Source of the DNA: Anaeromyxobacter terrae
Lineage (GTDB): Bacteria; Myxococcota; Myxococcia; Myxococcales; Anaeromyxobacteraceae
Length of the DNA stretch: 60,608 bases
Direction: 5' to 3'
Assembly: GCF_022690685.1 (NCBI RefSeq)
Contig: NZ_JALCYY010000032.1
Location: 1-60,608, forward strand
The position numbers and the translations under genes were made by a program. This document shows positions 1 through 60,608 of the stretch, piece after piece (the stretch's first letter is position 1; the number at the start of each line of letters is the position of its first letter). The notes under the pieces are model-generated. The model had not been told where the DNA came from and searched no databases. It saw only the letters and a list, made by a program, of their open reading frames with translations.

Positions 1-997
1 CCCGCGTCTCGGCGCCGCTCGCGCCGTCCGCCGGGGGCGCGACGCGCGACGCGCCGGAGAGCGACAGCGCGGGCGAGGGGGTCGCGTTCGGCGGGAGCAC
101 GAACGCCGGTCCGAGCGCCCCCGCGAGATCCGCGCGGAGCGCGCTCGCGCAGGGGTGGCGCTCGTCGGCCTCCTTCGCGCAGGCCCGCGCGATCGCCGCG
201 ACGAGCGCGGGGTACGCGCCGAGGTCGGGACGCGGATCGGTGAGCGGCGGCACCGGCCGCGTGGCCTGCATCATGAGGAGCGCGCGCGGCTCGTCGGCCT
301 TGAACGGGTGGCGGCCGGCGAGCATCCGCCAGGCGATGAGGCCGACCGCGTAGAGGTCGGCGCGCGCGTCCACCTCGCCCCCGAGCGCCTGCTCCGGCGC
401 GAGGTACTCGGGCGTGCCGACCACGACGCCGGCCTGCGTGGCGCTCCCGCTCGCGGGGTCGGCGATCTTCGCGATGCCGAAGTCGAGGAGCTTCGTCACC
501 TCGCGCCCGTTCGCGGTCCTCGCGAGGAACACGTTCTCCGGCTTGAGATCGCGATGCACGACGCCGAGCGCGTGCGCCGCCTCGAGCCCCGCGCACACCT
601 GCCAGAGCACCGGGACGGCCTCCTCCGGGGACAGGAAGCCCTCCCGCCGGAGCCGGTCGAAGAGGCTCTCGCCGGAGAGGAGCTCCATGACCAGGAAGAG
701 CCAGCCGTCCGGGCTGCGCCCGAAGTCCGTGACGCGGACGATGTTGTCGTGCTCGAGCGCGCTCGCGATCTCGGCCTCGCGCCGGAACCGCTCGACGAGA
801 TCGGGCGACGCGGAGAGATCGGGGCGGAGGACCTTCACCGCCACGTCCTTGCGCAGGTGGACGTGCCGGGCGCGGAACACCGCGCCCATGCCGCCGGTGG
901 CGAGGTGCGCGACGAGCTCGTACCGTCCGTCGAGGACGGAGCCGAGGAGCGACGCGGGCTCGAACCGGGACACCTGCGGCTGTGCGGGGTCGGACAC
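1..997 (-). CDS. Serine/threonine protein kinase (Hanks type), C-terminus cut by window edge
   Basis: Read from a GTG at 997, the protein opens with about 22 residues and then a complete kinase core. It has a glycine-rich loop (ATGGMGAV, residues 33-40), VAVK with the ATP-binding Lys55, the catalytic loop HRDLKPEN (148-155), DFG at 172-174 and GTPEYLAPEQ as activation segment and APE motif. The ORF is still open at base 1, so the region after the kinase domain, which in myxobacterial kinases often carries a membrane anchor or sensor, is not visible. It phosphorylates Ser/Thr on unknown partners. The family is certain; the start is less so, because no Shine-Dalgarno precedes the GTG. Confidence 0.93.
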   Translation of the reverse strand, partial: MSDPAQPQVSRFEPASLLGSVLDGRYELVAHLATGGMGAVFRARHVHLRKDVAVKVLRPDLSASPDLVERFRREAEIASALEHDNIVRVTDFGRSPDGWLFLVMELLSGESLFDRLRREGFLSPEEAVPVLWQVCAGLEAAHALGVVHRDLKPENVFLARTANGREVTKLLDFGIAKIADPASGSATQAGVVVGTPEYLAPEQALGGEVDARADLYAVGLIAWRMLAGRHPFKADEPRALLMMQATRPVPPLTDPRPDLGAYPALVAAIARACAKEADERHPCASALRADLAGALGPAFVLPPNATPSPALSLSGASRVAPPADGASGAETR

Positions 998-1007
998 CTG
1001 AGGCGGG

Positions 1008-1013
1008 ATTCTA
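1008..1013 (-). promoter_or_regulatory. Possible -10 box for the kinase gene
   Basis: On the minus strand TAGAAT ends only 10 bases before the GTG start at 997. Transcription would begin within a few bases of the start codon, giving a nearly leaderless mRNA. No convincing -35 is seen, so this is tentative. Confidence 0.3.
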
Positions 1014-1152
1014 CTCCACCCCTCGTGTGCCCGGCGCCGCGCCCGGTGTCGGGTATCCGAGGGGCGAGGGCGGTGCGGGCGGCGCGCATCACCTACACCG
1101 GCCTCCGGCGTCGGTCGCCCCGGTCGAGGAGGCGCCCGGCTCGCGAGTGGCG

Positions 1153-2319
1153 TCAGGCCGCCTTGCCGCGCGGCGAGACCGCCGCGAGGAGGGCGCGCTC
1201 GAGCCGCGCGGCGACGTGGCTCCAGAGGAAGCGGGCCGCGACGCGGTCGCGGCCGCGAGCGCCCATGGCGCGTGCGCGCGCTGGATCGGCGAGGAGGCGC
1301 TCCAGCGCGTGCGCGAGGGCCCCCGCGTCGCCGGGTGGCACGAGGAGCCCCGTCTCGCCGTCCCTCACGATCTCGGGCACCGCCTCGTGGTCGGGGCCGA
1401 CGCAGGGCAGAGCGCACGCCATCGCGTCGAGGAACGCGAGGCCGAACGGCTCGCGCAGGGAGGGCATGGCGAAGACCGTCGCCTGCGCGAAGAGGGCGGG
1501 CAGCTCGTCGAGCTCGACGGGGCCGAGCCAGTGTCCCCGCTCCGGGAGCGGCGGTGGGGAGGCCGGGCCGGCGACGAGCAGCCGCGCGCGCGGCTCGAGC
1601 CGGCGCAGCCGCGCGAACGCCTCCGCCAGCACCAGGCCGCCCTTGCGGTCGAAGTCGCGGCCGACGAACAGGATCGTCCGCCCGTCGTCCCGGCGCGGTG
1701 CGTCGCCCGGGAACAGGTTCGCGCCCGCGCCCACCACGCGGACGTGCGCCGGATCGGCGCCGTAGTCGGCGACGAGGGAGCGCGCGACGTTCTCGCTGAA
1801 GGTCGCGAGGAGGCGGGCGCGGCGGTAGAGCGCCGTCTCCCGCGCGCGCCAGGCGTCGCCGTAGTCGAGTGGCGCGGCGAGCCCGGCCGCCGGCCAGGGC
1901 GGGCTCCTCATCGCGAGCGCCCGTGTGTGATCGAGGAGAAGCGCGTACGGGTACGGCGCCGGCAGCCCCGGCGCGAAGAGCGCGCCGTTCTGCAGCACGA
2001 GCTGCGGCGGCGGATCGAGGGCGCGCAGGGCCTCGCCGGCGCGGAGCGCGTGGTGATCGAACGCGAACGGCGTGTTCCAGCGGTGCTCGAGCGCGCGGCG
2101 CTCGAGGCCGAAGCGCGCGGCGGCGACGGCGAGGCTCAGGGCGACCCCGGGAAGGGGGCGCAGCCGGCGGGTCACCGGGTCGCGCGGCTCGAGATCACCC
2201 GTGGCCTCGACGAGCCGGACCTCATGTCCCCGCGCCTCGAGCGCCCGCGCGACCTGGCGGGTGACGCCGCTCTGCGCGCCGTAGTGGACGTATGCGATGG
2301 ACAGCCGGCCGGTGCGCAA
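1153..2319 (-). CDS. GT4-family glycosyltransferase
   Basis: A 388-residue GT-B enzyme that transfers a sugar from a nucleotide donor, probably to a surface glycan. The C-terminal donor domain shows GRDFDRKGG, a glycine-rich VAGP segment, and EPFGLAFLD where family 4 enzymes have E-x7-E; here the second acidic residue is Asp. The N-terminal domain opens with LSIAYVHYGAQSG, the usual first strand and Gly loop. I chose the TTG at 2319 because a GGGGGG Shine-Dalgarno lies just upstream and homology begins there; the frame stays open further upstream but would overlap queF. It lies 71 bases downstream of queF on the same strand and could share its transcript. Confidence 0.85.
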   Translation of the reverse strand: MRTGRLSIAYVHYGAQSGVTRQVARALEARGHEVRLVEATGDLEPRDPVTRRLRPLPGVALSLAVAAARFGLERRALEHRWNTPFAFDHHALRAGEALRALDPPPQLVLQNGALFAPGLPAPYPYALLLDHTRALAMRSPPWPAAGLAAPLDYGDAWRARETALYRRARLLATFSENVARSLVADYGADPAHVRVVGAGANLFPGDAPRRDDGRTILFVGRDFDRKGGLVLAEAFARLRRLEPRARLLVAGPASPPPLPERGHWLGPVELDELPALFAQATVFAMPSLREPFGLAFLDAMACALPCVGPDHEAVPEIVRDGETGLLVPPGDAGALAHALERLLADPARARAMGARGRDRVAARFLWSHVAARLERALLAAVSPRGKAA

Positions 2320-2390
2320 CGCGTCCCCCCCAGGGGAAAGCTGGGCTGAGAGGGAGGGGAGGGGAACCCCGTGCGACCGGGCGGCGTCTC

Positions 2391-2759
2391 TTACGCGCCG
2401 GCCGGACGCTCGCCGTGGCGCGCGGTGACCACCGTGTGGATGCCGCCGCGGACCGCGAAGTCGCCCACCACCTCGATCCAGCGGGGCTGGATCGCGCGGA
2501 CGATGTCGTCGCAGATCCGGTTCGTCACCGCCTCGTGGAACGTGCCCTCGTCGCGGAAGCTCCACAGGTAGAGCTTCAGGCTCTTGAGCTCCACGCACCG
2601 CTCCGCCGGAACGTAGCGGAGCCGGATGGTGGCGAAATCCGGCTGCCCGGTCACCGGGCACACGCAGGTGAATTCCGGGCACTCCATCGCGATCTCGTAG
2701 GGGCGCTCGGGCTTCGGGTTCGGGAAGGTGTCCAGCTCTCGGGAGGGCTTCGTCGGCAT
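2391..2759 (-). CDS. queF: NADPH-dependent 7-cyano-7-deazaguanine reductase QueF
   Basis: Reduces preQ0 to preQ1 with two NADPH in the queuosine tRNA-modification pathway, in the cytoplasm. At 122 residues it is a single-domain type I QueF. The [11 protein letters not shown] segment carries the catalytic Cys (which forms the thioimide with preQ0) and the nearby Asp, and the QueF signature is seen as [20 protein letters not shown]. The ATG start fits family length. No other queuosine gene lies nearby. The start faces the divergent microprotein gene across about 210 bases that contain a strong hairpin. Confidence 0.95.
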
Positions 2760-2827
2760 GGCGGCGTGGTTCTTTCGGGCGAGGGAGCCCGGGATTAGGT
2801 CCTACGTGTGGACTGTCGGGATTTCGA

Positions 2828-2859
2828 GGCCGGCACTGGAAAGTCTACAGGTGCCGGCC
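2828..2859. promoter_or_regulatory. Perfect inverted repeat between queF and the divergent microprotein gene
   Basis: GGCCGGCAC at 2828-2836 is repeated in inverse complement as GTGCCGGCC at 2851-2859, with a 14-base spacer. It lies about 70 bases upstream of queF and 110 bases upstream of the plus-strand gene. An operator or a structured leader is more likely than a terminator, since it sits between two gene starts and has no T-run. Confidence 0.5.
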
Positions 2860-2969
2860 CCCTTGATCGAGCCAAGCCCCTGTAACGCCGACCGTCCGCG
2901 CGAGGCAAGCGGTTTGCTAGTAGGGAGAGGACGAGCACGCCACGCCGAATCGCCCCCACCGGAGGGACC

Positions 2970-3167
2970 ATGAAGGCCAACCGCCCCCGTCGTTCCGAGA
3001 AGAGCAACGCTCCCCGCCGGCTCGTCACCACCCTCGGAGAGCTGATCTCCGCCGCCTACGAATCCGTTCCGGGGATCGGCGATCAGCGTCTCGAGCGCGC
3101 GCTCGAGCTCCTGACGCACTCGCCCCTCGCCCGCCACATGAGCCCTCACGTGGAGTTCGTCCGCTAG
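2970..3167 (+). CDS. 65-residue basic microprotein of unknown function
   Basis: I do not recognise this protein. It has a strong Shine-Dalgarno (GGAGG, 5 bases before the ATG) and ends 84 bases before a clear intrinsic terminator, so it looks like an independent and well-translated unit. The first 17 residues are Lys/Arg/Ser-rich (MKANRPRRSEKSNAPRR). The rest is predicted mostly helical, with LGELISAAYE and LERALELLTHSP. There is no signal peptide, membrane segment or cysteine. The compact basic and helical layout would suit a nucleic-acid- or protein-binding role, but that is inference only. Confidence 0.7.
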   Translation: MKANRPRRSEKSNAPRRLVTTLGELISAAYESVPGIGDQRLERALELLTHSPLARHMSPHVEFVR

Positions 3168-3251
3168 CGGTCCACCCCCTGCGCGGCGCCCAGGCTCCGC
3201 CTGCGACCGGAGCCCGCGCCGCGGACGGCGGCCGACGAGACTTCACACCGA

Positions 3252-3288
3252 CCGGGCCTGGCGCCACGCGCCGGGCCCGGCGCCTTTT
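3252..3288 (+). terminator. Intrinsic terminator of the microprotein gene
   Basis: CCGGGCCTGGCGC (3252-3264) pairs with GCGCCGGGCCCGG (3268-3280) over 13 pairs, one a G-T wobble, around a CAC loop, followed by CGCCTTTT. Confidence 0.8.
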
Positions 3289-3444
3289 CGGGCGCGGCGT
3301 TCGCGAGCGAAGCGTAACGGGGGCGCAGCGAAGCGATCAGCAGGGAGGGGCCCCGTCGCGAAGCGACGGGGAGGGACGCAGTCCCTCCCGGCGGGGAGCC
3401 TTCGCGTTCCGGCGAACGCCGGCGCGAAGGCTCACGGGCCCCGC
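3289..3444. other. Gene-free segment holding three stacked hairpins
   Basis: The gap 3168-3516 holds no gene. Besides the terminator at 3252 and the repeat at 3445, it contains three back-to-back palindromes: CCCCGTCGC/GCGACGGGG (3351-3371), GGAGGGAC/GTCCCTCC (3370-3388), and a long nested one at 3398-3431 (GCCTTCGCG outer, CCGGCG inner). They could end transcription from both sides or form a structured RNA. Confidence 0.6.
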
Positions 3445-3509
3445 CGAGCAGGGGTGGGGCCCCGACGACGGCGGCCAGCCGTCGGCGGGGCGGGGGCGCA
3501 GCCCCCGTC
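3445..3509 (-). repeat. 65-bp GC-rich palindromic 3'-end repeat, copy 1
   Basis: Identical over all 65 bases to 35542-35606. Read on the minus strand it starts 7 bases after the OPT stop codon with GACGGGGGCTGCGCCCCC and continues through a second palindrome, GACGGCTGGCCGCCGTC. Related copies follow genes at 16028 and 20558. Confidence 0.85.
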
Positions 3510-3516
3510 TGATCGT

Positions 3517-5271
3517 TCAAAAGGCCGCGAGAAGCGCGAGGAAGAGCAGCACGAGCGCCTCGCCGGTGATGAAGCCCGACGCGAGCGGCGTCGCGAAGAC
3601 CTCCTCGGTGCGCGGGCTGAGGCGCCGCCACAGATCCTGGCCGATCCCGCCGATCACCATCGGCACCACCGCGAAGCCCGGGATGAGCGCGCCGAGGCCG
3701 ATGGCGGTGGGCGAGGGCACGTAGCGGCCGAAGCGCGGGTTCGACTCGAGGACCGTCAGGATCACCCCCGCGACGAGCGCGATGACGAGCGCCACGAGCG
3801 CGCTCGCGGGCAGCGCGCCGAAGCCCTTCGAGAGGAGCTCGGCGAAGCCCGCCCACTTCACGGAGATGGGGGAGGTGAGCCCGCCCTCGCCGCCGATGCC
3901 GTAGCGGGCCCGCACCGCCGGGTAGGCGATCGCCACCGCCGCTGCGCCGATGGGCACCCCGATGAGCTGCAGGTAGGTGAGGTTGCGGTTCGTCGAGCCG
4001 ACGATCCGGCCGGCCCGGTAGTCCTGCATGAGGTGCTCGCCGTTCGCGGCCACCGCGCCGCTCATCCCCGAGCCGATCATGTTGATCGGCACGTGGCCGG
4101 GCGCGAGCACGGCGAACACCGCCTGCATCACGTTCGCCATGGCGGAGATGGGCGCCCAGTTCGTCTCGCCGAGCACGCGGATGCCGACGAGCATGAGGAC
4201 GATGGAGAGGAGCACCGAGACGGCGGAGAGCCAGAGCGGGAAGCCGAGCGAGATCTTCTGCACGGCGGCGAGCACGACCCCACAGGCGAGCGCGCCCCAG
4301 ACGACCCAGCGCATGGGGAAGTCGCCGCCCGCGTCCGCCTCCTTGCCGGACAGGCCGTGGAAGGTCTTCGCGATGACCTTCCACTTGAGGGCGAGCGCGG
4401 TGAGGCCGCCGGACACCATGAGGCCGGTCGCCGGCCACATGATCCACCGCTGCAGCACCGCGTTGAACGTGAGCTCCGGGACGAGGCCGCGCGCGAGGAG
4501 CTGCTCCGGAGCGACGAGCCACGCGAGCACCATGCCGGTCGCCATCGAGAGCGTCACGCGCAGCCCGACGAGGATGCCGGCCCCGAGCGACAGCACGCCG
4601 ACCTCCGTCCCGATCCGGAGCGCCTCCGCGTGCGGCGTGAGGAAGCGGAACGCGAAGGTGTCCGGGATCCACCCGAGCGACTGGCGGAGCACCGTGAGGC
4701 CGGCGGAGAGCGCGCCGCCGATGCCGAGCGCGGCGACGCGCGGGCCGGCCTGCTTCGGCCCCTCGTCGAGGACGAGCAGCGTCTCCCCGGCGGCGGTGCC
4801 GTCCGCGAAGGGGAGGTTCTCCTCGTCGATGTAGTGCTTGCGCAGCGGGACCGCGAGCAGGACGCCGAGGAGGCCCGAGGGCGCGAGCCAGGCGAAGATC
4901 TGCAGGCTCGAGAGGTGCAGGTTCAACAGCCCCCGCTGGTTCAGCATGTCGATGGCGGCGAGCACCACGGCCATGAAGCCGACGCCCGAGCCGGCGGCGG
5001 TCCCGGCGGTCTGGACGAGGTTGTTCTCCCAGCGCGTCCCGCGCCTGCCCGTGATCCGCCCGATGATCGTGATGAGGATGAAGCCGAGGAACGCGCTCAC
5101 CACGGAGATGTTCGGTCCGTAGCCGATGCGCAGCACCACCGTCGGCTCGGCCGCACCCATGAGCGCGGCGACGAGGACGGCGATCGCGATCGCGCGGGCG
5201 GTCAGCTCGCGCTTCGCGCCGGCGGACGGCAGGACGGGGGTCGGCAGGGTCGAGGCAGAGGGCTCGCGCAT
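3517..5271 (-). CDS. OPT-family oligopeptide/metal-chelate transporter
   Basis: A 584-residue polytopic inner-membrane protein of the oligopeptide transporter family, which moves peptides or metal-siderophore complexes with protons. Hydrophobic segments run throughout, beginning with AIAIAVLVAALMGAA and SAFLGFILITIIGR, and the C-terminal half contains further long helices ending in LVLLFLALLAAF. Length and helix density fit bacterial OPT members. Substrate cannot be told. It appears to be a single-gene unit; the stop is followed at once by a copy of the 3'-end repeat (TGAACGATCA, then the GC palindrome). Confidence 0.85.
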   Translation of the reverse strand: MREPSASTLPTPVLPSAGAKRELTARAIAIAVLVAALMGAAEPTVVLRIGYGPNISVVSAFLGFILITIIGRITGRRGTRWENNLVQTAGTAAGSGVGFMAVVLAAIDMLNQRGLLNLHLSSLQIFAWLAPSGLLGVLLAVPLRKHYIDEENLPFADGTAAGETLLVLDEGPKQAGPRVAALGIGGALSAGLTVLRQSLGWIPDTFAFRFLTPHAEALRIGTEVGVLSLGAGILVGLRVTLSMATGMVLAWLVAPEQLLARGLVPELTFNAVLQRWIMWPATGLMVSGGLTALALKWKVIAKTFHGLSGKEADAGGDFPMRWVVWGALACGVVLAAVQKISLGFPLWLSAVSVLLSIVLMLVGIRVLGETNWAPISAMANVMQAVFAVLAPGHVPINMIGSGMSGAVAANGEHLMQDYRAGRIVGSTNRNLTYLQLIGVPIGAAAVAIAYPAVRARYGIGGEGGLTSPISVKWAGFAELLSKGFGALPASALVALVIALVAGVILTVLESNPRFGRYVPSPTAIGLGALIPGFAVVPMVIGGIGQDLWRRLSPRTEEVFATPLASGFITGEALVLLFLALLAAF

Positions 5272-5332
5272 GTGGGGCGAGACTCTATCCTCCCCCTTGG
5301 AGGCGGGCCAACGGGAGCTACGGCCCGCTGCG

Positions 5333-6970
5333 TCACGGCGCGGCGCGTACGCCGAGCGCGGCGGAGGAGGCCGGGATGGCGGGCGAGCGAGGCAGCACGG
5401 ACGCCGGGATCGCGGGGGACCGCCCCGGGGGCGCGGCCGCGACCGGCTCCTCCGTCGGGGCGGGGTGGATCGGCAGGTAGAGGTGGTAGCGCCCGTACCG
5501 CTCGGCGAGCCGGTAGTGGCGCGCGACCTCCCCGACGACCTCGAGTCCGAGGTTCCCGCGGTCGTACCAGCGGCGCGCCCCGGGCGCGTCGAGGTCCTGG
5601 AAGAGGACCACCGCGGCGAACTCGTCGCGCCGGAGCCCGTCGAGGAGCGGTCGCGCGAGGGCGGGGTCGCGCTCGGAGGCGAGGCGGAACATCCAGGTGT
5701 CGAGCACGAACGGCCGCTGGCCTGCGAGGAGCGGCAGGAGCGGGTCCTCGGAGAGGAGGGCCCCCGGCGGGAGCGCGGCGGCGACGGCGCGCAGCTCGCC
5801 GAGGCGCGAGCGGCCGAGATCCTCCCGCGCCATCCCGGCGACCACCACGACGCCGAGCGCGCACGTCACCGGCGCGAGCCCGCGCGCGATGCTCCCCGCG
5901 GTGCCGCGCGCGCGCCAGGCGACGCCGAGCGAGAGCGCCGCGGCGACCTCCACCTCGACGAGGTGATTCACGCCGGTGCCGGGCGACGCGTACACCACCA
6001 CGAGCGCTGCGAGCGCCGCACCGAGCCAGAGCGCCGGCAGGAGCGCCGGGCGCGCGGCGCCGCGGCGGGAGGCGCGCACGTGGCCGCGTGACCCGGCGAG
6101 GGCGGCGGCGACAGCAGCGCCGAGGAGCCCGATGGCCGCAGGATCCTCGACCGCGATCTCGTGGGCGAGGCGGGCGGGCGCCACGACGAGATCGCGCACC
6201 GAGCCGCCGCCCGCGGCGGTCGCCTCCACGATCTCGAAGAAGCGGCCGTCCGAGATCGCGTTCGTGAGACCGAGCACCGCCACCATGGCGGCGGCGACGG
6301 CCGCCCCGAGCGTGAGCGCTGCCCTCCGCTCGCGCCGGATGAGCAGCCAGGCGACGGCGGCGGCCGGCGCGGTGAGCGCGGTGGGCTTCGCCGCGAAGCC
6401 GAGCGCGAACAGGAACGCGGCCGCGGCGAGCGCCCGGCGCGACGGTCCGCGCGCCAGCGCCGCGAGGCCGAGCGTGCCGAGCCCGACGGGCAGGAGGTCG
6501 TAGCGGATGGACGACAGCGAGTACTGGGTCGCGAACGTGCCGAGGGTGAGCGCGGCGAGCGCCGCCCCGGGCGCGCGCGGTAGGCCCGCGCGGCGGAGCA
6601 GGAGGTACGCGGCCGTGACGGAGAGGATCCCCGTCGCGAGCGACAGGGCGTAGCCCGCGCCGATGAGGTCGAGCCCGGCCCGCCGCAGCGCCGCGTGCGC
6701 CGCGAAGGCGAGCGGGAACCAGCGCGTCCCGCCGTAGCCGACGTCCGGGTCGAGCATGGGCCGGTAGAACCGGCCGTGCGCGAGATCGTCGGCGAGCGCC
6801 ATCCATGCGCCCGAGACGTGGTTGAGCGCGTTGCCGCTCTCCCACGCGGCGGGGAGGCGCGCGGCGGTGGCGAGGCCCAGCGCCGCCGCGGCGAGGAGGA
6901 GCGTCCAGAGGTTCCCGCGGCGCATCACCACGACGGTGCGCGCTCGGTGGTCCAGCGACGAGCCCGGCAC
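5333..6970 (-). CDS. Multispanning membrane protein, GT39/DUF2029-like glycosyltransferase candidate
   Basis: About 545 residues, starting at GTG 6970; an ATG at 6925 just before LWTLLLAAAALG is the alternative. Roughly ten hydrophobic helices follow, and the protein ends in a Pro/Ala-rich cytoplasmic or periplasmic tail. The layout matches polyprenyl-phosphate-dependent integral membrane glycosyltransferases (GT-C fold), including an acidic pair early in the sequence (MLDPDVGYGG), but no diagnostic motif settles this. It lies 4 bases after the flippase gene, so the two are surely co-transcribed and may act on the same lipid-linked sugar. Confidence 0.65.
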   Translation of the reverse strand: MPGSSLDHRARTVVVMRRGNLWTLLLAAAALGLATAARLPAAWESGNALNHVSGAWMALADDLAHGRFYRPMLDPDVGYGGTRWFPLAFAAHAALRRAGLDLIGAGYALSLATGILSVTAAYLLLRRAGLPRAPGAALAALTLGTFATQYSLSSIRYDLLPVGLGTLGLAALARGPSRRALAAAAFLFALGFAAKPTALTAPAAAVAWLLIRRERRAALTLGAAVAAAMVAVLGLTNAISDGRFFEIVEATAAGGGSVRDLVVAPARLAHEIAVEDPAAIGLLGAAVAAALAGSRGHVRASRRGAARPALLPALWLGAALAALVVVYASPGTGVNHLVEVEVAAALSLGVAWRARGTAGSIARGLAPVTCALGVVVVAGMAREDLGRSRLGELRAVAAALPPGALLSEDPLLPLLAGQRPFVLDTWMFRLASERDPALARPLLDGLRRDEFAAVVLFQDLDAPGARRWYDRGNLGLEVVGEVARHYRLAERYGRYHLYLPIHPAPTEEPVAAAPPGRSPAIPASVLPRSPAIPASSAALGVRAAP

Positions 6971-6974
6971 GGGG

Positions 6975-8450
6975 TCATGGCTCCGACGGAGCCGCGACCG
7001 TGCGGGCGCGGCGCGCTGCGAAGAGCGAGATCCAGCCGGCGGGCAGCCAGCCGCGCGCCCACGACAGGCCGAGGTACGCGGCGGCGAACGCGCCGCACGC
7101 GGCGGCGACGCGCAGCACGAGCGGCGCGTCGAGCGTGCGCACCACGAGCCAGGCGGGCGCCATCCCGAACCCCGTCGCCGCGAGCTGCCGGGCGAGCGCC
7201 CGCACGGGCAGGATGCGGGCGAGCGGCACCTCGAACAGCCGGGCGGCGCGCCGCAGCATGAGCGCGCGGGCGAGCGCCTCGGCGACGATCCAGCCGCCGA
7301 GCGCGCCGATCGGCCCGGCCGCGCGCAGCCCGCCGACGACGAGCGGGACGGTGGCGGCGAGCTTCGCGGCGGAGAGCACGACCATGTAGCCGGTCTGGGC
7401 GCGCGCCCGCATCACGCCGTCGAGCGGCAGCGCGGCGAGCGCCACCGAGAGGACGCCGAGCCGGAAGAGCGGCACCGCCTCGAGGTAGCGGGCCGAGAAG
7501 AGCAGCTCGATGAGCGCGGGCGCGATGACCGCGAGGAGGCCCATGAGCGGCAGGAACGCGAACGCGAGCTGCTGCACCGCCTCGTGGAAGAGCGGCAGCC
7601 CGGCGCGCGGCGGCCGCCCCGCGCCCTCGACCTCGGCGAGGCCGATCTGGAGCAGCTCCGAGACGGGCGTGTACAGGATGTCGACGACGGGGAGCTGGAA
7701 CGTGCCCACGCTGTAGACCGCGAACGCCGCCGCCGAGACCGCCCCCGCGACCACGTAATGGTGGAGCTGCTGCTGCGGGACGATGAGCAGGAAGGCGGCG
7801 CCGAACGGCAGCGCGTAGGCGGCCTGGCGGCGGAGCGCGGCCGCCGAGAAGCGGAGGCCGTGCGCGCGACCGAGCGCGGCGAAGGTCCAGACGGCGCGCA
7901 GGAGGTGGGCCGCCGTGATCCCGGCGAACACCGCCGCGACCGAGCCGCCGAGGAGGGCGGCGGCGAGGATCGCCGCTCCGCGCGCGACCTCGGTGAGCAG
8001 CCGCGCCAGCGCGGCCGCGCCGATGCGGCCGGACGCGTTCCAGGCGATGTCGAGCGGCGCGCCCGCGATCTGGAGGCCGGTGAAGGCGGCGACCCAGCGC
8101 AGGTTCCGGGTGAGCTCCGGGTTGTGGAACTGCCGATCGACGAGCGGCGCGCCGAGGAGGAGGAGCCCGGTCGCGACGAGCCCGAGCGCGAGGTGGAACC
8201 AGAGCGCCTGCGCGACGTGCGCGTCGCGCGCCCCGGGCTCTCGCGGCACGAAGTAGTAGAGGCTCATCGTCATGCCCATGGGCAGCACGAGCGCGAGCGT
8301 CTGGGCGAGGAGCCACGCCTGCTTGAACGTGCCGTAGGACGCGGGCACGAGGACGCGCGCGAGCACCATCGGGACCGCGAGCGTCAGGAGCGCGCCGGCG
8401 AGGCGCGCGACGAGCAGCGGACGGGCGCGGGTGAGGATCGACTCGGACAA
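6975..8450 (-). CDS. Polysaccharide/oligosaccharide flippase (Wzx-type, MOP superfamily)
   Basis: A 491-residue inner-membrane protein with about 12-14 helices. The N-terminal segment RPLLVARLAGALLTLAVP and the positions of VLVPASYGTFK and LPFGAAFLLIVPQQQLHHY are typical of Wzx-like flippases, which move undecaprenyl-linked glycan units across the membrane. The TTG at 8450 is chosen because AGAAGG lies 7 bases upstream; the frame remains open to 8588 but the extra residues are low-complexity Arg/Pro. The next gene, 4 bases on, is a putative membrane glycosyltransferase. Confidence 0.85.
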   Translation of the reverse strand: MSESILTRARPLLVARLAGALLTLAVPMVLARVLVPASYGTFKQAWLLAQTLALVLPMGMTMSLYYFVPREPGARDAHVAQALWFHLALGLVATGLLLLGAPLVDRQFHNPELTRNLRWVAAFTGLQIAGAPLDIAWNASGRIGAAALARLLTEVARGAAILAAALLGGSVAAVFAGITAAHLLRAVWTFAALGRAHGLRFSAAALRRQAAYALPFGAAFLLIVPQQQLHHYVVAGAVSAAAFAVYSVGTFQLPVVDILYTPVSELLQIGLAEVEGAGRPPRAGLPLFHEAVQQLAFAFLPLMGLLAVIAPALIELLFSARYLEAVPLFRLGVLSVALAALPLDGVMRARAQTGYMVVLSAAKLAATVPLVVGGLRAAGPIGALGGWIVAEALARALMLRRAARLFEVPLARILPVRALARQLAATGFGMAPAWLVVRTLDAPLVLRVAAACGAFAAAYLGLSWARGWLPAGWISLFAARRARTVAAPSEP

Positions 8451-8768
8451 GAAGGTGCCTTCTCTCCGCCGCGAGACGAGGCGCAGTCGGGTCCGGGCGG
8501 GAGGACCCCGTCGCGGCGCGCGCCCGCGTCCCCGCGGGCGCGCCGGCCGCGAGCGGCTGCGCGAGGCGCCTGCCTGGAGCGGGCGCATTCCGCCCTACGG
8601 TGCGCAGCGCGCCGCGCGGCGGCGCGTGCCCGTTGGAAGGGTTTCGCCGCGGGGCCGGTGAACCGTCGAGGCGTCGGGCGCCGTCCTCCACCGGGCGCTC
8701 GCCCGTCCGGCGTCCGCCGCGACGCCTGCTCGATCGTCTGCAGGGCGAGCGCGGCGGCCGCGTTCGCC
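8451..8768. other. Gene-free region upstream of the flippase
   Basis: About 320 bases between the esterase-like gene and the flippase start, both on the minus strand. Open frames here have Arg/Pro-rich low-complexity translations and no ribosome-binding site. It contains a GC-only palindromic run near 8610-8635. No promoter of good quality was found, though the flippase promoter must lie here. Confidence 0.5.
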
Positions 8769-9845
8769 TCACGGTCCGACCGACGCCCAGGCCGGATCGT
8801 CCTCCACCTCCTGGCGGAGCCACTCGAGGAGCGGGACGCCGCCGGCCGTGAACGCGGCGGGGTCGCCCACCAGCGTGTGGGTCGCGCCGGGCACGAGGAA
8901 CGTGCGCCCGTTCGGGAGCGGCGCGATGACCTCCGTCGCGAGCCGGCGGATCGCCGCCTCGAACGTCGCCGGCTCGAGGAAGGCGAAGGTCCGGATGACC
9001 GAGTCGCGGGTCGAGGAGAGGAGCGCGAGCCGATCCTGCGGATACCTCCCCGCGAGCGCCGGGAACACCTGCGACAGGTCCTCCGCGCAGCGGGTGCCGC
9101 AGAGCGGGAGGAGCACCTCGTCGAGCCGCCAGGAGAGGAACCACGCGGCGCGCACCGCCGGCGAGAAGTCGTTTCCCACGAGCGGCGGGCCGGAGTCGTC
9201 CACGAGGTCGCCGCGCGCCGCAGGCCAGCGCTTGCGGAACGCGTCGAAGGCGAGGAGCGCGCCGAAGCCGCCCGCCGATGCGCCGCTCACCACCACCTTC
9301 GGCGGCGCCCCCAGGTTCGCGTCGAGCCAGTCGATGGCGCGCGCGACGTTGACGCGGCCCTCGTGGTGCCAGCGGCGCGGCGAGCCCGGGTAGCGCTGGA
9401 TCGCGTTCCCGGCGTGCACGTCGCCCGTGCAGTACGGCACGAAGACGAGCGTGTAGCGGGCGAACGGGTTCTCCGGCGCCGAGCGATCGAGGATCGTCCC
9501 CGGCACGTCCGCCACGCGGGCCGCGAACTCCGCGGCCGCGAAGGGGCCGGGCTTCGCGAGCCCGAGCGTGAAGCAGGTGAGCGTGTCCCAGCACGCACCG
9601 CCACCGTCCAGGAAGACGAGCAGCTGCTCGCCGTCGCCGGGGTTCACCGCGATCCCCGTCTGCGAGCCGTCGCTGCAGGACGTGCCCGGGAGATCGATCC
9701 AGGTCCAGGTGTTGCGGGGGAGCCCCGCCTTTCCGCCCGCAGCGCCGTCGCCGCCGCCGCCGCCGCCGCACGCGGCGAGGACGGCGAGCGCAGCGGCGAG
9801 GGTCACCGCGAGGAGACCGCGCCGCCGCCGTCCGGGTCGCCACAT
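8769..9845 (-). CDS. Pectinacetylesterase/NOTUM-family lipoprotein
   Basis: A 358-residue exported lipoprotein: Arg-rich n-region, hydrophobic core and lipobox LAAC with Cys26, then a Gly-rich linker. The alpha/beta-hydrolase catalytic apparatus is visible as an oxyanion motif FLDGGGAC (79-86), the nucleophile GASAGGFG (Ser190), Asp in VDDSGP (about 216) and His in PGATHT. Family members deacetylate polysaccharides or other O-acyl groups; the substrate here is unknown. Several Cys pairs (57, 85, 91, 139) may form periplasmic disulfides. Neighbouring flippase and membrane glycosyltransferase genes make a role in surface glycan processing reasonable. Confidence 0.82.
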   Translation of the reverse strand: MWRPGRRRRGLLAVTLAAALAVLAACGGGGGGDGAAGGKAGLPRNTWTWIDLPGTSCSDGSQTGIAVNPGDGEQLLVFLDGGGACWDTLTCFTLGLAKPGPFAAAEFAARVADVPGTILDRSAPENPFARYTLVFVPYCTGDVHAGNAIQRYPGSPRRWHHEGRVNVARAIDWLDANLGAPPKVVVSGASAGGFGALLAFDAFRKRWPAARGDLVDDSGPPLVGNDFSPAVRAAWFLSWRLDEVLLPLCGTRCAEDLSQVFPALAGRYPQDRLALLSSTRDSVIRTFAFLEPATFEAAIRRLATEVIAPLPNGRTFLVPGATHTLVGDPAAFTAGGVPLLEWLRQEVEDDPAWASVGP

Positions 9846-9949
9846 GACGACCTACGGTGGGCGCGCGCCACGCCGGGCGCAACGCGCCGCGGCGCGCAGG
9901 CGCTCGAGGGGCCCCGCCGCGGACCCCTCGACGCAAGCGCCCGCGGCCG

Positions 9950-10936
9950 TCAGAACTTCAGCACGAGCTTGCCGAAGCTCTCGTTGCGCTCCATCCGCTC
10001 GTGCGCCTCGCGGGCGCGCTCCGCCGGGAGCACCGCGTCCACGACCGGCCTCACCGCGCCCGAGGCGACGAGCGGTAGGACGTCGCGGGCGAACGCCTGG
10101 GTCGCGGCGATCTTCTCCTCGAGCGGGCGCGGCCGGAGCACCGTGCCGACGAACGCGCCGCGCGTGCGCATGAGGAGCCCCAGGTCGAGCTGCGCCTTCG
10201 GCCCGCCCATCGTGCCGATGACGACCACGCGGCCGCCGGAGGCGAGCGCGGCGAGGTTCTCCGCCGCGTACGGCGCGCCGACGAAGTCGAGCACGAGCGG
10301 GCAGCCGCGCTTCCCGGTGAGGCGCCGCACCTCGTCGGCGAAGCGGGGCTCGTCCTTCGCGACGAGGAGGCCGTGGTCGAGCCCGAGCGCGCGCGCCCGC
10401 TCGAGCTTGTCGGCGGTGCGCGAGGTGCCGATGACCGTCGCGCCGGCCGCCTTCGCGATCTGCAGCGCGGCGGTGGCGACGCCCGAGCCGACGGCGTGGA
10501 CGAGCACCGGCCACCCCGGCCGGAGCCCGCCGAGCGTGAAGAGCGCGTCGTGCGAGGTGACGCACGCCTCCGGGATCGCGGCCGCGTCCTCGAAGGAGAG
10601 CGCGTCCGGGATCCGCACGAGCATCCGCTCGTGCGCGACGGCGAGCTCGGCCTGACCCTCGCCCGAGGCGATCGCCATCACGCGGTCGCCGGGCTTCCAG
10701 GCAGTGACGCCCGCGCCGACCGCGGCGACCTCGCCGGCGAGCTCGAGGCCGGGGATGTCCTCGCGCGTGCCGGGCGGGGGCGGGTAGAGGCCGCGGCGCT
10801 GGAGGAGATCGGCGCGGTTCAGCGCGGCGGCGCGCACGCGCACGAGCACCTCGCCTCGCGCCGGCGCCGGGTCGGTGGTGTCGCCGAAGCGCACGATCTC
10901 GGGACCGCCCTTGCCATCGAACAGGACCGCCTTCAT
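9950..10936 (-). CDS. NAD(P)H quinone oxidoreductase, PIG3 family (zinc-independent MDR)
   Basis: A 328-residue medium-chain reductase that transfers hydride from NADPH to quinones or related carbonyl compounds. The N-terminal GroES-like domain has ALNRADLLQRRGLYPPPPG, the PIG3/TP53I3 signature. The Rossmann domain shows VHAVGSGVATAALQIAKAAG, the nucleotide-binding loop. The structural-zinc cysteine cluster of alcohol dehydrogenases is absent, as expected for quinone reductases. The ATG at 10936 overlaps the stop of the preceding small gene by 4 bases, so translation is coupled. Confidence 0.92.
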   Translation of the reverse strand: MKAVLFDGKGGPEIVRFGDTTDPAPARGEVLVRVRAAALNRADLLQRRGLYPPPPGTREDIPGLELAGEVAAVGAGVTAWKPGDRVMAIASGEGQAELAVAHERMLVRIPDALSFEDAAAIPEACVTSHDALFTLGGLRPGWPVLVHAVGSGVATAALQIAKAAGATVIGTSRTADKLERARALGLDHGLLVAKDEPRFADEVRRLTGKRGCPLVLDFVGAPYAAENLAALASGGRVVVIGTMGGPKAQLDLGLLMRTRGAFVGTVLRPRPLEEKIAATQAFARDVLPLVASGAVRPVVDAVLPAERAREAHERMERNESFGKLVLKF

Positions 10937-11364
10937 GGAATCCTCCTCATGCCGGGCGCGCCGAAGTGGCCGCTGGGTGCGCCGAAAGGTGCCTCGAAGG
11001 TCGCGCCGTCCGCGTCGCGCGCCACGACGGCGCGCCCCGGCTCGACGTGCGCGAGAGGATACCGATCGGCGCGCGGGACGGCGACCCGGTCGTCGTCCGG
11101 TGGGCAGGCCGGGGCGGGGTCGAGGCCGGCGAGCGCGTCGGGCGGGTCCACCGCGACCGCGAGGAAGTACCCGTTGTACGTGCCGTCCCACCACATCGAG
11201 AGCTCGGCCTCGCCGGTGGCCGCGCGGGCGGCGAGCTCGAGGAGCGCCGCCCGGAAGGCCCGGAACGGCGCCGTATCCGTGCGCGGGTCGACCCCCTCCC
11301 CGGAGGAGCCGGCGTAGCGCGCGCGGAGGTCCTCGAGGGCGAAGCGGAGGATGCGGGTCGGCAC
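10933..11364 (-). CDS. Conserved-looking hypothetical protein, coupled to the quinone reductase
   Basis: 143 residues from a GTG at 11364; not recognised. It has an N-terminal helix (ILRFALEDLRARYAG), a Trp-containing segment SMWWDGTYNGYFLAVAV that looks like a beta-hairpin core, and a Pro/Gly-rich C-terminus. There is no signal peptide. The stop overlaps the ATG of the oxidoreductase (ATGA), indicating one operon, but this does not reveal its job. Confidence 0.6.
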   Translation of the reverse strand: MPTRILRFALEDLRARYAGSSGEGVDPRTDTAPFRAFRAALLELAARAATGEAELSMWWDGTYNGYFLAVAVDPPDALAGLDPAPACPPDDDRVAVPRADRYPLAHVEPGRAVVARDADGATFEAPFGAPSGHFGAPGMRRIP

Positions 11365-11472
11365 GCGGCGAGGATGCCGCGCGGCGGGACCCTGCGCAGC
11401 GAATTCGTGCCGTGGGGTCGCGGCGGGATCGGCGCCGCGGTCGCGGGTCGGGGGCGCGCTCGGGCGCTCCGC

Positions 11473-12288
11473 TCACCTCAGCGCGCCGTCGACCCCCACC
11501 ACCACGTCCCGCAGCGGAAGGGCCTTCCCGGACGCCGCCACGGCGTGGCGCGCCGCCATCGCGATGCCGCCGCAGCACGGCACCTCCATCCGCGCGACGG
11601 TGACGCTGCGGACGTCGGAGCGGGTGAGGATGTCGGTGAGCTTCTCGGCGTAGAAGCTGTTGTCGTCGAGCTTCGGGCAGCCGACGACGAGGGCCCGGCC
11701 GGCGAGGAGCTCGTCGTGGAAGCCGGCGTAGGCGAACGGCACGCAGTCGGCGGCGACGAGCAGGTCCGCGCCCTGGAAGTACGGGGCGGTCACCGGCACG
11801 AGGTGGAGCTGCACCGGCCACTGGCCGAGCCGGCTCTGGGCCGGGCCCGCGCCGAAGCCGGCGCGCGCGGGTACGGCCACGGGGCGGGGCGAGAGCGTGC
11901 GCGGACGCGATCCGGGGCAGCCGCCGCCTGCGGCGGGTCCGGGATCCGAGACGATCGACAGGCGCGGCCTCGCGGGCGCGGGAGGCGCGATCGCGGCGGG
12001 CTGCGCCGGGCGAGCCGGGGCGTGCGCGTGCGCGTGATCCGGCGCGCCGGTCTTCTCGAGGTGCGTCTTCACCGCCGCCTCGTCGAACGCCGCTGCCTCG
12101 CGCTCGATGACGGTGATGGCGCCCTGCGGGCACTCGCCGAGGCACGCGCCCAGCCCGTCGCAGAGGACGTCGGCCGAGAGCCGCGCCTTCCCGTTCACGA
12201 GCGCGATGGCCCCCTCGGCGCAGGACGGGATGCACTGGCCGCAGCCGTCGCAGCGCGCCTCGTCGATCTGCACGATCTTCCGGATCAT
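11473..12288 (-). CDS. Ferredoxin-domain Fe-S protein with Cys-rich C-terminal domain
   Basis: 271 residues from ATG 12288. The N-terminal domain is a 2-cluster ferredoxin: CDGCGQCIPSC gives a full CxxCxxCxxxC set, while the second site is CDGLGACLGECP, where Leu replaces the second Cys, so that cluster may be 3Fe-4S or incompletely ligated. A Pro/Ala/His linker follows, then a C-terminal domain with AADCVPFAYAG, VVGCPKLDD and MEVPCCGGI, five more cysteines. Related proteins occur in anaerobic bacteria without a settled role; an electron carrier is the likely function. It is divergent from the J-domain gene across 169 bases. Confidence 0.8.
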   Translation of the reverse strand: MIRKIVQIDEARCDGCGQCIPSCAEGAIALVNGKARLSADVLCDGLGACLGECPQGAITVIEREAAAFDEAAVKTHLEKTGAPDHAHAHAPARPAQPAAIAPPAPARPRLSIVSDPGPAAGGGCPGSRPRTLSPRPVAVPARAGFGAGPAQSRLGQWPVQLHLVPVTAPYFQGADLLVAADCVPFAYAGFHDELLAGRALVVGCPKLDDNSFYAEKLTDILTRSDVRSVTVARMEVPCCGGIAMAARHAVAASGKALPLRDVVVGVDGALR

Positions 12289-12457
12289 GCGGTCGCTTAT
12301 CCCATGTCGTGCGCTCGTCCGGTAGTCAGCGGACGCTTCGAGGCGGCGCCGCCCGCGCACGTCCTGCGCGCGTTCCAGGCCGAGCGGGCGCTCGCCCGGC
12401 CGGCCGAAAACTGGCCGGCGGCTCGGGCGAGGGCTACGCATCGAGCGGGCGATATCG

Positions 12458-13288
12458 GTGACCACGGCGACGGCGGAGATCACGGTCGAGGCGCTCGCGC
12501 ACGCGGGGCGCGTGCTGTTCGGCCCGTCGTTCGCGCCCCACGCGAGCGCCTGGCGCGGCGCGCTGCGCGAGGCGTACCGGCGCCGCGCGCTCGAGACTCA
12601 TCCGGACCGGGCGCGCGCGCTCGGCCGTCCCGAGGCGGAGCTCCTGCGCGAGTTCCGCGCGGTGGCGGAGGCCTACCGTGTGCTGTCCGAGGCGGCCCGG
12701 GCGCCGGCTGTCCCGGTCCCTCCCCCTCGCGCCGCTGCCGCCCGCCCGCCGGGACCCGCGGCGGCGCCCCGCTCCTCGCCGCCTCGGCCCTCGCCCGACG
12801 TCCCCCCGCCGTCGCGCGCGGCGCCGTCTCGCCGAGCACCCCGGGCGGCAGTTCCCGCTCCCGCTGCGGGTCCGCGCTCCGCGTACGCCGCGCGCGAGCC
12901 GCTCCCGCGCCGCCGCCTGCGGCTCGGCGAGCTCCTCTACTACTCGGGCCGCGTCCCCTGGTCCGCGTTCGTCGAGGCCGTGGTCTGGCAGCGCGCGCAG
13001 CGTCCCGCGCTCGGCCGGATCGCGGTCGAGCTCGGCTTCCTCGACTCCGCCACGGTCGCCGCCGTGCTCGCGCGCCGCCGCGCGGAGGGCGCGACGGGCG
13101 AGCGATTCGGCGAGTACGCCTTGCGCACGGGCTACCTCACGCGCCTCCAGCTCCTCACGGCGGTGGGTCGGCAGGGGCGCATGCAGCGCCGGATCGGCGA
13201 GTACTTCCTGGAGCGCGGCTGGCTGGACGCCCGCGCGCTCGAGGCGGCGTGCGGGGAGCTCGCGGGGCACAACGCGCGGTACCCGTAG
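12458..13288 (+). CDS. J-domain protein with two tandem MshEN-like modules
   Basis: 276 residues from GTG 12458. Residues 10-80 form a J domain with the Hsp70-activating HPD at 48-50 (ALETHPDRARALG). Residues 81-150 are a Pro/Ala/Arg linker. Residues 155-268 contain four 24-residue units of the form R-x-G-x-x-x-x-x-x-G, at 155-178, 184-207, 216-239 and 245-268; within each pair the spacer is exactly 5 residues. That 24-5-24 layout is the c-di-GMP-binding arrangement of MshEN domains. Units 1 and 3 keep both the leading Arg and the closing Gln; units 2 and 4 lack the closing Gln. No signal peptide, so it is cytoplasmic. Ligand binding is inferred. Confidence 0.75.
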   Translation: MTTATAEITVEALAHAGRVLFGPSFAPHASAWRGALREAYRRRALETHPDRARALGRPEAELLREFRAVAEAYRVLSEAARAPAVPVPPPRAAAARPPGPAAAPRSSPPRPSPDVPPPSRAAPSRRAPRAAVPAPAAGPRSAYAAREPLPRRRLRLGELLYYSGRVPWSAFVEAVVWQRAQRPALGRIAVELGFLDSATVAAVLARRRAEGATGERFGEYALRTGYLTRLQLLTAVGRQGRMQRRIGEYFLERGWLDARALEAACGELAGHNARYP

Positions 13289-13356
13289 CCCGGGCGCCGG
13301 GTGCCGGGGCGAGGCCGGGATCGCGCTCGGCGCTCCGTCCTGCTCGGGCGCCGCCG

Positions 13357-13971
13357 TCACCCGCGGCGCCACACGACGAGGAGATCGCCCTCCTCCGGCA
13401 TGGCCACCACCTCGGCGAGCGCGAGGACGTGCGGCGCGGCGAGCTCCTCGAGCGTCTCGAGCTCGCGCACGCCGAGCGCCGGGTCGTGCGCGCGGAGCTG
13501 CACGTCGAGCCGCGCCAGCCGGCCGGCGAGCGGCTCCCCGCGCCGCCGGAACGGGCCGTACACCGCGAGCGGCCCGCCCGGTGGCAGGACGCGCGCCGCG
13601 CCGCGAACGAGCGCCTCTGCGCAGTCCGGCGGGGCGACGTGCAGCACGTTCACGCAGAGCACCGCGTCGGCGGCCCGCGCTTGCCAGAGCGGGAGCCTGA
13701 CGTCGAGGTTGAGCGGCCCGAGGAGGTTCGCGAGGCCCGCCTCCGCCGACCAGGCGCGGATGCTGGCGCGCGCCTCGAGGTCCGGATCGGATGGCTGCCA
13801 CTCGAGGGAGGGGAACGCCCGAGCCAGGTACACCGCGTGCTCGCCCGTGCCGCTGCCGAGCTCGAGCACCAGGCCGCGCGGCGGCAGGACACGCCGGAGC
13901 GCCGAGGCGATCGCCTCGCGGTTTCGCAGCGCGGCGGCGGCGGTCCGCTTCACCGGCGCATGATGGCCCAC
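13357..13971 (-). CDS. SAM-dependent methyltransferase-like protein, DUF938 family
   Basis: 204 residues from GTG 13971 (GTG 13953 is also possible). The class I Rossmann motif I is LVLELGSGTGEHAVYLA, followed by acidic DPD after strand 2 and DAVLCVNVLHVAPP at motif IV. RNREAIASALRRVLP before motif I and the late GPFRR and LEELAAPHVL segments match DUF938 proteins, whose substrate is unknown. It is convergent with the J-domain gene, 68 bases apart. Confidence 0.85.
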   Translation of the reverse strand: MGHHAPVKRTAAAALRNREAIASALRRVLPPRGLVLELGSGTGEHAVYLARAFPSLEWQPSDPDLEARASIRAWSAEAGLANLLGPLNLDVRLPLWQARAADAVLCVNVLHVAPPDCAEALVRGAARVLPPGGPLAVYGPFRRRGEPLAGRLARLDVQLRAHDPALGVRELETLEELAAPHVLALAEVVAMPEEGDLLVVWRRG

Positions 13972-14075
13972 GCGGGCCGCGCGCGCGAGCCTCGCCGCGG
14001 GCCGCGCGGGGCTCCCCGGGGCGTCGCTCGCGCGGGGAACCGGGAAGCGCTAGAAGGGCGGCAGGAGGGGATGAA

Positions 14076-15251
14076 TTGAGAACGACTCGCCGCCGGGCGC
14101 CCGGACGCGCCACGCTCCTCCTCGGTCTCGCGGCGGCGCTCGCGCTCGGCGCCTGCGCCGGCCGGCGCGGCGGCGCGGCGCCCGCTCCTCCCCGCCAGCG
14201 CTTCGAGGTGCCGGGCCACGGCGAGCTCGAGATCGCGGTGCCCGCCGGCTGGAGGGCGAGCTCGGCGGAGGGCGAGGAGCCCATGCCGCTCACCGTCCGG
14301 CTCGAGCCGCGCGACGCGAAGGCCGGCGGCGGGTTCATGGTGCTGCTCACGCCCTTCTGGAACCCCGCGTCGCCCTCCGGGGAGGCCCCGGCGAGCTCCG
14401 ACGCGACCGGCGGCGACGCGCAGGGAGACACCGCCCAGCTGCTCGCGGAGCTCGCCCGGCGCAAGGCGCTCGCGACGAGCGTCGAGCAGGAGATCGCGCT
14501 GCACGAGCTGCGCGGCGAGCGGGGGGTGCACGGCTACTGGTTCGCGGCGACCGACAAGGCGCTCGCCGCCCGGAAGCCCGCGGAGGGCGAGTGGCGCCAC
14601 CTCCTGCAGGGCGCCGCCGCGGTCGGCGACATGATCCTCGCCTTCACCCTGCTCGACAACGCCTCCGGCCCGCAGCGCGAGGCGGTGCTCGACGTCGTCC
14701 GCGGGGCCCGGCACGTCCCGCCGGCCGCCGGCGGGACCGCCGCCGCCCCGAAGGACGGCGCGATGCGCTTCACGCCCGATCCGGACGCCGAGACCGAGCC
14801 GCTCTCGGTCGCCTACCCGGGCCGCGCGTTCACGGTCCTCGTGGACCTCCCCGGCTTCGAGATGTTCCAGCCGCGGCCCGCCGAGGACGGCGAGGGCGTG
14901 CTCGTGCTCGGGCGGCACCCGGGGAACGGCCTCGTCGCGTCGGTGACCCTCCGCGACGCGCACGGGGCCGCCGACGCCCGGGCCTGCCGCGAGCGCATCC
15001 TCGAGCGGATCCGCAAGAGCGCGCCCGACATGAAGGAGCTCCAGCTCTCCGACGCAAACGGGGGCGCGCGCGCCGCCTACGTGCTCGACGAGCTGCGCGG
15101 GCGGACGATCCGCCAGGAGCACGAGCACCTCTTCCTGTGGCGGGAGGGCGTGTGCGTGAACGTGCAGGTCTCGAAGGCGGATCCGGAGCCGCAGGACGCC
15201 GGCCGCATCGACGCGATCCTCGCCTCGGTCCGGTTCGGGGCTAGCCTGTAG
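14076..15251 (+). CDS. Lipoprotein of unknown function with a duplicated fold
   Basis: 391 residues. The TTG at 14076 is chosen because AGGAGGGG stands about 6 bases upstream and the ATG at 14071 is followed at once by a stop in its own frame. The signal sequence ends in a lipobox (ALGAC). Two halves look alike: each opens with a segment like FEVPGHGELEIAVPAGW or FTVLVDLPGFEMFQP and ends with a strand-helix pair such as EAVLDVVRGARHV or IDAILASVRFG, so an internal duplication is likely. No enzyme motif was found. It is 4 bases before the thioesterase gene, so they are probably one transcript. Confidence 0.72.
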   Translation: MRTTRRRAPGRATLLLGLAAALALGACAGRRGGAAPAPPRQRFEVPGHGELEIAVPAGWRASSAEGEEPMPLTVRLEPRDAKAGGGFMVLLTPFWNPASPSGEAPASSDATGGDAQGDTAQLLAELARRKALATSVEQEIALHELRGERGVHGYWFAATDKALAARKPAEGEWRHLLQGAAAVGDMILAFTLLDNASGPQREAVLDVVRGARHVPPAAGGTAAAPKDGAMRFTPDPDAETEPLSVAYPGRAFTVLVDLPGFEMFQPRPAEDGEGVLVLGRHPGNGLVASVTLRDAHGAADARACRERILERIRKSAPDMKELQLSDANGGARAAYVLDELRGRTIRQEHEHLFLWREGVCVNVQVSKADPEPQDAGRIDAILASVRFGASL

Positions 15252-15255
15252 CGCC

Positions 15256-16023
15256 ATGGAGACCCACCGCCAGAAGTTCGGCGTCCACACCTACGAGGTG
15301 GACGCGTTCGGGACGATCGCGATCCCCGCGCTCTCCGGCTACCTGCAGGAGGTCGCCGGACAGCACGCGGCGTCGCTCGGGGTCGGCCTCGACGTGCTCA
15401 TGCCCCGCGGGCTCACCTGGGTGCTCGCGCGCCAGCGCATCGAGAACCCGGTCCCCATCGTCCTCGGCGACCGCCTCGAGGTCGAGACCTGGCCGGCGGG
15501 CATCGACCGGCTCGCCGCGCTGCGCGACTTCGTCGTGCGCCGCGCGGACGGGACGGAGGTGGCGCGCGCGACCACCCAGTGGTTCGTGATCGACCTCGCG
15601 ACGCGGCGGCCGGTGCGGCCCGCCGACGTGCTCGACGCGCGCTTTCCGCGCGAGCCGTCGCCGCCGGTGCTCGCCCTCGAGCCCGGCAAGTTCCCCGAGC
15701 TCCGCGCGTGGGAGCATCAGAAGCGCTTCCACGTGCGCTACGGCGACATCGACGTGAACATGCACGTGACGAACACGAGCTATCCGACCTGGGCGCAGGA
15801 GGTCGTGCCGCGAGAGGTGTTCAGCGGCCGGCGCCTCGCCGCCGTCGAGGTGCAGTTCCTCGCCGAGGCCCGCTACGGCAGCGCGATCCTCTCGCGCCTC
15901 GCGCCCGCGGCGCAGGAAGGCGCGTACGCCCACGCGATCGTGCGCGAGGAGGACGAGAAGGAGCTCGCGCGCCTGGTCACGCGCTGGGTGCCCCGCGCGG
16001 AAACGGTGCTCCCGGGTGCATGA
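15256..16023 (+). CDS. Acyl-ACP thioesterase (FatA/FatB-like, double hotdog)
   Basis: 255 residues with two hotdog domains (about 1-135 and 150-255). It would hydrolyse acyl-ACP to free fatty acid, or act on acyl-CoA. The second hotdog carries VRYGDIDVNMHVTNTSYPTW, including the Asn-His pair used by acyl-ACP thioesterases; the first starts FGVHTYEVDAFGTIAIPAL. Cytoplasmic. A 3'-end repeat begins 4 bases after the stop codon. Substrate chain length cannot be read from sequence. Confidence 0.85.
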   Translation: METHRQKFGVHTYEVDAFGTIAIPALSGYLQEVAGQHAASLGVGLDVLMPRGLTWVLARQRIENPVPIVLGDRLEVETWPAGIDRLAALRDFVVRRADGTEVARATTQWFVIDLATRRPVRPADVLDARFPREPSPPVLALEPGKFPELRAWEHQKRFHVRYGDIDVNMHVTNTSYPTWAQEVVPREVFSGRRLAAVEVQFLAEARYGSAILSRLAPAAQEGAYAHAIVREEDEKELARLVTRWVPRAETVLPGA

Positions 16024-16027
16024 TCGA

Positions 16028-16078
16028 ACGGGGGCTGCGCCCCCGCCCCGCCGAGCAGAGCTCGTCGGGGCCCCACCC
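16028..16078 (+). repeat. GC-rich palindromic 3'-end repeat, copy 2 (centre-swapped)
   Basis: Shares ACGGGGGCTGCGCCCCC, the following CGCCCCGCCGA and the distal TCGGGGCCCCACCC with the 65-bp copies, but the middle palindrome is replaced by the shorter GCAGAGCTCG. It lies in sense orientation just after the thioesterase stop. Confidence 0.75.
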
Positions 16079-16281
16079 TACGCGGGGCCCGGGCGCGCTT
16101 CGCCCCTCGCATGGCTCGGGGCTCACGCGCCGTCCCGCGGGCGCGGCTTCGCCGCGCTGTTTCCGAATCCCGCACTCTCGTTTAGATCCTCGCCTCTGCC
16201 GGAGGCGCGAGCCGCCGCTCGCGCGCAGCCCGGGTTGCGGGGCGGCTTTCTGGTAGAACGCCTCTCCGAAGGAAGGAAGCC

Positions 16282-17805
16282 ATGAGATCGCACCTCCTCG
16301 CCGCCGGCGCCGTCGTGCTCGCCCTCGCAGGCTGCCCCGAGCAGCGGGCCGCCGCGGCGAAGCCGCCGCGCCCGCCCCGGGGCGAGCTCGCGGCCGGCGC
16401 CGCGGCGCTGCCGGACGCGCTCAGCGTCCCGCGGCCGCCCGGCCCGGAGTGGTTCGGCCTGTACCTCGTCGGCAAGAAGGCCGGCTTCACGAAGGTCCAC
16501 CTCTCGCGCGAGCTGCGCGACGGCAAGGACGTCCTCGTCGGCCGCAGCGAGACGCTCGTGCGCGCGAACGTCGGCGGCAAGACGGTCGAGCGCCGGCAGG
16601 AGGAGGAGCGCGTCTACGAGGCGCGGCACCAGGGGCCGCTCGTGGCGGTCCGCGCGGTGTGGGCGGGCGACGGCGGCGATCGTATGGTGTCCGGGACCTG
16701 CGCGCGCGCGGTGTGCAAGCTCGTCGAGGAGACCCCGGCCGGCCGGCAGGAGCGCACCGTCGAGGGGGTCACCGAGACGGCCGAGCTCGCGGACGGAGTG
16801 AGGCTCGCGGCGGCGCGGCGTGGGACCGTGCGCGGCAAGCAGCTCGACCTCGAGAAGCTGCGCGTGAAGGACATGCAGGACGTCTTCCTCCGGCGGGAGA
16901 CCATCGCGGGCGGCGGCGTCCAGGAAGAGGTGTCGGTCGTCGCGGAGTCCGAGGCGGGCGACCGGCTCGCGGCGGAGTACCGCGTCGCGGACGACGGGCG
17001 CGTGGTGGAGATCCGGCTGGGCGAGGCGATCGTGGCCCGGCCCGAGGCGGAGCAGACCGCTCGCAGCCTCGACCAGGTGGATCTCTTCGCGCTCGCGCGC
17101 GTCCCGCTCCCGCGCCCGCTGTCGCGCGCCGTCCCGGCGACGATCGTCTACCGGGTCGCCGGGCTGCCGCCCTCGTTCCAGAAGGGCGACGCGCGCCAGC
17201 GCTTCGGGCGCGACCGCGCTGGCGAGACGCTGCTCACGGTGTCGGTGCGCCAGCCGCTCGCCGCCGACCCGAGGAAGGACACCCCGCTCGCCCGGGCTGC
17301 CCAGGGCGCGAGCGCCGACGACCTCGCGCCGTCGCCGCAGGCCGACTCCGACGAGCCGGCGATCGCGGCGCTGGCGAAGAAGCTCGCGGGCAACGCGCCC
17401 GGGGCGTACGCGGCGGCCCAGCTCCTCGCGGACGACGTGTACCGCCGGCTCGAGAAGGCGTACGGCGCGAGTCACGACCGCGCGAGCGACGTGCTCGCCG
17501 CCGGCCGCGGCGACTGCACCGAGCACAGCGTGCTCATGGTCGCGCTCGCGCGCGCGCTCGGGATCCCCGCGCGCGCGGTGCACGGGCTCGTCTATGCGCG
17601 CTACGAGGACGGGCAGGACGCGCTCTACTGGCACGCCTGGGTCGAGGTGCGGAGCGCGGGCGAGTGGATCGCGATGGATCCCACCTTCGGCCAGCCGGTC
17701 GCCGACGCGACGCACGTCGCGCTCGGGGTAGGGACCCAGGTCGACACGGTCGGGCTGCTCGGCGCGCTGAAGGTCCTCGGAGTCGAGGTGAAGCCCGGGA
17801 AGTGA
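16282..17805 (+). CDS. Transglutaminase-like lipoprotein
   Basis: 507 residues. The signal peptide ends in LAGC (lipobox). Residues about 30-290 are a beta-rich region of unknown fold, and residues about 370-490 form a transglutaminase-like (papain-fold) domain with the Cys in RGDCTEHSV, His in YWHAWVEV and Asp in MDPTFGQP, a complete triad. Such domains in bacteria act as proteases or amide-forming enzymes in the envelope. The start has AAGGAAGG upstream. The substrate is unknown. Confidence 0.82.
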   Translation: MRSHLLAAGAVVLALAGCPEQRAAAAKPPRPPRGELAAGAAALPDALSVPRPPGPEWFGLYLVGKKAGFTKVHLSRELRDGKDVLVGRSETLVRANVGGKTVERRQEEERVYEARHQGPLVAVRAVWAGDGGDRMVSGTCARAVCKLVEETPAGRQERTVEGVTETAELADGVRLAAARRGTVRGKQLDLEKLRVKDMQDVFLRRETIAGGGVQEEVSVVAESEAGDRLAAEYRVADDGRVVEIRLGEAIVARPEAEQTARSLDQVDLFALARVPLPRPLSRAVPATIVYRVAGLPPSFQKGDARQRFGRDRAGETLLTVSVRQPLAADPRKDTPLARAAQGASADDLAPSPQADSDEPAIAALAKKLAGNAPGAYAAAQLLADDVYRRLEKAYGASHDRASDVLAAGRGDCTEHSVLMVALARALGIPARAVHGLVYARYEDGQDALYWHAWVEVRSAGEWIAMDPTFGQPVADATHVALGVGTQVDTVGLLGALKVLGVEVKPGK

Positions 17806-17940
17806 CGCCGCTCGCCCGCCCACGCCCGGGCGGGGAGCGCCATGCGCTATCATCCCTCCTCCCTCGCGCGGAAGGCCGCTCATCCCGGGCGCCGCGCCGC
17901 GAACCCCTGGCGCCGCGAGGCCCGAAGGGACGGAGGCCTC

Positions 17941-18354
17941 ATGAACGGGCTCGATCACGTCGCCATCCTCGTCGCCGACCTCGACGCCGCGATCCGGCTG
18001 TACCGTGACGTCTACGGCCTCGAGCTCGCGGAGGTGGAGGAGGTCCCGACCGAGCAGGTGCGGGTCGCGATCTTCGGCCATGGCGCGGGGCGCATCGAGC
18101 TCGTCTCGCCCTCCGGCCCGAACAGCCCCATGGCGAAGGCGATCGAGAAGCGCGGGGAGGGCTTGCACCACGTGTGCCTCGAGGTGCCGGACATCGAGCA
18201 GGCGATGGCGGCGCTCCGCGCGCAGGGCGCGCCCCTGCTGGACGAGAAGCCGCGGCCCGGCGCCGGCGGCTCGAAGGTCGCGTTCGTCCACCCGAAGGGC
18301 AGCCGGGGCGTGCTGGTCGAGTTGAAGCAGGGCGGCGGCGGCGAGCACCGCTGA
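17941..18354 (+). CDS. mce: Methylmalonyl-CoA epimerase
   Basis: 137 residues, a glyoxalase/vicinal-oxygen-chelate fold enzyme that interconverts (R)- and (S)-methylmalonyl-CoA in propionate and branched-chain metabolism. Metal-binding residues are visible in DHVAI (His6), LHHVCLEV and VLVELKQ. The ATG at 17941 follows GGAGG at good spacing; the frame stays open upstream but without homology. Length is exactly typical. The mutase genes are not in this window. Confidence 0.92.
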   Translation: MNGLDHVAILVADLDAAIRLYRDVYGLELAEVEEVPTEQVRVAIFGHGAGRIELVSPSGPNSPMAKAIEKRGEGLHHVCLEVPDIEQAMAALRAQGAPLLDEKPRPGAGGSKVAFVHPKGSRGVLVELKQGGGGEHR

Positions 18355-18538
18355 TCGGCGCACGATCCCGGCCTGCGGCGGGCGTCCTCGCTCCTTGCGC
18401 CTTTCGGCGTACGGCAGCGAGTACGCCCCGGCGCGCCTCGCTGCGGGTGCCCGCCTCGGCTCCGGGCTCCTGCGCCTCGGGTCCGGAGGCTGCACGGCGC
18501 ATCCCCACGGCGCCCGGCGCCGCGCTCCGTCATCGGGG

Positions 18539-18567
18539 TTGACCGACCGCGGGAACGCGTGTTGTAT
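18539..18567 (+). promoter_or_regulatory. Strong sigma70-type promoter of the outer-membrane protein gene
   Basis: TTGACC at 18539-18544, a 17-base spacer, then TTGTAT at 18562-18567. Transcription would begin near 18574, giving a leader of about 35 bases that includes AAGGGG as ribosome-binding site before the ATG at 18609. Confidence 0.65.
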
Positions 18568-18608
18568 CACCGCGTTTCATCCTGCCCTCCTTTCAAGGGG
18601 TCACCTGC

Positions 18609-20492
18609 ATGTCCCGTCTGCTCGCCGCCCTCGCGGCACTCCTCCTCCTCGCCGGCGCGGCGCGCGCGCAGGACGAAAAGAAGCCGGAGGAGACGAAGGG
18701 CGCCGCCAAGCCCGCGACGGACGAGACGAAGGCCGCCGCCAAGCCCGCGACGGACCTTCCGCCGGAGACGAAGGCCGCCATCCAGCGCGAGGTCGAGCGG
18801 ATGAAGGAGGACCTCCGCGACGAGGTCCGCGCCGAGATCCAGGGCGCCCAGTCGGCGGCGGAGTTCATGGGCACGGTCGCGGAGGGGCCGAAGCTCGAGT
18901 TCTTCGAGCTCGATGGCTACTACCGCGTGCGCGGGCAGCTCACCGACGATCTCGGCCTCGGCCGCGCCGCGGACGCCTCGGGCCACTACCTCTACCCGGT
19001 CCCGCTCCTCAACAACCCCGACCCGGCCACGGGGCGGAGGCCCACCCGCGGGACGCTCGCGACCGCGAACATGCGGCTCCGGCTCGAGCCGACGCTGAAC
19101 GTCTCCGAGCTCGTCCGCGTCCGGGCGCAGATCGACATCCTCGACAACTACGTGCTCGGCTCGTCGACGAGCAAGCTCTTCGACGACCCGTACAGCCCGT
19201 ACCCGGCGCAGTTCTACGGCAGCACCCGCCAGCTCTACCCGAACGACCCGACCGCCGATCGCGCCCCGATCCTGCCGAAGCGGGTGTGGGGTGAGGTGCA
19301 GACGCCGGTGGGCCTGCTCAGCTTCGGCCGCATGCCGTCGGAGTGGGGGCTCGGCCTCCTCACGAACGCCGGCGGCGGCGTCGACGAGGACTACGGCGAC
19401 ACCGTCGACCGGCTCCAGTTCGCGCTGCCGCCCGTGCAGACGCCGATCGGCGCGCTCACGCTCGTGCCCATCCTCGACTTCGACGCCGAGGGCGCGCTCC
19501 GCCCGGATCCGCGCTTCGGCGCCGGCATCGGCCAGCCGTTCGACGCCGACTCCTCCGACGACGCCCGCACGTTCGCCCTGAAGGCGGCGCGCGTCGACAC
19601 CGACGACGAGATCCGGCGCAAGCTCGACCGGAACGAGTCCTCGTTCAACTTCGGCGCCTACTACAACTACCGGACGCAGCGGGACTCGATCCCGGTCTGG
19701 GCCCAGGATGGCTTCGGCGCGGAGCTCGACCCGACGGTCGCCGTCGGCCGGCGGCGCAGCTACGGCCACGTCCTCGACCTGTGGGTGCGCGTGCTCACGC
19801 AGCGCTGGCGCATCGAGGCCGAGGCGGCGGGCGTCTACGGCCACATCGGCCAGGCGTTCACGGTCGGGCCGGCCTCCGACACCGACCCGACGCTCACCGT
19901 GAAGCCCATCTCGCGCGTGGACCTCCGCCAGTGGGGCGGCAGCCTCGTCACCGAGTACAAGGCGATCCCGAACAAGGTCACCGTCGGCGGCGAGCTCGGC
20001 GTGGCGAGCGGCGACGACGCGCCCGGCTTCGGCAACATCCCCAGCCGCTTCGCCATCGACGGCTCGCTCCCCGCCTACGGCTCGCTGGAGGGCCCGCAGT
20101 TCAACGGCACCACCGACCGGAGCATCCGCAACTTCCGGTTCAACCCCGCGTACAAGGTCGACCTCATCCTGTTCAGCCGGCTCCTCGGCCAGGTGACGGA
20201 CGCGTGGTACGTGAAGCCGAAGCTGCGCTGGGACATCTTCCCCGGCCTCTCGCTCGACACCCAGCTCGTCTACTCCCAGGCGATCTCCGCGGAGTCGACC
20301 CCCAGCTCGACGGGCCCCGGCAAGGGCTCTCACCCGCTCGGGCTCGAGGGCGACGCCATCGTCACGTACACCTCCGGCGCCGGCTTCCAGGCCTACGCCC
20401 AGTACGGCCTCCTGCAGCCCTTCGACGCGTTCGGCCCGGGCGGCCTCTCCCGCGCCCACCTGCTCGCGTTCGGCCTCGTGGCGAAGTTCTAA
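18609..20492 (+). CDS. Putative outer-membrane beta-barrel protein (myxobacterial TIGR04551-like)
   Basis: 627 residues. Signal peptide with an AARAQ cleavage site, then a short Lys/Glu/Ala-rich section with two similar units (GAAKPATDETK and AAAKPATD), a charged helix (about 52-78), and a long region of alternating beta-strands rich in Tyr, Asp and Gly that closes with AFGLVAKF. The terminal Phe is the usual outer-membrane sorting signal. Features such as FGRMPSEWGLG and GGGVDEDYGDTVDR recall the TIGR04551 family of Myxococcota, but that is from memory and unchecked. It has a good promoter and a strong terminator, so it is probably abundant. Confidence 0.8.
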   Translation: MSRLLAALAALLLLAGAARAQDEKKPEETKGAAKPATDETKAAAKPATDLPPETKAAIQREVERMKEDLRDEVRAEIQGAQSAAEFMGTVAEGPKLEFFELDGYYRVRGQLTDDLGLGRAADASGHYLYPVPLLNNPDPATGRRPTRGTLATANMRLRLEPTLNVSELVRVRAQIDILDNYVLGSSTSKLFDDPYSPYPAQFYGSTRQLYPNDPTADRAPILPKRVWGEVQTPVGLLSFGRMPSEWGLGLLTNAGGGVDEDYGDTVDRLQFALPPVQTPIGALTLVPILDFDAEGALRPDPRFGAGIGQPFDADSSDDARTFALKAARVDTDDEIRRKLDRNESSFNFGAYYNYRTQRDSIPVWAQDGFGAELDPTVAVGRRRSYGHVLDLWVRVLTQRWRIEAEAAGVYGHIGQAFTVGPASDTDPTLTVKPISRVDLRQWGGSLVTEYKAIPNKVTVGGELGVASGDDAPGFGNIPSRFAIDGSLPAYGSLEGPQFNGTTDRSIRNFRFNPAYKVDLILFSRLLGQVTDAWYVKPKLRWDIFPGLSLDTQLVYSQAISAESTPSSTGPGKGSHPLGLEGDAIVTYTSGAGFQAYAQYGLLQPFDAFGPGGLSRAHLLAFGLVAKF

Positions 20493-20544
20493 ACGACAGT
20501 TCGCGATTCGCGACCACCTACGGTGTCGCGAATCGCGCTGTCGT
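20493..20544 (+). terminator. Long hairpin starting at the stop codon; 3'-end hairpin family copy
   Basis: ACGACAG (20493-20499), immediately after TAA, pairs with CTGTCGT (20538-20544). Inside, CGCGATTCGCGAC plus ACC pairs with GGTGTCGCGAATCGCG with one bulged C. About 23 pairs form in total with a short TAC loop. There is no T-run, so it may end or stabilise the transcript. A close relative lies at 35616-35675. Confidence 0.75.
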
Positions 20545-20557
20545 CTAGACAGGTTCT

Positions 20558-20594
20558 GACGGGGGCTGCGCCCCCGCCCCGCCGAGCAGAGCTC
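20558..20594 (+). repeat. GC-rich palindromic 3'-end repeat, copy 3 (short)
   Basis: GACGGGGGCTGCGCCCCCG followed by CCCCGCCGAGCAGAGCTC. It follows the hairpin at 20493 with the same GTTCTGAC junction found in reverse at 35607-35614, so hairpin and repeat travel as one composite unit. The rest of the gap to 20737 holds no gene. Confidence 0.75.
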
Positions 20595-20737
20595 CGCGCG
20601 CCCATGCGCGCATTCGGGTGACGCCCCGCCCCGCCGGCCGGGTCCCGTGCGCCCCCGCGTGGCGGCTTCGCCGCGAACGCGGCGGCGCCCCGGCGGGCTC
20701 GCGTCGTTCGCCGGTAGCCAAAGCCTCGCGGTGCGCG

Positions 20738-21142
20738 CTAGCCCGCGACGACCGTCCGCACCTCGAAGCGCGGCTGGGCCTGGATCGCCTTCTTCACGGC
20801 GCACTGGTCGGCGACCCGGACGAGCGCCTCGCGGTACTTCTCCGGGAAGCTCGGCGGGACCTCGATGTCGAGCTCCACCCGCGCGAGGACGCCGGTCTCC
20901 TCGTCGAAGTGGTTCCGCTGCCGGATCCGGATGCCGTCGGTCGGCAGCTCGCGCTTCTGGCAGAAGCCGGCGACGTAGATCCCCGCGCAGGTGCCGATCG
21001 CCGCGAGGAACAGCCCGAACGGCGCGGGCGCGCTGTCCTCGCCGCCGCTCGACACGGGCTGATCGGTGCGGATCACGTGCTTGCCGATCTGGGTGTCGAC
21101 CTTCTTGTTGCCGGGGAAGGTCACGATCATCTCGCTCGCCAT
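20738..21142 (-). CDS. OsmC/Ohr-family protein
   Basis: 134 residues. OsmC-fold proteins reduce organic hydroperoxides with a reactive Cys pair, or in some subfamilies have unknown roles. Two cysteines in the central helix region (GTCAGIYVAGFCQKR) are close together rather than separated as in classic Ohr, and the N-terminus has the family's strand pattern with APAPFGLFLAAIGTC. This suggests a YhfA-like OsmC subgroup rather than a proven peroxidase. ATG at 21142 is preceded by GGAG. It is divergent from argH. Confidence 0.85.
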   Translation of the reverse strand: MASEMIVTFPGNKKVDTQIGKHVIRTDQPVSSGGEDSAPAPFGLFLAAIGTCAGIYVAGFCQKRELPTDGIRIRQRNHFDEETGVLARVELDIEVPPSFPEKYREALVRVADQCAVKKAIQAQPRFEVRTVVAG

Positions 21143-21252
21143 CGCAGGGGCTCCTCCTCTTTGGCTCGGGTTCGGGATTCCGGGCGCGATGCTCGCCGCG
21201 CTCGCCGGTGTGAGCCAGGGGAAACCGCAGGGATTCCGGGGGGAGTTCGGGT

Positions 21253-22677
21253 GTGCTAGCGTCGCCGGCCCCGATGAGCCCCAAGACGAAGTCGAAGCCC
21301 GTGTCCCGCGCCGCGCTCGCGGGCGAGGCCGATCCGCGCCTCGTCGCGCTCTCCGTCTCGATCCAGGACGACGGCGCGCTCTACGCCGAGGACATCCGCG
21401 GGAGCCAGGCCCACGTGACCATGCTCGCCGAGCAGGGGATCGTCCCGAAGGCGGCGGCGCGCCGCATCGTGGCCGCCCTCGACCAGGTCCGCGCGGAGTT
21501 CGCCGCCGGCAAGATCCGCCTCGACCCGGCCCTCGAGGACGTGCACACCCACGTCGAGCGGCGGCTCGGCGAGCTCGTCGGCGCGGACGCGGGCTACCTC
21601 CACGCCGGCCGCAGCCGGAACGACCAGGTCGCGCTCGACGAGCGGCTCTTCATCGTGGCCGCCTGCGACCGCTGCGACGCCGCGCTCGGGCGCCTCCAGC
21701 GCGCGCTCGTCGCTCGCGGGCGCGAGCACGAGCGCACCATCCTCCCCGGCTACACGCACCTGCAGCGCGCCCAGCCCGTCTCGCTCGCGCACCACCTCCT
21801 CGCCCACGTGGAGGCGTTCGCGCGCGATCGCGATCGGCTCGCCGACGTCCGGCGGCGCGCGGCCGTGTCGCCGCTCGGCTCGGGCGCGCTCGCCGGGACG
21901 ACGCTGCCGATCGATCGCGAGGCCACCGCGCGGGCGCTCGGCCTCGCCGGCGTGACGCAGAACTCGCTCGACGCCGTGTCGGACCGCGACAGCGCGATCG
22001 AGCTCCTCTTCGCGTGCGCCCTCGCGGCGGTGCACCTCTCCCGCGTCGGCGAGGAGATCGTGCTCTGGACGACGAAGGAGTTCGGCTTCATGTCGCTCGC
22101 CGACGCCTTCGCGACCGGCTCGTCGCTCATGCCGCAGAAGAAGAACCCCGACGTGGGCGAGCTCGCGCGCGGCCGCGCCGGGCGGGCGATCGGCGACCTC
22201 GTCGCGCTGCTCGCGATCGTGAAGAGCCTGCCGCTCTCGTACAACCGGGACATGCAGGAGGACAAGCGGCCCCTCATCGGCGGCCCCGACGCCCTCGTCC
22301 TCACCGCCGACGCGGTCGCCGGCGCGATCGAGACCGCCACCTTCCACGCCGATCGGATGGAGGAGGCGCTCGGCTCCGGCGAGGCGCTCGCGACCGACGC
22401 GGCCGAGTACCTCGTCGAGCGCGGCGTGCCGTTCCGCGAAGCGCACGAGGCGGTCGGCAAGGCGGCCGCGTTCTCCTCCGCCGCGGGCCGTCCGCTCGCG
22501 AAGCTCACCGCGGAGGAGTGGAGCCGCTTCCACCCCGCGTTCCAGAAGGACGTGCTTCGCTGCTTCGACGCGCGAAAGAGCCTCGCCCGCCGCGAGCTCC
22601 CCGGCGCTCCGGGGCCGAAGCAGGTGGCGCGCCAGCTCGCGCGCTGGGAGAAGGCGCTCGCGAAGGAGTCGCGGTGA
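21253..22677 (+). CDS. argH: Argininosuccinate lyase
   Basis: Splits argininosuccinate into arginine and fumarate, the last step of arginine synthesis. About 474 residues. The fumarase/aspartase superfamily signature [12 protein letters not shown] is intact, as are HAGRSRNDQ and [15 protein letters not shown] list the GTG at 21253 since GGGGGAG lies 7 bases upstream; ATG 21274 (MSPKTKS) also fits but has no ribosome-binding site. Arginine and lysine genes are combined here: the stop overlaps the next gene, which overlaps lysA. Confidence 0.95.
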
Positions 22678-22865
22678 GCCGCCTCGTCGCGCTCGCCGCC
22701 ACCGCCCTCCTGGCCGCCTGCGGCGTGAAGGCTCCGCCGCGGCCGCCGGGGGTGGAGCGGGACGAGACCGTCCCGACCTCGACCCCGACCCCGCCCTCGC
22801 CCTCGACCTCGACCTCGACCTCGACCTCGACCTCGGGCGCCCCCGCCCAGCAGCCCTGCCCATGA
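22674..22865 (+). CDS. Small LptM-like lipoprotein
   Basis: A 63-residue lipoprotein whose GTG start overlaps the argH stop (GTGA) and whose stop overlaps the lysA ATG (ATGA). The signal sequence ends in LLAAC, and the mature protein begins [11 protein letters not shown], resembling the CGxKGP start of LptM (YifL), a lipoprotein that assists assembly of the LPS translocon LptD in Enterobacteria. There too the gene lies beside lysine-pathway genes. The rest is a Pro/Ser/Thr-rich tail with a run of TS dipeptides. LptM identity is inferred from the mature N-terminus, size and context. Confidence 0.7.
22801..22835 (+). repeat. Hexanucleotide tandem repeat inside the small lipoprotein gene
   Basis: CCTCGA repeated five times plus CCTCG, encoding a run of Ser-Thr dipeptides. 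Slippage by six bases would change the tail length by two residues without a frameshift. A short run of the complementary hexamer also occurs near 40272-40290 between trpF and trpC. Confidence 0.75.
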
Positions 22866-24130
22866 ACCACTTCCAGCGCAAGAAGGGCGTCCTGCACGCG
22901 GAGGCGATCCCGCTCGAGCGGCTCGCCGAGCGCTACGGCACGCCGCTGTACGTCTACTCGACCGCGACGCTGACGCGGCACTGGAAGGTGCTCAACCGCT
23001 CGCTCGCCGGGATCCGCCACGTCGTCTGCTACGCGGTGAAGGCGAACGCGAACCTCGCGCTCCTCGCGCGCTTCGCGAAGCTCGGCTCCGGGTTCGACAT
23101 CGTGTCTGCCGGTGAGCTGTACCGGGTCCTCAAGGCGGGCGGCGACCCGCGCAAGGTGGTCTTCAGCGGCGTGGGCAAGCGCGACGACGAGATCGCGTTC
23201 GCGCTGGAGTCGGGCGTGCGCGTGCTCAACGTGGAGAGCGCGGGCGAGCTCGCGCGGATCTCGATCGTCGCGCGCCGCATGGGCGTCCGCGCGCCCATCG
23301 CGCTGCGCGTGAACCCGGACGTCGATCCGAAGACCCATCCGTACATCTCGACCGGCCTCCGCGAGAACAAGTTCGGCGTCTCGGTCGAGGAGGCGCGGCG
23401 GCTCTACCCGCTCGCCGCGAAGGACGACGCGCTCCACGTCGTCGGGGTGGCCTCCCATATCGGCTCGCAGATCACGAGCGTGAAGCCGTTCCTCGACGCG
23501 ATCGATCGCGTCCTCGCGCTCGCGCGCGAGCTCGAGAAGCAGGGGATACCGCTGGCGCACCTCGACGTCGGGGGCGGGCTCGGCATCCGCTACAAGGACG
23601 AGGAGCCGCCTCACCCCGACGAGTACGGCGCCGCCATCCGCAAGGCGCTCGCCCCCTGGAAGGGCGAGGTGCTGCTCGAGCCCGGCCGGGTGCTCGTGGG
23701 CAACGCCGGCGTGCTCGTCACCCGCGTGCTCCACGTGAAGCGGAGCGGCCGGAAGACGTTCGTCGTGGTGGACGCCGCCATGAACGACCTCGTGCGCCCC
23801 GCCTTCTACGAGGCGCACCACGACATCGAGCCCGTGGGCCGCCCGCGCGAGGGCGAGCGCGAGATCGTGGCCGACGTGGTGGGCCCCATCTGCGAGTCGT
23901 CCGACTTCCTCGCCCGGAAGCGCCGCATGCCGGAGCCCGTGCCGGGCGACCTCCTCGCCGTCCGCTCCGCCGGCGCCTACGGGTTCGCGATGTCGTCGAA
24001 CTACAACGCGCGCCCCCGGGCAGCCGAGGTGCTCGTCGAGGGCGATCAGGCGTTCCTGGCGCGCCGCCGCGAGACCTACGCGGACCTCGTCCGCGGCGAG
24101 GAGCCGGCCCCCGCGCCCGAGCGGGTATGA
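22862..24130 (+). CDS. lysA: Diaminopimelate decarboxylase
   Basis: PLP enzyme that converts meso-diaminopimelate to lysine. 422 residues. The PLP lysine lies in CYAVKANANLALL, the glycine-rich phosphate contacts in HLDVGGGLGIRY, and the family's EPGR and CESSD segments are present. Tyr in YGFAMSSNYN binds substrate. It starts on the stop of the LptM-like gene, as part of the argH-lptM-lysA transcript, with dapA and dapB just downstream. Confidence 0.97.
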   Translation: MNHFQRKKGVLHAEAIPLERLAERYGTPLYVYSTATLTRHWKVLNRSLAGIRHVVCYAVKANANLALLARFAKLGSGFDIVSAGELYRVLKAGGDPRKVVFSGVGKRDDEIAFALESGVRVLNVESAGELARISIVARRMGVRAPIALRVNPDVDPKTHPYISTGLRENKFGVSVEEARRLYPLAAKDDALHVVGVASHIGSQITSVKPFLDAIDRVLALARELEKQGIPLAHLDVGGGLGIRYKDEEPPHPDEYGAAIRKALAPWKGEVLLEPGRVLVGNAGVLVTRVLHVKRSGRKTFVVVDAAMNDLVRPAFYEAHHDIEPVGRPREGEREIVADVVGPICESSDFLARKRRMPEPVPGDLLAVRSAGAYGFAMSSNYNARPRAAEVLVEGDQAFLARRRETYADLVRGEEPAPAPERV

Positions 24131-24170
24131 GCGGCCGCCCAGGCGCGTGACGCGGGCGCCACCACGCCCG

Positions 24171-24199
24171 TTTCCGCCCCCGACCGGATCGGATACATT
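24171..24199 (+). promoter_or_regulatory. Possible promoter of dapA
   Basis: TTTCCG (24171-24176), 17-base spacer, TACATT (24194-24199), in the 105-base gap between lysA and dapA. The -35 is weak. It would give dapA-dapB a separate start inside the longer cluster. Confidence 0.4.
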
Positions 24200-24235
24200 T
24201 TTCGCCTCCTCTCTCCTCGCCGAGGTCAAAGCCGC

Positions 24236-25123
24236 ATGCCGCGTCTCGAAGGCTCGATGGTGGCCATCGTCACCCCGATGAAGGACGGCGCGGTCGACCT
24301 CCGCGCCCTGCGCGAGCTGACCGAGTGGCAGATCGCGGAGGGCACGGATGGCATCGTGCCCTGCGGCACGACCGGCGAGGGGGCGACGCTCACCCCCGCC
24401 GAGCGCGCCGAGGTCATCCGCGCGGTCGTGGAGGTCGTCCGGGGCCGGGCCCTCGTGATCGCCGGCGCCGGCTCGAACGCTACGCACGAGGCGATCGAGG
24501 GGGTGAAGGCCGCGAAGGCGCTCGGCGCGGACGCCGCCCTCGTCGTCACGCCCTACTACAACAAGCCCACGCCCGAGGGGCTGTACCGGCACTACCAGGC
24601 GATCTGGGACGCGACGCGGTTCCCGGTCATCGCCTACAACGTGCCGAGCCGGACCTCCGTCGACATGGGACCCGAGACCGTGGCGCGCCTCGCGAAGGCC
24701 GGCGCCATCGTCGGCATCAAGGAGGCGACCGCGAGCATGGATCGGCAGGTCCAGCTCGTGGAGCGGATCGGCAAGGACGCGATCGCCTACCTCTCCGGGG
24801 ACGACTTCACCGTGCTGCCCTTCATCGCCTGCGGCGGCCACGGCGTCATCTCGGTCATCTCCAACATCGCGCCGCGCGCGATGAAGGACCTCGTGGTCGC
24901 GGCCCGGGCGGGCGACCTCGCCCGCGCGCTCGACCTGCAGGTCCGGATGGCCGAGCTCAACCGGGCGATGTTCGTCGAGACGAGCCCGGGGCCGGTGAAG
25001 GCGGGGGTGGCGCTCCTCGGGCGGTCGAGCCCCGAGCTCAGGCTCCCGCTCGCGCCCATCTCCGAGGCGAGCCTCGCCCGGGTGCGCGAGGCGATGACGC
25101 GGTTCGGGCTGAAGCTCGCGTGA
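24236..25123 (+). CDS. dapA: 4-hydroxy-tetrahydrodipicolinate synthase
   Basis: Condenses pyruvate with aspartate semialdehyde at the head of the diaminopimelate/lysine pathway. 295 residues, the standard length. Schiff-base Lys162 is in VGIKEAT and Tyr134 in AYNVPSRT; the GTTGEGATL loop of the active site is present at 44-52. It lies 32 bases before dapB and probably shares its transcript. Confidence 0.97.
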
Positions 25124-25154
25124 GGCGGGGCCCTTGCGGGCGAGAGGAGCAGGA

Positions 25155-25961
25155 ATGGTGAACGTGGTCGTGACCGGCGTCGCCGGGCGGATGGGGACTC
25201 AGATCGTCCGCCTCGTGGCCGGCGACGAGGGGCTGAAGCTCGCCGGCGCGGTGGAGCGGCCCGGGAACGCGGGGCAGGACGCCGGCACCCTCGCCGGGCT
25301 CGCGCCGCTCGGCGTCGCGGTGGCCGACGACCTCGCGAAGGCGCTCGCCGGCGCGGACGTGGTGATCGACTTCACGAGCCACGAGGCGTCGGCGCGCAAC
25401 GCCGAGGTCTGCGCCGAGAAGGGCGTCGCGCTCGTCATCGGCTCGACCGGCTTCACGCCCGAGGCGAAGGCGCGCGTCGCCGCGGCGGCGCGGAAGATCC
25501 CGATCGTCCTCTCGCCCAACATGAGCGTGGGCGTGAACGTGCTCTTCGAGCTCGTGCGCCAGGCCGCGAGGGCGCTCGGCGACGCGTACGACGTCGAGAT
25601 CATGGAGATCCACCACAAGCGGAAGCGCGACGCGCCCTCCGGGACGGCGGTCGCGCTCGGCGAGGTCGCCGCCCAGGCGCTCGAGCGCGATCCCGCCGAC
25701 GCGCTCGCGTACACGCGCCACGGCATCCTCGGCGAGCGCCCGCCCTGGCAGATCGGCATCCAGACCCTGCGCGGCGGCGACGTCGTCGGCGAGCACACGG
25801 TGTTCTTCTGCGGCGAGGGCGAGCGGCTCGAGCTCACCCACCGGGCGACGAGCCGCGAGCAGTTCGCGCGGGGCGCGGTGCGCGCGGCGCGCTGGCTCGC
25901 CGGGCGGCCGGCCGGCCTCTACGACATGGCGGACGTGCTCGGGCTGCGGAGCTCGAAGTGA
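25155..25961 (+). CDS. dapB: 4-hydroxy-tetrahydrodipicolinate reductase
   Basis: NAD(P)H-dependent second step after dapA. 268 residues from ATG 25155, chosen for the GAGGAGCAGGA stretch just upstream; the frame is open a little further to 25134 without homology. The dinucleotide loop is VTGVAGRMG and the catalytic signature [18 protein letters not shown] holds the His pair and Lys. Its TGA overlaps the GTG of the next gene (GTGA). Confidence 0.97.
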
Positions 25962-26710
25962 GGACCTGCCGCTTCCGGCACAGGGGACAGGATCGCTACG
26001 GCGTCGTCGAGGGCAGCGAGGTCCGGCCGCTCAACGCCGCGCCGTGGTCGGGCGGGCTCCCCGAGGGCCGGGCGATCCCGCTCGCCGACGTGACGCTGCT
26101 CGCGCCGGTCGAGCCGTCCAAGATCGTCTGCGTCGGCCGGAACTACCGCGCCCACGCGCGCGAGCTCGGCAACGAGGTCCCCGCGCAGCCGCTCCTCTTC
26201 CTCAAGCCGCCGACGTCGATCGTCGGCCCGCAGGAGGCGATCCGCTGCCCGGAGCAGTCGAGCGAGGTGCACCACGAGGCGGAGCTCGCCGTCGTGCTCG
26301 CGCGGCCGCTCTCGCGCGCCACTGCCGCCGAGGCGCGCGGGGCGGTGTTCGGATACAGCTGCCTGAACGACGTCACCGCGCGTGACATCCAGCGCGAGGA
26401 GAAGCAGTTCACCCGCGCGAAGGGGTTCGACACCTTCTGCCCGGTCGGGCCGTTCGTCGAGACGTCGCTCGACCCCCTCGACCTCCCCGTCGTCTGCCGG
26501 GTGAACGGCGCCGAGCGCCAGCGCGGCTCGACGCGCGACATGACGGTCGACCCGTTCGCGCTGCTCGCGTTCATCTCCCAGGTGATGACGCTCCTGCCCG
26601 GCGACGTCGTCGCCACCGGGACCCCCGAGGGCGTCGGGCCGATCCGCCGCGGGGACTGGGTCGAGGTGGACATCGCCGGGATCGGGGTCCTCCGCAATCC
26701 CGTGGTCTGA
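25958..26710 (+). CDS. Fumarylacetoacetate hydrolase-family protein
   Basis: 250 residues. FAH-fold enzymes hydrolyse or decarboxylate beta-keto acids with a divalent metal. Metal ligands are visible in [10 protein letters not shown] (two Glu) and CLNDVTARD (Asp), and the active-site loop [11 protein letters not shown] and the ATGTPEGVG turn are typical. The GTG start overlaps dapB, so it is made with the lysine enzymes, but no known lysine-pathway step needs it; acylpyruvase or oxaloacetate decarboxylase activity is a guess from related proteins. Confidence 0.88.
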
Positions 26711-26737
26711 CCCGCGGCGGCGTGTTAGGGCAGGCGC

Positions 26738-27229
26738 ATGCGCGCCTACGTGGCCGTCGGCACGAACCTCGGCGACCGCTGGGGGCACCTCGCGCACGCG
26801 GCGCGGGCGCTCCGGGCCGAGCCGCGGGTGGCGGTGCTGCGCGGGTCGCGCGTGTTCGATACCGCGCCGCTCGGGCCGCCGCAGCCGCGCTACCTCAACG
26901 CGGTGCTGGAGCTCGAGGCGGAGCTGCCCGCCCAGGCGCTCCTCGAGGCGCTCCAGCGGGTCGAGCGAACCTGCGGCCGGCGCCGCACCGGCGCCCGCTG
27001 GACCGCCCGCACGCTCGATCTCGATCTGCTCCTCCTGGGCGACCAGGTGATCCGCACGCCCGAGCTCCTCGTGCCGCACCCCGGGCTCCTCACGCGGCGC
27101 TTCGTGCTCGCACCCCTCGCCGAGCTCTGCCCGGATCGGGTCGTCCCCGGCACGGGCCAGACCGTCACCCGGCTCCTCGCAGCCGCGCCGGCGGGCGACG
27201 TGGTGCCGGTGGGTGTCTACCCGATGTGA
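26738..27229 (+). CDS. folK: 2-amino-4-hydroxy-6-hydroxymethyldihydropteridine pyrophosphokinase
   Basis: Transfers pyrophosphate from ATP to the pterin in folate synthesis. 163 residues. The signature is seen as RWTARTLDLDLLLLG, followed by VPHPGLLTRRFVLAPLAEL; the N-terminus AYVAVGTNLGDR is also typical. It lies 27 bases after the FAH gene and is probably in the same operon. Other folate genes are absent here. Confidence 0.95.
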   Translation: MRAYVAVGTNLGDRWGHLAHAARALRAEPRVAVLRGSRVFDTAPLGPPQPRYLNAVLELEAELPAQALLEALQRVERTCGRRRTGARWTARTLDLDLLLLGDQVIRTPELLVPHPGLLTRRFVLAPLAELCPDRVVPGTGQTVTRLLAAAPAGDVVPVGVYPM

Positions 27230-27257
27230 ACAGGCGGCCGACCCCCGACCCCGACCG

Positions 27258-28133
27258 ATGATCCCTCGCGCGCTCCTCCCCGTCGCCCTCGCCGTCGCCC
27301 TCGCCGCTTGCGAGCGCGAGCCGCGCACCATCGTCGCCGCGCCGGCCGATCCGCCGCGCCCGCTGGGGAGCGCTCCGGCCCAGCGCGCCGACGCGCCCCC
27401 GCCCGGAGCGCGCGCCCCGGCGGCGGGCGCGCCTGCCGCGCCGGCGCCCGGGAGGCGCGAGCCGCAGGGGCTGCCCTCCTCCTCGGAGCTGCTCGCCCAG
27501 GTCGAGGCGATGAAGGGGCAGCTCGCGTCCGCGCCCAAGTCGCTCGAGATCCTGCTCGCGCTCGGGAACCTGTACTACCAGGAGAGCCGCTACGCGGACG
27601 CGATCGGCTGGTACGATCAGGCGGTCGCGGTCGCCGAGCCGGCCTGGAAGGACTACCTCGCGCTGCCGCCCTCCGCGCGTGCGAAGGAGCCCAGCCCCGC
27701 GGTGAAGGAGGCGTGCACGCGCTCCCAGGCGCGCGGGTTCGAGCCGCTCGTGCGCGCGGCGCAGGGGCGGGCGCGGCGGAAGGACGTCGCGGGGGCCGCG
27801 TACTGCTACCGCGCCGCGCTCGAGCCGTCGGTCGGGGCGCGCATCCAGCGCGCGAACGCGAAGCTCCTCGCCGGCGACGCGGCCGGGGCCATCGCGGACC
27901 ACGAGGCGGTGCTCGCGCGGATCCCGGACCAGCCCGACGCCATGTACTTCCTCGGCCTCGCGCTCGCGGAGACGGCGGAGGGGAACATCGGCCAGCTCGA
28001 GCGCGCCCGCGCGCTGTGGAAGCGGGTGGGAGAGGTCCAGCCGAACGGGCCGTACACGGACGGTCTCATGATGGCGATGGCAGAGGTCGAGCGGCGCATC
28101 GCCGCCGCGCAGTCCGCGCGGCTGGGGCGCTGA
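27258..28133 (+). CDS. TPR-containing lipoprotein
   Basis: 291 residues from ATG 27258. Signal sequence with lipobox LAAC, then about 55 residues of Pro/Ala-rich linker. TPR-like helix pairs follow: EILLALGNLYYQESRYADAIGWYDQAV (about 93-119), a second unit around DVAGAAYCYRAAL, a third around DAAGAIADHEAVL and the segment DAMYFLGLALAE. TPRs bind partner proteins. It may help assemble an envelope complex, but no partner is indicated. Start lies 28 bases after folK. Confidence 0.78.
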   Translation: MIPRALLPVALAVALAACEREPRTIVAAPADPPRPLGSAPAQRADAPPPGARAPAAGAPAAPAPGRREPQGLPSSSELLAQVEAMKGQLASAPKSLEILLALGNLYYQESRYADAIGWYDQAVAVAEPAWKDYLALPPSARAKEPSPAVKEACTRSQARGFEPLVRAAQGRARRKDVAGAAYCYRAALEPSVGARIQRANAKLLAGDAAGAIADHEAVLARIPDQPDAMYFLGLALAETAEGNIGQLERARALWKRVGEVQPNGPYTDGLMMAMAEVERRIAAAQSARLGR

Positions 28134-28204
28134 GCCGGCGGCGCGGCCCCGGCCCTGACGTTTCCGCGCGCGCCGCGGCGGCTCCCCCGCTACAACGGTC
28201 GGCC

Positions 28205-28810
28205 ATGCCCCGGCTCTACTACGTCCCCCACACCCGCGCCTCGCGCCCCCGCATCGTCCTCGAGGAGCTCGGCATCCCGTACGAGCTCGTCCGGCTCGAC
28301 CCGGCGAAGGCCGAGACGCGCACCTCCGAGCACCTCGCCCGCCACCCGCTCGGCCACGTGCCCGCGCTGGAGGACGGTGAGGTCAGCATCTTCGAGTCCG
28401 GCGCGATCTGCTTCTGGCTCGCGGAGCGCTACGGCGAGGGGAGGCTCCTCCCGCCGCCGGGCACCCCCGGCCGCGCGCTCGCCTACCAGTGGCTGTGCTT
28501 CGCGCTCTCCGAGCTCGAGCCGCCGCTCTCGCCGCTCGCCGCGGAGCTGAAGAAGCCCGAGGCGGAGCGGGACCCGGCGCGCATCGAGGGTGGCAGGGCC
28601 CGGTTCCACGCCGCGGCGAAGGCCGTCGACGCTGCGCTGGCGGGCCGCGACTTTCTCCTCGGAGACGAGCTCTCCGTCGTGGACGTCGTCGTCGCAGCGA
28701 TCCTCTCGTACGGGAAGTTCCTCGCCGGCCTCCAGGGGATGCCGACCGCCGAGGCTTACGTGCTGCGGCTCCGCGGCCGGCCGGCGTGGAAGCGCGCGAC
28801 GGCGGACTGA
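28205..28810 (+). CDS. Glutathione S-transferase-family protein
   Basis: 201 residues. The N-terminal thioredoxin-like domain has LYYVPHTRASRPRIVLEELGIPYE and the cis-Pro/GSH-binding HPLGHVPALEDG and FESGAICFWLAERYG. The C-terminal helical domain includes FLLGDELSVVDVVVA with the N-cap box. It conjugates or reduces substrates with glutathione; specific substrate unknown. ATG at 28205. A hairpin follows at 28860. Confidence 0.88.
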   Translation: MPRLYYVPHTRASRPRIVLEELGIPYELVRLDPAKAETRTSEHLARHPLGHVPALEDGEVSIFESGAICFWLAERYGEGRLLPPPGTPGRALAYQWLCFALSELEPPLSPLAAELKKPEAERDPARIEGGRARFHAAAKAVDAALAGRDFLLGDELSVVDVVVAAILSYGKFLAGLQGMPTAEAYVLRLRGRPAWKRATAD

Positions 28811-28859
28811 CCGCGCGGAGGTCGCTCGGATCGAGATCCGGGTCCGTCCCTCGACTCCA

Positions 28860-28881
28860 CGTCTCGGCTGACGCCGAGACG
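28860..28881 (+). terminator. Hairpin after the GST gene
   Basis: CGTCTCGGC and GCCGAGACG form nine pairs around TGAC, 50 bases after the stop codon. There is no T-run, so function as terminator is moderate. Confidence 0.45.
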
Positions 28882-28963
28882 CTACGCTCGGGATGAGCGG
28901 CCTCTCGAGGTCGGGGTCGAGCTCGAGTTCACGGAGAGCGGCTCTCGCCTCGAGAATTGACGC

Positions 28964-29656
28964 ATGCATCGGCGCGCGGGACCATGCCGCCCAATGCGCC
29001 CAGAGCCCGCGCCGCGCCCGACCGACGCCCAGACGTCACCCTCGCCCCGCGCGATCGCTGCGCCGGCCGCCCTCGCTGCGGCGCTCCTCGCGCTCGCCGT
29101 CTCCGGCATCGCCCCGAAGGATCGGCTCACCTGGCTCATGGAGGTCGCGCCGATCCTCGTCGCGCTCCCCGTGCTCGTCGCGACGCGCCGGACGTTCCCG
29201 CTCACGCCGCTCCTCTACGCGCTGCTCGCAGTCCACGCCGCGATCCTCGCCGTCGGGGGGCACTACACCTATGCCGAGGTGCCGCTCGGCTTCTGGGTGA
29301 GCGATGCGCTCGGGCTCGCACGCAACCACTACGACCGGCTCGGCCACCTCGCCCAGGGCTTCGTCCCCGCGCTCGTCGCCCGCGAGCTGCTGCTCCGCAC
29401 CTCGCCACTCCGGCGCGGGCGGTGGCTGTTCGTGCTCGTCACCGCCGTCGCGCTCGCCATCTCCGCGCTCTACGAGCTCGTGGAGTGGGGCGCCGCGCTC
29501 TCGCTCGGCCAGTCCGCCGACGCGTTCCTCGGGACGCAGGGCGACCCGTGGGACACGCAGTGGGACATGTTCCTCGCGCTCCTCGGCGCGCTGGCGGCGC
29601 AGCTCGCCCTCGCGCGCACGCAGGACCGGCAGCTCGCGGAGCTTCCCGTCCGCTAA
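28964..29656 (+). CDS. DUF2238 (YjdF-like) inner-membrane protein
   Basis: Up to 230 residues; ATG 28994 is an equally possible start. Six or so hydrophobic helices are visible, with the conserved segment RNHYDRLGHLAQGFVPALVARELLLR and the acidic motif SALYELVEWG, then GDPWDTQWDMFLALLGA, as in YjdF/DUF2238. Function is unknown. Its stop codon TAA overlaps by two bases the stop of the convergent aldolase gene. Confidence 0.82.
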   Translation: MHRRAGPCRPMRPEPAPRPTDAQTSPSPRAIAAPAALAAALLALAVSGIAPKDRLTWLMEVAPILVALPVLVATRRTFPLTPLLYALLAVHAAILAVGGHYTYAEVPLGFWVSDALGLARNHYDRLGHLAQGFVPALVARELLLRTSPLRRGRWLFVLVTAVALAISALYELVEWGAALSLGQSADAFLGTQGDPWDTQWDMFLALLGALAAQLALARTQDRQLAELPVR

Positions 29657-30363
29657 CCCCGCGAGGGCCGCCCCGCCGCGGCGAGCACCTTCGCGATCGC
29701 CTCGGCTGGCAACGGCTCGCACCGTCCGGCGAGCCGGGCGACGAGCGCGACGCGCGCGACGCGCTCGAGCGTCTCCATCCGGTCGAACGCCTCGTCGAGC
29801 GTGCGCCCGAGGGCGAGCGCGCCGTGGCGCTCGAGGAGGACCACGTCGTGGCGCGCCCAGAGCGGTGCGAGCGAGGCGGGGACCTCGCCGGTGCCGGGCG
29901 TCGCGAACGGCGCCAGGGCGATCTCGCCGAGCGTGACCGCCGCCTCCGGCACGAGATCGTTCGGCGGCGGGAGCCCCGCGACGGTGAGCGCGACGGCGGT
30001 GACCGGGTGCGCGTGCACGACCGCCGCGACGTCCTCGCGCGCCGCGTACGCGGCGAGGTGCATGCGGAGCTCGGTCGAGGCCCGCCCGGCTCCCGAGACG
30101 ACCGTGCCGCGCCCGTCCACGACGACGAGGTCGGCGGGCGCGAGGTAGCCCTTGTTCGCGCCGGAGGGGGTGACGAGGAAGCGGTCGGGGCCGAGCCGGA
30201 CGGAGACGTTGCCCTCGCCTGCGCCGATGAGGTCGCGGCCGTGGAGCCGCCGGCAGCACTCGACGACGGCCGCGCGCAGCGCGCGCTCTCCGGCCGCGGC
30301 GCGGTGCGCGGCCGCGCGAGGCGGCGCGCGGCGGGCGGGAGCGGCGTGGCGGCGCGGGCTCAT
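29653..30363 (-). CDS. Class II aldolase/adducin-family protein
   Basis: 236 residues, with an Arg/Pro/Ala-rich first 26 residues. The Zn-dependent aldolase fold is shown by EGNVSVR, TPSGANKGYL, TELRMHLAAY and the zinc histidines in VHAHPVT and LERHGALALG. Family members cleave sugar phosphates such as fuculose-1-phosphate or related substrates. It starts 2 bases after kdsD, suggesting co-transcription, which may hint at an action on a phosphorylated sugar. Confidence 0.85.
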   Translation of the reverse strand: MSPRRHAAPARRAPPRAAAHRAAAGERALRAAVVECCRRLHGRDLIGAGEGNVSVRLGPDRFLVTPSGANKGYLAPADLVVVDGRGTVVSGAGRASTELRMHLAAYAAREDVAAVVHAHPVTAVALTVAGLPPPNDLVPEAAVTLGEIALAPFATPGTGEVPASLAPLWARHDVVLLERHGALALGRTLDEAFDRMETLERVARVALVARLAGRCEPLPAEAIAKVLAAAGRPSRG

Positions 30364-30365
30364 GA

Positions 30366-31397
30366 TCAGAGGATCTTGGCGGCGAGGAGGTCCTGCACGT
30401 CGAGGAGCCCCACCGGGCGGCCTTCCTCGTCCACGACCGGGACCTGGTCGATGCGCGCCTGGCGGAGGACGCGGGCGGCGTCGACGACGAGCGCGTCGGG
30501 CCGGACGGTGCGCGGGTTGCGGCCCATCGCGGAGGACACCGGCCGGGTGAAGTCGGTCTCGCCGTGCTCGACGAGCCGGCGCAGGTCCCCGTCGGTGAAG
30601 ATGCCGACGAGCTTGCCCGCCGCGTCGACGACGCTCGTCGCGCCGGGCCGGCCGGGCGTCTCGGTCATCCGCGCCACGGCGGCGGAGAGCGGCTGGTCCT
30701 CGCGCACGACCGGGTTCGCCTCCGCGCCGCGCATGAGCTCGCGGACCTTCATGAGCCCGCGGCCGAGCTTCCCGCCGGGGTGGAAGAGCGCGTACTCCTC
30801 CTTCTCGAAGGGGCGGTTCGCGAGCACCGTCATGGCGAGTGCGTCGCCCACCGCGAGCAGCACGGCGGTCGAGGCGGTCGGGGCGAGCCCCATCGGGCAG
30901 GCCTCCGCGACGTCGCCGATGGCGAGGACGAGGTCGGCCGCGCGCGCGAGCGGGTTCACGCGGTCGCGCGTCACCGCGACGACGCGGGCGCCGATCTTCT
31001 TGAGCGCCGGGAGGAGGCGGAGGATCTCCTCGGTCTCGCCCGAGTTCGACAGCGCGATGACGACGTCGTCCTTGGTGATCCGGCCGAGGTCCCCGTGCGC
31101 CGCCTCGGCGGGGTGGACGAAGTGGGAGGGCGTGCCCGTCGAGGCGAGGGTGGCGGAGATCTTCTGCGCCACGAAGCCGGGCTTGCCCATCCCGGTCACG
31201 ACCACGCGGCCGCGGCAGCCGAGCACCCACCGGACCGCCTCGGCGAAGCGGTCGTCGAGGCGGACGGCGGCGATGGCGCGCGCCTCGGCGTCGAGCACGG
31301 TGCGGCCGTACTCGAGCAGGGAGCGATCGGAGCGCGCGGGGCGCTTCGCGCGCGAGCGGGGGAGGCGAACCACGCGGGCCTTCGGTCGGCTGGCCAT
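30366..31397 (-). CDS. kdsD: D-arabinose 5-phosphate isomerase (KdsD/KpsF family)
   Basis: Converts ribulose-5-phosphate to arabinose-5-phosphate, the first step toward KDO for LPS. 343 residues. N-terminal basic extension, then a SIS domain (about 55-185) with VVVTGMGKPGFVAQKISATLASTG, HGDLG and ALSNSGETEE, then two CBS domains (about 215-343) with VFVDGDLRR-like IFTDGDLRRL. ATG 31397 lies 12 bases after a TATATC box, so the mRNA leader would be very short. It is followed by the aldolase gene. Confidence 0.93.
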   Translation of the reverse strand: MASRPKARVVRLPRSRAKRPARSDRSLLEYGRTVLDAEARAIAAVRLDDRFAEAVRWVLGCRGRVVVTGMGKPGFVAQKISATLASTGTPSHFVHPAEAAHGDLGRITKDDVVIALSNSGETEEILRLLPALKKIGARVVAVTRDRVNPLARAADLVLAIGDVAEACPMGLAPTASTAVLLAVGDALAMTVLANRPFEKEEYALFHPGGKLGRGLMKVRELMRGAEANPVVREDQPLSAAVARMTETPGRPGATSVVDAAGKLVGIFTDGDLRRLVEHGETDFTRPVSSAMGRNPRTVRPDALVVDAARVLRQARIDQVPVVDEEGRPVGLLDVQDLLAAKIL

Positions 31398-31409
31398 GAG
31401 GTTGCGCGC

Positions 31410-31460
31410 GATATAGCACTTTCGCGCCCCTTGCGGCAGCGCGGGCCGGTGCGCTATGGG
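31410..31460. promoter_or_regulatory. Divergent promoter region of kdsD and the transaldolase gene
   Basis: On the plus strand TTGCGG (31431-31436), 18-base spacer and TATGGG (31455-31460). On the minus strand CTGCCG (31439-31434), 18-base spacer and TATATC (31415-31410). The two -35 boxes overlap, so expression of the genes may be mutually exclusive or jointly controlled. Confidence 0.35.
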
Positions 31461-31484
31461 ACGCCCCTCCGGAGGTAGCCCACG

Positions 31485-32132
31485 ATGCAGTTCTTCATCG
31501 ACTCTGCCGACGTCGGCGAGATCAAGAAGGCCCTCGCCCTCGGCCTGTGCGACGGCGTGACGACCAACCCCTCGCTCGTCGCCAAGACCGGCCGGGCGTT
31601 CGACGAGGTCCTGAGGGAGATCGTGGCGCTCGCCCCCGGTCCGATCTCGGCCGAGGTCACCGCCATCGACGCGGAGGGCATGGTCCGCGAGGCGCGCGCC
31701 TACGCCAAGTACGGCGACCAGGTGGTCATCAAGATCCCCCTCATCGTCGAGGGGCTGCGCGCGGTGAAGGTGCTCTCCGACGAGGGCGTGAAGACGAACG
31801 TCACGCTCTGCTTCTCGGCGGTGCAGGCGCTCCTCGCCGCCAAGGCGGGCGCGACCTACGTGTCGCCCTTCGTCGGCCGGCTGGACGACATCTCGCAGGA
31901 CGGCATGGCGCTCATCGCCGACATCCTGCAGATCTACCGGAACTACGACTTCGACACGAAGGTGCTCGTCGCCTCGGTGCGCCACCCGGTGCACGTGCTG
32001 GAGGCGGCGCGCCTCGGGGCGGACGTGGCGACGATCCCCTTCGCCGTCATCGAGCAGCTCGCGAAGCACCCCCTCACCGACAGCGGGCTCAAGAAGTTCC
32101 TCGCCGACTGGGAGAAGGTGCCGAAGAAGTAG
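31485..32132 (+). CDS. Transaldolase, small TalC/FSA-type
   Basis: 215 residues, the size of the decameric fructose-6-phosphate aldolase/transaldolase group. The Schiff-base Lys83 is in [16 protein letters not shown] near the N-terminus and [12 protein letters not shown] are the family signatures. It transfers a dihydroxyacetone unit in the pentose phosphate pathway. GGAGG precedes the ATG. The neighbouring kdsD also handles pentose phosphates, so the pair is biochemically sensible. Confidence 0.95.
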
Positions 32133-32268
32133 CGCGTCGCCTTCCCTTCGCCTGCCGGTCACCCGGGCTCGGGCCCCGCCTCCGCGGCGGGCGCCCGCGT
32201 GCCGGGCACTCACCCGATGCGCATCGTTCGGCCGTCGCCGCGACCTCGAGGCCGCGGGGGGAGGCAAC

Positions 32269-32484
32269 ATGCCATCGCTCGCCCGTCCGTCGGCCGTCCT
32301 GGCGGCCGTCGTCGCGTTCCTCGCGCCCGTCCTGGTGCTCGCCCAGGCCGCCGATCCGGCGGCCGCGACGAACGCGGGATTCGGCTGGGTCTGGATCGTC
32401 GCCGCCGCGGCGATCGTCATCGCGCTCTTCTGGATCGTCTTCTCCGGCCGTCGCGGAACGACCCCGCCCGCGCGACGGTCTTGA
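32269..32484 (+). CDS. Small membrane protein of unknown function
   Basis: 71 residues. A first hydrophobic stretch ending VLVLAQA looks like a cleavable signal peptide, and a second, VWIVAAAAIVIALFWIVF, is a membrane segment followed by RRGTTPPARRS, a basic cytoplasmic end. GGGGGAGG stands before the ATG, which supports translation. No function is evident. Confidence 0.6.
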   Translation: MPSLARPSAVLAAVVAFLAPVLVLAQAADPAAATNAGFGWVWIVAAAAIVIALFWIVFSGRRGTTPPARRS

Positions 32485-32531
32485 GGCGATCCGGCGGGAT
32501 CGAGCACCCGCCGCCGGCCACCTCGCGCGGA

Positions 32532-32978
32532 TCAGCCCAGCGTCACGCGGAACAGGCGGCGCTCGACGTCGTCGAGCATCGCGACGAGATCCTCGCGGCG
32601 GATGCGGGCGCCCTCCGCGTGCTCCTTGAGGCCGAGGCACTTCTCGGTCAGGAGCCGGACGAGCAGGTGGAGGGACGCCGCCTCGGCGGGGGACTGCAGC
32701 CGGTGCGCGCCCTCGGCGAGGCGCCGCTCGACGCCCTCGAAGTCTCGCAGCAGGTCCTGGCGCGCGATCTCGAGCGCGAAGCGCAGCACGTCGTCGCGGG
32801 GACGCTCCGCGGCGCCGGCCGCCCAGCGCGCGCGCAGCTCCTCCGAGACCCAGTCCAGGAACGGCGGCGGCCACGCCTCGAGCTCGCGCGCGAGCTCGCC
32901 CGCGAAGCGCTCGAGGACGTACGCCTTCACCGGCTGCTTCTCGCGCTCGTAGAGGAAGTCGAAGCGGCGGTCTCGCAC
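32532..32978 (-). CDS. Helical hypothetical protein
   Basis: 148 residues from GTG 32978; a longer version from 33020 is possible. Not recognised. It is predicted almost entirely helical and charged, beginning VRDRRFDFLYEREKQPVKAYVLERFAGEL and ending in EDLVAMLDDVERRLFRVTLG. There is one Cys (CLGLK) and no signal peptide. It lies 52 bases downstream of the lipase-like gene on the same strand. Confidence 0.6.
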   Translation of the reverse strand: MRDRRFDFLYEREKQPVKAYVLERFAGELARELEAWPPPFLDWVSEELRARWAAGAAERPRDDVLRFALEIARQDLLRDFEGVERRLAEGAHRLQSPAEAASLHLLVRLLTEKCLGLKEHAEGARIRREDLVAMLDDVERRLFRVTLG

Positions 32979-33030
32979 GGCTGCGAGTGTACCGCGGGCG
33001 CCGGCCGCGGCGCGCCGCACGCCCGGGCCT

Positions 33031-33870
33031 TCAGGCCGCGTCCGTGCCCGGCTCCTTGCGCGCGCCGTTCGCGGGGCGCTCCGCGCGGCCGCCCCGCATC
33101 GCGGTGAGAGGGCCGCGCACGACGGGGGCCTCGGCCTCGCCCGCGCGGAGCTCGCGCAGGAGCACCTCGTAGACGCGCTTGCCCGTGACGAACGTGCGGT
33201 GGTCGCCCTTCACCTCGACGTTCACGAGGTGCGGGAGCCCGTGCGTCTCGATCACGCCGCTCGGGAACGGCGCCCACCCGTCGCGCCGGGACCAGATGGA
33301 CGCGAGCCGCACCTGCGCCGGCCAGGGACCGTCGTGGAGCCGCTCGAGGAACGCGCTCCCCGGCATCATCTGCCAGACCGAGCGCGAGACCCCTCCGAGC
33401 GGCAGGCCGAGGTAGGCGAGGGGCGTGCCGTGGTGCGGCGTCCCCAGCGTCACGACGGCGCGCGCGCGGCGCCAGCCGCCGAGCCGCTTCACGTAGTAGG
33501 CGGCGACGAGGCCGCCCTTCGAGTGGCCGACGATGGTGAGCGGGCCCATGCCCGGGTTCCGCGCGTAGATGCGCTCGACCTTGGCGCGCACGAGGTCCGC
33601 GACGTCGTCGATGCCGCGGGTGTTGAAGGCGCCGCCGAGGCCGCCGAGGCGGAGGGAGAAGACGCCGTAGCCGTCGCGCCGCAGCCGCCGCTCGAGGATG
33701 TCGAAGGTGCGGCGCGACGCGAAGAAGCCATGCAGCAGGAGCACCGGGCGCGGGCAGTTGGAGAAGTCGGTGCGCTTCTCGATCCGGTCCGCCGTGCCCG
33801 GCAGCTCGAGCGCTGCCGCGATCTCGTCCACCTGCCGCGCCGCCCGCCGGATGATCCGAAGGAGCTTCAT
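33031..33870 (-). CDS. Lipase-like alpha/beta hydrolase
   Basis: 279 residues. The nucleophile elbow is VGHSKGGLVA, the oxyanion loop LLLHGFFASRRTFD, and the acid and His are probably in WAPFPSGV and GDHRTFV. The layout resembles class 2 triacylglycerol lipases and PGAP1-like esterases. No signal peptide is evident, so it is probably cytoplasmic or membrane-associated. The C-terminus is a basic low-complexity tail. Substrate not known. Confidence 0.82.
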   Translation of the reverse strand: MKLLRIIRRAARQVDEIAAALELPGTADRIEKRTDFSNCPRPVLLLHGFFASRRTFDILERRLRRDGYGVFSLRLGGLGGAFNTRGIDDVADLVRAKVERIYARNPGMGPLTIVGHSKGGLVAAYYVKRLGGWRRARAVVTLGTPHHGTPLAYLGLPLGGVSRSVWQMMPGSAFLERLHDGPWPAQVRLASIWSRRDGWAPFPSGVIETHGLPHLVNVEVKGDHRTFVTGKRVYEVLLRELRAGEAEAPVVRGPLTAMRGGRAERPANGARKEPGTDAA

Positions 33871-34066
33871 ACGGAGCGCCTCCCGAAGGTCAGTCTAATG
33901 CGCCGCACGCACGGCGGCAGGGGGGCGCGCCTGGCGAGCGTGTCCATGCGGCGAGGGACGCTCGACGTCGCCGCCGGGCCGGCCGAGGGTCGTCGGGGCG
34001 GCGCGCCCGTCCTTGAGCGGGCCGCTCGCACGCGCTAAGACTCGGGATTCCCTGCCGGAGGTCCCG

Positions 34067-35083
34067 ATGCTCGTGGTCATGAAGCCCCACGCCAGCGAGG
34101 GCGAGATCGCCGCCGTCGTCGAGCGGATCCGTTCCCTCGGGCTCTCCGCCCACCCCATCCCGGGCGCCCAGCGGGTCGCCATCGGGATCACCGGAAACAA
34201 GGGGGGCCTCGAGCCGGAGCTCTTCGAGACCCTGCCCGGGGTGCAGGACGCGCTGCGCGTCTCCCAGCCGTTCAAGCTCGTCTCACGCGAGGTGAAGGAG
34301 GAGGACACCGTCCTCGACGTCGGCGGGGTCCCGCTCGGCGGGAACGCGCTCGCCATCATGGCGGGGCCGTGCTCGGTCGAGTCGAGGGAGCAGCTGCTCG
34401 AGGCGGCGCACGCGGTCCGCGCCGCGGGGGCGCGCTTCCTCCGCGGCGGCGCCTACAAGCCGCGCACGAGCCCCTACGAGTTCCAGGGGCTCGCCGAGGA
34501 GGGCCTGAAGCTGCTCGCGCTGGCCCGCGAGGAGACGGGCCTCAAGGTCGTGACCGAGGTGATGGACGTCGAGACGCTCCCGATGGTCGCGGAGTACGCG
34601 GACGTGCTCCAGATCGGGGCGCGCAACATGCAGAACTTCTCGCTCCTGAAGCAGCTCGGCACGCTCGGCAAACCCGTGCTCCTGAAGCGCGGCCCCTCGG
34701 CCACCATCAAGGAGTGGCTCATGGCCGCCGAGTACGTGGTCTCGCGCGGCAACTACCAGGTGGCGCTCTGCGAGCGCGGGATCCGCACCTTCGAGACGAT
34801 GACCCGCAACACGCTCGACCTGAACGCCGTGCCCGTGCTGAAGGCGCTCACGCACCTGCCGGTCCTGGTGGATCCCTCGCACGGCATCGGCCTCAGGGCC
34901 CACGTCGCGGCCATGGCGCGCGCCGGCGTCGCGGCCGGTGCGGACGGCCTCATCGTCGAGGTCCACCCCCACCCGGAGAAGGCGCTCTCCGACGGGCAGC
35001 AGTCGCTCACGCCGCCCGAGTTCGAGGAGCTCATGCGCCAGGTGCGCGTGATCGCCGGCGCCGTGGGGCGCGCCGTCGCCTGA
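34067..35083 (+). CDS. aroF: 3-deoxy-7-phosphoheptulonate (DAHP) synthase, type I-beta with ferredoxin-like regulatory domain
   Basis: First enzyme of the shikimate pathway, joining PEP and erythrose-4-phosphate. 338 residues from ATG 34067 (GGAG 6 bases upstream). Residues 1-70 form the ferredoxin-like domain that in Thermotoga-type enzymes gives feedback control. The barrel follows with [48 protein letters not shown] and DPSHGIG, including metal and substrate ligands. It feeds the tryptophan operon located downstream on the other strand and has a strong terminator. Confidence 0.96.
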
Positions 35084-35089
35084 GGCGAC

Positions 35090-35142
35090 CGCCGCCCGTC
35101 CGTCGCGAGCACGTCGGGAGCGAGCGGACGGGCGGCGTCTTT
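35090..35142 (+). terminator. Intrinsic terminator of DAHP synthase
   Basis: CGCCGCCCGTCCG (35090-35102) and CGGACGGGCGGCG (35125-35137) form 13 perfect pairs, followed by TCTTT. Begins 7 bases after the stop codon. Confidence 0.8.
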
Positions 35143-35213
35143 CGCACCGGACGGGGCGCGGCCACGTGGTGTCCCCGACTTGCCAAGCCGCAAACCGGTC
35201 TTACGGTCGTGGC

Positions 35214-35426
35214 ATGAGGCACGAGCCGCACTCCCCGACGACCGACGCGACGAAGGATCTCCGCCTGCCGAACGGCTGCCTCCTGTGCGGCGGCGATCTC
35301 GACGTGCGCGTGACCGACGGCGCGGCGCGGAGCTTCTGCGGCCACTGCCGCTGGATCAGCAGCCCGCACATGCAGCGGCACGAGGACGGGATCCACATCG
35401 TCCACCCGGCGGGCGGCATCGCCTGA
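35214..35426 (+). CDS. Small zinc-ribbon protein
   Basis: 70 residues from ATG 35214. Two Cys pairs, CLLCGG and CGHCRW, separated by 19 residues, form a zinc ribbon; the second half ends in a His-rich segment ([13 protein letters not shown]). It resembles many uncharacterised ribbon proteins. No ribosome-binding site is clear. Function unknown. Confidence 0.65.
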
Positions 35427-35541
35427 ACGCGGCGGCCGGCGCTCGGCGCCCGAGCGGTTTCGCCAAAGGCGAGTGAAGCGAGCCCGCCGGGGCGCCGACG
35501 CGGAATCGGCGAAGCCGATCGCGTTGGCGCATGGGACCCGG

Positions 35542-35606
35542 CGAGCAGGGGTGGGGCCCCGACGACGGCGGCCAGCCGTCGGCGGGGCGGGGGCGCAGCC
35601 CCCGTC
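35542..35606 (-). repeat. 65-bp GC-rich palindromic 3'-end repeat, copy 4
   Basis: Identical to 3445-3509 over all 65 bases, same strand. Preceded in sense direction by the hairpin at 35616. The gap 35427-35541 to its left holds no gene. Confidence 0.85.
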
Positions 35607-35615
35607 AGAACATCG

Positions 35616-35675
35616 CTGAACGACAGCGTGGTCCGCGACACCGAAGGTGATCGCGGATCACGAACTGTCGTTCAG
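35616..35675 (-). terminator. Long hairpin containing the stop codon of the beta-propeller lipoprotein
   Basis: CTGAACGACAG (35616-35626) and CTGTCGTTCAG (35665-35675) are perfect inverse complements; inside, TCCGCGA and TCGCGGA and then CACC and GGTG continue the stem. The TGA stop at 35674-35672 is part of the outer stem. It is related to the hairpin at 20493. Confidence 0.75.
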
Positions 35676-37348
35676 CGCGCGCGCCGCGTGCGGGAGAAGC
35701 CGCCGTCTTGCGCGATCCACCCGGGCTCCGCGGCGTCGATCCCCACGTCGAACGCGCGCAGCACCGCGGTGGAGCGGTCGGGCAGGAGCGGGGCGACGAA
35801 CCAGCGGCCGCCGTGGAGCGCGCCGGGTCCGCCGTAGAGCGCGTCCACCGGCAGCTCCGCGCGCCAGCGCTCGACGCCGTCGGGGCCGATGGCGATGAGC
35901 GCCGCGGTCCCGAGCGTCACGTCGAGCGAGGTCGCGCCGTACACGTCCAGCTCGGAGAGGACCAGCACTCCTCCGTCGGCCGTCAGGGAGGTCACCGCCG
36001 TGGTGAGGTGCGGATGCGTCGAGCGATCGCCCGGTGGCTCCGCGGCGATCGTCCGCTGCCACCCCACCGCGCAGCCATCGAGGTCGAGCCGCGCGACGGT
36101 GCCGATGCCGAACGAGTACGCGAAGCCCCCCTCGGAGAGCACCTCGCCCGAGACGCCGGTGGCGCGGCCGGCGCGGGCGCCGTCCTCGAGGCGAAGCCAG
36201 TCGACGTACGCCGGCCCGCCGTCCGGGAGGAAGCGGCTGTCCGGGAACGACTGCACGAACGCGAAGCGGTCGGACACGTTCGCGAGCCAGCTCGCGTGAT
36301 CGCTCGGCTGGGGGATCGCGAAGAGGTCCGCGCCGCCGGGCGCGGTGGCATACAGCGTCGCGCCGGCGACGTCCGTGCTCGCGGAGAAGACGAGGGTGCC
36401 GTCGCGCGCGATCGCCGCGGGCGAGCTCATCCAGATCGTGCGCGCGCCCTCGAAGGACCGGCGCGAGAGGAGCGCGCCGCTGCGGAGGTCCACGCGGAGG
36501 ACGCCGGGGTACTGGTAGCCCTCCGCGCCGAGCGCTGTCAGCGAGAGGACCAGGGTCCCGTCGGCCGCCGCGGGGTGCGTCTCCCCGACGTACGCGCGCG
36601 CCGGGCCGGCAGCCTCCGGCACGAGCGGCGCCGCGTCGGCGACCACGTCGCGCGTCCAGAGCGGGGCACCATCGGCGGCGCGGAACGCCTCGAGCCACGT
36701 GCCGGGCACGCTGAACGCGTCGATCGTGGGCTGCGAGAGGGCGACGACGACGCCGTCCGCGACGAGCACGACGTGCGCGGCGAGGTGGGCGGTGGGGGCG
36801 CGCCAGCGGATCTGGCCCGCGCGCGTCGCGGACACGACCTCGCCCGTCCCGTCCTCCGCGAGCTCGGTCCAGTAGAGGTTCCCGTCCGCGTCGAGGACGC
36901 CGTCCCACCGCAGCCGCGTGCCGGCAGCCGGCCGGTGCTCCCACGCGGGCAGCGGGTGCCGCGGCGCCGTCGCCTCGAGCGCGGGCGCGCCGCCGAGCGA
37001 GACGGAGAGCTCGCAGGGGCTCGCGATCGGCGGCGGAGGCGTGGGCGGAGGCGCGGCGGGCGTCCCCGTGCCCGGGGGCGCCGGTGTCGGGCTAGGGCCG
37101 CCGTCGATGGGGCCTCCGCCGGGGCCGATGTCGCTCGGCGTCAGGCCGGGAGGTGACGGGGGCTGGGTCGGCGAGGGAGGCTGCTCGCCGGGCGCGATCG
37201 GGGGCGTGGACGGCGCGCCGCCACCGGACGGCGGCGCTGCACCGTCGCTCGGGGGCGTCGTCCCCGAGCCGGTGGGCGCGGGCTCCTTCTTGGAGCCGCA
37301 CGCGGCGATCGCGATCGCCGCGACGAGGAGGAGAGGGGTCGTTCGCAT
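35672..37348 (-). CDS. PQQ-like beta-propeller lipoprotein with long Pro-rich linker
   Basis: 558 residues from ATG 37348. Signal with lipobox IAAC, then about 90 residues rich in Pro, Gly and Ser. From about residue 120 it shows repeated propeller blades, such as LDADGNLYWTEL, ATRAGQIRWRAPT, AFRAADGAPLWTRDVV, SLTALGAEGYQY and AIGPDGVERWRAEL, each with the W-R-A type of PQQ/quinoprotein repeat. It has no catalytic motif and is likely a scaffold or surface protein. It is upstream of nothing else in its unit; trpA ends 115 bases away on the same strand. Confidence 0.75.
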   Translation of the reverse strand: MRTTPLLLVAAIAIAACGSKKEPAPTGSGTTPPSDGAAPPSGGGAPSTPPIAPGEQPPSPTQPPSPPGLTPSDIGPGGGPIDGGPSPTPAPPGTGTPAAPPPTPPPPIASPCELSVSLGGAPALEATAPRHPLPAWEHRPAAGTRLRWDGVLDADGNLYWTELAEDGTGEVVSATRAGQIRWRAPTAHLAAHVVLVADGVVVALSQPTIDAFSVPGTWLEAFRAADGAPLWTRDVVADAAPLVPEAAGPARAYVGETHPAAADGTLVLSLTALGAEGYQYPGVLRVDLRSGALLSRRSFEGARTIWMSSPAAIARDGTLVFSASTDVAGATLYATAPGGADLFAIPQPSDHASWLANVSDRFAFVQSFPDSRFLPDGGPAYVDWLRLEDGARAGRATGVSGEVLSEGGFAYSFGIGTVARLDLDGCAVGWQRTIAAEPPGDRSTHPHLTTAVTSLTADGGVLVLSELDVYGATSLDVTLGTAALIAIGPDGVERWRAELPVDALYGGPGALHGGRWFVAPLLPDRSTAVLRAFDVGIDAAEPGWIAQDGGFSRTRRAR

Positions 37349-37463
37349 CGCTCGGATGGCCGCGCCGGCGGCCACCCGAACGTTGGAGGTTCCTCCCCCC
37401 GGACGCGACGGCCCACCGGGGCGCGCGGCGTGGGCGCCGCCGGGTGGGCGGCGCGCGGAGCGC

Positions 37464-38317
37464 TCAGCGCCGGAGCGCCCGCTTGAGCGACCGCACGAAG
37501 CGCGCCACGCGCTCGGCGCGCGCCTTGCGCGTCCCGCCCTCGGCGATGCGCTGCACGATGGCGCTCCCGACGACGACGCCGTCGGCGAGCGCCCCGAGCG
37601 CTCGCGCCTGCGCGGGCGAGGACACGCCGAACCCGATCACCACCGGCACCGGGCTCTTCTCCCGGATCGCGGCGACGGTCGGGCCGATCTCGGCGGCCAC
37701 CGCCGTGCGCGCGCCCGTGACGCCGGTGACGGACACGAAGTAGAGGAACCCCGTCGCCGCCCGCGCGGCCGCCTCGACGCGCGCCGCGTCGGAGGTGGGC
37801 GCGAGCAGGAACACGGTCCGGACGCCGCGCGAGGCGAGGACCGGGGCGACGTCGCCCGCCTCCTCGGGGAGGAGGTCGGGGATGATCACCGCGTCGACCC
37901 CGGCGCGTGCGCAGCCGTCGGCGAACCGCTCGACGCCGCGGGCGAGGATCGGGTTCAGGTAGCCCATGAGCGCGATCGGCACGTCCGAGCGCGCGCGCAC
38001 CGCCGCCGCCACCTCGAGCACGCCGTCGGGCGTCGTCCCCGCCGCGAGGGCGCGCTCCGCCGCGTGCTGGATGGTCGGACCGTCCGCCATCGGGTCCGAG
38101 AACGGGACCCCGAGCTCGAGCAGGTCGGCGCCGCCCTCGACGCAGGCGAGGGCCATCGCCTTCGAGGTCGCGAGGTCGGGATCGCCGCCCATCACGTACG
38201 TCACGAGCGCCGCCTCGCCCCGCGCGCGGCAGCGCGCGAACGCGGCGGCGATCCGGTCCCCGGCGAGCGGGCCCGGCGCGGCGTCCGGGGTGGCCATCGT
38301 CCGGCGCTTCACGGCCC

Positions 38318-38321
<4 letters not shown>
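37464..38321 (-). CDS. trpA: Tryptophan synthase alpha subunit
   Basis: Cleaves indole-3-glycerol phosphate to indole and GAP, passing indole to TrpB. 285 residues. Catalytic Glu in [15 protein letters not shown] and Asp in PDLLPEEA; the [10 protein letters not shown] and GFGVSSPAQ phosphate loop are intact. ATG 38321 overlaps the trpB stop; ATG 38297 is an alternative. Last gene of the operon. Confidence 0.97.
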
Positions 38322-39579
<1,258 letters not shown>

Positions 39580-39583
<4 letters not shown>

Positions 39584-40191
39584 CGTGCTGCCTCCTTCGC
39601 CGCCTGGATGAACCGCCGCATCTTCTCCTCGTCCTTCACTCCGGGCGCGAGCTCCACCCCGCTCGCGACGTCGACGCCGTAGGGGCGCACCCGCCGCACC
39701 GCCTCGCCGACGTTCTCGGGCGTGAGGCCTCCCGCGAGGAACACCCGCGCGGCGCGCGCCGCCTCGAAGGCGAGCGACCAGTCGAAGGTCTTGCCGCTGC
39801 CGCCGAACCCGGGCCCGGGCGCGTCGAGGAGGAACGCGGGGACCTCGTAGGCGGCGAGGGCGGCGAGCGCGGACGGCCCCTCGACGCGGATCGCCTTCAC
39901 CACCGGGACCGGGAGCGACGCGCAGAGCGCGGGCGGCTCGTCCCCGTGCAGCTGCGCGACCATCACGCCCGACGCCGCGATGGCCGCGAGGAGCTCCTCC
40001 CGCGAGGCGTCCACGAACACACCGAACGTCTCGACCCCCGGCGGGAGGCGCCGGACGATCTCGCCCGCCGCGGCGGGGGGGATGAAGCGCTTCGAGCGCG
40101 GCCAGAAGTTGAACCCGAGCGCATCGGCGCCGAGGCGCACCGCGAGGAGCGCGTCCTCGAGGCGCGTGATGCCGCAGATCTTGACCTTCAC
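39580..40191 (-). CDS. trpF: Phosphoribosylanthranilate isomerase
   Basis: 203 residues; Amadori rearrangement of PRA to CdRP. Catalytic Cys in VKICGIT and Asp in FLLDAPGPG; phosphate loop [13 protein letters not shown] start at 40191 has no Shine-Dalgarno. It lies 100 bases after trpC, the only real gap inside the operon. Confidence 0.96.
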
Positions 40192-40291
40192 GGAGGAGGC
40201 CGGGACGGGCGCGTTGGGGGTCGGTGCGGAGGTCAGGGGTCGTCGCCGATCGGTCGGAGGGGTCGGGGTCGCGTCGAGGTCGAGGTCGAGC

Positions 40292-41071
40292 CTACTCCGT
40301 CATCTCCCGGATGAGCGCGCCCGGATCCGCCGCGCGCACGAGCGCCTCTCCCACGAGCAGGTTCGCCGCGCCCGCCTGGCGGAGCCGGCGCGCGTCCGCC
40401 GCCGTGCGGACGCCGCTCTCCGCCACGCCGCGCACGCCCGCGGGGAGCGCGGGCAGGATCCGCTCGGAGGTGGCGAGGTCGACCGCGAAGGTGTGTAGGT
40501 CGCGGTTGTTCACGCCGACGATGCGCGCGCCCGCGGCGAGCGCGCGCTCCGCCTCGCCGGCGTCGTGCACCTCGACGAGCGCGGCGAGGCCGAGGCCGCC
40601 GCAGGCGTCGAGGAGCTCCCGCAGCGTGTCGTCCGCGAGGGCGGCCACGATGAGGAGCGCCGCGTCCGCGCCGGCGGCGCGCGCCTCGAGGAGCTGGTAG
40701 CGGTCGACGACGAAGTCCTTCCGGAGGAGCGGCACGTCCACCGCGGCGCGGACCGCGGCGAGGTCCGCGAGCGAGCCGCCGAAGCCGGGGCCGTCGGTGA
40801 GGACGGAGATCGCCGCCGCCCCCGCGGCCGCGTAGCGCCTCGCCTGCGCCGGCGCGTCGAGCCCCGCGGCGATCGGCCCCGCCGACGGGCTCGCCCGCTT
40901 CACCTCGGCGATGACCCGCGCCGGGCCGCCCGGCAGCGAGAGGGCGGCCTCGAACGCGCGCGGCGGAGCCGCGGCCCCGGCCCGCGCCGCGAGCTCGCGC
41001 TCCGGCTCCGCCGCGCGGCGCGCCGCCACCTCGTCACGCTTCCGCGCGAGGATCCCGTCGAGGAACGTCAC
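40292..41071 (-). CDS. trpC: Indole-3-glycerol phosphate synthase
   Basis: 259 residues; ring closure with decarboxylation of CdRP. Catalytic Glu and Lys in VIAEVKRASPS, Lys in LLRKDFVVD, and the VGVNNRDLHTF and ESGVRT segments. GTG start at 41071 overlaps the trpD stop (GTGA). The 100-base gap to trpF contains short repeats of GTCGAG. Confidence 0.96.
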   Translation of the reverse strand: MTFLDGILARKRDEVAARRAAEPERELAARAGAAAPPRAFEAALSLPGGPARVIAEVKRASPSAGPIAAGLDAPAQARRYAAAGAAAISVLTDGPGFGGSLADLAAVRAAVDVPLLRKDFVVDRYQLLEARAAGADAALLIVAALADDTLRELLDACGGLGLAALVEVHDAGEAERALAAGARIVGVNNRDLHTFAVDLATSERILPALPAGVRGVAESGVRTAADARRLRQAGAANLLVGEALVRAADPGALIREMTE

Positions 41072-42081
41072 GCCGCGCCCCGCGTCGCCTTGACCAGCCG
41101 CGCGAGCTTCTCCGAGGCGGCGCCGCGGTCGACCGCCTCCGCGCCGAGCCGGACGGCCGTGGGGAGGTCCGGGGCCGCCCCGGCCGCGACCAGCGCCGCC
41201 GCCGCGTTCGCGAGCGCCGCGTCGCGCGGCGCGCCCTTCTGCCCGCCGAGGACGTCGGAGAGGATCCGCGCGTTCCGCTCCGCGTCGCCGCCGGCGAGCG
41301 CCGCCTCGTCGTGGCGGGAGAGGCCGAGGTCCTCGGGCAGCACGGAGTAGCGCTCCACCTCGCCGGCGTGGACCTCGCACACGTGGGTCATCCCGGTGAC
41401 GGCGATCTCGTCGAGGCCCTCGCCGTGGACGACGAACGCGTGCGCGGCGCCGAGCGCGGCGAGCACCCCGCCGATGACCGGCACCCAGCGCGGCTCGTAG
41501 ACGCCCAGGACCTGGTGCCGCGCGCCGGCCGGGTTCGCGAGCGGCCCGAGCAGGTTGAAGATCGTCCGGACGCCGAGCTCGCGCCGGATGCCGGCGACGG
41601 CCTTGAACGCGGGGTGGAGCCGCGGCGCGAACAGGAAGCCGATCCCGACCTCCTCGATGGCGCGCTCGACCACCTCCTTCGGCGCGTCCACGTCGACGCC
41701 CAGCGCGGCGAGCACGTCCGCGGAGCCGGAGCGCGAGGAGACGGCGCGGTTGCCGTGCTTCGCGACGGTGACGCCCGCGCCCGCCACGACGAACGCGGCG
41801 GTGGTGGAGATGTTGAAGGTGTGGCGCCCGTCGCCGCCCGTGCCGCAGGTGTCCACGAAGACGTCGCGCTCGACGCGCACGCGATCGACCCGCGCGCGCA
41901 TCACCTCCGCCGCGCCGGCGATCTCGTCCACCGTCTCGCCCTTGAGCCGCAGCGCCGCGAGGAACGCCCCCACCTGCGCGGGCGTCGCGCCGCCGTCGGC
42001 GATCTCCGCCATCACCGCGGACATCTCCGCCCGCGAGAGGTCGTGGTGCTCGAGGAGCCGCGCCACCGCCTGCTGGATCAT
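41068..42081 (-). CDS. trpD: Anthranilate phosphoribosyltransferase
   Basis: 337 residues; attaches phosphoribose to anthranilate. [15 protein letters not shown] is the PRPP-binding signature and [15 protein letters not shown] the anthranilate/Mg loop. ATG 42081 overlaps the trpG stop. Confidence 0.97.
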
Positions 42082-42698
42082 CGGATCCTCCCGCCGCCGA
42101 GCCGGCGGAGCCAGTTGCCGAGGAGCCGCTTCCCCTCGAGCGTCAGGATCGACTCGGGGTGGAACTGGACGCCCTCCACGTCGAGCGCGCGGTGGCGGAG
42201 CCCCATGATCTCGCCCTCGTCGGTCCAGGCGGTCACCTCGAGGGCGGCCGGCAGGGTCTCGCGCTCGACGACGAGCGAGTGGTAGCGCCCCGCCTCGAAC
42301 GGCGAGGGCAGACCGGCGAACACCCCCGCGTTCCCGTGCCGCACCGGGCTCGCCTTCCCGTGGACGATCCGCGCGTTGCGGACGACCGTGCCCCCGAACG
42401 CCTGCCCGATGGCCTGGTGCCCGAGGCAGACGCCCAGGATCGGCAGCTCGCCGGCGAGGGCGCGGATCGCCTCGAGCGTCACGCCGGCGTCGTCGGGCGT
42501 GCACGGCCCGGGGGAGAGCACGAGCCCGTCCGGCCGGCGCGCGCGGATGCCCGCGACGTCGATGGCGTCGTTGCGGAAGACCTCGACCTCGGCGCCGAGC
42601 TCGCCGAGGTACTGGACCAGGTTGAACGTGAAGGAATCGTAGTTGTCGAGGAGCAGCACTCGAGCCCCGCCGCTCACCCGTCCGCTCGGGCCGCTCAT
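42078..42698 (-). CDS. trpG: Anthranilate synthase glutamine amidotransferase subunit
   Basis: 206 residues; supplies ammonia to TrpE from glutamine. The triad is complete: Cys in [11 protein letters not shown], His and Glu in [23 protein letters not shown] opens the domain after about 13 additional N-terminal residues. Its ATG overlaps the trpE stop, so synthesis is coupled. Confidence 0.96.
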
Positions 42699-44170
42699 CG
42701 CTTGCCCCTGCGCGGCCGGCGCCGGCTCGCCTTCGGCGTGCGCGCCGCCACCTTCCGCGCGCTCGGCGGCTCCGCCACCGCGTCGAGCAGCCGCGACTCG
42801 GCCTGCGCGACGGCCGTGAAGACCGCGCGCGCCTTGTTGAGCGTCTCCTGGTACTCCGCCTCGGGCACCGAGTCGTAGACCAGCCCGCCGCCGGCCTGGA
42901 CCGAGACGCGCCTGCCGCGCGCCATGAGCGTGCGGATGGCGATGCACATCTCCATGTCGCCGCCGCGATCGAAGTAGCCGACCGCGCCCGCGTACGGCCC
43001 GCGCCGCGCCGGCTCGAGCTCGTCGATGATCTCCATCGCCCGCACCTTCGGGGAGCCGGACACCGTGCCGGCCGGGAACCCGGCCTGCAGCACGTCGACC
43101 GCCGAGAGGCCGTCCGCGAGCCGCCCCTTCACCTCCGAGACGAGGTGCATGACGTGGGAGTAGCGCTCCACCGTCTTGAGCGCCGTGACGCGGACGGTGC
43201 CGACCGCGGAGACCCGCCCCACGTCGTTCCGGCCCAGGTCGACGAGCATCACGTGCTCGGCGTTCTCCTTGGGATCGGCGCGCAGCTCCGCCTCGAGCCG
43301 CGCGTCCTCCGCCGGCTCGGCGCCGCGCCGGCGCGTCCCCGCGATCGGGCGGAGCGTCACCTCGCCGTCCTCGAGCTTGATGAGGGTCTCCGGCGAGGAG
43401 CCGACGAGCGCACGGTCGCCGTCCTTCAGGAAGAACAGGTACGGCGAGGGGTTCACGCGCCGGAGCGCGCGGTAGATCTCGAACGGCGGCACCGAGACCT
43501 CCGCGTCGAAGCGCTGCGAGAGGACGATCTGCTGGCAGTCGCCGGCCTTCACGTACTCCTTCGCGCGCTCGACCGCGGCGAGGTAATCCGGCTTCGCGAG
43601 GCGGGGCACGAGCGCGGACGGGCGCGCCGACCGCCGCGCGCGGCGATCCACGAGCGGCCCGGCGAGGAGCGCGAGCCGCGTCCGGATCCGCCGGAGCGCG
43701 CCCGCGTAGAGGGCCCGCGGGTCGTCGCCCGCGTCGCAGCGGACCTCGCAGATGACGTGCAGCGAGTGGCGGCGGTTGTCGAACGCCACCACCTCGTCGA
43801 AGTCCATGAGCAGGAGGTCCGGGAACCCGAGCTCGTCCGGGTTCGCGATCGGCACCCGCGGCTCGAACAGCTTCACCGCGTCGTACGAGACGTGGCCGAC
43901 GAGGCCGCCCGAGAAGGGCGGCGTGCCGGGGACCCGCACGGCGGAGTGGGTGGCGAGGGCGGCGCGCACCGCGGCGATGGGATCGCCGCGATCGCCGAGC
44001 TTGTAGCGCAGCGCGCTCTTCGGGCCCGCGCCGAGGAAGCTGAAGCGGGCGCTCCGCTCGCCGCCCTCGACCGACTCGAGGAGGAACGCCTGACGCTGGC
44101 CGCGCGAGAGCTTCAGGAACGCGGAGACCGGCGTCTCGGTGTCGGCGTCGACCTCGACGCGCACCGGCAC
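42695..44170 (-). CDS. trpE: Anthranilate synthase component I (5' end uncertain)
   Basis: Makes anthranilate from chorismate and ammonia. 491 residues from GTG 44170, the first canonical start in frame. FLLES is the tryptophan feedback site; [22 protein letters not shown] and the late [11 protein letters not shown] and AGGGLVYDS segments form the active site. Conserved TrpE sequence continues upstream of this GTG (DLETFLTL to about 44212) with no ATG, GTG or TTG in frame, so the true start is noncanonical or the frame is broken near 44213-44217. The C-terminus has an Arg/Lys-rich tail. Confidence 0.9.
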
Positions 44171-44251
44171 CGCACGGCCCGGCCTGCACAGGGTGAGGAA
44201 GGTCTCGAGATCGGGGGTGGGCCGGAGATCACCGGCGCCAAAGAAACACCG

Positions 44252-44647
44252 TCATGCCGACACCCGACGCGCCGGTCCTGCCACCTCGACCGCGTCGCTC
44301 TGCACGATCTTGTTCTTCCGGTCGACGAGCACGACCGTCGGCTTGAAGCCGCGCGCCTCCGCCTCGTCCAGCTCGGCGAACGTCGCGAGGATCACGAGGT
44401 CGCCCGGCTTGTTGAGGTGCGCGGCGGCGCCGTTGATGCAGATGATGCCGGAGCCGCGCTCGCCCTTGATCGCGTAGGTCTGCAGCCGGGTGCCGCGCGT
44501 GATGTTCCACACGTGGACGGCCTCGTACTCGAGGATCCCGGCCGCCTCGAGGAGGTCCTCGTCGATGGAGACCGAGCCCTCGTAGTCCAGGTCGGCGTGC
44601 GTGACCGTGGCGCGGTGAATCTTGGACTTGAAGAAGGTCCGGCGCAT
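44252..44647 (-). CDS. panD: Aspartate 1-decarboxylase proenzyme
   Basis: 131 residues. Self-cleaves between Gly24 and Ser25 (DYEGSVSID) to a pyruvoyl enzyme that makes beta-alanine for pantothenate and Co[13 protein letters not shown] before the site and [15 protein letters not shown] after it are family hallmarks. It stands first in the trp operon; its stop is about 80 bases upstream of the usable trpE GTG, and no other pantothenate gene is in view. Confidence 0.96.
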
Positions 44648-44661
44648 GGCGAGTGGGGATC

Positions 44662-44689
44662 CTTATCCGAACGCGGCCGCCCCGCGCAA
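44662..44689 (-). promoter_or_regulatory. Probable promoter of the panD-trp operon
   Basis: Read on the minus strand: TTGCGC (44689-44684), 16-base spacer, GATAAG (44667-44662), ending 14 bases before the panD ATG. No Trp-rich leader peptide is visible upstream of panD. Confidence 0.4.
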
Positions 44690-44828
44690 GGGTCCCGGCG
44701 CGGAAGGCGGGCGCCGGGCCGCCGCGACGCCGCGCCATCGAGCCGCACCTCCCCCGTCGAGGAGCGCTCGCTCGCCTCTCTCCAGTACCGGCCGGGGCAG
44801 GAGCGCGCTCCGTACCGCGGCTGGCTAG

Positions 44829-44851
44829 ACGACCGAGTCGCGAACTGTCGT
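44829..44851 (-). terminator. Truncated 3'-end hairpin after the glycosyltransferase gene
   Basis: Directly after the TGA: ACGACAGTTCGCGACTCG and then GTCGTCTAG. Left arm and right edge match the hairpin at 20493, but the inner stem and the following GC repeat are missing, leaving a 5-pair stem. It looks like a deletion derivative. Confidence 0.55.
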
Positions 44852-45700
44852 TCAGGACGCGATCATGCCGAGGGCGCGCCGGACGCGATCCAGCATCGAC
44901 TGCTTGTGCCGGCGCCGTGCCGGGGGCGGCAGCGCGATCCGGCGCTCGCGCAGGTGCCGCAGCGACTCCGCGAGCCCCAGGCCGCGGAGGAGGTCCAGCT
45001 CGCGCCGGATCGCCTCGCAGTATTCGTCCTTCTGGGCCCAGTAGTGGAAGACCTCGTCGGCGCAGGGAGACACCGCCGTCGATCGCTGGAGCAGGAGGCT
45101 GATGCCGTACTGCTCCACGAGCCCACGGCGGTAGCTCGGGTAGAGCGTGTCGATGAACTCGAGCCAGGAGTCGACCACCGGGAAGTTCGAGGGGTGGATC
45201 CCCACCGCGCCCGCGTTCCACATGTCGCCGCCGAGATCGACAGGCGCCCCGCGGAACGAGAGGCGCCCCATGTGCTTGCGGAACCGCTGGATCTGCCCCG
45301 AGTCGCGCGTCGCGACGCTGTACTCGCGCTCGTGCATCACCGAGGTCGAGGGCGTGATCCGCTCGAACACCGGCCCGACCGGCGCCGCGAAGAACGTGTC
45401 GGCGTCGAGGTAGAGGAGCGGGTCCGCGGGATGCCGGCGGGTCATCTCGCGGATCATCACGGCCTTGAGCCGGTGCGTGAAGTCGAGCGGCCCGCGCCAG
45501 GCGCTGATGTCGTCGCGGGAGAGCTCGCGCAGCACCAGGGCGTCGCCGAGCGGCGCGAAGAAGCCCGGCTCGTCCGTGTAGACGTGGATCGCGAGCGGGG
45601 CCCCCTCCGCGTACGCCAGCGCGGACCATGCGGCGTACAGCGCTCCGACGCGGACCTCGTCGAGACCGTAGGCCTGAAGGACGATGCGGAAGCGGCTCAT
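44852..45700 (-). CDS. GT-A fold glycosyltransferase-like protein
   Basis: 282 residues. The DxD metal/nucleotide-sugar motif is LLYLDADTFF; MWNAGAVGIH and VEQYGISLLL fit the pattern of nucleotide-diphospho-sugar transferases of the GT8/GT77-like type. No membrane segment. The C-terminus is basic (RRRHKQSMLDRVRRALG). It follows the GT2 gene by 50 bases. Sugar and acceptor are unknown, with a surface polysaccharide most likely. Confidence 0.8.
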   Translation of the reverse strand: MSRFRIVLQAYGLDEVRVGALYAAWSALAYAEGAPLAIHVYTDEPGFFAPLGDALVLRELSRDDISAWRGPLDFTHRLKAVMIREMTRRHPADPLLYLDADTFFAAPVGPVFERITPSTSVMHEREYSVATRDSGQIQRFRKHMGRLSFRGAPVDLGGDMWNAGAVGIHPSNFPVVDSWLEFIDTLYPSYRRGLVEQYGISLLLQRSTAVSPCADEVFHYWAQKDEYCEAIRRELDLLRGLGLAESLRHLRERRIALPPPARRRHKQSMLDRVRRALGMIAS

Positions 45701-45750
45701 GCGAGGCCCGTCATACTAGCAGCGGGCGGGACTCTAGACACGAGGCCCCC

Positions 45751-46731
45751 TCACGCGCGGCGGCGGAGCCGTCGCCACGCGCCGGGGAGATCCAGCCGAG
45801 CGGTGGAGGCAGCGACGCCGGAGAGCGCCCTGAGCTGCAGCGACACGCTCGGCGCCCGGCGCAGCGCCTCGAGGTGGAGGCGCCTCGCCCGGTCGAACCG
45901 GCCGGCCCGGAGCGCCGCGCGGCCCGCGCCGATGCACCAGCGCGTGCGGTTCTCTCGCGCGAGCGCCTCCGTCCAACCCACCGCCGCGCGCGCGTCGTCG
46001 TCGAGCGTCGCGACCACGTCACGGATGACGCGCCAGCGCTCGCGCACCAGGCTGTACCCGTGCCGTGACGTCGTCTGTGCAGGATGCCGGCGCCAGAAGC
46101 CGACCAGGTGGCCGTGATAGAGCGCCACGCCAGGATTCCGCGCGAGGAGGAGCAGCCACGTCGGCAGGTCGACGTAGTGGACCGACCCGTCCTGCCGGAA
46201 CCCGCCGATCCGATCGAGCGCAGCGCGCCGCGCCATGACCGTGATCGAGGGGCTGAGCGTGTACGATCGGAGCAGCGAGCGGAAGAGCTCGCCGTTCGCG
46301 AAGCGCCGGTCGACGCCGTCCACGGGCGCGTGCCGGGAGACCTTCAGCGTCCGTCCTTGCAGGTCGACCTCGAGCCCGGCGCCCCAGGAGAGCTGGACGG
46401 AGGGGTCGTCGAACCCGCGCACCTGGACCTCGAGCTTGTCCGGGGGCCAGTAGTCGTCGCCCTCGAGCACCGCGACGAGGTCGCCCGTGCCGGCGGAGAG
46501 CGCCGCGTTGTACGTCTGCGCGAGCGCGCGGAGCCCGCGGTGCGGCAGCCGCAGGCACCGCACGCGCGGATCCCGGTAGGACTCGACGACGTCCGGCGTC
46601 CCGTCCGTCGAGCCGTCGTCTGCGACGACGAGCTCGAAGTCGCCGAACGTCTGGGCGAGCACGCTCTCGACGCACTGCTGGACGAAGCGCGACGCGTTGT
46701 ACGTCGGCGCGACGATGGTGACGCGCGGCAC
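45751..46731 (-). CDS. GT2-family glycosyltransferase
   Basis: 326 residues from GTG 46731. The GT-A signature is VTIVAPTYNASRFVQQCVESVL, then VVADDGSTDGT, and LEGDDYW as the DxD region. The C-terminal third, from about residue 235, is helical and may dock partners. Only 16 bases separate it from the triple-DsbA gene, so it is translated from that transcript. Confidence 0.88.
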   Translation of the reverse strand: MPRVTIVAPTYNASRFVQQCVESVLAQTFGDFELVVADDGSTDGTPDVVESYRDPRVRCLRLPHRGLRALAQTYNAALSAGTGDLVAVLEGDDYWPPDKLEVQVRGFDDPSVQLSWGAGLEVDLQGRTLKVSRHAPVDGVDRRFANGELFRSLLRSYTLSPSITVMARRAALDRIGGFRQDGSVHYVDLPTWLLLLARNPGVALYHGHLVGFWRRHPAQTTSRHGYSLVRERWRVIRDVVATLDDDARAAVGWTEALARENRTRWCIGAGRAALRAGRFDRARRLHLEALRRAPSVSLQLRALSGVAASTARLDLPGAWRRLRRRA

Positions 46732-46747
46732 GGGCCGGGTGGAGCGG

Positions 46748-48748
46748 TCAGCGCTTCGCGAGCTGCCGGTCGATGACGGCCTTGAGCTGCTCGAACGGCA
46801 CGGCGCCGACGACGCGCTCGCCGTTCACGAACATCGTCGGGGTGCCCTGCGCGCCGACCGACGCCGCGAGCTGCTGGTCCTGCTGGATGCGCGCGCGCGC
46901 CTTGCCGCTCTGGACCGAGGCCTCGAACTTCTTCGCGTCGAGCCCGATCTCGCGCGCGATCCGGGTGAAGGCGTCGGGCGAGAGCTCGCGCTGCGAGGCG
47001 AAGAGCTTGTCGTGCATCTGCCAGAACTTGCCCTGCTCGCGGGCGGCCTCGGCGGCCTCGGCCGCCGGCAGGGCCTGCTGGTGGAAGGGCAGCGGCTGGT
47101 GCTTCCACACGACCCGCACCTTGTCTCCGTAGGTGCGCTGGACCTCCTCGAGCGTCGGGCCGACCCGGGCGCAGAAGGGGCACTGGAAGTCGGAGAACAG
47201 CACGATCGTGACGGGCGCCTTCGGGTTCCCGCGCACCGGATCGTCCGGACGGACGTCGACCTTCTGCACGGGGCCGGGCGCCGGCGCCTGGGCCGCGGCC
47301 GGCACCGGCGCGGCGGGCGCGGCGGCGATGTTCGCGTCGCAGGCCCGATCGTAGAAGCGCGCGTCGGGCTTCGCGCCCTTGAGGAGCGCGTCCGCCTTCT
47401 TGAGCTCCTCGTCGGCGACCGCGCGCATGCGATCGAGCGGCTGCGCGCCGACGACCTGGCGGCAGTTGAAGAACAGGGTCGGCGTGCCGTTCGCGCCGAC
47501 CGAGCTGCCGAGGCGCATGTCCTCCTGGATCCGCGCCTCGTACTTCTTCGACTGGACCGCCTGCTCGAACTTCCGCGCGTCGAGCCCGATCGCCTTCGCG
47601 TGGCCCGCGACGCTGGCGGCGTCGAGCGCGCGCTGGTTCTCGAAGAGCTTGTCGTGCATCTGCCAGAACTTCCCCTGCTCGCGGGCCGCCTCCGCGGCGA
47701 GCGCCGCGGGCATCGCGTCCTGGTGCATGGGGAGCGGCTGGTGCTTCCACACGATCCGCAGCTGGCCCGGGTACGCCTCCTCGAGCTGCTTCAGCGTGGG
47801 CTCCACGCGGCCGCAGAAGGGGCACTGGAAGTCGGAGAAGAGGACCACCGTGAGCTTCGCGTCGGCGGGGCCGCGGGCCGGATCGTCCGGCCGCAGCGGC
47901 ACCTTGCGGTAGAGCGCGGCGGGCGCGGGCGCGGCCGGAGCCTGCGGCGCGGGCGCGGCGCCCTGGGGGGCGGGCTGGCCGGGCGCGGTCGGGAGGAACA
48001 CCGGCCGCGGCGAGGCGGCCTCCATGATCTTCGCGTAGACCTGCGCCGCGGGCGTCCCGCCCTGCACCAGCGCCTGGGCCTTCTTGAGCTCCTCGTCGAC
48101 GATGCCGCGGAACGTCTCGAGCGGCTGGGCGCCGGCGACCTTGCGGCCGTTGATGAAGAACGAGGGCGTCGCGGGCGCGCCGACCGACTGCACGAGCTGC
48201 TGGTCGCGCTGGATCCGCTCCTTGTACTTGCCGGAGGCGATCGCCTCCTTCACCTTCGCCGCGTCGAGGCCGATCTCCTGCGCGGCGCGCTCGATGCTCG
48301 CGTCGTCGAGCGCGGGGGCGAGCTCGAAGAGCTTGTCGTGCATCGCCCAGAACTTCGCGTCACCGCCCTGCGCGCGGGCCTCCTCCGCGGCGATCGCGGC
48401 GGGGAGCGCGCGCGCGTGGAAGGGCAGCGGGTTGTTGCGGAACGAGAAGCGCAGCTTGCCCGGGTAGGCCTCCTCGAGCTGCTTCAGCGTCGGGCCCACC
48501 CGCTTGCAGAACGGGCACTCGAAGTCGGACGACTCGACGATGGTGACGAGCGCGTCCGACGGCCCGCGCAGCGGGGTGTCGTCGACCGGCACCCGGTAGA
48601 CCGCGCGCGGATCCTCGACCGGGCGCGCTGGGCGCTGCGCCGGCGTGCCGACGGGCGGCCGCGCGCCGCGGCCGTCGATGGCGCCGCGAGAGAAGAAGCC
48701 CACCGAGAATCCGATGACGAGGGCGATGATCCAGCTGACGTGCCTCAT
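46748..48748 (-). CDS. Membrane-anchored protein with three DsbA-type thioredoxin domains
   Basis: 666 residues from ATG 48748. Residues 4-22 form an N-terminal anchor or uncleaved signal. Three DsbA-like domains follow, with CPFC at 78-81, 309-312 and 523-526 and the cis-Pro near 195, 423 and 637; each has the helical insert, e.g. KFWQMHDKLF. Pro/Ala-rich linkers lie at about 246-280 and 475-498. Domains 2 and 3 resemble each other (VWKHQPLP) more than domain 1. Two further cysteines, 429 and 470, lie in or after domain 2. It should oxidise or isomerise disulfides in the periplasm. Single-domain relatives are about 220 residues. Confidence 0.9.
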   Translation of the reverse strand: MRHVSWIIALVIGFSVGFFSRGAIDGRGARPPVGTPAQRPARPVEDPRAVYRVPVDDTPLRGPSDALVTIVESSDFECPFCKRVGPTLKQLEEAYPGKLRFSFRNNPLPFHARALPAAIAAEEARAQGGDAKFWAMHDKLFELAPALDDASIERAAQEIGLDAAKVKEAIASGKYKERIQRDQQLVQSVGAPATPSFFINGRKVAGAQPLETFRGIVDEELKKAQALVQGGTPAAQVYAKIMEAASPRPVFLPTAPGQPAPQGAAPAPQAPAAPAPAALYRKVPLRPDDPARGPADAKLTVVLFSDFQCPFCGRVEPTLKQLEEAYPGQLRIVWKHQPLPMHQDAMPAALAAEAAREQGKFWQMHDKLFENQRALDAASVAGHAKAIGLDARKFEQAVQSKKYEARIQEDMRLGSSVGANGTPTLFFNCRQVVGAQPLDRMRAVADEELKKADALLKGAKPDARFYDRACDANIAAAPAAPVPAAAQAPAPGPVQKVDVRPDDPVRGNPKAPVTIVLFSDFQCPFCARVGPTLEEVQRTYGDKVRVVWKHQPLPFHQQALPAAEAAEAAREQGKFWQMHDKLFASQRELSPDAFTRIAREIGLDAKKFEASVQSGKARARIQQDQQLAASVGAQGTPTMFVNGERVVGAVPFEQLKAVIDRQLAKR

Positions 48749-48902
48749 GTCGAACCGTCTCCTACGCGTGCGGGTGCGAGCCGCGCATTCAATCACGAAA
48801 TCCCGAGTACCGACAAATGGATGAGCGCGCCCCGGTCCGCGCGTCTCCCCCCGAACCGTCCGCGCCGCGGACCATTCCCGCGGTCGCGCCGCCGCCCATC
48901 CC

Positions 48903-49955
48903 CTAGAAGACGAGCGTCGCGATGCCGAGCAGCTTCATCTCGGAGTCGGTCGCGCTCGTCTCGGGCGCGAGGCCGCGGCGGCGGAACTGGTCCCAGCGGA
49001 CCGCGACGTTGAACACCGCCGATCCTTCGAGCACCTGATAGCCGAGGCTCGCCTCGCCCGCGAGGAGGAGGTCGGCCTTGTTCCACATCTTCATGAGATC
49101 GCCCTGCAGCGAGAGCAGCACGGACGGCGGCAGGAGCAGCGTCCAGCGCAGCCGTCCCGCGCTCGCCGCGACCGGGACGTCGGACTCGGTCGCCCACGCG
49201 GCCGAGTGGGAGATGTGGGCGTCGCCGTAGTAGCGGACGAACGAGGCCTCCACCGGCGACACGTAGTAGTAGAGGCGCATCGTGTCGCCGAGGAGCGGCA
49301 GCGAGCCCTCGAAGCAGGGCAGCGTCGCGAGCTGCGCGAGCACCTGCATGCCGAGCGCGGGGTAGCGCGCGACCTCGAGGCGGCCGAGCACGAACCGGAA
49401 CTCGCGGCGCCCGATCATGAAGGCGCCCTCGACCTCGCCGTCGGACGGCAGGTAGACCTCGGACTCGCCGCCCGTGAACATCCGCAGCCGGAGCCGCGCC
49501 GACTTGCCGAACCCCTCCGACCAGAGCCCGTCCGCCTGCGCGCCGAAGTAGAGGAGCACGCCCGGGTTCTCGCGGTCCTTGTCGAGCTGCATCCCGCCGA
49601 ACCGGCCGGCGACGCCGCTCGCCATCGCGTAGCGCCAGTGGCCGATCGTCTCGTCGGGGTGGAGCGGCGCGGCCTGCGCGCCCGCCGCGGCGATGGGCGA
49701 CTCGCCGATGGCGCCGCCCTGGACCGCGCCGGAGGGCGGGAGCGCGCCGGCGGGCCGCCGCGCCGGCGCGGGGGCCGGGCGCGGGAGCTGCGGGTCGAGC
49801 TGGGAGAGCGGCCGCGTGCCGGAGGGCGGCGGCGGGAGCGGCACGTCGCCGTCGTAGGCGGGCGGGGGCGGCGGCGGCGGGAGCCCCTCGTCCTGTGCGA
49901 GGGCGAGGGCCGGCAGCCCGAGCGCGACGGCGATCGCGACGGCGAGGCTTCTCAT
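48903..49955 (-). CDS. Putative outer-membrane beta-barrel protein (Pro-rich N-terminus)
   Basis: 350 residues from ATG 49955 (GGGAG 8 bases upstream). Signal peptide with ALALAQ cleavage, a Pro-rich section (about 25-90), then beta-strands such as SARLRLRMFTGGESEVYL, RREFRFVLGRLEVA and SLLPPS-like turns. The last residues are GIATLVF, ending in Phe. It follows the smaller barrel gene by 21 bases. No specific family recognised. Confidence 0.65.
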   Translation of the reverse strand: MRSLAVAIAVALGLPALALAQDEGLPPPPPPPAYDGDVPLPPPPSGTRPLSQLDPQLPRPAPAPARRPAGALPPSGAVQGGAIGESPIAAAGAQAAPLHPDETIGHWRYAMASGVAGRFGGMQLDKDRENPGVLLYFGAQADGLWSEGFGKSARLRLRMFTGGESEVYLPSDGEVEGAFMIGRREFRFVLGRLEVARYPALGMQVLAQLATLPCFEGSLPLLGDTMRLYYYVSPVEASFVRYYGDAHISHSAAWATESDVPVAASAGRLRWTLLLPPSVLLSLQGDLMKMWNKADLLLAGEASLGYQVLEGSAVFNVAVRWDQFRRRGLAPETSATDSEMKLLGIATLVF

Positions 49956-49976
49956 GCGGACGTCTCCCACGGGTGG

Positions 49977-50486
49977 CTAGAAGCGGAACGTCGCGCCGCC
50001 GCGGACGAGGAGCGGCACGCCCGCCTCCGACGAGAGCGGCGCGCCGGTGTCGACCTCGGCGAAGAGGCCGAGGACGCTCGTGAAGCGGAGCTCCGTCGCG
50101 ACGCCGAGGAGGAGCCAGCGCCACTGCATCGAGCGATCGCGCGCGTTGGACATGTCGAGGGCGAGCCGGACCTGGAGCGGGACCTGGGGCGAGATCCAGC
50201 GCACGCCGGGCCGGAAGGCGAGGTTCGTGTCGGGGTCGAGCCCGAGCGCGAGCCCGATCTCGGGCCGGAGGTTCAGCGACTCGAGGTCGTACCCGAGCGT
50301 CGCCTCGATCTCGGTCACCCCGGCGCCGCCCTTGTCCTCGCCCTTGGCGAGCCCGAGCTCGCCGCCGGCGCCGTAGGAGAACGTCGCGGCGAGGCCGGTG
50401 GGCGTGTAGGGCTCCTGGGCGGAGGAGGAGGAGGGCGCGGCCGCGGCGAGCGCGGCGAGGACGGCGACGAGAGCGAGGCGGGGCAT
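49977..50486 (-). CDS. Small putative outer-membrane beta-barrel protein
   Basis: 169 residues: signal peptide ending SSSAQ, then strands including LAATFSYGAGGEL, EIEATLGYDLESL, QVRLALDMSN and RWLLLGVATELRF, ending GGATFRF with the terminal Phe. About eight strands would fit OmpA/OmpW-like barrels. First gene of a two-gene unit with the larger barrel protein. Confidence 0.65.
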   Translation of the reverse strand: MPRLALVAVLAALAAAAPSSSSAQEPYTPTGLAATFSYGAGGELGLAKGEDKGGAGVTEIEATLGYDLESLNLRPEIGLALGLDPDTNLAFRPGVRWISPQVPLQVRLALDMSNARDRSMQWRWLLLGVATELRFTSVLGLFAEVDTGAPLSSEAGVPLLVRGGATFRF

Positions 50487-50608
50487 CGCCGCGGAGCCTA
50501 CCGCTCGCCTGCACCCCGGGCAAGGACGCGCCGGCGCGCCGCGAACGCCCACATCGGCGCGCGGGGCGTGGTTGCCCGTCGTCCGCCGTACGGCTAAAGG
50601 GAGTGCCC

Positions 50609-50860
50609 GTGGCGCTCCCCGACATGCCCGCACCTGCGCGGACGCTCGACACCTCCGGCCGGCTCTGCCCGTTCCCGATCGTCGAGACCGCGAAGGCGGT
50701 GCGGTCGCTCGACGAGGGCGCGGTGCTGCTCGTCATCTCGACCGACGCGGGGATCGCCACGGACATGCCGATGTGGTGCAAGGCGACGAGGAACGAGCAC
50801 CTCGGCACCTTCCGGGAGGGGTCCGCCTGGAAGAGCTTCGTGCGCAAGCGCGCGCGGTGA
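50609..50860 (+). CDS. tusA: TusA-family sulfur-carrier protein
   Basis: 83 residues from GTG 50609, chosen because GGGAG lies 5 bases upstream. The CPxP motif is in GRLCPFPIVET (Cys20), the persulfide carrier site. It passes sulfur to tRNA or molybdenum-cofactor enzymes. The next gene, 8 bases on, encodes a PP-loop tRNA thiolase, a natural acceptor. Confidence 0.9.
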   Translation: MALPDMPAPARTLDTSGRLCPFPIVETAKAVRSLDEGAVLLVISTDAGIATDMPMWCKATRNEHLGTFREGSAWKSFVRKRAR

Positions 50861-50868
50861 GGAGCGGA

Positions 50869-51924
50869 ATGCAGAAGCAGGGCAAGGCCATCGCGATGAT
50901 CTCCGGCGGGCTCGACTCGACGCTCGCGCTCGCGCTCGTGCGCCGGCAGGGGATCGAGGTGAAGGCGGTCAACTTCTACACCGGCTTCTGCATCACCGAG
51001 ACGCAGCGCCGCAAGGGCGGCCGCGCCGACGGGAGCGTCCCCCGCAACGAGGCGCTCCGCGCCGCCGCCGACCTCGAGGTGGACATCGAGTACGTCGACA
51101 TCTCCGGGTCCGAGTACCTCGACATGCTCGTGCACCCCAAGTACGGGTACGGCGCGAACGCGAACCCCTGCGTCGACTGCCGCGTCTTCATGATGCGCAA
51201 GGCGAAGGCGATCATGGAGGCGGAGGGGGCGGACTTCATCTTCACGGGCGAGGTCCTCGGCCAGCGCCCGAAGAGCCAGCGGCGCGACACGCTCCGGATC
51301 ATCGAGCGCGACAGCGGCCTCGACGGGCGGCTCCTGCGCCCGCTCTCCGCGAAGCTCCTCCCGCCCACGATCCCCGAGCAGACGGGGATCGTGGATCGCG
51401 AGCTCCTCGAGGCGATCAGCGGCCGCTCCCGACAGCGGCAGATGGAGCTCGCGAAGGAGCTCGGCGTCGTCGACTGGCCGCAGCCGGCCGGGGGGTGCTG
51501 CTACCTCACCGACGAGAGCTTCGCGAAGAAGTTTTTCGACGTGCTCGACACCCGCGAGGCGGCGGGCGAGGAGCGGCGGATCGTGCCGGAGGATGTGGTG
51601 CTCCTCTCGACCGGGCGCCACTTCCGGATCTCCCCGCGCGCGAAGCTCATCGTGGGCCGGAGCGAGGTGGAGAACGCGCTCCTCGAGCACCACGTCCCGG
51701 GCCGGGCGCGGCTCGAGGCGAAGGACGTGCTCGGCCCGATCGCGCTCGTGGAGGGCGAGCCGACCTGGGAGGAGCGGATGCTCGCCGCGCGGATCGTCGC
51801 CCGCTACGGCAAGGGCAAGGACGCGCCGAAGGTCGCGGTCGAGTGGCGCGAGGGCGAGCTCGTCGAGACCTACGAGGTCGAGCCCGAGCGCGACGAGGCG
51901 CGCGTCGAGGCGCTGCGGATCTAG
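50869..51924 (+). CDS. PP-loop tRNA thiolation enzyme (MnmA/ThiI-like)
   Basis: 351 residues. The ATP pyrophosphatase loop is MISGGLDSTLA. ANPCVDCRVFM gives one Cys pair and PAGGCCYLTD a later one, as in Fe-S- or persulfide-dependent tRNA thiouridylases, and EVLGQRP is part of the substrate site. The C-terminal part, about 255-351, resembles the NFACT-R-type domain found in such delta/epsilon-group proteins. It probably inserts sulfur into tRNA uridine; whether position 8 or 34 cannot be said. Confidence 0.82.
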   Translation: MQKQGKAIAMISGGLDSTLALALVRRQGIEVKAVNFYTGFCITETQRRKGGRADGSVPRNEALRAAADLEVDIEYVDISGSEYLDMLVHPKYGYGANANPCVDCRVFMMRKAKAIMEAEGADFIFTGEVLGQRPKSQRRDTLRIIERDSGLDGRLLRPLSAKLLPPTIPEQTGIVDRELLEAISGRSRQRQMELAKELGVVDWPQPAGGCCYLTDESFAKKFFDVLDTREAAGEERRIVPEDVVLLSTGRHFRISPRAKLIVGRSEVENALLEHHVPGRARLEAKDVLGPIALVEGEPTWEERMLAARIVARYGKGKDAPKVAVEWREGELVETYEVEPERDEARVEALRI

Positions 51925-52137
51925 CTCGCCTGCGGCCGGACACCGCGGTCGCTGGCCTGCCCGTCCGCTCTCCTCCCTGCTCCACCTGGACGACTTGATC
52001 CGCGCGGCGCCTTGTTGGGGTAGCCGAGCGCGCGCTCCGTTCCCGGGCCAGGATCGCTTTGGTACGTTTGCCCTGGCTGGCCGTGCGCTTCCCGGCCGCG
52101 AGCTCGTTCGATCTCCCAGGTTCACTCGAGGTGAGGG

Positions 52138-55086
52138 ATGGCCCAGAAGCGCATCTTCGCCTTCGGCGGCGGGAAGGCCGAGGGGAACAAGGACATGAAG
52201 GACCTCCTCGGAGGGAAGGGGGCCGGGCTCGCGGAGATGTCGAACATCGGCATCCCCGTTCCCCCCGGCTTCACCATCACGACCGAGGCCTGCAGCGAGT
52301 ACTACCGCTCCGGGAAGCGCATCCCGAGAGGGCTCGAGGCCGAGGTCCGCGCGGCGATGAAGCGGACCGAGGCGCTCGTGGGGCGCAAGCTCGGCGACGC
52401 GAAGAACCCGCTCCTCGTCTCGGTCCGCTCCGGCGCGCGCGTCTCCATGCCCGGCATGATGGACACCGTCCTCAACCTCGGGCTCAACGACGCCACCGTG
52501 GTCGGGCTCGCGCGGCGCTCAGGGAACCCGCGCTTCGCCTGGGACAGCTACCGGCGCTTCGTCGCCATGTTCGGCGACGTGGTGCTCGGCATGAAGCCCG
52601 AGCACAAGGAGGACCGCGATCCCTTCGAGGAGCTCCTCGAGCGGAAGAAGCACGCCCGCGGCGTGCGCTTCGACTCGGAGCTCCCCGAGGACGCGCTCCG
52701 CGAGCTCGTCGGCGAGTTCAAGGCGGCGATCGAGGAGCACAAGGGGATCGCCTTCCCGGACGATCCGTACGATCAGCTCATGGAGGCGGTGGCGGCGGTG
52801 TTCCGCTCCTGGGACAACGACCGCGCCATCGCCTACCGGAAGCTCTACGGCTACCCGTCGGACTGGGGCACCGCCGTCAGCGTCCAGGCGATGGTGTTCG
52901 GCAACATGGGCGACGACTCCGGCACGGGCGTCGCCTTCACGCGCGACCCCGGGACGGGCGACGACCAGTTCTACGGCGAGTTCCTCGTGAACGCGCAGGG
53001 CGAGGACGTCGTCGCCGGGATCCGCACGCCGCAGAAGATCTCCGAGCTCGAGGCGCGCTGGCCGGAGATGGCGCAGCAGCTCGCCGACGTCCGGACGAAG
53101 CTCGAGCGGCACTACCGGGAGATGCAGGACATCGAGTTCACCATCGAGCAGGGCAAGCTCTACGTCCTGCAGACGCGCACCGGCAAGCGCACCGGGCTCG
53201 CCGCGGTCCGCATCGCCGTCGACATGGCAAGCGAGCGGCTCATCACCAGGGACGAGGCGCTCCTCCGCATCGAGCCCGAGGGGCTCAATCACCTGCTCCG
53301 GCCGATCTTCGACGCGGAGCGGAAGAAGGCGGCGCTGAAGGAGGGGAAGGTCCTCGCGAAGGGGCTGCCGGCGGGGCCAGGCGCGGCGAGCGGGCGGGTG
53401 GTGTTCTTCGCCGAGGACGCGGAGGCGTGGCGCGCGCGGGGCGAGAGCGTCATCCTCGCCCGCCACGAGACCTCGCCCGAGGACATCCGCGGCATGGCCG
53501 CCGCGGAGGGCTTCCTCACCGCCTTCGGCGGCATGACCTCGCACGCGGCGCTCGTCGCCCGGCAGATGGGCAAGGTCGCGATCGTCGGCTGCGAGGCGCT
53601 CTCGTTCGACTACCACGCCCGCAAGATGAAGGTCGCGACCGCCGGCGGCGAGCGGACGCTCTCCGAGGGCGACTGGATGTCCATCGACGGCTCCACCGGC
53701 GAGGTGATCGAGGGCCGGCTCGAGACGCGGCCCTCGCAGGTGCTCCAGGTGCTGGTGGAGAGGACGCTCGCGCCGGAGGACGCCCCGGTCTTCCAGGAGT
53801 TCGCCGAGATCATGGCGTGGGCGGACGCGGCGCGGCGGCTCGACGTGCGCGCCAACGCGGACCAGCCGGACCAGGCGCGGACCTCGGTCGCCCTCGGCGC
53901 GCAGGGCATCGGCCTCTGCCGCACGGAGCACATGTTCTTCGGCGAGGGCAAGATCGGCCCCATGCGCGAGATGATCGTCGCGGAGACGCTCGAGGAGCGG
54001 CGCGCGGCGCTGGCGAAGCTCCTGCCGGTCCAGCGCGAGGACTTCCGCGGCATCTTCGAGGCGATGGGGCCGCGCCCGGTGACGATCCGCACCATCGACC
54101 CGCCGCTCCACGAGTTCCTGCCGCAGGACGCGGCGGGGATCGAGGAGCTCGCGCGCGTCACCGGCAAGCCGGTCGAGAGGGTCCGCGCGCGCATCGAGGA
54201 GCTGCACGAGGCGAACCCGATGCTCGGCCACCGCGGCTGCCGCCTCGGCGTCTCCTTCCCGGAGATCACCGAGATGCAGTCCCGCGCGATCTTCGAGGCC
54301 GCCTGCGACGTCGCAGAGCAGGGCGTGAAGGTGGAGCCGGAGGTGATGATCCCGCTCGTCGGCGCGAAGGGGGAGCTCGACGACCAGGCGGCGATCGTGC
54401 GCCGCGTGGCGGACGAGGTGTTCGCCGCGCGCGGGCGCAGGGTGCGGTACCACGTCGGCACCATGATCGAGGTCCCGCGCGGCGCGCTCACCGCGGGCGA
54501 GATCGCGAAGACCGCCGAGTTCTTCTCCTTCGGCACGAACGACCTCACCCAGACCACCTTCGCCCTCTCCCGCGACGACACGGGCCCGGTCATCACCGCC
54601 TACCGCGAGAAGGAGATCTGGCCGGCCGACCCGTTCGTCACCATCGATCGCGAGGGCGTGGGCGCGCTCATGAGGATCGGTGTCCAGGGCGGGCGCGCCA
54701 CCAAGCCGGAGCTGAAGCTCGGCATCTGCGGCGAGCACGGCGGCGACCCGGCGTCGGTGGGGTTCTGCCACGAGCTCGGGCTCGACTACGTCTCCTGCTC
54801 GCCGTACCGGCTCCCCATCGCGAGGCTCGCCGCGGCCCAGGCGGCCCTGAGGGAGCGGGCCGCGGCGCCCGCGAAGGCGAAGCGCGCCGGGAAGCGCGCG
54901 GCGAGCCCGTCGAAGGCGGCGCGGGCCGCCCAGGTCGCGCGCGGGAAGGGCTGGCGCGCGAAGGGGCTGCACGACGGGAAGCTCGCGGCCGCGAGCGCGG
55001 CCGCGGTCGGCGCGGCGCACGCGAGCAAGGGGCTCGCCAAGACGACGAAGCGCGCGGTGAAGCCCGCGGCGCGGCGCGCTCGCTGA
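52138..55086 (+). CDS. ppdK: Pyruvate, phosphate dikinase with basic C-terminal tail
   Basis: 982 residues; interconverts pyruvate, ATP and Pi with PEP, AMP and PPi. The ATP-grasp region opens GGKGAGLAEMSNIGIPVPPGF, the phospho-carrier His469 is in GGMTSHAALVAR, and the PEP domain has FGTNDLTQTTF and LGICGEHGGDP. Canonical proteins end near VARLAAAQAAL; here about 78 residues rich in Lys, Arg and Ala follow (905-982). ATG with GAGG upstream. The role of the tail is unknown. Confidence 0.95.
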   Translation: MAQKRIFAFGGGKAEGNKDMKDLLGGKGAGLAEMSNIGIPVPPGFTITTEACSEYYRSGKRIPRGLEAEVRAAMKRTEALVGRKLGDAKNPLLVSVRSGARVSMPGMMDTVLNLGLNDATVVGLARRSGNPRFAWDSYRRFVAMFGDVVLGMKPEHKEDRDPFEELLERKKHARGVRFDSELPEDALRELVGEFKAAIEEHKGIAFPDDPYDQLMEAVAAVFRSWDNDRAIAYRKLYGYPSDWGTAVSVQAMVFGNMGDDSGTGVAFTRDPGTGDDQFYGEFLVNAQGEDVVAGIRTPQKISELEARWPEMAQQLADVRTKLERHYREMQDIEFTIEQGKLYVLQTRTGKRTGLAAVRIAVDMASERLITRDEALLRIEPEGLNHLLRPIFDAERKKAALKEGKVLAKGLPAGPGAASGRVVFFAEDAEAWRARGESVILARHETSPEDIRGMAAAEGFLTAFGGMTSHAALVARQMGKVAIVGCEALSFDYHARKMKVATAGGERTLSEGDWMSIDGSTGEVIEGRLETRPSQVLQVLVERTLAPEDAPVFQEFAEIMAWADAARRLDVRANADQPDQARTSVALGAQGIGLCRTEHMFFGEGKIGPMREMIVAETLEERRAALAKLLPVQREDFRGIFEAMGPRPVTIRTIDPPLHEFLPQDAAGIEELARVTGKPVERVRARIEELHEANPMLGHRGCRLGVSFPEITEMQSRAIFEAACDVAEQGVKVEPEVMIPLVGAKGELDDQAAIVRRVADEVFAARGRRVRYHVGTMIEVPRGALTAGEIAKTAEFFSFGTNDLTQTTFALSRDDTGPVITAYREKEIWPADPFVTIDREGVGALMRIGVQGGRATKPELKLGICGEHGGDPASVGFCHELGLDYVSCSPYRLPIARLAAAQAALRERAAAPAKAKRAGKRAASPSKAARAAQVARGKGWRAKGLHDGKLAAASAAAVGAAHASKGLAKTTKRAVKPAARRAR

Positions 55087-55099
55087 CACTCGTGGTGCA

Positions 55100-55130
55100 C
55101 GCGGCCCGATCGCGCTCCGGTCGGGCCGCG
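55100..55130 (+). terminator. Hairpin after ppdK
   Basis: CGCGGCCCGA and TCGGGCCGCG form 10 pairs around an 11-base loop, 14 bases after the stop codon, with no T-run. Confidence 0.5.
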
Positions 55131-55230
55131 TCCCCACCCAAGCACGTTCCTCGCGGTCGTCGGGCGCCTACTTTGACGCGGTCCCGGGCTTGCGGCACAC
55201 TCGCCGCCGCTTCTCCCCCCGATCGCTCCG

Positions 55231-56478
55231 ATGCTCCATCGCGTCCCTTCCTGGCTCGTGCCCGCGAGCGCGCTCGTGCTCGCCGGCCTCGTCCTCCCGC
55301 GTCCGTCCTCTCCCGGGACGGACGCCGGTCCGTCCACCTCCACCGCCGCGGCCCAGAAGAAGCTCGCCGCGGCCGCGCCCGCCGCGCCCGAACTGCCGAT
55401 CCGCATCGGCGAGATCTCGTTCGACGAGGCGTCGGGCCGGTACGTCGCGCCGCTCGGCGACCGCCGCGCGACCCTGACGCTCGATCCGGGGCTACAGGAC
55501 CGGCTCGAGCGCGCGCTCGACACGTACCGGGTGCCCTGGGGTGCGACCGTCCTCATCGAGCCCGCCACGGGGCGGATCCTCGCGCTCGCGGAGCACTCCC
55601 GCGCGGAGCCGGGTCGCCGCGGCCTCTCCCTCGCGGCGCTCGCGCCGGCGGCGAGCATCTTCAAGCTCGTCACCGCCGCGGCCCTGCTCGAGCAGGGCAC
55701 GCTCCCCGACGAGGAGGTCTGCTACCACGGCGGCAAGCACCGGCTCGCGCCGAAGCTCCTCGCCGACGATCCGCGCCGCGACCACCGCTGCGTCACGCTC
55801 GCCTCCGCCTTCGGCCACTCCACGAACGTCGTCTTCGCGAAGCTCGCCGACCGGGGCCTCGACGCGGGCCGGCTGCGCGCGACCGCCGAGCGGTTCCTCT
55901 TCAACACGGAGATCCCCTTCGCCCACCCGGTCGAGATCTCGAAGGCGGACATCCCCGACGACGACTTCGGCTTCGCGAACACCGCCGCCGGGTTCGGCGG
56001 GGTGAAGCTCTCGCCCCTCCACGCGGCGCTCCTCGCGGCCATCGTCGCGAACGAGGGCGTGCTCGTGCCGCCGGTGATCGTCGACGCGGTCGAGGGCGGC
56101 CCGGTGCCGTCCGCCGGAGATCCGCGCCGCGTGATCGAGGAGCCCGTCGCCGCGGAGCTCGCCCGGATGATGCGCAGCACGGTCACCGAGGGCACCGCGC
56201 GCCGCGCCTTCGCGCGCGCCCGCGGTCCGCTCCGGAGCATCCCGGTGGCGGGCAAGACCGGCTCGCTCGCCGACGCCCAGCCGTACCGCGACTACTCCTG
56301 GTTCGTGGGGTACGCGCCGGCGGACAGGCCGCAGGTGGCGATCGCGACCGTGGTGGTGAACGAGCGGCTGTGGCACGCGCGCGCGCCGACCGTCGCGCGC
56401 GAGGCGCTCGAGGCGTACTTCGCCTCCCACGTCGCCTCCGCGAAGGGCGGCGAGCTCCGGACGGCCGCCGCGAGGTAG
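55231..56478 (+). CDS. Penicillin-binding transpeptidase (class B-like, short)
   Basis: 415 residues. N-terminal signal or anchor segment (PASALVLAGLVLP), then a low-complexity linker and the transpeptidase domain with SxxK as SIFK (Ser142, Lys145), SxN as STN and KTG as AGKTGS. The long dimerisation domain of usual class B enzymes is absent. It should crosslink peptidoglycan, or be a specialised D,D-enzyme in spore or septum formation. Confidence 0.9.
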   Translation: MLHRVPSWLVPASALVLAGLVLPRPSSPGTDAGPSTSTAAAQKKLAAAAPAAPELPIRIGEISFDEASGRYVAPLGDRRATLTLDPGLQDRLERALDTYRVPWGATVLIEPATGRILALAEHSRAEPGRRGLSLAALAPAASIFKLVTAAALLEQGTLPDEEVCYHGGKHRLAPKLLADDPRRDHRCVTLASAFGHSTNVVFAKLADRGLDAGRLRATAERFLFNTEIPFAHPVEISKADIPDDDFGFANTAAGFGGVKLSPLHAALLAAIVANEGVLVPPVIVDAVEGGPVPSAGDPRRVIEEPVAAELARMMRSTVTEGTARRAFARARGPLRSIPVAGKTGSLADAQPYRDYSWFVGYAPADRPQVAIATVVVNERLWHARAPTVAREALEAYFASHVASAKGGELRTAAAR

Positions 56479-56490
56479 CGCCCGCTCGAG

Positions 56491-56507
56491 CCGGCCCTCG
56501 GGGCCGG
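56491..56507. terminator. Bidirectional hairpin between convergent genes
   Basis: CCGGCCC and GGGCCGG pair around TCG in the 32-base gap between the transpeptidase and DUF4388 genes. It can serve both strands. Confidence 0.5.
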
Positions 56508-56510
56508 GCT

Positions 56511-57626
56511 TCACCCCAGCTCGACGAGCCCCGCGTCCGCGAAGCGACGGATCGCCTTCAGCACGTCGAGCTCGCGAAGCGGCGCCACGCGGGTGAGGTC
56601 GCGGACGTCGCGCCGCCCGTCGCAGCGCGAGAGCAGGTACTTGTCGGCCGACGAGAGCCGCAGGCGCGCCACCTCGCGCGCCGCGAGCTTGAGCCGCGGC
56701 GTCCGGGGCGGCCCGAGGAGCTCCGCCTGGAGCCGCTCCCCGAGGACGCGCTCCGTCTCGGCGAGCAGCGAGCGGGCGGCCTCCGAGGCCGGGGCGAGCT
56801 CCACCGCCCGCGCCGCCACGAGCTCGGCGTCGTCGGCGCGCCCGTCGGCGAGGAGTGAGCGGGCGCGGTCGATGAGGTCGGCCGCGCCGACCGGCTCGGA
56901 GGCGATGGCCGCGGCGAGGGGCGCCGGCGCGGCGCGGAGCGCGCCCTGCCGGGCGAGCGCGTAGAGCCGCTGGTACAGGTGGAAGTCGGTCGCGTGCAGC
57001 GCGAGCGCGAGCTCGTCGATGGTCTTGCCCTCGCGGGCGAGGGCGAGGAGCCGGCCGTCGATTGTGCCGGGGCCGGCCGAGGCGGGCGCAGCGGCCTCGT
57101 CCACGACGAGCGAGGCCGCGCCGCTCGGGAACTCGCCGCGGAACGCGCTCCACGCCGTCGCCCGGAACTCCGCCTCGCGCGCGATGTCGGCGAGCGGCAC
57201 CGCCGCGTCGAGCTCGTCCACGTCGGGCGGGGAGCCGTCGTCGAACCAGAACACGCCCGCGTCCCACAGGAACACGTCGAGGAGGGTCTCGCGCAGCTTG
57301 ATGGCGAGGACGTCGCGGATGACCTCGGGCGAGACGAGGCCGACGAGCGTCAGCACCTTCCCGAGCCGGATCCGGGTCTCCTCCTGCGTCTCGAAGGCCT
57401 TCGCGAGCTGCTCCTCGGAGACGTGCCCGAAGTTGAGCAGGAGCTGGCCGAGGTGCTCGCGCGGATCGTTCGAGCCGGCCCCGATCGCCACGCCGTCGCG
57501 AACCAGGACGGACTTCTTCACGGTGCCGCGCTCGCAGCCGAGCGTCCCGGACATGCGACGCCGCGCGAGCAGGTCGACGAGCTCGGAGAGCGGGAGGACC
57601 GCGAAGCTGCCCATGAGGCCGCGCAT
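56511..57626 (-). CDS. DUF4388 protein with a MshEN-like motif pair
   Basis: 371 residues from ATG 57626; ATG 57614 also fits, and a longer start would overlap the divergent gene. Residues 1-55 match the DUF4388 opening (GSFAVLPLSELVDLLARRRMSG). A 24-residue unit at 58-81 (LGQLLLNFG... closing Gln), a 5-residue spacer and a second at 87-110 (RLGKVLTLVG) give the 24-5-24 layout of MshEN domains. A helical C-terminal half follows, with LIDRARSLLADGRADDAELVAARAVELAP as a TPR-like unit. DUF4388 proteins are common in Myxococcota regulators. Confidence 0.75.
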   Translation of the reverse strand: MRGLMGSFAVLPLSELVDLLARRRMSGTLGCERGTVKKSVLVRDGVAIGAGSNDPREHLGQLLLNFGHVSEEQLAKAFETQEETRIRLGKVLTLVGLVSPEVIRDVLAIKLRETLLDVFLWDAGVFWFDDGSPPDVDELDAAVPLADIAREAEFRATAWSAFRGEFPSGAASLVVDEAAAPASAGPGTIDGRLLALAREGKTIDELALALHATDFHLYQRLYALARQGALRAAPAPLAAAIASEPVGAADLIDRARSLLADGRADDAELVAARAVELAPASEAARSLLAETERVLGERLQAELLGPPRTPRLKLAAREVARLRLSSADKYLLSRCDGRRDVRDLTRVAPLRELDVLKAIRRFADAGLVELG

Positions 57627-57690
57627 CGGGGGCCGAGTGTCGCCCGCGGGGCGGGTGGCGGCAAGCAAGCCGCTGTTGTAGAACCGCGCC

Positions 57691-58347
57691 GTGAAGACGG
57701 AATCGAACGACATCGCGCGGCCGCCCCGGAAGCACGCGCCGCGCCGCGGCGTCCGCCTCGCAGCCGTCGCGACGGCGGCCGTCCTCGTCGCGGCCCTCGC
57801 CTACCTCGCCTACGACCGCTTCGTCACGCAGCCGGCGCTCGAGCGCGCGTCCCTGCTCGGCTTCGGCGTGGACCGCACCGACGTGGCGGCGCCCGCGATC
57901 GAGCTCGAGGCGCTCGACGGCAGCCGCTTCTCGCTCGCGCAGGCGAAGGGGCAGGTCGTCTTCGTGAACTTCTGGGCCACCTGGTGCCCGCCGTGCCGGG
58001 AGGAGATGCCCTCGATGGTGCGGCTCGGGCGGGAGCTCGAGGCGAAGTACCCGGGCCGCTTCCGGATGGTCGCGGTCTCGGTGGACGAGGGCTGGGACCC
58101 GGTGAAGGAGTTCTTCGCCGCGCCGCCCTACTTCGGGAAGCCAGGCCTCGCCGTGGCGCTCGACCCCCAGCAGGTCGCGACCCGTGCCTACTACTGCGCC
58201 GCCCGGGGCGGGGTCTGCCCCGACCTCAAGTTCCCCGAGACCTACATCGTGGACAAGGACGGCCGGCTGGTCGCGTTCGTGATCGGCCCCCGCGACTGGT
58301 CCGACCCGTCCGCGCGGCTCCTCCTCGAGTCGATGATCGGGTCGTAA
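57691..58347 (+). CDS. TlpA-like thioredoxin, membrane-anchored
   Basis: 218 residues from GTG 57691. Helix 21-41 anchors the protein. The thioredoxin domain has FWATWCPPCREEM with the redox pair Cys99/Cys102, and FPETYIVDKDGRL around the cis-Pro. Two extra cysteines (YYCAARGGVC) lie in an insertion. TlpA/ResA-type proteins reduce cytochrome c or periplasmic cysteines; the exact partner is unknown. It overlaps no gene but stands opposite the DUF4388 start. Confidence 0.88.
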   Translation: MKTESNDIARPPRKHAPRRGVRLAAVATAAVLVAALAYLAYDRFVTQPALERASLLGFGVDRTDVAAPAIELEALDGSRFSLAQAKGQVVFVNFWATWCPPCREEMPSMVRLGRELEAKYPGRFRMVAVSVDEGWDPVKEFFAAPPYFGKPGLAVALDPQQVATRAYYCAARGGVCPDLKFPETYIVDKDGRLVAFVIGPRDWSDPSARLLLESMIGS

Positions 58348-58464
58348 AAGATCCCTGTCGTCGTACGGTTACCGCATCGCGCCCTCCACCGCCGGCCGCC
58401 AGCCGATCGGGGGCCCGCGCGGCCGCAGATGAGCGCGCCGCCGGGGTCGAGCTCCCCGGTTTTC

Positions 58465-58494
58465 TTGATAGCCGTGGATCGCGTGCACTATAAA
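58465..58494 (+). promoter_or_regulatory. Strong sigma70-type promoter of the reductase/MaoC operon
   Basis: TTGATA (58465-58470), 18-base spacer, TATAAA (58489-58494). A leader of about 55 bases follows, with GGAGGGG before the GTG at 58559. Confidence 0.7.
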
Positions 58495-58558
58495 GGCCCG
58501 TGAATCTTGGAGATCCGCCGCGCCCGCTCCCCGGGCGCGCACGTCTCCGGAGGGGCAC

Positions 58559-59539
58559 GTGCGACCGGACGGCATCATCCCGGTGGTGCTCGTGGGGCTG
58601 GGTGACACCGGGCGGGCCATCGCCCGGGCGGTCGTCCTGCGCGACGAACTCGAGATCGTCGCGGCGTTCGATCGCGATCCCGCCCTCGCCGGGCGCCCGC
58701 TCGACGCGCTGCTCGGCGCCCCGGTGCCCGAGCTCCGCGTGGAGAGCGACCTCGCGAAGGCGCTCGCCCGGGCGAAGGGCGGCGTCGTCCTGCACTCCGG
58801 AACGAGCCGGCTCGAGGAGGCGCTCCCGGACATCCGCGCCGCCGTGAGGGCCGGCCTTCATGTCGTCTCCACCTGCGAGGAGCTCGTGAACCCGGCGCTC
58901 GACAGCGCCGAGGACGCCGAGGCGCTCGACCGGCTCTGCGAGCAGCGCGGGGTCGCGGTGGTGGCGACCGGGGTCGCGCCCGGCTTCGTGCTCGATCGGC
59001 TCCCGGCCTTCCTGTCGCAGGTCGTCGGGCCGGTGCGCCACGTCCGGGTGACGCGGGTGGTCGACGCCGCGTCCGGCCCAGGGGCGCTCCGGCAGCGGGC
59101 AGGCCTCGGCCTCGCCGAGGAGGCGTTCGACGAGGCGCTCGAGCGGGGCGAGATCGGCCAGCCCGGGCTCGCGCAGTCGGCGGCGCTCCTCGCGGAGTCG
59201 TGCGCCGGCGCCGACGAGTACGAGGTGGACGAGGAGATCGTCCCGCTCGTCGCGGAGGAGGACGGCGCGGTGCGGCGCGGAGAGGTGGCCGGGGTTCAGC
59301 AGGTGGCGCGGGTGTTCGCGGAGGATCGCGAGGTGGTCCGGCTCGAGCTCTCGCTGCAGGCCGGCGCCGAGGACCCGCGGGACGAGGTGGAGCTCGACTC
59401 CGATCCGCCGCTCCGCCTGGTCATCCCGGGCGGCGTTCCCGGCGAGGCCGGCACGGCCCACGCCGTCGTGAACGCCATCCCCGCCGTGCTGGAGCGTCAG
59501 GGGCTCCTCACGGTGCTCGATCTCCCCGCGGGAAGGTGA
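58559..59539 (+). CDS. DapB-like NAD(P)-dependent reductase (2,4-diaminopentanoate dehydrogenase type)
   Basis: 326 residues. Rossmann loop VVLVGLGDTGRAIA, then DRDPALAGRPL as the second strand region, and HSGTSRLEEALPD and STCEELVNPAL where DapB-like dehydrogenases bind substrate. It lacks the HHxxK signature of true DapB, so another imine or carbonyl substrate is likely; one relative is 2,4-diaminopentanoate dehydrogenase. First gene of an operon with two MaoC-fold proteins. Confidence 0.8.
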   Translation: MRPDGIIPVVLVGLGDTGRAIARAVVLRDELEIVAAFDRDPALAGRPLDALLGAPVPELRVESDLAKALARAKGGVVLHSGTSRLEEALPDIRAAVRAGLHVVSTCEELVNPALDSAEDAEALDRLCEQRGVAVVATGVAPGFVLDRLPAFLSQVVGPVRHVRVTRVVDAASGPGALRQRAGLGLAEEAFDEALERGEIGQPGLAQSAALLAESCAGADEYEVDEEIVPLVAEEDGAVRRGEVAGVQQVARVFAEDREVVRLELSLQAGAEDPRDEVELDSDPPLRLVIPGGVPGEAGTAHAVVNAIPAVLERQGLLTVLDLPAGR

Positions 59540-59548
59540 ACGGAACGC

Positions 59549-59986
59549 ATGCTCGACAGATCCCTCGTCGGCCGGGAGAGTGAGCCCGTGGAGCAGGAGG
59601 TCGAGCGGAGCGCCATCCGGCGGTTCGCGGAGGCCCTCGGCGACCCGAACCCGATCTACCAGGACGAGGCGGCGGCGCGCGCGGCGGGGTACCCGGCCCT
59701 CGTGGCGCCCCCGACGTTCGCGGTGGCGCTCGCCGCGAACGACCGCTTCCGGCACTCGCTCGATCTCGGGACCCGCTCCATCCTGCACTCCGAGCAGCAG
59801 ATCGAGTACGCCCGCCCCCTCGTGGCGGGCGACCGGGTCACCGTCGTCACGCGGGTCGCCGACGTGCAGGAGCGGCCCGGCGCGAGCGGCCCGATGGACG
59901 TGCTCGTGCTCGAGGACGAGGCCCGGGACGACAAGGGCGAGTGGGTGTTCCGCTCGCGCGCGACGCTCATCCTGCGTCGGGGATAG
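59549..59986 (+). CDS. MaoC-like hotdog protein, FAS1-type N-terminal family
   Basis: 145 residues with one hotdog domain. The hydratase-2 region reads LGDPNPIYQDE, with Tyr where the catalytic His is usual. It may be the non-catalytic partner of a heterodimeric (R)-3-hydroxyacyl dehydratase such as HadA. 9 bases after the reductase and 9 bases before the second MaoC gene. Confidence 0.85.
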   Translation: MLDRSLVGRESEPVEQEVERSAIRRFAEALGDPNPIYQDEAAARAAGYPALVAPPTFAVALAANDRFRHSLDLGTRSILHSEQQIEYARPLVAGDRVTVVTRVADVQERPGASGPMDVLVLEDEARDDKGEWVFRSRATLILRRG

Positions 59987-59995
59987 GGGCGAGGG

Positions 59996-60608
59996 ATGCT
60001 CAGCGCACGCCAGCTCTACTTCGAGGCGGTCAAGGTCGGCGACGAGCTGCCGCCGCTCGTGAAGCCGCCGGTGGACCGGCTCCAGATCGCGCGCTACGTC
60101 GGCGCGGCCCAGGACTGGAACCCGCTCTACATCGACGAGCCCTACGCGAAGAACTCGGGGTTCCCGAGCGCGCTCGCGCCGGGGATGATCGCGATGGGCT
60201 TCCTCGGGGAGCTCGTCGTGGACTGGGTGCGCGGCGCACGCCTGCGCCGCTTCTCCGCGCGGTTCGTGAAGATCGTCTGGCCGGGCGACGTGCTCACCGT
60301 CCGCGGCCGCGTGACGGACCGCCGCTTCGAGGAGGGCGGGCGCTACGCGATCGACATCGAGACGTGGGCGGAGAACCAGCGCGGCGAGCTCGTCGTGCGC
60401 GGCCTCACCACCTTCCAGCTCTACTACAGCGCGGACGACGAGGCCCGGCAGCGCGCCGGCGGGGCGCCGCTCGTCGTGACGAAGGAGGAGGAGGAGGCGC
60501 GCCTCGCGAAGCTCTCCCGCGCGCAACCCCCGCGCCCGCCGGCCCCGGCGAGCCGCCCGCTCGCGCCGCCGCGCGTGCCCCAGCCCGCGCAGCCCTCGCG
60601 CCCTGCCG
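59996..60608 (+). CDS. MaoC-like hotdog protein with Pro-rich C-terminus, cut by window edge
   Basis: 204 residues are visible from ATG 59996, with GAGGG upstream. The active-site segment reads AAQDWNPLYIDEPYA, again with Tyr in place of the catalytic His, followed by LAPGMIAMGFLGE. From about residue 178 it is Pro/Ala/Arg-rich and still open at the right edge. Dehydratase activity is thus uncertain. Confidence 0.82.
   Translation, partial: MLSARQLYFEAVKVGDELPPLVKPPVDRLQIARYVGAAQDWNPLYIDEPYAKNSGFPSALAPGMIAMGFLGELVVDWVRGARLRRFSARFVKIVWPGDVLTVRGRVTDRRFEEGGRYAIDIETWAENQRGELVVRGLTTFQLYYSADDEARQRAGGAPLVVTKEEEEARLAKLSRAQPPRPPAPASRPLAPPRVPQPAQPSRPA

Follow-up and report, generated by a model that had tools for sequence, protein, structure and literature searches.

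What does a co-chaperone do with a row of second-messenger-type modules? The question arises from one gene in the 60,608-nucleotide stretch of Anaeromyxobacter terrae DNA analysed here (contig NZ_JALCYY010000032.1; "the window" denotes this whole stretch). J proteins decide where Hsp70 works. The 276-residue product of the gene, referred to below as the J-MshEN protein, runs from an HPD-containing J domain through a disordered linker of ~65 residues into four 24-residue units of the MshEN type. We consider it slightly better than an even bet that this protein is a soluble class-C J-domain co-chaperone whose modified MshEN-type array acts as a sensor or adaptor and directs DnaK to clients of the c-di-GMP pathway. 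Its features, all on the forward strand, are:

12458..13288, +, whole gene, 276 amino acids, GTG start (from the ORF call, codon-position bias and orthologues)
12485..12712, +, J domain, residues 10-85 (from PF00226, the AlphaFold2 helices and J-domain structures with Z up to 6.8)
12599..12607, +, HPD motif, residues 48-50 (kept in 18 of the 18 homologues covering that region)
12713..12907, +, Pro/Ala/Arg-rich linker, residues 86-150 (predicted disordered, pLDDT 47-69)
12920..12991, +, MshEN unit 1, residues 155-178, RLGELLYYSGRVPWSAFVEAVVWQ (complete at the six key positions in the window protein)
13007..13078, +, MshEN unit 2, residues 184-207, ALGRIAVELGFLDSATVAAVLARR (lacks Arg1; invariant R207 in place of Gln24)
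13103..13174, +, MshEN unit 3, residues 216-239, RFGEYALRTGYLTRLQLLTAVGRQ (complete at the six key positions in the window protein)
13190..13261, +, MshEN unit 4, residues 245-268, RIGEYFLERGWLDARALEAACGEL (lacks the hydrophobic residue 21 and Gln24)

A J domain and four MshEN-type units in one protein

The gene is real and under coding constraint: in the C-terminal domain, it and the closest relative differ at 2 first, 5 second and 17 third codon positions. Pfam DnaJ (PF00226) matched residues 35-79 with 31.3 bits (threshold 27.8; E 2.3e-7), and the AlphaFold2 model places the helices of the J domain at residues 10-21, 31-46 and 59-81 (pLDDT 90-97), a layout in which the HPD motif sits between helices II and III. 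With a score above the curated threshold and the HPD motif in place, the protein belongs to the Hsp40 family via PF00226. The N-terminal J domain of the original prediction was thus borne out by profile, motif and fold, and by the retention of the fusion across phyla.

Behind a linker whose length varies in the alignment of homologues, the array has the layout that had been proposed from the DNA, namely four 24-residue units in two pairs, with spacers of exactly 5 amino acids within pair 1+2 (179-183) and pair 3+4 (240-244). A gap of 8 amino acids separates the pairs. An HN at 271-272, just after unit 4, is conserved in 20 of 21 homologues. The NCBIfam model NF053729 (MshE-type c-di-GMP motif) matched in two stretches with a summed score of 49.6 bits (cut-off 38; E 2.6e-13); the assignment of pairs 155-207 and 216-268 to the MshEN-related proteins holds only for both stretches summed, each pair alone scoring under the cut-off (25.3 and 29.8 bits). 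All ten homologues scanned matched the same model (26-63 bits), and the AT-rich homologue L035 (GC 36%) did so with an E-value of 1.8e-8. Given the E-value of the window protein and the matches in AT-rich homologues, the MshEN match is not a chance one. Pfam T2SSE_N (PF05157) gave no match up to E 1, in a search whose filters drop weak matches; the known T2SSE_N domain has a second subdomain that is absent from the J-MshEN protein. A profile search for a PilZ domain in the protein gave no match either.

The AlphaFold2 model, built with 20 sequences, has a pLDDT of 90-98 for the J domain and for eight helices at residues 156-274, with the disordered linker between them and an overall pTM of 0.47. 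Its top structural match was MshE with c-di-GMP (5htl; Z 9.6, rmsd 1.8 Å over 58 residues), followed by PilF GSPII-B (Z ~9), the PilB N-domain (7lkm, Z 8.5) and then J domains (Z 6.8), where a Z near 9 is modest for helical bundles. Residues 182-242 of the model superpose on 5htl as an MshEN-type four-helix bundle and score above the J-domain and unrelated entries. Foldseek E-values for the fold matches exceeded 1, so that the case for the fold draws chiefly on the VIA second look and on the profiles. Together, the structure search that had been suggested as a check, the NF053729 profile and the conservation of the fusion across phyla support the MshEN-like modules of the original prediction. 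Its pairing of the units stood in part: pairs 1+2 and 3+4 are plain in the sequence, whereas the part aligned in every MshEN-type match (~182-242) corresponds to units 2+3. The comparison yields one alignment per chain, with which similar bundles in other unit pairs remain compatible. Besides, a profile built from the J-MshEN family finds PilF (E 3.1e-9) and runs through three successive units of it (293-387, the third GSPII domain), which gives arrays of more than two units a precedent.

The genome that encodes the nearest homologue (G005) is likewise an Anaeromyxobacter. A match was present in 18 of the 24 genomes of the same family, most of these matches being full-length or split orthologues, while the wider order outside the family was sparsely populated, with two further convincing matches (G029, G096). 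In a scan of named genomes, the same layout of a J domain and four units turned up at 30-40% identity in MAGs that carry the labels Desulfonema, Desulfarculales, other deltaproteobacteria and Spirochaetes. The combination is real, and the fusion is conserved in several phyla: Myxococcota, Desulfobacterota and Spirochaetes.

In two genomes, we also observed short paralogues (L016:1286-1795 and L025:1474-1980, both on the + strand) that consist of a J domain with units 1 and 4 only; there, a spacer of exactly 5 residues connects unit 1 to unit 4, as though a single internal period had dropped out.

Ligand-site residues of the array

MshE grips each guanine by Arg1, the amide of Gly3, hydrophobic residues at positions 2, 17 and 21, and Gln24 (PMC5013675). 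The original prediction was right about the closing Gln missing from units 2 and 4, and the losses extend to the opening Arg of unit 2 and to the hydrophobic residue 21 of unit 4: in the window protein, unit 2 has Ala for Arg1 and Arg for Gln24, and unit 4 has Cys at position 21 and Leu for Gln24. Across the 21 homologues, Gln24 is missing from unit 2 in all and from unit 4 in 20, and the guanine-stacking Arg1 of unit 2 is lost in 19 (Ala, Pro or Ser at position 1 in 18). Proline occupies the Arg1 position of unit 3 in 11 of 21 homologues and that of unit 4 in 10 of 21, and Gly3 of unit 1 is Ala in 14 of 20. An MshEN c-di-GMP receptor has all six key residues in both half-sites; units 2 and 4 fall short of this, and the J-MshEN protein is therefore not classed as such a receptor. 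The PilB-like proteins of the same genome, by comparison, have nearly canonical sites (11 of 12 key positions).

How much such changes matter can be read from Thermus thermophilus PilF, whose GSPII-A module fails to bind c-di-GMP and has Ser in place of Arg, Ala in place of Gly and His/Arg in place of Gln; measurable binding needed the Arg and both Gln restored, and the Gly was needed for high affinity (PMC12002112). As comparable changes abolish binding there, canonical high-affinity c-di-GMP binding appears doubtful for most J-MshEN orthologues. The earlier reading of the sites as those of an intact c-di-GMP receptor finds no support in this form, with neither pair 1+2 nor pair 3+4 having both half-sites whole.

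On the other hand, Q178, R182, P183, R207 and Q239 are invariant in all 21 homologues, which indicates that something is still selected and argues against simple decay. Of 123 columns just nine are invariant, and these include three of the four that correspond to position 24 (P about 0.001). In addition, R182 (21 of 21) and R244 (20 of 21) lie one or two residues ahead of the canonical Arg positions, making a shifted Arg contact possible.

Candidate roles of the array and genomic context

In the reading that we favour, the J domain, with its HPD intact, would engage DnaK and trigger its ATPase, as is usual for the family, while the flexible linker would tether it to what profile and model portray as a four-unit array of MshEN (GSPII) hairpins. 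The array keeps a conserved polar set (Q178, R182, R207, Q239) at or beside the sites by which MshE holds the c-di-GMP sugar-phosphate. It may recognise a protein of the c-di-GMP/type IV pilus network or, through an altered pocket, a cyclic dinucleotide, and recognition would thereby deliver DnaK to clients of that network. That the array binds a cyclic dinucleotide we would rate somewhat below even. A more far-reaching version can be put forward tentatively, in which a co-chaperone family of at least three phyla has a tail of four MshEN units whose pocket has been re-engineered (Arg shifted upstream, one Gln replaced by Arg), senses c-di-GMP or another cyclic dinucleotide and gates the recruitment of DnaK.

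Alternatively, the array could be a true c-di-GMP receptor, in which the intact half-sites of units 1 and 3 each hold one guanine and binding alters the access of the J domain to DnaK. The complete sets of key positions in these two units of the window protein, the overall NF053729 score above the curated cut-off and the conserved R182 and R244 are all in keeping with this, as are c-di-GMP genes adjoining the J-MshEN gene in three other lineages. Yet no adjacent pair has both halves intact, the Arg of unit 3 that the window protein retains is Pro in about half of the homologues (11 of 21, as above), and loss of the motif II Arg by itself abolished binding in PilF constructs (PMC12002112), so that we regard this alternative as conceivable but on the whole somewhat improbable.

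The neighbourhood evidence just mentioned deserves a closer look. In the window, the J-MshEN gene stands alone, between a divergent gene for a 4Fe-4S protein upstream and a convergent one for a DUF938 methyltransferase downstream, and it has no DnaK neighbour. The genes adjoining its homologues include two for PilZ proteins (L039), one for a PilZ protein (L040), one for a GGDEF protein (L035) and a convergent cheA (L041). In 3 of 8 loci, a PilZ or GGDEF gene is no more than 2 kb away, against 0.22 expected from the genome-wide densities of PilZ and GGDEF genes (P about 0.001, a value that is optimistic as the two families were picked after the loci had been seen). Their proximity is suggestive only as a sign of a c-di-GMP link. 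An explanation by operon logic was rejected, since neighbours are not conserved between phyla and no conserved operon partner emerged. As for Hsp70 itself, the source genome holds about ten full HSP70 genes, five of which adjoin a J-domain gene (contigs C56, C13, C51, C75 and C46).

The same PilZ neighbours in L039 and L040 would also be in keeping with a scaffold role for a degenerate MshEN array, which would bind no nucleotide but only proteins, e.g. PilZ proteins, as the N-domain of Xanthomonas PilB does, with the J domain bringing in DnaK. The erosion of the ligand residues fits this as well, and 7lkm, one of the best structural matches, is a PilB N-domain with PilZ. However, no PilZ neighbour was found in the Anaeromyxobacter loci, and of the four positions equivalent to the phosphate-contacting Gln, three (Q178, R207 and Q239) never vary, which would be unexpected if only other surfaces mattered. 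Both in this form and as the general proposition that the array binds only proteins, we hold the idea to be possible rather than probable.

It is very improbable, and was already disfavoured, that a generic Ala/Leu/Arg-rich helical repeat mimics the MshEN pattern by coincidence: the GC-rich genome with its biased composition, the high Foldseek E-values and the lack of a PF05157 match would allow for it, but AT-rich homologues match NF053729, the Gly positions keep the MshEN period, the family profile retrieves PilF, and the top structural matches are all MshEN-type chains.

Relation to known systems and to other proteins of the genome

Among the closest parallels to the array of the favoured co-chaperone is the MshEN domain of Vibrio cholerae MshE (Wang 2016, PMC5013675), with which it shares the 24-residue motif, the 5-residue spacer and the four-helix bundle, and which is its best structural match. 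In contrast to MshE, the J-MshEN protein has four units instead of two and an N-terminal J domain, lacks the C-terminal subdomain and the ATPase, and has the Arg/Gln residues of units 2 and 4 replaced. T. thermophilus PilF likewise carries several MshEN-type modules in one chain (GSPII-A, -B and -C), and the ligand-site changes of its GSPII-A are of the same kinds as those of pair 1+2; PilF, however, is a pilus motor ATPase with intact, c-di-GMP-binding modules B and C (PMC12002112).

The original prediction had deemed a link between a second messenger and an Hsp70 partner unusual, but there is precedent in Myxococcus xanthus, namely the PilZ-DnaK proteins CsdK1 and CsdK2 (PMC10313047), together with PilZ proteins that carry DnaK or DnaJ domains (PMC8316039). 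As in the J-MshEN protein, a c-di-GMP-type domain is fused to a component of the Hsp70 system, again within Myxococcota; the M. xanthus proteins differ in using PilZ rather than MshEN, and CsdK is the Hsp70 itself, not its J partner. Cyanobacterial DnaK1/DnaJ3 resemble the proposed system as a dedicated pair with ties to polysaccharide output and to the motors of type IV pili, but differ in that the part of the source available to us reports no MshEN domain for them (PMC9239167). DnaJ is absent from the MshEN partner domains listed in the main text of Wang 2016 (PMC5013675), and no description of a J-MshEN fusion was found in the literature searched. What appears to be new is hence the J-MshEN array itself, while the link between c-di-GMP domains and Hsp70 was already known. 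Beside the PilZ-DnaK proteins of M. xanthus, a J protein with a nucleotide-sensor-type array would place protein quality control under the direct influence of a second messenger. Moreover, with some contacts invariant and others lost, the family is a natural experiment on which MshEN residues ligand binding requires.

Other MshEN-type proteins are encoded in the same genome. The window contains a second one (56511-57713, - strand), which has a DUF4388 (PATAN-type) domain at residues 35-188 and, at 88-137, an NF053729 motif of 46.6 bits (cut-off 38) with 10 of 12 key ligand positions. Among the ten J-domain ORFs of the genome, three carry some MshEN-type unit. Two further J proteins (L097:1976-3793 and L098:1169-2839, both on the - strand) consist of a DUF4388 domain with an embedded MshEN-like motif, followed by the J domain and TPR; their motifs are weaker and stay under the curated NF053729 cut-off. 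Finally, DUF4388-like proteins with an MshEN pair were seen at L101, L104, L105, L106 and L107, some of them nearly canonical (11 of 12 key positions in L101), hinting from their residues that some DUF4388 proteins may be c-di-GMP sensors.
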